From Candidatus Fermentibacterales bacterium (GTDB lineage: Bacteria > Fermentibacterota > Fermentibacteria > Fermentibacterales > JAFGKQ01): DNA of 21,266 nucleotides. A program made the translations under genes and the position numbers. Shown here one piece after another: positions 1-21,266 of the stretch (position 1 is its first letter; every line of letters begins with the position of its first letter). Location of the stretch: positions 1 to 21,266 of the forward strand of contig JAFGKQ010000205.1 of NCBI GenBank assembly GCA_016928495.1. Reading direction: 5' to 3'. Under the pieces are notes generated by a model. That model saw only the letters and a program-made list of their open reading frames with translations. It was not told the DNA's origin and did not search any database.

Positions 1-286
1 GCTGTCGGAGCCCGCAACCGCAATAGAGGACACCCTCAGGAAGAGGTGGCCCGTGTCCTTCGACGTGACCGGCTCCATTGGCAAGCGCTACAGGAGGATG
101 GACGAGGTCGGCACTCCCTACTGCATCACCTTCGATTTCGACTCCCTTGAGGACCACTCGGTCACGATACGGGAGCGGGACTCTCTCGAGCAGGTCAGGG
201 TGCCGGTCGAGGGTCTGGAACCCGCGATGGAGAAGCTCTTCACCAGGGGTTGGAGGCAGGGCTCCGAGGGGATGGCCAGGGTCTGA
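1..286 (+). CDS. glyQS: Glycyl-tRNA synthetase, C-terminal part (5' truncated by window edge)
   Basis: The reading frame is open from base 2 and ends at a TGA at 284-286; the start lies outside the window. The visible ~94 residues match the C-terminal anticodon-binding domain of the dimeric class II (archaeal/eukaryotic/Thermus-type) glycyl-tRNA synthetase. The run [20 protein letters not shown], followed by [15 protein letters not shown], is the characteristic region of that family. The enzyme charges tRNA-Gly with glycine in the cytoplasm. It belongs to the single-polypeptide type, not the alpha2beta2 GlyQ/GlyS type. It converges on the minus-strand gene ending at 298, with only 11 bases between the two stops. 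Family assignment is firm from the motif; completeness of the upstream part cannot be judged. Confidence 0.93.
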
Positions 287-297
287 GCCCCGGCCCT

Positions 298-3200
298 CTA
301 GCTCTGCGTCACCTGCCCGGGAGTGTCCGTCATCAGCATCCTGGAGAGGTTGGCGAGAGTGCAGAAGATCGTCGGGAGCCCCGCCGGAAGGGGGTCTGAC
401 GCCTGCCAGGCCGCCAGCAGCCTTCCTCCGCCATCCATGCTCACAGACATGCACTGGTGCTTCCAGTCGGAGCTGAGCGTCTGGGTGGGTTGACCCGGCC
501 GTCCGGGCTCGATGTCCTCGAACGCCCTCGCGAACTCCGGAGGACCGACGGAGGCCGATCTGCCCGAGCGGTCCTCCAGGAAGAGGTACTCGCATCTCAG
601 GGCATTTCTCAGATCGTCCACAAGGGACGACAGGGGAGCCACTCCTTGAGACAGCAACTGAAGGACCGTCTGTCCCAGCATCTGGTCCCAGCCAGGGTCG
701 CCCGTGTCCAGGAGCGAGGGCCTGCCGCTCTCCACGAACGTGCTCGCCATCGTCTCGGTCCAGACGGTCACCCTGTTCCTGCCCGATCGCTTGCTCTCGT
801 AGAGAGCCACGTCCGCCCTCCTGACGAGCAGCTCCGGGGAGTCGCCGTGGACGGGGCAGGCGGACACTCCGATGCTGATGGTTATCGGGCGCCTGTCGGG
901 CCTGAAGACGCGTTCGCTTACCCTCTTCCGGAGCCTCTCCGCAACGATCAGGGCGTTCCGCCGTGAAGTTCTGGGGAGAGCCACCCCGAACTCCTCCCCG
1001 CCAAGCCTGCCTATCCTGTCCGTGGGCCTGAGGGCCGAAGCCATGGCGTCAACGACTCCCCGCAGAACGAGGTCCCCCTCCCTGTGGCCGAAGCTGTCGT
1101 TCACGGACTTGAAGAAGTCCAGGTCTATCATCAGCACCGAGAGCGGCTTCCCCGTGGCGGAGGATTCCGAGATCATGTCCCTGAGAGTGGAGAGCCAGAC
1201 CGGGCGGATGGCGGCTCCGGTCATGCTGTCATAGTAGGTCTGCCTCTCCAGATCCGAGAAGGCAAGCGCGACCGCAATCTGCCTGGCGAAGCAGGAGACC
1301 AGCCTGCCCTGCGGCCCGGTCAGCACGTTGAAGGGGGACTCCATCTCGACGAGGAGGAAGCTGCCGGTTGACTCCGTCGTCTTGTCCGTCCTCCTGCGCC
1401 CAGGCACTCCGACCGGGGCGTTGCGCCGATCCAGGGAGACCACGTGAGTCAACCGGGGTCCGAAGGGCGTAACGCCGAAGTTGTCGATGACGAACTGCTG
1501 GTCCGTCATCTCTCCGAGTGCCGCGAGCACCTCCGGGGAGGGCTCCAGAGCACCTCCGAGACCCCTGCTGTGAAGCACCTCGAACCCCTCTCCGGGGTTC
1601 CTCAGCACCTGTACCCTGCTGGCGCCCGTGATTATGCGAAGAGCCTCCAGGCCCCACTGGATGTCGGATTGTCCGACGGGATCGGCCGAGAGCAGGGCAA
1701 GCCTGTCCACCTTCTCGTCGAGGGAACCGCTGACGGAAGACCCCAGCGAGTCCCTCAGCTCTCGAAGGGATGCGTCAGCGCCCGACTCGAGCTCTTTCAG
1801 CCATGTCTCCCTGTGACCCGAGAGGCAGCCCCTGTCCCACCGGTCCGCCTCCTCGAGCTGACCCATCAGATGGCGGTCCAGCTCTTCCAGCAGCAGTCCG
1901 ATCTCGCAGGCCCTGAGGTCCTCCTGCGATGCGTGCTCCAGAGCCTGCCTGACCCTGAGTACTTGCCACGTGAGGAGCAGCCTGTCGGTTTGCCTCGCCA
2001 GAACCTGGGCGGAGATGAGGGCTCTCTCCGACTCGGATCCCCTGGGCGCGAGGAGCGCGCTTATGCAGAGCTTCCAGGCGGGAATGTACTCATCGCTCCT
2101 GGGCCTGTAGGCATCCGCAAGGGCGCGGGCAATCACCGAGGCCTCGTCCCTGCAGCCGAAAGAGGCCGCCTCCATGGCGAGATACAGCCCCAGCATGATG
2201 TTGTTCTGGCCGCCCTGCTCTCTTACCCGGTCCGCGATCTTGCTGGCCTCCTCGCGGGGCGGCTCCCCTCCTTCCAGGAGCCGGCGAAGGAACGCGGGAG
2301 TAGCGGGCAGCAGCCCGGTCGGCTCTGTCTCTTCGGGCACGGACCCCCCGAGATAGTCGAGGAACACCGCGAACCAGTCCAGTGTGTCGTCCTCGATGCC
2401 GGTCAGACCGGACTCGTAGTTTCGGGCAAGCTCGACGGCCTTCCTGGCGCTGCCGGTCTCGAGCGTCCGTGTGTAGAGCCCCGCCAGCTTGCCCCAGCCC
2501 AGCCTCAGGAAGAAGCGATCGCTCCGCAGGGCTGCTCTCTCGCAGACATCGACCATGTTCTGGGCCATGACCCTGAGGCTGAATCCCGGGAGTCTCTCCT
2601 CGCACGAGACTATGCTGTCCAGTAGCGCGACCACTACGTCCTGATCGTCTCTGCTCTCCGCGAGCAGGAGCGCGCGCTCGAAGCTCTTTCTGGCCTCGGT
2701 CAGGCGGCCCTGCAGCATGAGGACCTCGGCCTTGCTCTGCTCGTGTGCCTGCTGGACTATCAGGTCCGATCCGGGGAGCAGCTCCTCCGCCTTCTGCAGG
2801 TACTCCGCAGCGTTCTCCAGATCCCTTCTGGCCGCGGCGGTCATCGTGGCCTCACAGTAGAGCCTGGCCAGAACGGAGGGATCGGTCTTCGGGTCTATGC
2901 CCGACACCAGCTCCAGGGTCCTCTCCAGCACTCTGTCCATCGAGCCCGAGGCTCTTCCGCCGTTCCTGTATACAGCCATGGCCGTGGGGAGAACCGGGCC
3001 TGGCGGCGTGTCCCTGAGCAGATCGAAAGCTCTCTCTATGCCGTTGAGCGCTGCTGCCGCATTTCCCTCCTGCAGGTCGATCTGTGCTGCCCGGACCAGT
3101 ACCAGCGCATCGTCCGCCGGTATCGGGGAAGACTCCTCGACGGAGGAAAGGAAGCGCCTCACCGAGGATCTGGCCGTAAAGCTCAACCTGCTCGGATCGA

Positions 3201-5148
3201 CGATGTTGAGCACGCTCCTTATCTGGGAGGCCGATAGAGAGCCTGAGGGGAGAGTGGCGATCTCCTCGAAGAGCCTGCACTGAATGTCCGGATCTGCGAT
3301 CTCGGAAGCGAGATGAAGAGCTGAGTAGAGCAGCGTGGCCTTCTCCTCCAGGTTGTCCTCGGAGAGCCTGGAGGCCAGAAGCAGTTCCTCCAGGTGGGCC
3401 GCCGGGAAGGTCAGTGCGAAGAAAACCAGACGCCTGGCCCACCTCTCCCTGGTTTCCGAGTAGGGCACGAGCAGCTCCTCGGGAAGGCCTGGCGCTGCAG
3501 AGAAGAGGCCGGACCCCCTTGCTTCCGTCTGAGTTACCAGCTCCGACTGCCTCAGTCTCTGAAGGGCAACGCGAAGGGTGGAGGAGTCCACCTCCAGCAC
3601 GTGGGCGAGGGCGGCCCTTCCGACCCTCGACCGGAAGAACGAGAGGAAGCTGAGAATGTCTCGGTCCAGGCTGTCCAGCCGGGCCAGGGCGGAGAGGTCC
3701 ACCGCCTGCCTGGTGCTTATGCCGAGCGCTCTCTCCCTGCTCAGGCTGAACCTCCAGCCCGCTCCGTCCCTGGTCAGGATGTCATTGCTCAGAAGGAGTC
3801 TCAGCATCGAGATGATGGTCAGAGGGTCGCTTGCCTGGTGGCGCTCGAGGCTCTCGACCAGACCTTCGGGCGGGTCAGAAGTGCAGAGCAGCCTGGAAAC
3901 CAGCTCACGCAGATGGTCCTGGATCGGACCGGGAAGGTCCAGACTGCACAGGGAGGGCTGTCCCGAGGCATCGACCGCGAGGTCCGCCGGCCGGTCGGCC
4001 CTGACGATCAACGCTAGCGGGGACCGGGAGTCCCCCTCCGACAGAAGGGACCGAACCAGGGTCGAGACCTGCCAGTCGAAGCCCTGCTTCTGACGCACCT
4101 CCAGCGCCAGGGGAACTCTGGAGCACACGGCGGGCAGCGTCTCCTGAATCCACTTCTCCGCGTCCACCGGAGGCTCGGAGTGGTCCCCGCCCGAAGGGAG
4201 AGCGGCTCCGAGGCGCTCCTCGAGCGTTGTCGCGATCTCGCCGTAGACATCCTGATCGTGACGGGTTCCGGCAGGCTGGAAACACCAGCCCCTGTACTCT
4301 GCCTCCGCCGAGAGGTCCGACAGAACTGCCGAGCCGAGCTGAGAGCTTCTTCCGACCAGGAGCAGCACGGGGGCCCGCTCGCCGGCAGCGCACTGCCCGA
4401 GCCAGGATCTTCCCTGCTCCACTGCGGTCGACATCCCGAGCTGAGCGCTGTTGGGGTGACTCAGCGCCGACAGGATGGGCAGTCCGGGTCCGGCGTTCCG
4501 TGGAAACAGGCCCAGCGCCTGCCCCGGGCGCTGGGAGGGGTTCTCGCGAAGGGTCTCGATGAACCCGGACATCGTATCGTCGCCGGACAGGGCCTCCAGT
4601 TCACCCGCCTCGTCGAGCAGGGCGATGAGGGGGCCGATGGAACCCTCGTCTGCCGGGGGCCCGCCTCGGGGAAGCACGGGCGGGTCCAGCACCGAGATCA
4701 GAGGGATCTCGCCCTGGGTGACTATGAAGTTCGCCTGGCGCAGGGAAGCGAGGTCTATCCCATCGGCCTCCATGTAGTGGAAGGCCTCGAGCAACTGCCG
4801 GAGCAGGTCGGTCCGCCTCTGCTCCGGGAGCGCCAGACCCGGGTTGCCCGGGATGTAGTCCCTGACCCAGAAGACTCCCCAGGGGTCCACCAGCTCACCG
4901 TCGACCAGACGAACCAGCCCGAAATCCTCCGGACAGGCCAGGCAGGGCGACATCGCCCCACGGAGCGCGCGGAACCAGGCGTAGGTTTTGTCGACGGTCC
5001 CGCTGCTGACGGGATCTCCGGGGCTCCCGACCAGCCTGAGGACCCTGAGCCTGTCCCGCTGCGCCGCGTCGGCAACGAGCAGCTCGCTCACGCCCTCGCG
5101 CTCCGAGAGAGTCTTCTTCACCGAGTAGCGACCGTTGATCAGCTCCAT
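298..5148 (-). CDS. Large sensor protein: pseudokinase - degenerate NTPase - helical repeats - GAF - GGDEF diguanylate cyclase
   Basis: 1616 residues. Residues 1-205 look like a Ser/Thr-kinase fold, but the catalytic loop reads GIDLASLRQANFIV and the DFG position LDPP, so it is probably a pseudokinase. Residues ~240-460 resemble a STAND/AAA-type NTPase with a degenerate P-loop (LLLVGRSSQLGS lacks GKS/T). Residues ~490-560 look like a winged helix. Residues ~570-1150 are Ala/Leu-rich helical repeats of TPR type. Residues ~1150-1305 look GAF-like. Residues 1306-1465 are a GGDEF domain with an intact GGEEF (1383-1387) and an RxxD inhibitory site (RPTD, 1374-1377) five residues upstream. The tail (1470-1616) may be another GAF-like unit. 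The GGDEF domain should make cyclic di-GMP from GTP, with product inhibition; the front probably senses a signal or partner. Start is ATG at 5148 after AAAGGGG. It is divergent from valS. Order beyond GGDEF is inferred from sequence appearance. Confidence 0.85.
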   Translation of the reverse strand: MELINGRYSVKKTLSEREGVSELLVADAAQRDRLRVLRLVGSPGDPVSSGTVDKTYAWFRALRGAMSPCLACPEDFGLVRLVDGELVDPWGVFWVRDYIPGNPGLALPEQRRTDLLRQLLEAFHYMEADGIDLASLRQANFIVTQGEIPLISVLDPPVLPRGGPPADEGSIGPLIALLDEAGELEALSGDDTMSGFIETLRENPSQRPGQALGLFPRNAGPGLPILSALSHPNSAQLGMSTAVEQGRSWLGQCAAGERAPVLLLVGRSSQLGSAVLSDLSAEAEYRGWCFQPAGTRHDQDVYGEIATTLEERLGAALPSGGDHSEPPVDAEKWIQETLPAVCSRVPLALEVRQKQGFDWQVSTLVRSLLSEGDSRSPLALIVRADRPADLAVDASGQPSLCSLDLPGPIQDHLRELVSRLLCTSDPPEGLVESLERHQASDPLTIISMLRLLLSNDILTRDGAGWRFSLSRERALGISTRQAVDLSALARLDSLDRDILSFLSFFRSRVGRAALAHVLEVDSSTLRVALQRLRQSELVTQTEARGSGLFSAAPGLPEELLVPYSETRERWARRLVFFALTFPAAHLEELLLASRLSEDNLEEKATLLYSALHLASEIADPDIQCRLFEEIATLPSGSLSASQIRSVLNIVDPSRLSFTARSSVRRFLSSVEESSPIPADDALVLVRAAQIDLQEGNAAAALNGIERAFDLLRDTPPGPVLPTAMAVYRNGGRASGSMDRVLERTLELVSGIDPKTDPSVLARLYCEATMTAAARRDLENAAEYLQKAEELLPGSDLIVQQAHEQSKAEVLMLQGRLTEARKSFERALLLAESRDDQDVVVALLDSIVSCEERLPGFSLRVMAQNMVDVCERAALRSDRFFLRLGWGKLAGLYTRTLETGSARKAVELARNYESGLTGIEDDTLDWFAVFLDYLGGSVPEETEPTGLLPATPAFLRRLLEGGEPPREEASKIADRVREQGGQNNIMLGLYLAMEAASFGCRDEASVIARALADAYRPRSDEYIPAWKLCISALLAPRGSESERALISAQVLARQTDRLLLTWQVLRVRQALEHASQEDLRACEIGLLLEELDRHLMGQLEEADRWDRGCLSGHRETWLKELESGADASLRELRDSLGSSVSGSLDEKVDRLALLSADPVGQSDIQWGLEALRIITGASRVQVLRNPGEGFEVLHSRGLGGALEPSPEVLAALGEMTDQQFVIDNFGVTPFGPRLTHVVSLDRRNAPVGVPGRRRTDKTTESTGSFLLVEMESPFNVLTGPQGRLVSCFARQIAVALAFSDLERQTYYDSMTGAAIRPVWLSTLRDMISESSATGKPLSVLMIDLDFFKSVNDSFGHREGDLVLRGVVDAMASALRPTDRIGRLGGEEFGVALPRTSRRNALIVAERLRKRVSERVFRPDRRPITISIGVSACPVHGDSPELLVRRADVALYESKRSGRNRVTVWTETMASTFVESGRPSLLDTGDPGWDQMLGQTVLQLLSQGVAPLSSLVDDLRNALRCEYLFLEDRSGRSASVGPPEFARAFEDIEPGRPGQPTQTLSSDWKHQCMSVSMDGGGRLLAAWQASDPLPAGLPTIFCTLANLSRMLMTDTPGQVTQS

Positions 5149-5233
5149 GCCCCTTTACCCCGACCCAAGATCACTCTGGCGCCGGATGTGGTCAACTGCA
5201 TGTGAGTGGTCTTGTTGAGCCGTTTCGCGGGCC

Positions 5234-5262
5234 TTGTTGGACCATCCCGCTGAGGTTATTGT
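5234..5262 (+). promoter_or_regulatory. Candidate sigma70-type promoter for valS
   Basis: TTGTTG at 5234-5239 and TATTGT at 5257-5262 are separated by 17 bases, about 95 bases upstream of the valS start, in the 207-base divergent gap (5149-5355). It resembles TTGACA-N17-TATAAT with two mismatches in each box. I see no clear T-box or other leader structure in the gap. Confidence 0.35.
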
Positions 5263-5355
5263 AGCTCTTCCATCCGGTCCGGCTGCCGCTTCTTCCGCCC
5301 GATACCGGCGCAGGACGAGATATCGGCGACCGGTTCGAGGAGGTGAGTCTGGCAA

Positions 5356-7782
5356 GTGTCCGATCCTCTTCCGAAGAGATATGACCCCAAGGAGGCCGAG
5401 CCTCGCCTGCAGAGGCAATGGCAGGAGACCTCCATCTACCGTTTCAGTGCCGCCAGAGCGGCCGCGGGGGAATGCTACTCGATAGACACCCCTCCGCCTA
5501 CCGTCTCTGGAATGATACACATGGGGCACATCTTCAGCTACGTGCAGGCGGAGGTCATCGCAAGGTACCACAGAATGCGCGGGGAAGAGGTCTTCTATCC
5601 CTTCTGCTTCGATGACAACGGTCTTCCCAGTGAGCGGTTCACCGAGAGGGAGAAGGGTGTCAGGGCCAGGGACCTTCCGCGCGAGGAGTTCGTCAGGCTC
5701 TGCCTCGAGGCAACCAGCGAGGCCGAGAGGGGATTCAGGGACCTCTGGACGAGAATGGGCTTCTCCTGTGACTGGGACGAGATCTACACCACGATAGACC
5801 CCTGGGTGCAGCGGCTGAGCCAGCGGTCGTTCATCGAGCTGGCGCGCAGCGGGAGGGCCTACAGGAAGAGCATGCCCTCTCTGTGGTGCACGGAGTGTCA
5901 CACTGGCGTGGCACAGGCCGAGTCCGAGGACGAAGAGGTGCCTTCCGTGTTCTACGACCTGGAGTTCGAGCTGGCGGGGGGAGGCAGGATACCGATAGCC
6001 ACGACCCGCCCCGAGCTCATCCCTGCCTGCGTGGCCGTCTTCGCGAACCCGGAGGACCCCCGATGGAAGGGCATAGTGGGGAAGAGGGCCGTGGTGCCTC
6101 TTTCCGGCGGCAGGGAGGTTCCCATACACGCCGATTCCCGGGTGGACATCGAGAAGGGCAGCGGGGTCGTGATGTGCTGCACCTTCGGCGACACGACCGA
6201 CATCGACTGGTGGGAGGAGTACGGGCTCGAGCAGCGCATCATCATCGACAGGACCGGCAGGATGAACGAGCTGGCCGGCTTCCTGGAGGGACTCGGCACG
6301 GGGGAGGCCAGGAAGCGGATCGCGGAGAGGCTCCGCGAAGAGGGCCTGCTGCACGGCGGAAGAGACATAGTCCACACCGTCAACGTGCATGAGAGGTGCC
6401 ACACGCCGCTCGAGTACCTGGTCCAGCCCCAGTGGTTCATACGGGTGCTCGACATCAAGGAAGAGCTGCTGGAGCGCGGGCGCCAGATCGCGTGGCACCC
6501 CGACTACTTCAGGGCCAGGTTCGAGCACTGGGTGGAGAACCTGAGGTGGGACTGGTCCATCAGCCGTCAGCGCTACTACGGCGTCCCGTTCCCCGTGTGG
6601 TACTGCAGGTGCGGCGAGACCATCCTGGCCGCCGAGGACAGGCTCCCGGTGGATCCGCTGGCGTACGGGCCCGGCTCCGCCTGCCCGAGGTGTGGCGCCA
6701 CCGATGGTTTCGAGCCGGAGGCCGACGTGCTGGACACATGGGCCACCAGCTCCATGACTCCTCTGATCAACGCGAAGTGGAGGGAAGAGGGCGAGCGCCG
6801 CCACATGATACCCATGACCGTGAGGCCGCAGGCCCACGACATCATCAGGACCTGGGCCTTCTACAGCATCGTGAAGTCACACCTTCACGAGGGCACCGTC
6901 CCCTGGCGCCACCTGATGGTCAGCGGTCATGCGCTCAACCCCTCTCGCGAGAAGATGTCCAAGAGCAAGGGCAACGTTGCCGGCGACCCGCTCGCGGCTC
7001 TCGAGCTCTACTCGGCGGACGAGCTCCGCTACTGGGCATGCAGCAGCAAGCTCGGCACCGACGTCGTCTTCAGCGAGGAGATACTGGGCCTCGGAAGGCG
7101 GCTCGTGACCAAGATCTGGAACGCAACGAGATTCGCCTCGGGCCATCTGGCGGACTTCGACCCCTCCTCCGGACCAGGGAAGCTCCTGGCTTTCGACAGG
7201 TGGCTGCTTTCCCGCCTGCACGCGCTCGTGGAGCGGGCGACGAAGGGCATGGACGACTACGACTACTTCACCTGCCTGAAGGAAACGGAGACCTTCTTCT
7301 GGAGCTGTCTCTGCGACAACTACCTCGAGATCGCCAAGAGAAGGCTCTACGGGGAGCCCGGCCCCGGCAGGAACGCGGCCCGGCACACGCTCAGAGCCAC
7401 ACTGTACTGCTGCCTGCGGCTGTTCGCGCCCATCCTTCCTCACATCACGGAGGAGCTCTACCTGCACCTGTTCCATGAGCGGGAGGGCAAGCCCAGCATA
7501 CATCTGTGTCCCTGGCCCGATGCCTCCGCCATACCCGTCGATGAGGAAGCCATGCGGCTCGGCGACCTGGCGCTCCAGATCATAGAGGAGGCCAGGCGCC
7601 ACAAGAGCGAGAGCAACCTCAGCATGGCCGCCCCACTCCAGGCCCTCGAGGTCGCCTGCCCTTCGGAGGCCGACATGAAGGGCCTGCTCGAGTTCGAGGA
7701 GGACCTTCTCGGGGTGACCAGGGCCGCAGAGATCCGCTGGATCGTCAGCCCCGGGGAGCCCCTCACCGCCACCGTGAGATAA
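5356..7782 (+). CDS. valS: Valyl-tRNA synthetase, archaeal-type
   Basis: 808 residues. This is a class Ia synthetase that charges tRNA-Val and edits misactivated threonine. HIGH motif HMGH is at 55-58 and KMSKS at 533-537 (KMSKSKGN). The CP1 editing domain (~195-350) contains TTRPE. Cys pairs C178/C181, C417/C419 and C443/C446 suggest zinc knuckles. FCFDDNGLPSERFTE after the HIGH motif is the archaeal/Rickettsia-type signature; common bacterial ValRS has GTDHAGIATQ there. The coiled-coil C-terminal arm of common bacterial ValRS is absent. Start is GTG at 5356, supported by AGGAGGTGAG eight bases upstream. The last Arg codon and the TAA stop lie inside the palindromic element beginning at 7776, so the extreme C-terminus may have been altered by that insertion. 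Function is firm; the subtype is established from motifs only. Confidence 0.96.
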   Translation: MSDPLPKRYDPKEAEPRLQRQWQETSIYRFSAARAAAGECYSIDTPPPTVSGMIHMGHIFSYVQAEVIARYHRMRGEEVFYPFCFDDNGLPSERFTEREKGVRARDLPREEFVRLCLEATSEAERGFRDLWTRMGFSCDWDEIYTTIDPWVQRLSQRSFIELARSGRAYRKSMPSLWCTECHTGVAQAESEDEEVPSVFYDLEFELAGGGRIPIATTRPELIPACVAVFANPEDPRWKGIVGKRAVVPLSGGREVPIHADSRVDIEKGSGVVMCCTFGDTTDIDWWEEYGLEQRIIIDRTGRMNELAGFLEGLGTGEARKRIAERLREEGLLHGGRDIVHTVNVHERCHTPLEYLVQPQWFIRVLDIKEELLERGRQIAWHPDYFRARFEHWVENLRWDWSISRQRYYGVPFPVWYCRCGETILAAEDRLPVDPLAYGPGSACPRCGATDGFEPEADVLDTWATSSMTPLINAKWREEGERRHMIPMTVRPQAHDIIRTWAFYSIVKSHLHEGTVPWRHLMVSGHALNPSREKMSKSKGNVAGDPLAALELYSADELRYWACSSKLGTDVVFSEEILGLGRRLVTKIWNATRFASGHLADFDPSSGPGKLLAFDRWLLSRLHALVERATKGMDDYDYFTCLKETETFFWSCLCDNYLEIAKRRLYGEPGPGRNAARHTLRATLYCCLRLFAPILPHITEELYLHLFHEREGKPSIHLCPWPDASAIPVDEEAMRLGDLALQIIEEARRHKSESNLSMAAPLQALEVACPSEADMKGLLEFEEDLLGVTRAAEIRWIVSPGEPLTATVR

Positions 7783-7870
7783 GGGGACACAACACTTATC
7801 TCCCCATGGACAGCTTGGCTGCGTCATGGAGATAAGTGTTGTGTCCCCTTATCTCGTGTCCCCTTATCTC
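7776..7870. repeat. REPIN-like palindromic element (two inverted REP hairpins plus partial third copy)
   Basis: A perfect 28-base inverted repeat occupies 7776-7803 and 7828-7855 around a 24-base centre, which itself holds CAGC/GCTG. Each arm is a hairpin: GAGATAAG (7776-7783) pairs with CTTATCTC (7795-7802) and GAGATAAG (7829-7836) with CTTATCTC (7848-7855), each with an 11-base loop containing GGGACACAACA or its complement. The final 15 bases (7841-7855) are repeated in tandem at 7856-7870. This architecture is that of a REPIN, mobilised in trans by RAYT (Y1) transposases; no such transposase is in the window. The element starts at the third base of the penultimate valS codon and supplies its stop. 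Lying between valS and the convergent tRNA gene, it could also act as a two-way terminator. Confidence 0.8.
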
Positions 7871-7879
7871 CCCCGTAAT

Positions 7880-7957
7880 TGGCGGACCGGACGGGACTCG
7901 AACCCGCAACTTCCGGCGTGACAGGCCGGTGCTCTAACCGAATTGAACTACCGGTCC
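7880..7957 (-). tRNA. tRNA-Asp (anticodon GTC), CCA encoded
   Basis: The reverse complement folds as a complete cloverleaf. The acceptor stem is GGACCGG/CCGGTCC, the D arm GTTC/GAGC (one G-U pair) and the anticodon stem CCGGC/GCCGG around CTGTCAC. The T arm is GCGGG TTCGAGT CCCGT, with discriminator G73 and an encoded CCA at 7882-7880. Anticodon GTC reads Asp codons, and G73 is the usual Asp identity base. The gene converges on valS, separated by the REP-like palindrome. It is not a selenocysteine tRNA, which would need a TCA anticodon and a long extra arm. Confidence 0.96.
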
Positions 7958-7975
7958 GCCGATCGAGACAGGGTG

Positions 7976-8005
7976 GCAATATGCTCCCGGATGCCACTCT
8001 GTCAA
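7976..8005 (-). promoter_or_regulatory. Promoter for tRNA-Asp
   Basis: On the minus strand a perfect TTGACA (8005-8000) is followed after 18 bases by TATTGC (7981-7976), about 18 bases upstream of the mature tRNA 5' end. This is a good sigma70-type match in the expected place. The rest of 7958-8119 holds a small GGCTC/GAGCC hairpin (8006-8020) and an AT-rich CATAAT (8068-8073) that could serve the next plus-strand gene. Confidence 0.55.
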
Positions 8006-8119
8006 GGCTCAGCGGGAGCCGGAATTAGCTACGGGAATACAGGCTGGCGGAGATCATTCGTATTACACATAATGCTGGTCGGGTTTGGTTGTAGCGGGAG
8101 ACTGGACAGGGAGGTCCAC

Positions 8120-8728
8120 GTGAGAGCTTCGTCATTCCTCGCACTGCTTCTGGGCTGTACGGTCTGGGCTGCGACCGTGACGATCGGCAGCCCCGATCTT
8201 CCCAGTGACCGTCCGTTCTGCGCCGATTGAACCTTCTCGCTGCGCTACCAGGTGGTAGTGCTCGAGGAGGAGATCGGCAGCGCCATGTACATCACGTCCC
8301 TGGCCTGGAAGAGGACGCCATTGGGTGATCCCTCTTCCAGCTTCGACGACATGAAGATCTACCTCGGCCTCTGCGACAGCGATGTGCTCGGCACGGATTT
8401 CGAGAGCAACTACGTCCCCGGGACGAAGACGCTGGTCTTCAGCGAGGCCCCGTTCACCATCTCGGCAGGCGCGGACGAGTGGGCGGTGATCGAGCTCGAC
8501 ACCCCCTTCTGGTACAACGGCCAGGACAACCTGATCGTCGAGGTGACCTGGCCGGACGGGGCGGGGACCTTCTACGTCTACAGGTGGGCTACCGGCAGCG
8601 ACCGGACACTGGAAGCTCCCTACGGCTCGAGCACCGGGATGACCGGCCAGGAGGTTCCCCACATGCAGCTCATAGGCGATCTGGGTCTGGACGGCTGCAG
8701 CTTCGGCAGACTGAAGGTCTCGTTCTAG
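8120..8728 (+). CDS. Small exported protein with in-frame TGA, candidate selenoprotein (paralogue 1)
   Basis: Start is GTG at 8120, with GGGAGG at 8109-8114. Residues 1-18 form a signal peptide (LALLLGCTVWA); LLGC could also be read as a lipobox. The frame meets TGA at 8228-8230 (codon 37) and continues open in the same frame to TAG at 8726-8728, giving 202 residues if the TGA is decoded. The sequence before the TGA is PFCAD, so the motif would be CxxU. After it come RYQVVVLEEEIG and ~160 residues that look like a beta-sandwich (TPFWYNGQDNLIVEVTW, LGLDGCSFG). The paralogue at 20384-21007 is about 45% identical by eye over the downstream part and has its own TGA one codon away in a gapless alignment. 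A SECIS-like hairpin lies 19 bases after the TGA. I do not recognise a catalytic family. Decay to a pseudogene is the alternative, but the downstream frame is intact and conserved. Confidence 0.72.
8242..8261 (+). promoter_or_regulatory. SECIS-like hairpin after in-frame TGA (paralogue 1)
   Basis: GCGCTACC (8242-8249) pairs with GGTAGTGC (8254-8261) in eight pairs, one of them G-U, closing the tetraloop AGGT (8250-8253). Nineteen bases separate the TGA from the loop. Bacterial SECIS elements typically have an apical loop 16-37 bases after the UGA and a G among its first two bases. The E. coli fdhF loop begins AGGU. No bulged U equivalent to the fdhF one is evident. The hairpin lies within conserved coding sequence (RYQVVV), so coding constraint may explain part of its conservation. 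Confidence 0.6.
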
Positions 8729-8763
8729 CACATCTCGGCCTTCTCGGTTTCGTGCGAGGGACT

Positions 8764-8769
8764 TATACT
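8764..8769 (+). promoter_or_regulatory. Possible -10 box upstream of the NapH-like gene
   Basis: TATACT at 8764-8769 is a good -10 match in the 126-base gap before the next gene. The -35 position 17 bases upstream (TTCTCG, 8741-8746) is poor. Weak support only. Confidence 0.3.
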
Positions 8770-8854
8770 CCCGACCGTGTGGATCGATCTCGGGTCGAGG
8801 AGATTGTCTGAGGTCTCCCGGCGCGATGAATCAGCGGGAGGGGTTTCGCCCGTC

Positions 8855-10324
8855 ATGACCCGGAGTGTGGCTCTCAGCGCCGTGGCTCTGCTCGCCACGG
8901 CAATGGCGGCTCAGGGGCAGTGCCCGCTGGGGTACGGGCCCGAGGAGGCATGCCCTGCTGAGAGCCCTACCTGTGCCCTGTTCATCGATGCCGATGGTGA
9001 CGGCTTCTGCGATAATCCTGTTCCAGCATCGGAGCCTGAGCCAGAACCCGAGCCGGAGCCGGAGCCCCAACCGGAGCCTGAACCGGAACCGGAACCCGAA
9101 CCGGCTCCCGATTCCACTACAGCAGGTCCCGTCGAGACAGCCCCGGAGCCAGCGGATGAACCCGGACCCGGGACTCCGGGTGGAGAGCCGGCCTCCGGAG
9201 GCGAGGCCGGGCCCGCGGAAGCGGTGATCGAGCCTCTTCCCGCCGATACGATCCAGTTGGGGTCCGAGGAGCCCGATACGACGGCGGCCGAGACACCTGG
9301 TACGGAGACCGGTAGTCTGGGGGGACCCGCTGGGATCTGCTGCCCTCTCGGCTTCACGCCGGAGACAGCCTGCACGACCGGCCTGCAGAAGTGCGCTCTC
9401 TTCAAAGACGAGAATGCAGACGAGAGGTGCGACAACCCTGTGCAGGCGTCCTCACCGCCGGAGGACTGCTCGCACTTCGTTCGCTCCCCTGACGGATGTC
9501 CTCTCTACCTGACACCCGAAGCGGCCTGCCCCGACTCCATGAGGCTCTGCCCCCACTGGTTCGGAAGGACGTCCGGACAGACCTGCATCAACCCCACTCG
9601 CGGAATCCTGAGGGTCAGCGTCGTTTTCTGGTTGACTCTGGCGATGCTGATCGGGGCGACAGTGCTATCGAGGAGAAAATGGGGGAGGCACCGGAGGAAG
9701 ACTGTGAAACGCATCAGAATGGCCTTCATGGTCTTCTCGCTGGTCGTGCTGGGCTTCCTCGTTCAGGGCTGCTTCTGTCCTCTGGGAACGAGCCAGTACC
9801 TCTTCGTTGCGGGAGGAGCCAGCTTCCTGGGCTGGATGGGAATTGTCCTGGCTGTTCTCCCGATAGTCTACACTCTGGCCTTCGGCAGGGTTTTCTGTAG
9901 CTGGGTCTGTCCCATGGGTGCCCTTCAGGAGCTGCTCTACAAGATCCCCGCACCGAAGGTCCCGAAGCTTCCCGCAAGGCTCGACAGGGTTCTGGTCAAT
10001 CTGAAGTACGTAGTGCTCGCGGGAGTCGTGCTGCTTCCCCTGCTGGTGCTTGGTGGACCCAGAGGAACCTGGCCCGCGATCTTCTGTACCGTGGATCCCT
10101 TCCATACGATCTTCTCGCTCTTCCTGGTCGGCAGCCTCTGGGTGGCGGTAGTGCTCATCGTCGTGTCTCTGCTATGGCAGAGGTTCTTCTGCAGGCACTT
10201 CTGCTTCTATGGGGCGGTGCTGACTCTGGTCTGCCGGGCAGCTCACCACACCGGCATCAGGAAGCTCCTGAGGGCAAGGGAAAGGCCGGGCGAGGAGTCC
10301 TGCGAGATAGGGGAAGAGGACTGA
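8855..10324 (+). CDS. Exported Cys-rich / NapH-like membrane iron-sulfur protein lacking the ferredoxin tail
   Basis: 489 residues. ATG 8855 is chosen because a signal peptide (MTRSVALSAVALLATAMAAQ) follows at once, with GGGAGGGG upstream, though 11 bases away. Residues 23-55, 162-196 and ~215-247 are three related Cys-rich units (CPLGxxPExAC...CALF...CDNP); the first holds DADGDG, like a calcium loop. Residues 60-85 are a Glu-Pro repeat, followed by an acidic Pro/Gly-rich linker. Five or so membrane segments (~253-272, 289-306, 322-342, 383-402, 416-440) follow. CSWVCPMGALQEL (348-360) and CRHFC (446-450) match the paired cysteine motifs of NapH/CcoG/NosR-type proteins and should face the cytoplasm. 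The second motif lacks the usual Pro, and the protein ends without the CxxCxxCxxxCP ferredoxin domain normally found there. Likely role: membrane electron transfer; donor and acceptor unknown. Confidence 0.75.
   Translation: MTRSVALSAVALLATAMAAQGQCPLGYGPEEACPAESPTCALFIDADGDGFCDNPVPASEPEPEPEPEPEPQPEPEPEPEPEPAPDSTTAGPVETAPEPADEPGPGTPGGEPASGGEAGPAEAVIEPLPADTIQLGSEEPDTTAAETPGTETGSLGGPAGICCPLGFTPETACTTGLQKCALFKDENADERCDNPVQASSPPEDCSHFVRSPDGCPLYLTPEAACPDSMRLCPHWFGRTSGQTCINPTRGILRVSVVFWLTLAMLIGATVLSRRKWGRHRRKTVKRIRMAFMVFSLVVLGFLVQGCFCPLGTSQYLFVAGGASFLGWMGIVLAVLPIVYTLAFGRVFCSWVCPMGALQELLYKIPAPKVPKLPARLDRVLVNLKYVVLAGVVLLPLLVLGGPRGTWPAIFCTVDPFHTIFSLFLVGSLWVAVVLIVVSLLWQRFFCRHFCFYGAVLTLVCRAAHHTGIRKLLRARERPGEESCEIGEED
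9032..9109 (+). repeat. Glu-Pro codon repeat
   Basis: This run of GAG/GAA-CCN codons encodes about thirteen Glu-Pro dipeptides, with one Gln-Pro and one Ala-Pro. It forms a rigid, extended linker between the first Cys-rich unit and the rest of the NapH-like protein. Synonymous codons vary (GAG/GAA; CCT, CCA, CCC, CCG), so it is not a recent slippage expansion. Confidence 0.85.
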
Positions 10325-10349
10325 AGAGGCTCACCGGGAGGCACTGCAC

Positions 10350-10373
10350 GGGGGGCGGGATGGCCCGCCCCCC
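10350..10373 (+). terminator. Strong stem-loop terminator between convergent genes
   Basis: A perfect 10-bp stem (GGGGGGCGGG at 10350-10359 with CCCGCCCCCC at 10364-10373) closes an ATGG loop and is followed by TTT. It starts 26 bases after the NapH-like stop and 22 bases from the end of the convergent gene. The short T tract is on the plus side, so it chiefly serves the plus-strand gene. Confidence 0.7.
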
Positions 10374-10394
10374 TTTCGCTCTCCGCAGGCTGCT

Positions 10395-12230
10395 CTAGGG
10401 GATCCTCACCAGCCTGACCGAGTCGTGCTGGCCTGCCGATTGGCAGGTCGCGAAGTAGACCCCTGGCGGAAGCCGGGTACCGGACTGATCCGAGCCGTCC
10501 CAGATCACCTGGGCCTGACCCTGCCCGGGTGAAGCAGCCTTGACGTGCATGGATCTGACGAGCCGCCCGGCGGCGTCGAAGACCATCAGGTCCGCGCCCT
10601 CTCCGCCGGTGCCGGTCAGCAGGAAGGTCGTGGCCTCCGAGAAGGGAACCGGAGAGGCGGACACGGACAGAGGCACCTGCCCGGGCCCTGGCTCGTCCTC
10701 TTCTATCCCCGTTGCGGGAACGACGCACAAGTCGTCGATGTACCAGCCCTCCCTTGTCCCGGAGTCGTCCGTCCCGAACACCAGGCCGAGTATTCGAGGG
10801 CCGACACAGCTCTCGGGGAGCTGAATGACGATCTTCTGCCACCCCGAGGTCCCGGAGAAGACACCGGCGCCCGGATCGAAGGGCCCGGATGTCGATGACA
10901 CGATCTCGTAGGGGTAGCCACCTGAGGGCGTCACCACGGCCTCGTCGCACTGGTTGAGAAGCCTGATGAGCCCGCCATCCAGGGCGAGATCTGCGTCTGA
11001 GAGAACGCACTGCGCATCTATCCACATCCAGAAGCTGAGCTCGGCGTTCCTGGGGATGTTGAATCCCGGGGAAGCCAGGATGCAGTACAGCTCGTTGTCG
11101 TAGTCGCCACTTCCCGTGTCCCCGCACTTGAAGCTCTGATCGCCGCCGGGGGTGTGGTTGCGCTGAGTGGATACGTGCCAGTTGCTGCCCCATGGTGAGG
11201 CGAGAGGTCCCATGTGCCAGGGGTCGAAGCCCGGCTCCACGTCGCAGGTGATGCCGCAGCCCGTCGGGAGCATGAACTGGAGCTCCTCGTGGAGGCCCCC
11301 GTCGGCGAAGACGTTCAGGACGTAGTCGTGCTCGCCGTCCGGAACCCAGGACTGGGCGAGGACCCCGAAGTCGTCGTCCGGGTACACGATCTCCCCCGGA
11401 GGAATGTCCCCGTAGTCCTCGTAGTTGTCCGTGACCGTCAGCCCGCTCTCGAGGCTCTGGAGAACCGCGAAGACGTTGGTAAGGGTCTCGGTGCCGGTGT
11501 TCCAGAGGAGCAGCGTGAGCTCGATCTCCTCGCCGGCCTCGAAGGCGCCGTCGTCATCCCCGCTGGACTCGCCGCTCATGTCGTCGTCGACCTCTATGCT
11601 GTGGAGCAGGCCTTCAGAGCCCTGGGCCCCGGCAGCCACCTCGAACCAGTCCCAGTATGCGCCCGATTCGTCGCCCATCAGGAGACCAGCGTCGCCCGGA
11701 TGGTACGCAGGGTCGATCGTGACGAGGTACCAGCTGTCCCCGGTCGCAGGGACCTCGATAGTGAAGCCGATGCTCTGCCCCGAGCACTCGACGTACAGCT
11801 CGTACCACTGCCCGGATGGGAAGGGTGCTGACAGGGAGACCAGTGGGTCGTCGAGCTGACCAGCGACGATCCTGCGTATCCTCGCGACGTTGTCATCGGG
11901 GGAAACGTAGGCGCAGATGCCGCTGTCATGGGAATCCAGGTGGAAGACGACCCCGAAGGCGTGCTGCCCCTTCGCTCTCGTGGTGATCAGACAATCGCCG
12001 GTCTCCTGGATCGACTCGGGCGTCAGAGCTGCTGGAGTGGAGCCGGTCGAGCCTCTGGCGCACCCGGCCTCGGCCCACCACACACCGGGAGCACAGCGGT
12101 TGTCCCAGTCGGATATGTCGTTGTCGTCGAAGTCGTCGTAGAACGAGTACAGAGATGCCCCGCCCGTCGGGGCGTCCAGAGACGCAACGGGCGTGAGCAT
12201 CAAGCAGAGCGCCAACAGAGTAGCTGTCAT
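10395..12230 (-). CDS. Secreted multidomain protein with FlgD-like / type IX-style sorting domain
   Basis: 611 residues. Start is ATG 12230 with GGAGGTGG six bases upstream. A signal peptide (LLALCLMLTPVAS) ends near residue 17. Residues ~28-200 resemble a concanavalin/LamG-like sandwich (YDDFDDNDISDW; WYELYVECSGQS). Residues ~208-325 look like an Ig/CARDB-type domain found in secreted FCB-group peptidases (DGAFEAGEEIELTLLLWNTG). Residues ~330-508 form a second sandwich (NAELSFWMWIDAQ; GWYIDDLCVV), as in MAM or immune-inhibitor-A accessory domains. The last ~90 residues (SVSASPVPFSEATTFLLTG; DGSDQSGTRLPPGVYF) are a FlgD-like domain used as a C-terminal sorting signal. No peptidase or glycosidase catalytic motif is visible, so it is probably a surface binding or structural protein. 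Twelve or more cysteines suggest disulfides. Confidence 0.82.
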   Translation of the reverse strand: MTATLLALCLMLTPVASLDAPTGGASLYSFYDDFDDNDISDWDNRCAPGVWWAEAGCARGSTGSTPAALTPESIQETGDCLITTRAKGQHAFGVVFHLDSHDSGICAYVSPDDNVARIRRIVAGQLDDPLVSLSAPFPSGQWYELYVECSGQSIGFTIEVPATGDSWYLVTIDPAYHPGDAGLLMGDESGAYWDWFEVAAGAQGSEGLLHSIEVDDDMSGESSGDDDGAFEAGEEIELTLLLWNTGTETLTNVFAVLQSLESGLTVTDNYEDYGDIPPGEIVYPDDDFGVLAQSWVPDGEHDYVLNVFADGGLHEELQFMLPTGCGITCDVEPGFDPWHMGPLASPWGSNWHVSTQRNHTPGGDQSFKCGDTGSGDYDNELYCILASPGFNIPRNAELSFWMWIDAQCVLSDADLALDGGLIRLLNQCDEAVVTPSGGYPYEIVSSTSGPFDPGAGVFSGTSGWQKIVIQLPESCVGPRILGLVFGTDDSGTREGWYIDDLCVVPATGIEEDEPGPGQVPLSVSASPVPFSEATTFLLTGTGGEGADLMVFDAAGRLVRSMHVKAASPGQGQAQVIWDGSDQSGTRLPPGVYFATCQSAGQHDSVRLVRIP

Positions 12231-12259
12231 GACCCACCTCCATACAGCCTTACGTGGCT

Positions 12260-12289
12260 CATATGCACGAGGCTCCGGCCGGAAGTCAA
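12260..12289 (-). promoter_or_regulatory. Candidate promoter of the secreted-protein gene
   Basis: On the minus strand TTGACT (12289-12284) and CATATG (12265-12260) are 18 bases apart, 30 bases upstream of the start codon. The -35 is strong, the -10 weak. Confidence 0.35.
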
Positions 12290-12309
12290 GCCTGTTCTCC
12301 TGCCCGGCC

Positions 12310-12338
12310 TTGACCGAGCGCGGCCTCCTGAATAGCTG
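12310..12338 (+). promoter_or_regulatory. Candidate promoter of the NSS transporter gene
   Basis: TTGACC (12310-12315) and TAGCTG (12333-12338) are 17 bases apart, about 55 bases before the TTG start, in the 163-base divergent gap. The -35 is good, the -10 poor. Confidence 0.3.
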
Positions 12339-12393
12339 TTAGCCGAATCCGAGAGAGCAGGGGCAAAGGAACCAGCTTCCCGGGGGGTCACAA

Positions 12394-14298
12394 TTGGCGA
12401 GAGAGGTCTGGAGCAGCAAGACGGCCTTCGTGCTGGCGGCCATCGGGTCCGCCATCGGCCTAGGCAACATCTGGCGCTTTCCCTACATCACGTACGAGAA
12501 CGGCGGCGGGGCCTTCCTCGTGGCCTACTTCGCGTGCCTCTTCCTGGCCGGGATTCCGCTGCTCATGCTGGAGTTCGGGCTGGGGCACAAGTACGCTCAG
12601 GCCGCTCCGGGCGCGATGAAGGGCGTGAGCAAACGCCTCGAGTTCTTCGGCTGGTTCGCCGTTGGCGTTGGCTTCATGATCGTCTGCTACTACGCGATCA
12701 TCATGACCTGGGCCGTCAACTACACATACGAGGCCGCCACTCTGGGCTGGGAGCAGGAGCCCGGCCAGCACGCCGACGTGGCCTACGCCATCACCACGAC
12801 CGACCTCGAGGACATGAAGGTCCTCTCGCCGGTCCCCGACTCGCTGGTCGGAAGGGAGTTCGTGTCTGCGATCAGCAACGGGGCCGATGTCGTGGTAGCG
12901 GGCGCCACCTCCATAGTGGACTACAGGGGCGAGATCTACGCCTTTCCAACGAGAGAGGAAGCGGAGCGGTTCGTCCGGAGCCCCTGCCCGGACGAGACCT
13001 GTCTGCTGAGCGCATCCGCCCGCGAGGACGTATCGATCCTCGATCGGGTGCCGGACGATCTGCTCGGAGTCGCCTACAGGTCTCCGATCTCCGGGACGGC
13101 GGACAGGATTCGCAAGTACGGGACCATCCTCGTAGCGTTTGGTGACCACCTCTACGGGTTCTCCAGCGTCGACGAGGCAAGCGAGTTCATGGGCTCTCCC
13201 GGCGACTTCTTCTACAACGACTTCTTGGGGCTGACCAGCAGGGCCTGGGACTGGGGGACCTTCAGATGGCCACTGCTCATCGGGTTCATCATCACCTGGG
13301 TATGGATCGTGGCTTCCGTCTGGAAGGGCACCAAGACCGTCGGCAAGGTCGTCTACTTCACCGTGCTCATCCCATGGGGCCTCCTGCTCGTGTTCATCAT
13401 CAGGGGGGTGACTCTTCCCGGCGCCGGTGCGGGCCTGTCGTTCTACCTGACTCCGGACTGGTCCCGTCTGGGTGACGCGAAGCTCTGGCTGGCGGCCATT
13501 TCCCAGGTCTTCTACAGCCTGAGCGTGGGCTTCGCCATCATGATCGCCTACGGCAGCTTCCTTCCCAAGAAGACCAATATCGCGGGCTACGCTTTCATCA
13601 TCGGCATTGCTGACGCCATGACCGCCTTCTGCGGAGGGCTGGCGGTCTTCTCCGCGCTGGGGTACCAGGCTTCGAGGCTCGCGGTGCCCGTGTCGGAGGT
13701 CGTGAAGTCGGGTCCCGGTCTCGCCTTCGTGGCCTATCCCCACATCATCAGCGGGTTGCCCATGGCCCGGCTCTTCGGCGTGCTCTTCTTCGTCATGCTC
13801 CTGACTCTGGCTGTGGATTCCGCATTCAGCCTGCTCGAGGCCGCCACGGCAGCCGTGAAGGACAAGTGGGGCTGGTCCCACAAAAGGGTGAACATCACGA
13901 TCGGCGGGCTCGCGTTCCTGCTCGGGCTGCCGATGCTGACAGGTGCCGGCCTCTACATTCTCGATATCGTCGACCACTTCATGAACAGCTTCGGGCTGAC
14001 GATCGTGGTGCTGGTCGAGGCGATCGTGATAGGCTGGGGAGTGGGAGCCAACAGGTTCAGGGACTACATCTCGGAGCACTCGTCCTTCAGGGTGGGGCAG
14101 TGGTGGAGCGTGTGCATCCGCTGGATCATCCCCATGGGCATTGTCTGGATGGTGTTGAGCGAGCTGAGGGAGAGGGGATCCGCCCCCTACGGCAGCTTCG
14201 GCCTGCGGAACCAGGAGTTCGTGTTCGGGTGGCTGATCATCATCCTGCTCCCGATCATCGGCGACCTGCTCGCGAACGCCAGGGGAAGGCGCAGCTAG
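12394..14298 (+). CDS. Sodium-dependent (NSS/LeuT-family) transporter with duplicated YHS-like insert
   Basis: 634 residues, against ~450-510 for typical bacterial members. LAREVWSSKTAFVLAAIGSA followed by IGLGNIWRFPY is the family N-terminus and unwound TM1, which fixes the TTG start (12394) even though the upstream G-run is a modest RBS. TM6 carries AAISQVFYSLSVGF. The family imports amino acids or related amines with Na+. The extra length is an insert at ~120-270, in the loop after TM3, predicted extracellular. It contains two related units of ~55 residues (143-197, 213-269), each with VPD(S/D)L(V/L)G, then Y(A/G)F...EA..F..SP. These look like cysteine-free YHS/NosL-type folds. Substrate is not predictable. 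The gene ends one base from the convergent citDE stop. Confidence 0.9.
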   Translation: MAREVWSSKTAFVLAAIGSAIGLGNIWRFPYITYENGGGAFLVAYFACLFLAGIPLLMLEFGLGHKYAQAAPGAMKGVSKRLEFFGWFAVGVGFMIVCYYAIIMTWAVNYTYEAATLGWEQEPGQHADVAYAITTTDLEDMKVLSPVPDSLVGREFVSAISNGADVVVAGATSIVDYRGEIYAFPTREEAERFVRSPCPDETCLLSASAREDVSILDRVPDDLLGVAYRSPISGTADRIRKYGTILVAFGDHLYGFSSVDEASEFMGSPGDFFYNDFLGLTSRAWDWGTFRWPLLIGFIITWVWIVASVWKGTKTVGKVVYFTVLIPWGLLLVFIIRGVTLPGAGAGLSFYLTPDWSRLGDAKLWLAAISQVFYSLSVGFAIMIAYGSFLPKKTNIAGYAFIIGIADAMTAFCGGLAVFSALGYQASRLAVPVSEVVKSGPGLAFVAYPHIISGLPMARLFGVLFFVMLLTLAVDSAFSLLEAATAAVKDKWGWSHKRVNITIGGLAFLLGLPMLTGAGLYILDIVDHFMNSFGLTIVVLVEAIVIGWGVGANRFRDYISEHSSFRVGQWWSVCIRWIIPMGIVWMVLSELRERGSAPYGSFGLRNQEFVFGWLIIILLPIIGDLLANARGRRS

Positions 14299-14299
14299 C

Positions 14300-15502
14300 T
14301 CAGCCCGCCGAGTCTCTCCAGTCGGGTCCCAGGAGATCCATCGAGATCGCGTTCTCGATCAGGTTCCTGGCCTGGGCCGCCACCGGTGGATCTATCATCT
14401 TGGAACCCAAGGCTATAGCGCCAAGGCCCTGCCTCTCCGCCTCCTCCATGGCAAGCACGACCTTCATGGCCTTCTCGATCTCCTCGCGGGAGGGAAGGAA
14501 GCCCTGGTTCACCGGCTGCACCTGAGAGGGGTGTATGCATCCCTTGCCGACGAAGCCGAGCTCCCGCGCGGCTGCGATCGAAGCCAGGAGCCCCTCCTCG
14601 TTCTTCACATCGGCGTAGACCGTGTCTATCGGCTGAAGACCGGCTGCTCTGGCAGCCAGGACTATGAGGGACCTCGCCACGAAGCTCTCCCTGCCGTGAT
14701 CCGTCGGCATCACACCCATCTCGGCCGAGAGGTCCTGAAGCCCTATCGTCAGCGCAACGTTCGAGGGGGAGGCCCCGGCTATCTCCAGCGCGTCCAGCAC
14801 TCCCAGAGGGCTCTCGACGATGGGCATGAGCCAGATCTTCTCGTGCCTGCCGCAGCGCTTCCCGATGCGGGCGATCCTTCTTGACACCTCCTCGACGCGG
14901 GAGGGGTACTCGACCTTGGGGACGAGCACCAGATGCACGGGCTGAGGCACTATCCACTCGAGATCCTCGAGGCCTGTCTCTCCCTGGTTGATCCTGACCA
15001 TCACCTCTGATCTCCCGAAGTCGAGGCAGCTCAGGGCATGTGCGACGAGCACTCTCGCTTCGCTCTTCCGCGACGGAGGCACGCTGTCCTCCAGGTCGAG
15101 GATCACGCCGTCGGCACCCGACTCGGCACCCTTGGCCAGGAAGCGGGGGTTGTCTCCCGGCAGGTACAGCCTGGAGCGCCTCGGTCTGTGTCTGCTCGAC
15201 TCGGTCCAGGCGGTTGCAGGAGGAAGGGTCGGGCGCGGGAGCCTGGGGAAGCACTCCATGAGAGCTGCCTCGACCCTTGCCGCAACGACCCACGGCTCAG
15301 CACCGCAGTCCTCCACGCGGAGGTCCCCCGATCGGATTCCCAGCCTCTCGGCTGCCCTGCTCGCGGCGGTTTCGACCCTGGATTCGTCTGCGCCCTCCGT
15401 GGTCGTAACGACTCCGATCCGGAGGGGGGAGTCGTCAGGCGTGAAGGAGACGAGGCAGTCGTCCTTGATCCTGGGTCCCGAATGGCCCGTTGTGAAGCTC
15501 AT
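14300..15502 (-). CDS. CitD-CitE fusion: citrate lyase-type acyl carrier plus beta subunit
   Basis: 400 residues. Residues 1-~88 resemble the citrate lyase acyl-carrier (gamma, CitD) subunit: VEDCGAEPWVVAARVEAAL aligns with the EDKGA...ARLxxA region. Residues ~108-400 are a CitE/HpcH-HpaI-type TIM barrel: RSRLYLPGDNPRFLAKG, LDLEDSVPPSRKSEAR (136-151), VRIN (169-172), PKVE (195-198), PIVESP, GLQDLSAEMG (254-263), KGCIHPSQV. CitE-type enzymes cleave or form citryl/malyl-type CoA or ACP thioesters. At the carrier position where CitD has Ser14 the sequence reads RIKDD (Asp14), so prosthetic-group attachment is doubtful. No citF or citC is visible, so the native substrate may not be citrate. Start is ATG 15502 with AGGAG 11 bases upstream. 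It lies 97 bases after the thiol-transporter gene on the same strand. Confidence 0.82.
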   Translation of the reverse strand: MSFTTGHSGPRIKDDCLVSFTPDDSPLRIGVVTTTEGADESRVETAASRAAERLGIRSGDLRVEDCGAEPWVVAARVEAALMECFPRLPRPTLPPATAWTESSRHRPRRSRLYLPGDNPRFLAKGAESGADGVILDLEDSVPPSRKSEARVLVAHALSCLDFGRSEVMVRINQGETGLEDLEWIVPQPVHLVLVPKVEYPSRVEEVSRRIARIGKRCGRHEKIWLMPIVESPLGVLDALEIAGASPSNVALTIGLQDLSAEMGVMPTDHGRESFVARSLIVLAARAAGLQPIDTVYADVKNEEGLLASIAAARELGFVGKGCIHPSQVQPVNQGFLPSREEIEKAMKVVLAMEEAERQGLGAIALGSKMIDPPVAAQARNLIENAISMDLLGPDWRDSAG

Positions 15503-15599
15503 GTTTCGCTCGACTCCTCTCGGATCCAGCCGTCAGCCGGCTGGCGGAAGCAGGGACAGGGAATGGCCTTCGCGACTCCCGGTGAGCCACCTGACTGAG

Positions 15600-16718
15600 C
15601 TAGAGGAAGAACGGACAGGTAGCACAGTCCTCCGGAAGGCAGTCGAGGTCGTTGAGCATCAGGAAGGAGAACCCTGAGTCGGGATCGCACCTGAAGCTGA
15701 ACCTCTCGAGAAAGGCCGCGACGGAACGGGCCCTGTCCTCGCAGTAGGGTTCGTACTCGACGGCGAAGACGCGTGCCCTCCGGCTCTCCAGGATCTGTGC
15801 CAGCTCGAGCCTCCATCGCTCCAGGTCCTCTGCCGCTCTCCGATCGACCCAGGAGGGTGCGATCACGGCGGCAAGCTCGGGCAGGGGCTGAAGCCCATCG
15901 GTCAGGGCCGTGGAATCGAGCTCGAGCACCCGCAGAGGCGGAAGGGCCGACGAGACCATCGCAAGGTCCCTGGCCAGCTCGGCTCCTCTGTCCCCCGGGT
16001 AGCCGCTCAGAGTGACCACGTAGATGGTATCGGCCTCCGTCGCCGAGAAGACGCCTGGCTCGTGAGGGTCTCCCACCGGGACGACCAGGCTGGATTCGTC
16101 CCCGGTTGACATCCTGACAAGGGACCTGACCCCCGTGGCCATGAAGAAAACGGCCACCAGCAGGGCCAATCCGCTGGCGGCGGTTCTTATCCATGCCCTT
16201 CCGGTCAGCAGGCCGAAGAACGCGAATGGGACCATGTAGGCCGTGGTGCCGAAGAAGAACCCCACGAACAGCACCGCTCCCGCGATGGCCCCGCTTGCAT
16301 CGAAGGCCCTTGTCAGCGCGATCAGGAAGGCTGGACACAGGCTGAAGCCGGTCAGAAGTCCCAGGAGCAGGGGATTCCTGGTCAGCCTGAGCAGCCCGGA
16401 GCTCTCGCAACCCGAGCAGGACTTGCTGATTCTGACCACAGAGAGCACCAGGAAGAGCGAGAAGAGGATGTAGCCCGAGGAGCTCAGGACCAGCCGGGCC
16501 GACCTCGTTAGGTATCCGCCGATCAGACCGAGGCCTGCGCCGAACAGGGCATAGGACACGAAACGCCCGGCGGACAGCAGGAGTATGACTCTGACGGACT
16601 CCGCTCCCGAGCGCTTCTCCGACAGCAGGTAGGAGAAGTAGACGGGGCCGCAGGTAGCAAGGCATGCGGTCCCTGTGGCAAGCCCGAGAACGGTGCCTTC
16701 CAGAAGCTTCTCCAGCAA
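15600..16718 (-). CDS. CcdA/DsbD- or TauE/SafE-like membrane thiol transporter with C-terminal soluble Cys domain
   Basis: 372 residues with about six membrane segments in residues 1-200, then a soluble domain. TM1 holds GTACLATCGPVYFSYLL (C19, C23). A loop CxxC (C101, C104) and LLTGFSLCPAFLIAL (C128) follow. Paired cysteines in TM1 and a mid TM are typical of CcdA/DsbD_2 proteins, which pass electrons as thiols across the membrane. The soluble part (~205-372) ends in CLPEDCATCPFFL (C360, C365, C368), a possible redox or metal site. Start is TTG 16718; RBS is weak. The gene follows the barrel and ferredoxin genes on the same strand after ~80 bases, suggesting that it services thiols or clusters of those exported proteins. 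Sulfite export is the alternative annotation, but the cysteines favour thiol chemistry. Confidence 0.72.
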   Translation of the reverse strand: MLEKLLEGTVLGLATGTACLATCGPVYFSYLLSEKRSGAESVRVILLLSAGRFVSYALFGAGLGLIGGYLTRSARLVLSSSGYILFSLFLVLSVVRISKSCSGCESSGLLRLTRNPLLLGLLTGFSLCPAFLIALTRAFDASGAIAGAVLFVGFFFGTTAYMVPFAFFGLLTGRAWIRTAASGLALLVAVFFMATGVRSLVRMSTGDESSLVVPVGDPHEPGVFSATEADTIYVVTLSGYPGDRGAELARDLAMVSSALPPLRVLELDSTALTDGLQPLPELAAVIAPSWVDRRAAEDLERWRLELAQILESRRARVFAVEYEPYCEDRARSVAAFLERFSFRCDPDSGFSFLMLNDLDCLPEDCATCPFFL

Positions 16719-16775
16719 TGCTCTACCCGCTCAGTTCCGGTTGACTAACTACGGGAAGGTCGCGACCAGGGAACA

Positions 16776-16793
16776 GCCGGCCGTCCTGCCGGC
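16776..16793 (-). terminator. GC-rich hairpin after the barrel gene
   Basis: GCCGGC (16776-16781) pairs with GCCGGC (16788-16793) around a six-base loop, just after the barrel stop codon. There is no T tract, so it may be an attenuator, a Rho-type end or chance. Confidence 0.3.
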
Positions 16794-16797
16794 CCCT

Positions 16798-18033
16798 CTA
16801 GATCGAGAGCGGCCCGGGTGACAGCTCGAGGCCGCCGGAGACCCTGGACCACTCCTCTATCCCGCTCAGGTCGCCCCTCTCCGACTCGAATGTGACCCAT
16901 AGCCTCAGCCTGGTATCGAGGATGTACTCGATCCCGGGCTTGAGTATGACCCTCTGCCGGTCGTCGGGCTCGATTGGAGAGACGGTAGGGCCATCCCTGA
17001 GATCCATGGCGAAGGTGCCGCAGATGCCGCGCCAGATGTTCACCCTGGTGCTCGCCTCGAAGCGTCTCGTAAGGAACCTGTTGTTCGTGAAGTGGACCGA
17101 GAGGGAGGCGCTGGACGGCACGGAAGCGCCGCGCAGGAACTGCGCTCCGAGCCTTGCCAGACCCGATGCGCCAACAAGCTGGAAGTCATCACCGCTGTGG
17201 TCCATGAAGGCCTTGAGATCCATGCTGACCGATGCCGCGGGGAGTATCGCCTTCACCATCCGCACGTGCCCCACCAGCCTGTTGGCCAGCTCGCCGTCGG
17301 AATGGTCCAGTCCGTCGTTCAGGCTGTAGACGGCGCTGGCCATGATCTGGGCAATGGCCGGAAGGGTCCTCGGCCCCGTGAACACGCCGATGTCCAGCCT
17401 GTTGTAGTCGCTCTCGTACTCGTCGAGATCCTCGCTCCTGCTTCCGCGGTGGAAGCCGGCCAGGCCGATACCCAGCCCGATGGGCGAGCGCCACGAGACG
17501 GAGGCCAGGGCGAGCTGCTCCTTCCAGTAGATCGGTTCCTGCGTGTCGTCGAGCTCGTACTCCCTGCTCGCGTAGCGGCCGTAGAGGTCGATGTCGAAGC
17601 TCCAGGGAAGCTGCACGCCCATGCGCAGAGAGGGCGAGGCGGCGGACCTCCTGTAGCCCAGCACTGCGCCCGGAAGCGTGGAGTAGATTCCCGTTCCACC
17701 CGGCTCCATCCTGAACCTGACGCCGGGGCGGACGTAGAAGGGACCGGCAGTGAAACGCAGCGTGGCTTCGAGATCGTTCTCGGCCAGGATGCCTCTGGGG
17801 ACCATCCCTCCCGAGTCGGAGGAGACGTAGGTGTCCCTGAGCCTGAGCAGCCAGGCGCCCTGAGAGGCAGTCAGCCCTGCAGCTATCTCCCTTCGCCCGG
17901 GGGCGAGCCCCAGACTGTCAGTCTCCGCAGTCGCCCTCAGCCATGGCTCGAGGGTTCCGGCAAGGCCGCCGCCGGCGAGGACGAGCGTGGCAAGCGCCGC
18001 CGGGAGCAGTGAGGAGAAGCCCCGGCGGAGCAT
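16798..18033 (-). CDS. Probable outer-membrane beta-barrel protein
   Basis: 411 residues from ATG 18033, chosen over a longer upstream frame because a signal peptide follows directly (LLPAALATLVLAGGGLAG) and the ATG overlaps the preceding ferredoxin stop as TGATG. The mature protein is rich in short amphipathic, alternating strands with aromatic girdles and polar turns (LEATLRFTAGPFYVRPGVRF; WSFDIDLYGRYASREYELD; LRLWVTFESERGD). This suggests a beta-barrel, but it does not end in a canonical terminal Phe, and I recognise no named family. Translational coupling to exported ferredoxins suggests a partner role, for example a porin-like conduit or scaffold on the outer membrane. That role is inference. 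Confidence 0.6.
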   Translation of the reverse strand: MLRRGFSSLLPAALATLVLAGGGLAGTLEPWLRATAETDSLGLAPGRREIAAGLTASQGAWLLRLRDTYVSSDSGGMVPRGILAENDLEATLRFTAGPFYVRPGVRFRMEPGGTGIYSTLPGAVLGYRRSAASPSLRMGVQLPWSFDIDLYGRYASREYELDDTQEPIYWKEQLALASVSWRSPIGLGIGLAGFHRGSRSEDLDEYESDYNRLDIGVFTGPRTLPAIAQIMASAVYSLNDGLDHSDGELANRLVGHVRMVKAILPAASVSMDLKAFMDHSGDDFQLVGASGLARLGAQFLRGASVPSSASLSVHFTNNRFLTRRFEASTRVNIWRGICGTFAMDLRDGPTVSPIEPDDRQRVILKPGIEYILDTRLRLWVTFESERGDLSGIEEWSRVSGGLELSPGPLSI

Positions 18034-18293
18034 CAGTAGACGGCTCCCTGCGGGCATTCCTCCACGCATCGAAGGCAGAACGTGCACCTGGCGGGGTCGA
18101 TGACCGCTTCCCCGTCGATGACCTCTATGGCGTCCCAGGGGCAGACGTCCTCGCACTTGCCGCAGCCGATGCAGAGCTCGGGGTCTACGTAGAGCTGCGT
18201 CGTATCGGAGGGGCCGGTGCAGGAGGATGCCAGGGTCAGGAGCGCCAGCCCGGCTGCGAACAGCAAGGCAGAGCGACTAGCGTATGGCATCAT
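18033..18293 (-). CDS. Exported 2x[4Fe-4S] ferredoxin lipoprotein
   Basis: 86 residues. An N-terminal hydrophobic segment ends in the lipobox LASSC (Cys25), so the protein should be lipid-anchored outside the cytoplasm. Two clusters follow: CIGCGKCEDVCPWDAI and CTFCLRCVEECPQGAVY, each CxxCxxCxxxCP. The start (ATG 18293, or the adjacent ATG 18290) overlaps the previous ferredoxin gene by 17 bases and has no clear RBS, implying translational coupling. Its stop overlaps the barrel start. The role is low-potential electron transfer on the outer face of a membrane. No twin-arginine motif is visible, so clusters would have to be inserted after Sec/lipoprotein export, which is unusual. Confidence 0.85.
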   Translation of the reverse strand: MMPYASRSALLFAAGLALLTLASSCTGPSDTTQLYVDPELCIGCGKCEDVCPWDAIEVIDGEAVIDPARCTFCLRCVEECPQGAVY

Positions 18294-18510
18294 ATCTGCA
18301 GACCACCTGGCAGAAGCCGCAGGCGATGCACTTGTCAGGGTCTATGCGTGACTTGCCGTCCACTATCTCGATGGCGTCCACCGGGCATATGCGATCGCAG
18401 TCACCACACCCCGTGCACCTCGCCTCCTCCACCCTGTACCCGCTTGCCGCGATGGCCACGGCTGCCAGGAGCACGACGAGGAGCGCGGAGAGAGCCAGCT
18501 TCTTCACCAT
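18277..18510 (-). CDS. Exported 2x[4Fe-4S] ferredoxin with N-terminal signal/anchor
   Basis: 77 residues. MVKKLALSALLVVLLAAVAIA is a Sec signal peptide or membrane anchor, directly followed by CTGCGDCDRICPVDAIEIV and CIACGFCQVVCRYDAI. The second motif has Arg in place of the usual Pro after its last Cys. Start is ATG 18510; the RBS GAGG overlaps the end of the upstream ferredoxin gene. It is the middle of three consecutive exported ferredoxins on the minus strand. Whether the N-terminus is cleaved cannot be told. Confidence 0.85.
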   Translation of the reverse strand: MVKKLALSALLVVLLAAVAIAASGYRVEEARCTGCGDCDRICPVDAIEIVDGKSRIDPDKCIACGFCQVVCRYDAIR

Positions 18511-18520
18511 TGGCCGGGCC

Positions 18521-19015
18521 TCAGATGCTTCCGACGAGCAGGAGCCGGCCTTCGGCGTCCACCGCCGTGACTGTGTAGTGCATGCCGCTACCCAGAGAGA
18601 AGATGGCGCTGGTTGGGCAGGTCATGGAGCAGATGCCGCAGGCGATGCAACTGGCGGGGTCTATGAGAGCCTTCCCACCCACCAGCTCGATGGCGTCCAC
18701 AGGGCACTGACCGACGCAGAGGCCACACCCGATACAGGTTCCCGGGATGACCACGAAGCTCCTGGGCAGCATCCAGGACGAGGGCAGCAGGCCCGTGTCG
18801 GGATCGGGCTCGAGCGTGGTAAGCAGCGCCCCCTCGGACAGGTCCTCGCCCGGCTCGCCGGGCAGCACGCGGATCATGATAGAAGAAAAGCCCTCCTGAG
18901 AGGTTTCCCAGGAGAGCACGAAGCCGTCGTCCTGCTGCGTGAGCGCCACTTCCGCGCTCGCTGCCGGTGCCGACAGCACAGCCATGGCCAGCATGAGACA
19001 CAGACATCGGATCAC
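18521..19015 (-). CDS. Exported ferredoxin apparently inserted in an FN3-like domain
   Basis: 164 residues. Start is GTG 19015, with GGGAGG about 11 bases upstream; a signal peptide follows (LMLAMAVLSAPAASA). Residues ~22-90 look like early strands of a fibronectin-III-type fold (DGFVLSWETSQEGFSSIMIR). Residues 94-133 hold two clusters: C94/C97/C100/C104 (CIGCGLCVGQCP) and C123/C126/C129/C133 (CIACGICSMTCP). Residues ~145-164 (HYTVTAVDAEGRLL) resemble the closing FN3 strands, so the ferredoxin seems to sit in a loop of a split FN3 domain. It is probably the first gene of the ferredoxin-barrel-thiol transporter run. The FN3 reading is by eye; the ferredoxin assignment is secure. Confidence 0.82.
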   Translation of the reverse strand: MIRCLCLMLAMAVLSAPAASAEVALTQQDDGFVLSWETSQEGFSSIMIRVLPGEPGEDLSEGALLTTLEPDPDTGLLPSSWMLPRSFVVIPGTCIGCGLCVGQCPVDAIELVGGKALIDPASCIACGICSMTCPTSAIFSLGSGMHYTVTAVDAEGRLLLVGSI

Positions 19016-19072
19016 CGCGACTCGACCTCCCGTCCCGGCAGCATCCGCGGGCCCCTTCCCGCCTCGGTCGAA

Positions 19073-19110
19073 GGATAATAAAGGGGGCTTCCAGCGGTGT
19101 CAGCCCTTCT
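19073..19110 (-). terminator. Possible intrinsic terminator after the Gate-domain gene
   Basis: On the minus strand GGGCT (19106-19102) can pair with AGCCC (19089-19085), followed by CCTTTATTAT. It lies shortly after the stop at 19130 and before the ferredoxin gene. The stem is short, so support is modest. If real, the ferredoxin operon has its own promoter. Confidence 0.4.
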
Positions 19111-19129
19111 CCGGCGGCTGCCCGGGAGA

Positions 19130-20191
19130 CTATAGCCCGGGTCCGGCATCGCGTTCCCCTTTCGCGGGCAGGACCGGAGAAGCGGAGGGGCCCCGGAAGA
19201 GGTGACGCTCGAAGATGCGTTGCGGCATCCTCGACACGAGACGGACCAGAGCGTACATGACCAACCAGGCGAAAACCACGCGGGCGAGCAGGACACCGGT
19301 GATGCTCGAGCCGAGCGACAGCATCAGGAGCGTGTCCTCCCCGAGGCTGTGGCACAGGGACATCAGACACATCGCGAAGAAGACGTCCCGGGGCTCCGCA
19401 CGGCCGGAGGTTGCGGCGCGCAGTATGAGCCCGCCCCCGTAGGAGATCCCCAGAACCAGCCCGAACACGGTTATCGTGGCCGCGCTCCCGCCTATGCCCA
19501 TCGAGGTCAGGACGGGCCTCAGGAAGCGGTCCAGCGCATCCGCCGCTCCGAACACCCTCAGAACCCGCATCAGGAGCAGCAGTCCGAGAACCATCAGGAA
19601 GATCACGCCCAGGTTCTCGAGCTGGTCGAGCGCCCATCCGGACAGAGAGGTGTCCTGAGGACCGGGGTTCCACACGGGACTGCTGGGCTGCTCCAGCCAC
19701 CCCCCCGCTCGGTAGACCAGGTTGAGGATCGCCCCCAGGGCGAAGGCACCCACGATTCGCAGGGGAGCGCAGAAGCGCATCCTGACTCCGGACTTCTGAG
19801 CGATCCTGAGCTCGACCGGGAGCGAGTGCGCCAGGCAGATCATGGTCGCGAGAACGGTCACCTGAGCGACGGTCAGTGGGTTGTCCGGCAGCAGATTGAG
19901 GAATACGATGATCCCGCCGTACATGTTCGTGACCATCGAGGTGGCCCAGACCAGACCCATGCTGCCCGGAAGGCCGACCAGTCTCATCACCGGGGCCAGG
20001 GCCATGCCCAGGTAGCGTATGCCGCCAGTCTCCTGGAGCAGCTTCACCACGAGCAGCACCGGTATCATTATGCGGAAGAGGATCAGGCTGACCGAGACTG
20101 CCTCACCCAGCAGCGAGAGCGGATTCAGGTGCTGCCGGATCCTCGATGCCAGGCCCGACCGGCCCTCCTCAAAACTGCTTCCGCGCGGCAT
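19130..20191 (-). CDS. Nucleoside-recognition (Gate) domain membrane protein
   Basis: 353 residues from ATG 20191. An alternative ATG at 20314 would add 41 residues that look non-conserved; neither has an ideal RBS (GGAG is only three bases from ATG 20191). About eight hydrophobic segments are visible. LLQETGGIRYLGMALAPVMR followed by LVGLPGSMGLVWATSMVTNM and YGGIIVFL is the first Gate/nucleoside-recognition repeat, as in spore-maturation SpmA/B-like proteins. A second related half appears at VFGAADALDRFLRPVLTSMG followed by IGGSAATITVFGLVLGISYG. These proteins are thought to be transporters; the substrate is not established. The open frame continues far upstream, but that part is antisense to the genes at 20384-21007 and 21042 and is not real. 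Divergent from the second TGA-containing paralogue. Confidence 0.8.
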   Translation of the reverse strand: MPRGSSFEEGRSGLASRIRQHLNPLSLLGEAVSVSLILFRIMIPVLLVVKLLQETGGIRYLGMALAPVMRLVGLPGSMGLVWATSMVTNMYGGIIVFLNLLPDNPLTVAQVTVLATMICLAHSLPVELRIAQKSGVRMRFCAPLRIVGAFALGAILNLVYRAGGWLEQPSSPVWNPGPQDTSLSGWALDQLENLGVIFLMVLGLLLLMRVLRVFGAADALDRFLRPVLTSMGIGGSAATITVFGLVLGISYGGGLILRAATSGRAEPRDVFFAMCLMSLCHSLGEDTLLMLSLGSSITGVLLARVVFAWLVMYALVRLVSRMPQRIFERHLFRGPSASPVLPAKGERDAGPGL

Positions 20192-20383
20192 CTTCTCCAG
20201 GTGGCGCCTCCCTCCGTCTGCGGTCAGCAGGTCAACATGCAGAAACGGCGGCGCAGCGGGGAGTGTCCCGGATTTCGGCAGGGAGACTTGCGCCCCTTCC
20301 TCAGGGTTGTGCATCTTCCGCAGAGCCGAGCTGGTTCGGGAAACCGCAGCACTGCTGCACACGGCATTAGGGTGGAGGATGGA

Positions 20384-21007
20384 ATGAAGAGATGCCTTCT
20401 GCTTGCGCTGGGTCTGGCCGCGATCTGCGCTGCCGCCGACATCGAGATCGGCACGAGCATCGCGCCCTGCGGCTACCCCTTCGGCTGTTGAGGCCACCTG
20501 AGTCTGCACTACCAGGTGGTGGTGCTTGAAGAAGAGATAGGGACGGCGATGCAGATCCAGAGCATCCAGTGGCACTGGGTCTGGACCCCCGATGCGGAGG
20601 AGTTCGCCACCTGCGGCGACTTCAACCTCTACATGGGCTACTGCGATTCGGATGAGCTGGGCAGCGGCTTCGAGGACAACTACGTACCGGGAACCAGGAC
20701 CCTGGTGTACAGCAATCCCTCTCTGTACGTCACGGCAGGCGCAGGCGGCTGGACCCCGGTGAACCTCTCGACCCCGTTCTGGTACGATGGCTCCGGCAAC
20801 CTCATCATCGAGGTCGAGTGGGCGAACGACTTCGACGACAACAGCTTCTACTGCGGTCAGTGGAACACCGGGAGCACGAGGTGCCTCAAGGTCGAGGACA
20901 ATGGGCCGGCGCAGCTCGACAGCAACGTGACCCACATGATACTGACCGGTGTGCTGGGCCTGGACACGGGCAGCTTCGGAGAGATCAAGACCTGCGTCTC
21001 GATCTGA
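20384..21007 (+). CDS. Small exported protein with in-frame TGA, candidate selenoprotein (paralogue 2)
   Basis: Start is ATG 20384 with GGAGG at 20374-20378. MKRCLLLALGLAAICAAA is a clear Sec signal peptide. The frame meets TGA at 20489-20491 (codon 36) and continues in frame to TGA at 21005-21007, giving 207 residues if the first TGA is decoded. The context is PCGYPFGC before and GHLSLHYQVVVLEEEIG after, so the residue would follow Cys35 directly (C-U), with Cys29 nearby. The body shares with paralogue 1 (8120-8728) CDSD(E/V)LG, NYVPGT(R/K)TLV, TPFWY(D/N)G...NLI(I/V)EV and LGLD...SFG. A SECIS-like hairpin follows. The second TGA, lacking such a hairpin in the sequence seen, is the ordinary stop. 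The family resembles short beta-sandwich modules of secreted FCB-group proteins; the function is not recognised. Confidence 0.75.
20506..20525 (+). promoter_or_regulatory. SECIS-like hairpin after in-frame TGA (paralogue 2)
   Basis: GCACTACC (20506-20513) pairs with GGTGGTGC (20518-20525), eight pairs with one U-G, closing the loop AGGT (20514-20517). Twenty-two bases separate the TGA from the loop. Compared with paralogue 1, pair 3 is A-U instead of G-U and pair 5 is U-G instead of U-A; the helix and loop are kept. A competing fold, CCACCTG (20494-20500) with CAGGTGG (20513-20519), is possible. Confidence 0.6.
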
Positions 21008-21041
21008 GCCCGGCCCGGGCCAGAGCTCCTCGCGGGCGGAG

Positions 21042-21266
21042 GTGATCCGGACGGGATCGACGGGGCCCCTGAGGCTCGGCGCTCTCATCAGCGGCGGCGG
21101 AAGAACGGTGCTGAACCTCCTGGAGAGGATACGCGCCGGGAGCCTGGATGCGGAAGTCTGCCTCACGATAGCGTCGCGGGAGTGTGCTGGCGTGGACCTT
21201 CTGAGAGCCGAGGGCGTGGACGTCAGCGTGGTCCCCTACAAGCAGATGCCGGACGTTCGGACCTAC
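21042..21266 (+). CDS. purN: Phosphoribosylglycinamide formyltransferase, N-terminal part (3' truncated by window edge)
   Basis: The frame reads LRLGALISGGGRTVLNLLER and continues with AEVCLTIASRECAGVDLLRAEGVDVSVVPYK to the window end. This is the PurN N-terminal Rossmann-like region, with SGGGRT in place of the common SGxGSN phosphate loop. PurN transfers a formyl group from 10-formyl-tetrahydrofolate to GAR in purine synthesis. The start is uncertain. GTG 21042 is in frame but sits inside the strong RBS-like GGAGGTGATC (21038-21047). The best-spaced codon after that RBS is ACG 21051, and by homology the protein would begin near CTG 21069. It lies 34 bases after the stop of paralogue 2 on the same strand. 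Confidence 0.82.
   Translation, partial: MIRTGSTGPLRLGALISGGGRTVLNLLERIRAGSLDAEVCLTIASRECAGVDLLRAEGVDVSVVPYKQMPDVRTY

Follow-up and report, generated by a model that had tools for sequence, protein, structure and literature searches.

Most characterised bacterial selenoproteins of the bSECIS type have a thioredoxin-like fold. In the published bSECIS model, the hairpin has an apical loop of 3–9 nt with G in the first two positions, a stem of 4–16 bp, a distance of 16–37 nt from the UGA and an MFE of −7.5 or lower (PMC13188914, Fig. 2). The DNA analysed here, a stretch of 21,266 nucleotides from a Candidatus Fermentibacterales bacterium (hereafter, the window), carries two genes of a family that resembles these selenoproteins in its UGA, its hairpin, which has the loop G and the 16–37 nt distance just named, the tRNA-Sec and SelA, SelB and SelD of its hosts, and its Cys homologues. 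The family differs from them in its predicted jelly-roll fold and in having no NCBIfam or Pfam match.

A second group for comparison comprises secreted jelly-roll domains of the FCB type from other phyla. The family is homologous to them at the profile level (E down to 1e-17 for G180/G316 and 2e-23 for G114), and the IG-x-G-T...P..SQ-x-IY-x-x-SEIG frame is common to both. However, the domains from other phyla are parts of long exported proteins (G180, G316 and others), whereas the family members are stand-alone proteins of ~200 aa. Where the latter have CxxU or CU, the former carry a loop of the N-x-YY-x-YS or P[FIL]-x-x-YY-x-YS type, in which the site lacks both Cys and Sec. The N-terminal CBM-like domains of acetylxylan and polyvinyl-alcohol esterases and the PHR domains also have the fold of the family model in common, but they show 5–9% identity and contain no Sec or Cys motif.

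The gene at 20,384–21,007 (+) encodes a putative selenoprotein of 207 aa with Sec36. It starts with ATG, ends with TGA (21,005–21,007) and is preceded by the Shine–Dalgarno sequence GGAGG at 20,374–20,378 (+), with a spacing of 5 nt, in agreement with the ideal ribosome-binding site described by the first-pass annotation. The Sec signal peptide noted there is likewise apparent by eye: the N-terminus of the product, MKRCLLLALGLAAICAAA, is hydrophobic and signal-peptide-like, and the predicted signal peptide (20,384–20,437, +) consists of a hydrophobic stretch (helix 2–16) ending at AAA|D. The TGA at 20,489–20,491 (+) directly follows Cys35 in the motif PFG-C-U (CU type), after which the frame is open to 21,007, as had been reported. 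The paralogue at 8120–8728 (+) has GGAGG at 8110–8114 (+), a GTG start and a TAG stop; it encodes 202 aa with Sec37, and its own in-frame TGA does lie at nearly the same place (8228–8230, +), in the motif PF-C-A-D-U (CxxU type). The protein bodies, estimated before at roughly 45% identity, are 44–46% identical (BLASTP, 3e-53). The one-codon offset between the two TGAs is real, since 8 codons separate the TGA at 20,489 from the conserved Gln of YQVVV and 7 codons separate the one at 8228.

A profile was built from both window proteins and searched with stops read through. It matched 39 of the 40 genomes of the same order, and a wider profile found the family in 40 of the 42 Fermentibacterota genomes examined. 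By comparison, a pattern scan over 84,980 species genomes gave a single match, because the pattern demands exact stretches such as YQVVVLEE. From loci in the 40 genomes of the order, 128 distinct family genes were extracted. Of these, 111 carry a single TGA at the site, 13 are full-length but have none, 3 are fragments that do not include the region and 1 is a piece of a broken gene. The genome of the window itself has five copies, four with Sec and one with Cys, and one to nine paralogues, usually several, occur per genome. One locus (L108, G014:C24:105232-105678), with two TGA and one TAA, is a truly broken gene.

The tabulation of the TGA column that had been proposed beforehand gave Sec (TGA) in 111 genes of the order, Cys in 13 and any other residue in none. 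The site codon was TGA in 107 of 107 genes of the set tested and never TAA or TAG. The terminal stops of the family are TAG (44), TGA (41) and TAA (40), so TGA still means stop as well. The site motif of the Sec genes is mostly P[FW]CxxU or PFxCU: CxxU was found in 84 of the 111, CU in 20 and CxU in 2, 4 have no nearby Cys and 1 is cut. A redox pair of two residues is therefore not universal, as six Sec members have neither CxxU nor CU. In four loci, L061, L062, L069 (PIGIGU) and L122 (PFDTU), there is no Cys in the four residues before Sec, and Sec alone is kept. The C-terminal motif [ST][FW]GxIKxxF, possibly a sorting tail, is present in about half of the family and also in some other ORFs; it was noted, for example, at 20,970–21,004 of the window and in L073, L080, L089 and L176.

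The genome of the window encodes tRNA-Sec(UCA) (74 bits) and a selB scoring over the cut-off. Of selA, only the C-terminal part adjoining selB was found; this match is short (139 profile residues) and below the cut-off because the contig ends inside selA. Two selD genes in tandem (G000:C329:357-1283 and 1732-2646, L181) each have a TGA at the canonical, well-known CAGU Sec site; both are selenoproteins themselves and give this genome its own positive control. Across the order, tRNA-Sec was found in 35 of 40 genomes.

In the 20384 gene, a candidate SECIS hairpin, GCACUACC-AGGU-GGUGGUGC, occupies 20,506–20,525 (+), with the stem starting 14 nt after the UGA. In the 8120 paralogue, the corresponding hairpin, GCGCUACC-AGGU-GGUAGUGC, lies at 8242–8261 (+), with the stem starting 11 nt after the UGA and a 50-nt fold of z = −4.8. 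The 50-nt fold around the UGA at 20,489 is unexceptional alone (z = −1.3); it is the comparison that carries the case. In the Sec members, the hairpin spans the codons L-R-Y-Q-V-V-V-L; the stem begins 11 nt after the UGA in 96 genes and 14 nt after it in 15, which places the loop at 19 or 22 nt. The loop is AGGU in 89 of the 111 Sec genes, and G occupies its second position in all of them. With this loop, these distances and the covariation described below, the hairpin agrees with the bSECIS model of PMC13188914.

The inner 6-bp core is intact in 107 of 111 Sec genes vs. 0 of 13 Cys genes (Fisher p 2e-14). The silent third base of the Tyr/His/Cys codon covaries with the base that opens the second Val/Ile codon (C-G in 75 genes, T-A in 33, with 3 exceptions; Fisher 4e-27): the Tyr codon is TAC where the second Val codon starts with G and TAT where Ile or Met (A) stands there, a silent switch that pairing in the RNA accounts for. 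In two rare members with Met (ATG) for Gln, the closing pair is restored by GTT or GCT replacing GTG or GCG. Changes on both sides of the named structure numbered 51 vs. 17 in shuffles, with none of 500 shuffles reaching 51, and slid structures came out below the named one in paired cells and covariation. A search of the genome of the window with the SECIS model R1 found only three of its four Sec copies, and the scores of all other genes were unconvincing. In the copy that was missed (C304, L125), the hairpin is built differently. Where the Sec members have YQVVVL, the Cys members have YQTLYL, as expected if the run of Val is kept for the RNA. The mRNA hairpin appears to steer the amino acids, with YQVVV where Sec is present and YQTLY where Cys is, which would make it a clean case of an RNA element within coding sequence acting on the encoded protein.

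As the comparison of the family shows, the UGA behaves as a sense codon that alternates only with Cys and is accompanied by a SECIS-type hairpin. On these sequence grounds, the UGA at 20,489–20,491 almost certainly encodes selenocysteine. SelB, bound to the SECIS hairpin that closely follows the UGA on its 3′ side, would deliver Sec-tRNA(UCA) to the ribosome, and the UGAs at 20,489 and 8228 would thereby be translated as selenocysteine. The programmed decoding proposed by the first-pass annotation is thus supported and can be named as selenocysteine insertion.

Could both window copies instead be pseudogenes by nonsense mutation, or their TGAs assembly errors? It is true that TGA does act as a stop in other places of the family and that one member, the one on G014:C24, really is broken. 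But 111 genes have TGA at the same site, TAA and TAG never occur there, Cys is the sole alternative, and the covarying hairpin is limited to the TGA genes. An assembly error is excluded by the same TGA in more than 100 genes from about 40 independent genomes, and the earlier argument that two chance nonsense mutations are improbable gains from the 111 genes of the order sharing the site. Two outcomes had been named in advance as evidence against decoding, an assembly error and a dN/dS near 1 downstream of the TGA, and neither refutes it. The 15 most similar pairs of Sec members gave 0.07–0.26 downstream of the TGA (downstream dS up to about 0.55), which indicates purifying selection after the UGA. 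Taken over all pairs, the median is 0.58 downstream and 0.63 upstream; these two values are little informative, since most of the pairs behind them are diverged paralogues close to saturation. The chance of decay or error is, in our judgement, negligible, and we reject it on the shared site and the covariation. Hardly more credible is that TGA has been reassigned to Trp or Gly throughout the genome, or that a near-cognate tRNA reads it through generically: the TGA does stand in a sense-coding frame, as both would have it, but 41 family genes end in TGA, the substituting residue is only Cys and never Trp or Gly, and the Sec machinery is encoded in the genome along with two selD genes that themselves contain Sec. 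On these three points, reassignment and readthrough are rejected too, and selenocysteine remains our reading of the codon.

The AlphaFold2 model, based on 76 members, predicts an all-beta jelly-roll with a pLDDT of 92. Foldseek and VIA-align matched it to CBM-like esterase domains, to PHR domains and to domains of phage tails, with Z of 9–11 and identities near 10%; for the esterase and PHR domains, the rmsd is 3.2–4.1 Å over 136–159 residues. Such values support a statement about the fold only. No thioredoxin-fold structure was among the fold matches listed. The family is predicted to be exported, and the model favours a jelly-roll over a thioredoxin fold. The NCBIfam (June 2026) and Pfam libraries contained no family for the 76 members beyond single stray weak matches, and a sequence search of the PDB found no family. 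The literature searched included no paper joining Fermentibacterota (Fermentibacteria, Hyd24-12) with selenoproteins, and the family is absent, by listing, from the 119 prokaryotic selenoprotein families in Table 1 of PMC13188914. We apparently deal with a large undescribed family of exported selenoproteins, nearly phylum-wide in Fermentibacterota and set apart from the 119 families by the table listing. Its more than 110 Sec genes in one phylum would add a whole selenoprotein family, exported and with a fold that redox selenoproteins do not typically have, whose genes are cut in two by gene finders and covered by no public family model.

The neighbours of the genes give indications of function. 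Downstream of the 8120 paralogue, a membrane polyferredoxin (Fer4_5; weakly NapH/MauN- and NosR-like) with a Cys-rich N-terminal region is encoded at 8855–10,324 (+). Its exported N-terminus contains repeated Cys-rich CPLGYxPEEACPxxSPxCALFxDxDGDGxCDNP units. This neighbour is conserved: a homologue lies just downstream, on the same strand, of 37 Sec members (where two stand in tandem, it follows the second and is counted for the first as well), and most genomes have one polyferredoxin-linked Sec copy or tandem pair. The 20384 copy has no adjoining polyferredoxin. As for the Cys members, 10 of 13 lie 34–110 nt after a secreted Omp28/Trx-like gene with FTNCGCxPCW, and two more have a related ORF near them on the other strand. 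This neighbour has a type IX sorting tail and weak matches to the Omp28 model and to that of the Omp28-related selenoprotein (NF045500, 'hypothetical protein GOS_C'; 8e-9, below the cut-off). The likeness to NF045500 belongs to the neighbour, which has CGCxPC and no Sec, and not to the family protein.

Since both neighbours are redox proteins, we infer extracytoplasmic thiol/selenol redox chemistry. After its presumed export, the protein would be a jelly-roll beta-sandwich of ~185 residues whose first strands are joined by a loop displaying C-U or C-x-x-U, and our best guess is that the protein acts as an extracytoplasmic thiol/selenol oxidoreductase or electron carrier. The probable partner of many Sec copies, that at 8120 included, would be the NapH/NosR-like polyferredoxin encoded immediately downstream, and that of most Cys copies the secreted Omp28/thioredoxin-like protein encoded immediately upstream. 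Taken by itself, a redox role of the family is likely, while a supply of electrons by the polyferredoxin is a more tentative suggestion. The jelly-roll fold by itself gives no enzyme activity, and Sec might instead, without being redox-active, serve scavenging or sensing by holding a metal, a metalloid or an organic ligand at the surface of the jelly-roll. The likeness of the fold to carbohydrate-binding and PHR/Eph-type binding domains, the four members without a nearby Cys and the CU motifs of the catalogued families MbdU, MerB-like SaoL and HgcA speak for such binding. We consider it unlikely, as CxxU/CxxC in most members, the Sec/Cys exchange and the redox neighbours fit thiol redox chemistry better. 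The combined account of exported selenoproteins with SelB/SECIS decoding, a jelly-roll fold and a putative redox role is, in our opinion, very probable.

The trees nest the Cys members among the Sec members, with about three changes between them. In AU tests, placing all Cys members in one clade gave p 0.38, and the tree holding all Sec rows apart from the Cys rows was not rejected (p 0.09). The latter result would allow the family to have begun with Cys and then turned to Sec, which is the common direction for bacterial selenoproteins (PMC13188914). The nesting of the Cys members and the relatives outside the family, which have neither Cys nor Sec, argue against this order of events, and we regard it as improbable. 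A gain of Sec without a Cys ancestor is suggested instead. It is possible, though somewhat less likely than not, that a binding or surface jelly-roll with no redox residue gained Sec directly and spread through the phylum as one to nine exported paralogues per genome, with an extracytoplasmic selenol redox function fed by the NapH/NosR-like polyferredoxin, and that a side branch went from Sec to Cys and took the secreted thioredoxin-like protein as its partner. With its fold and its predicted export, the family may offer a test case both for Sec that arose directly, with no Cys forerunner, and for the step from Sec to Cys, which is rare.

Outside the phylum, one Sec homologue was found, in genome G160 (PFCGGU; L146, G160:C11:3396-3998, −), which has its own tRNA-Sec. 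It carries a fitting hairpin with a G-rich loop, different from that of the family, and the C-terminal sequence SWGVIKAGF. The long branch of this homologue makes its placement in the tree uncertain.

Three small neighbouring genes of the window (18,033–18,293, about 18,284–18,510 and 18,521–19,015, all on the minus strand) encode products that start like a signal peptide or lipoprotein and continue with 2[4Fe-4S] motifs of the ferredoxin type; they are predicted to be extracytoplasmic ferredoxins, which is unusual. In addition, the gene at 10,395–12,230 (−) seems, by eye, to encode an exported protein with a type IX/FlgD-like C-terminal sorting domain.
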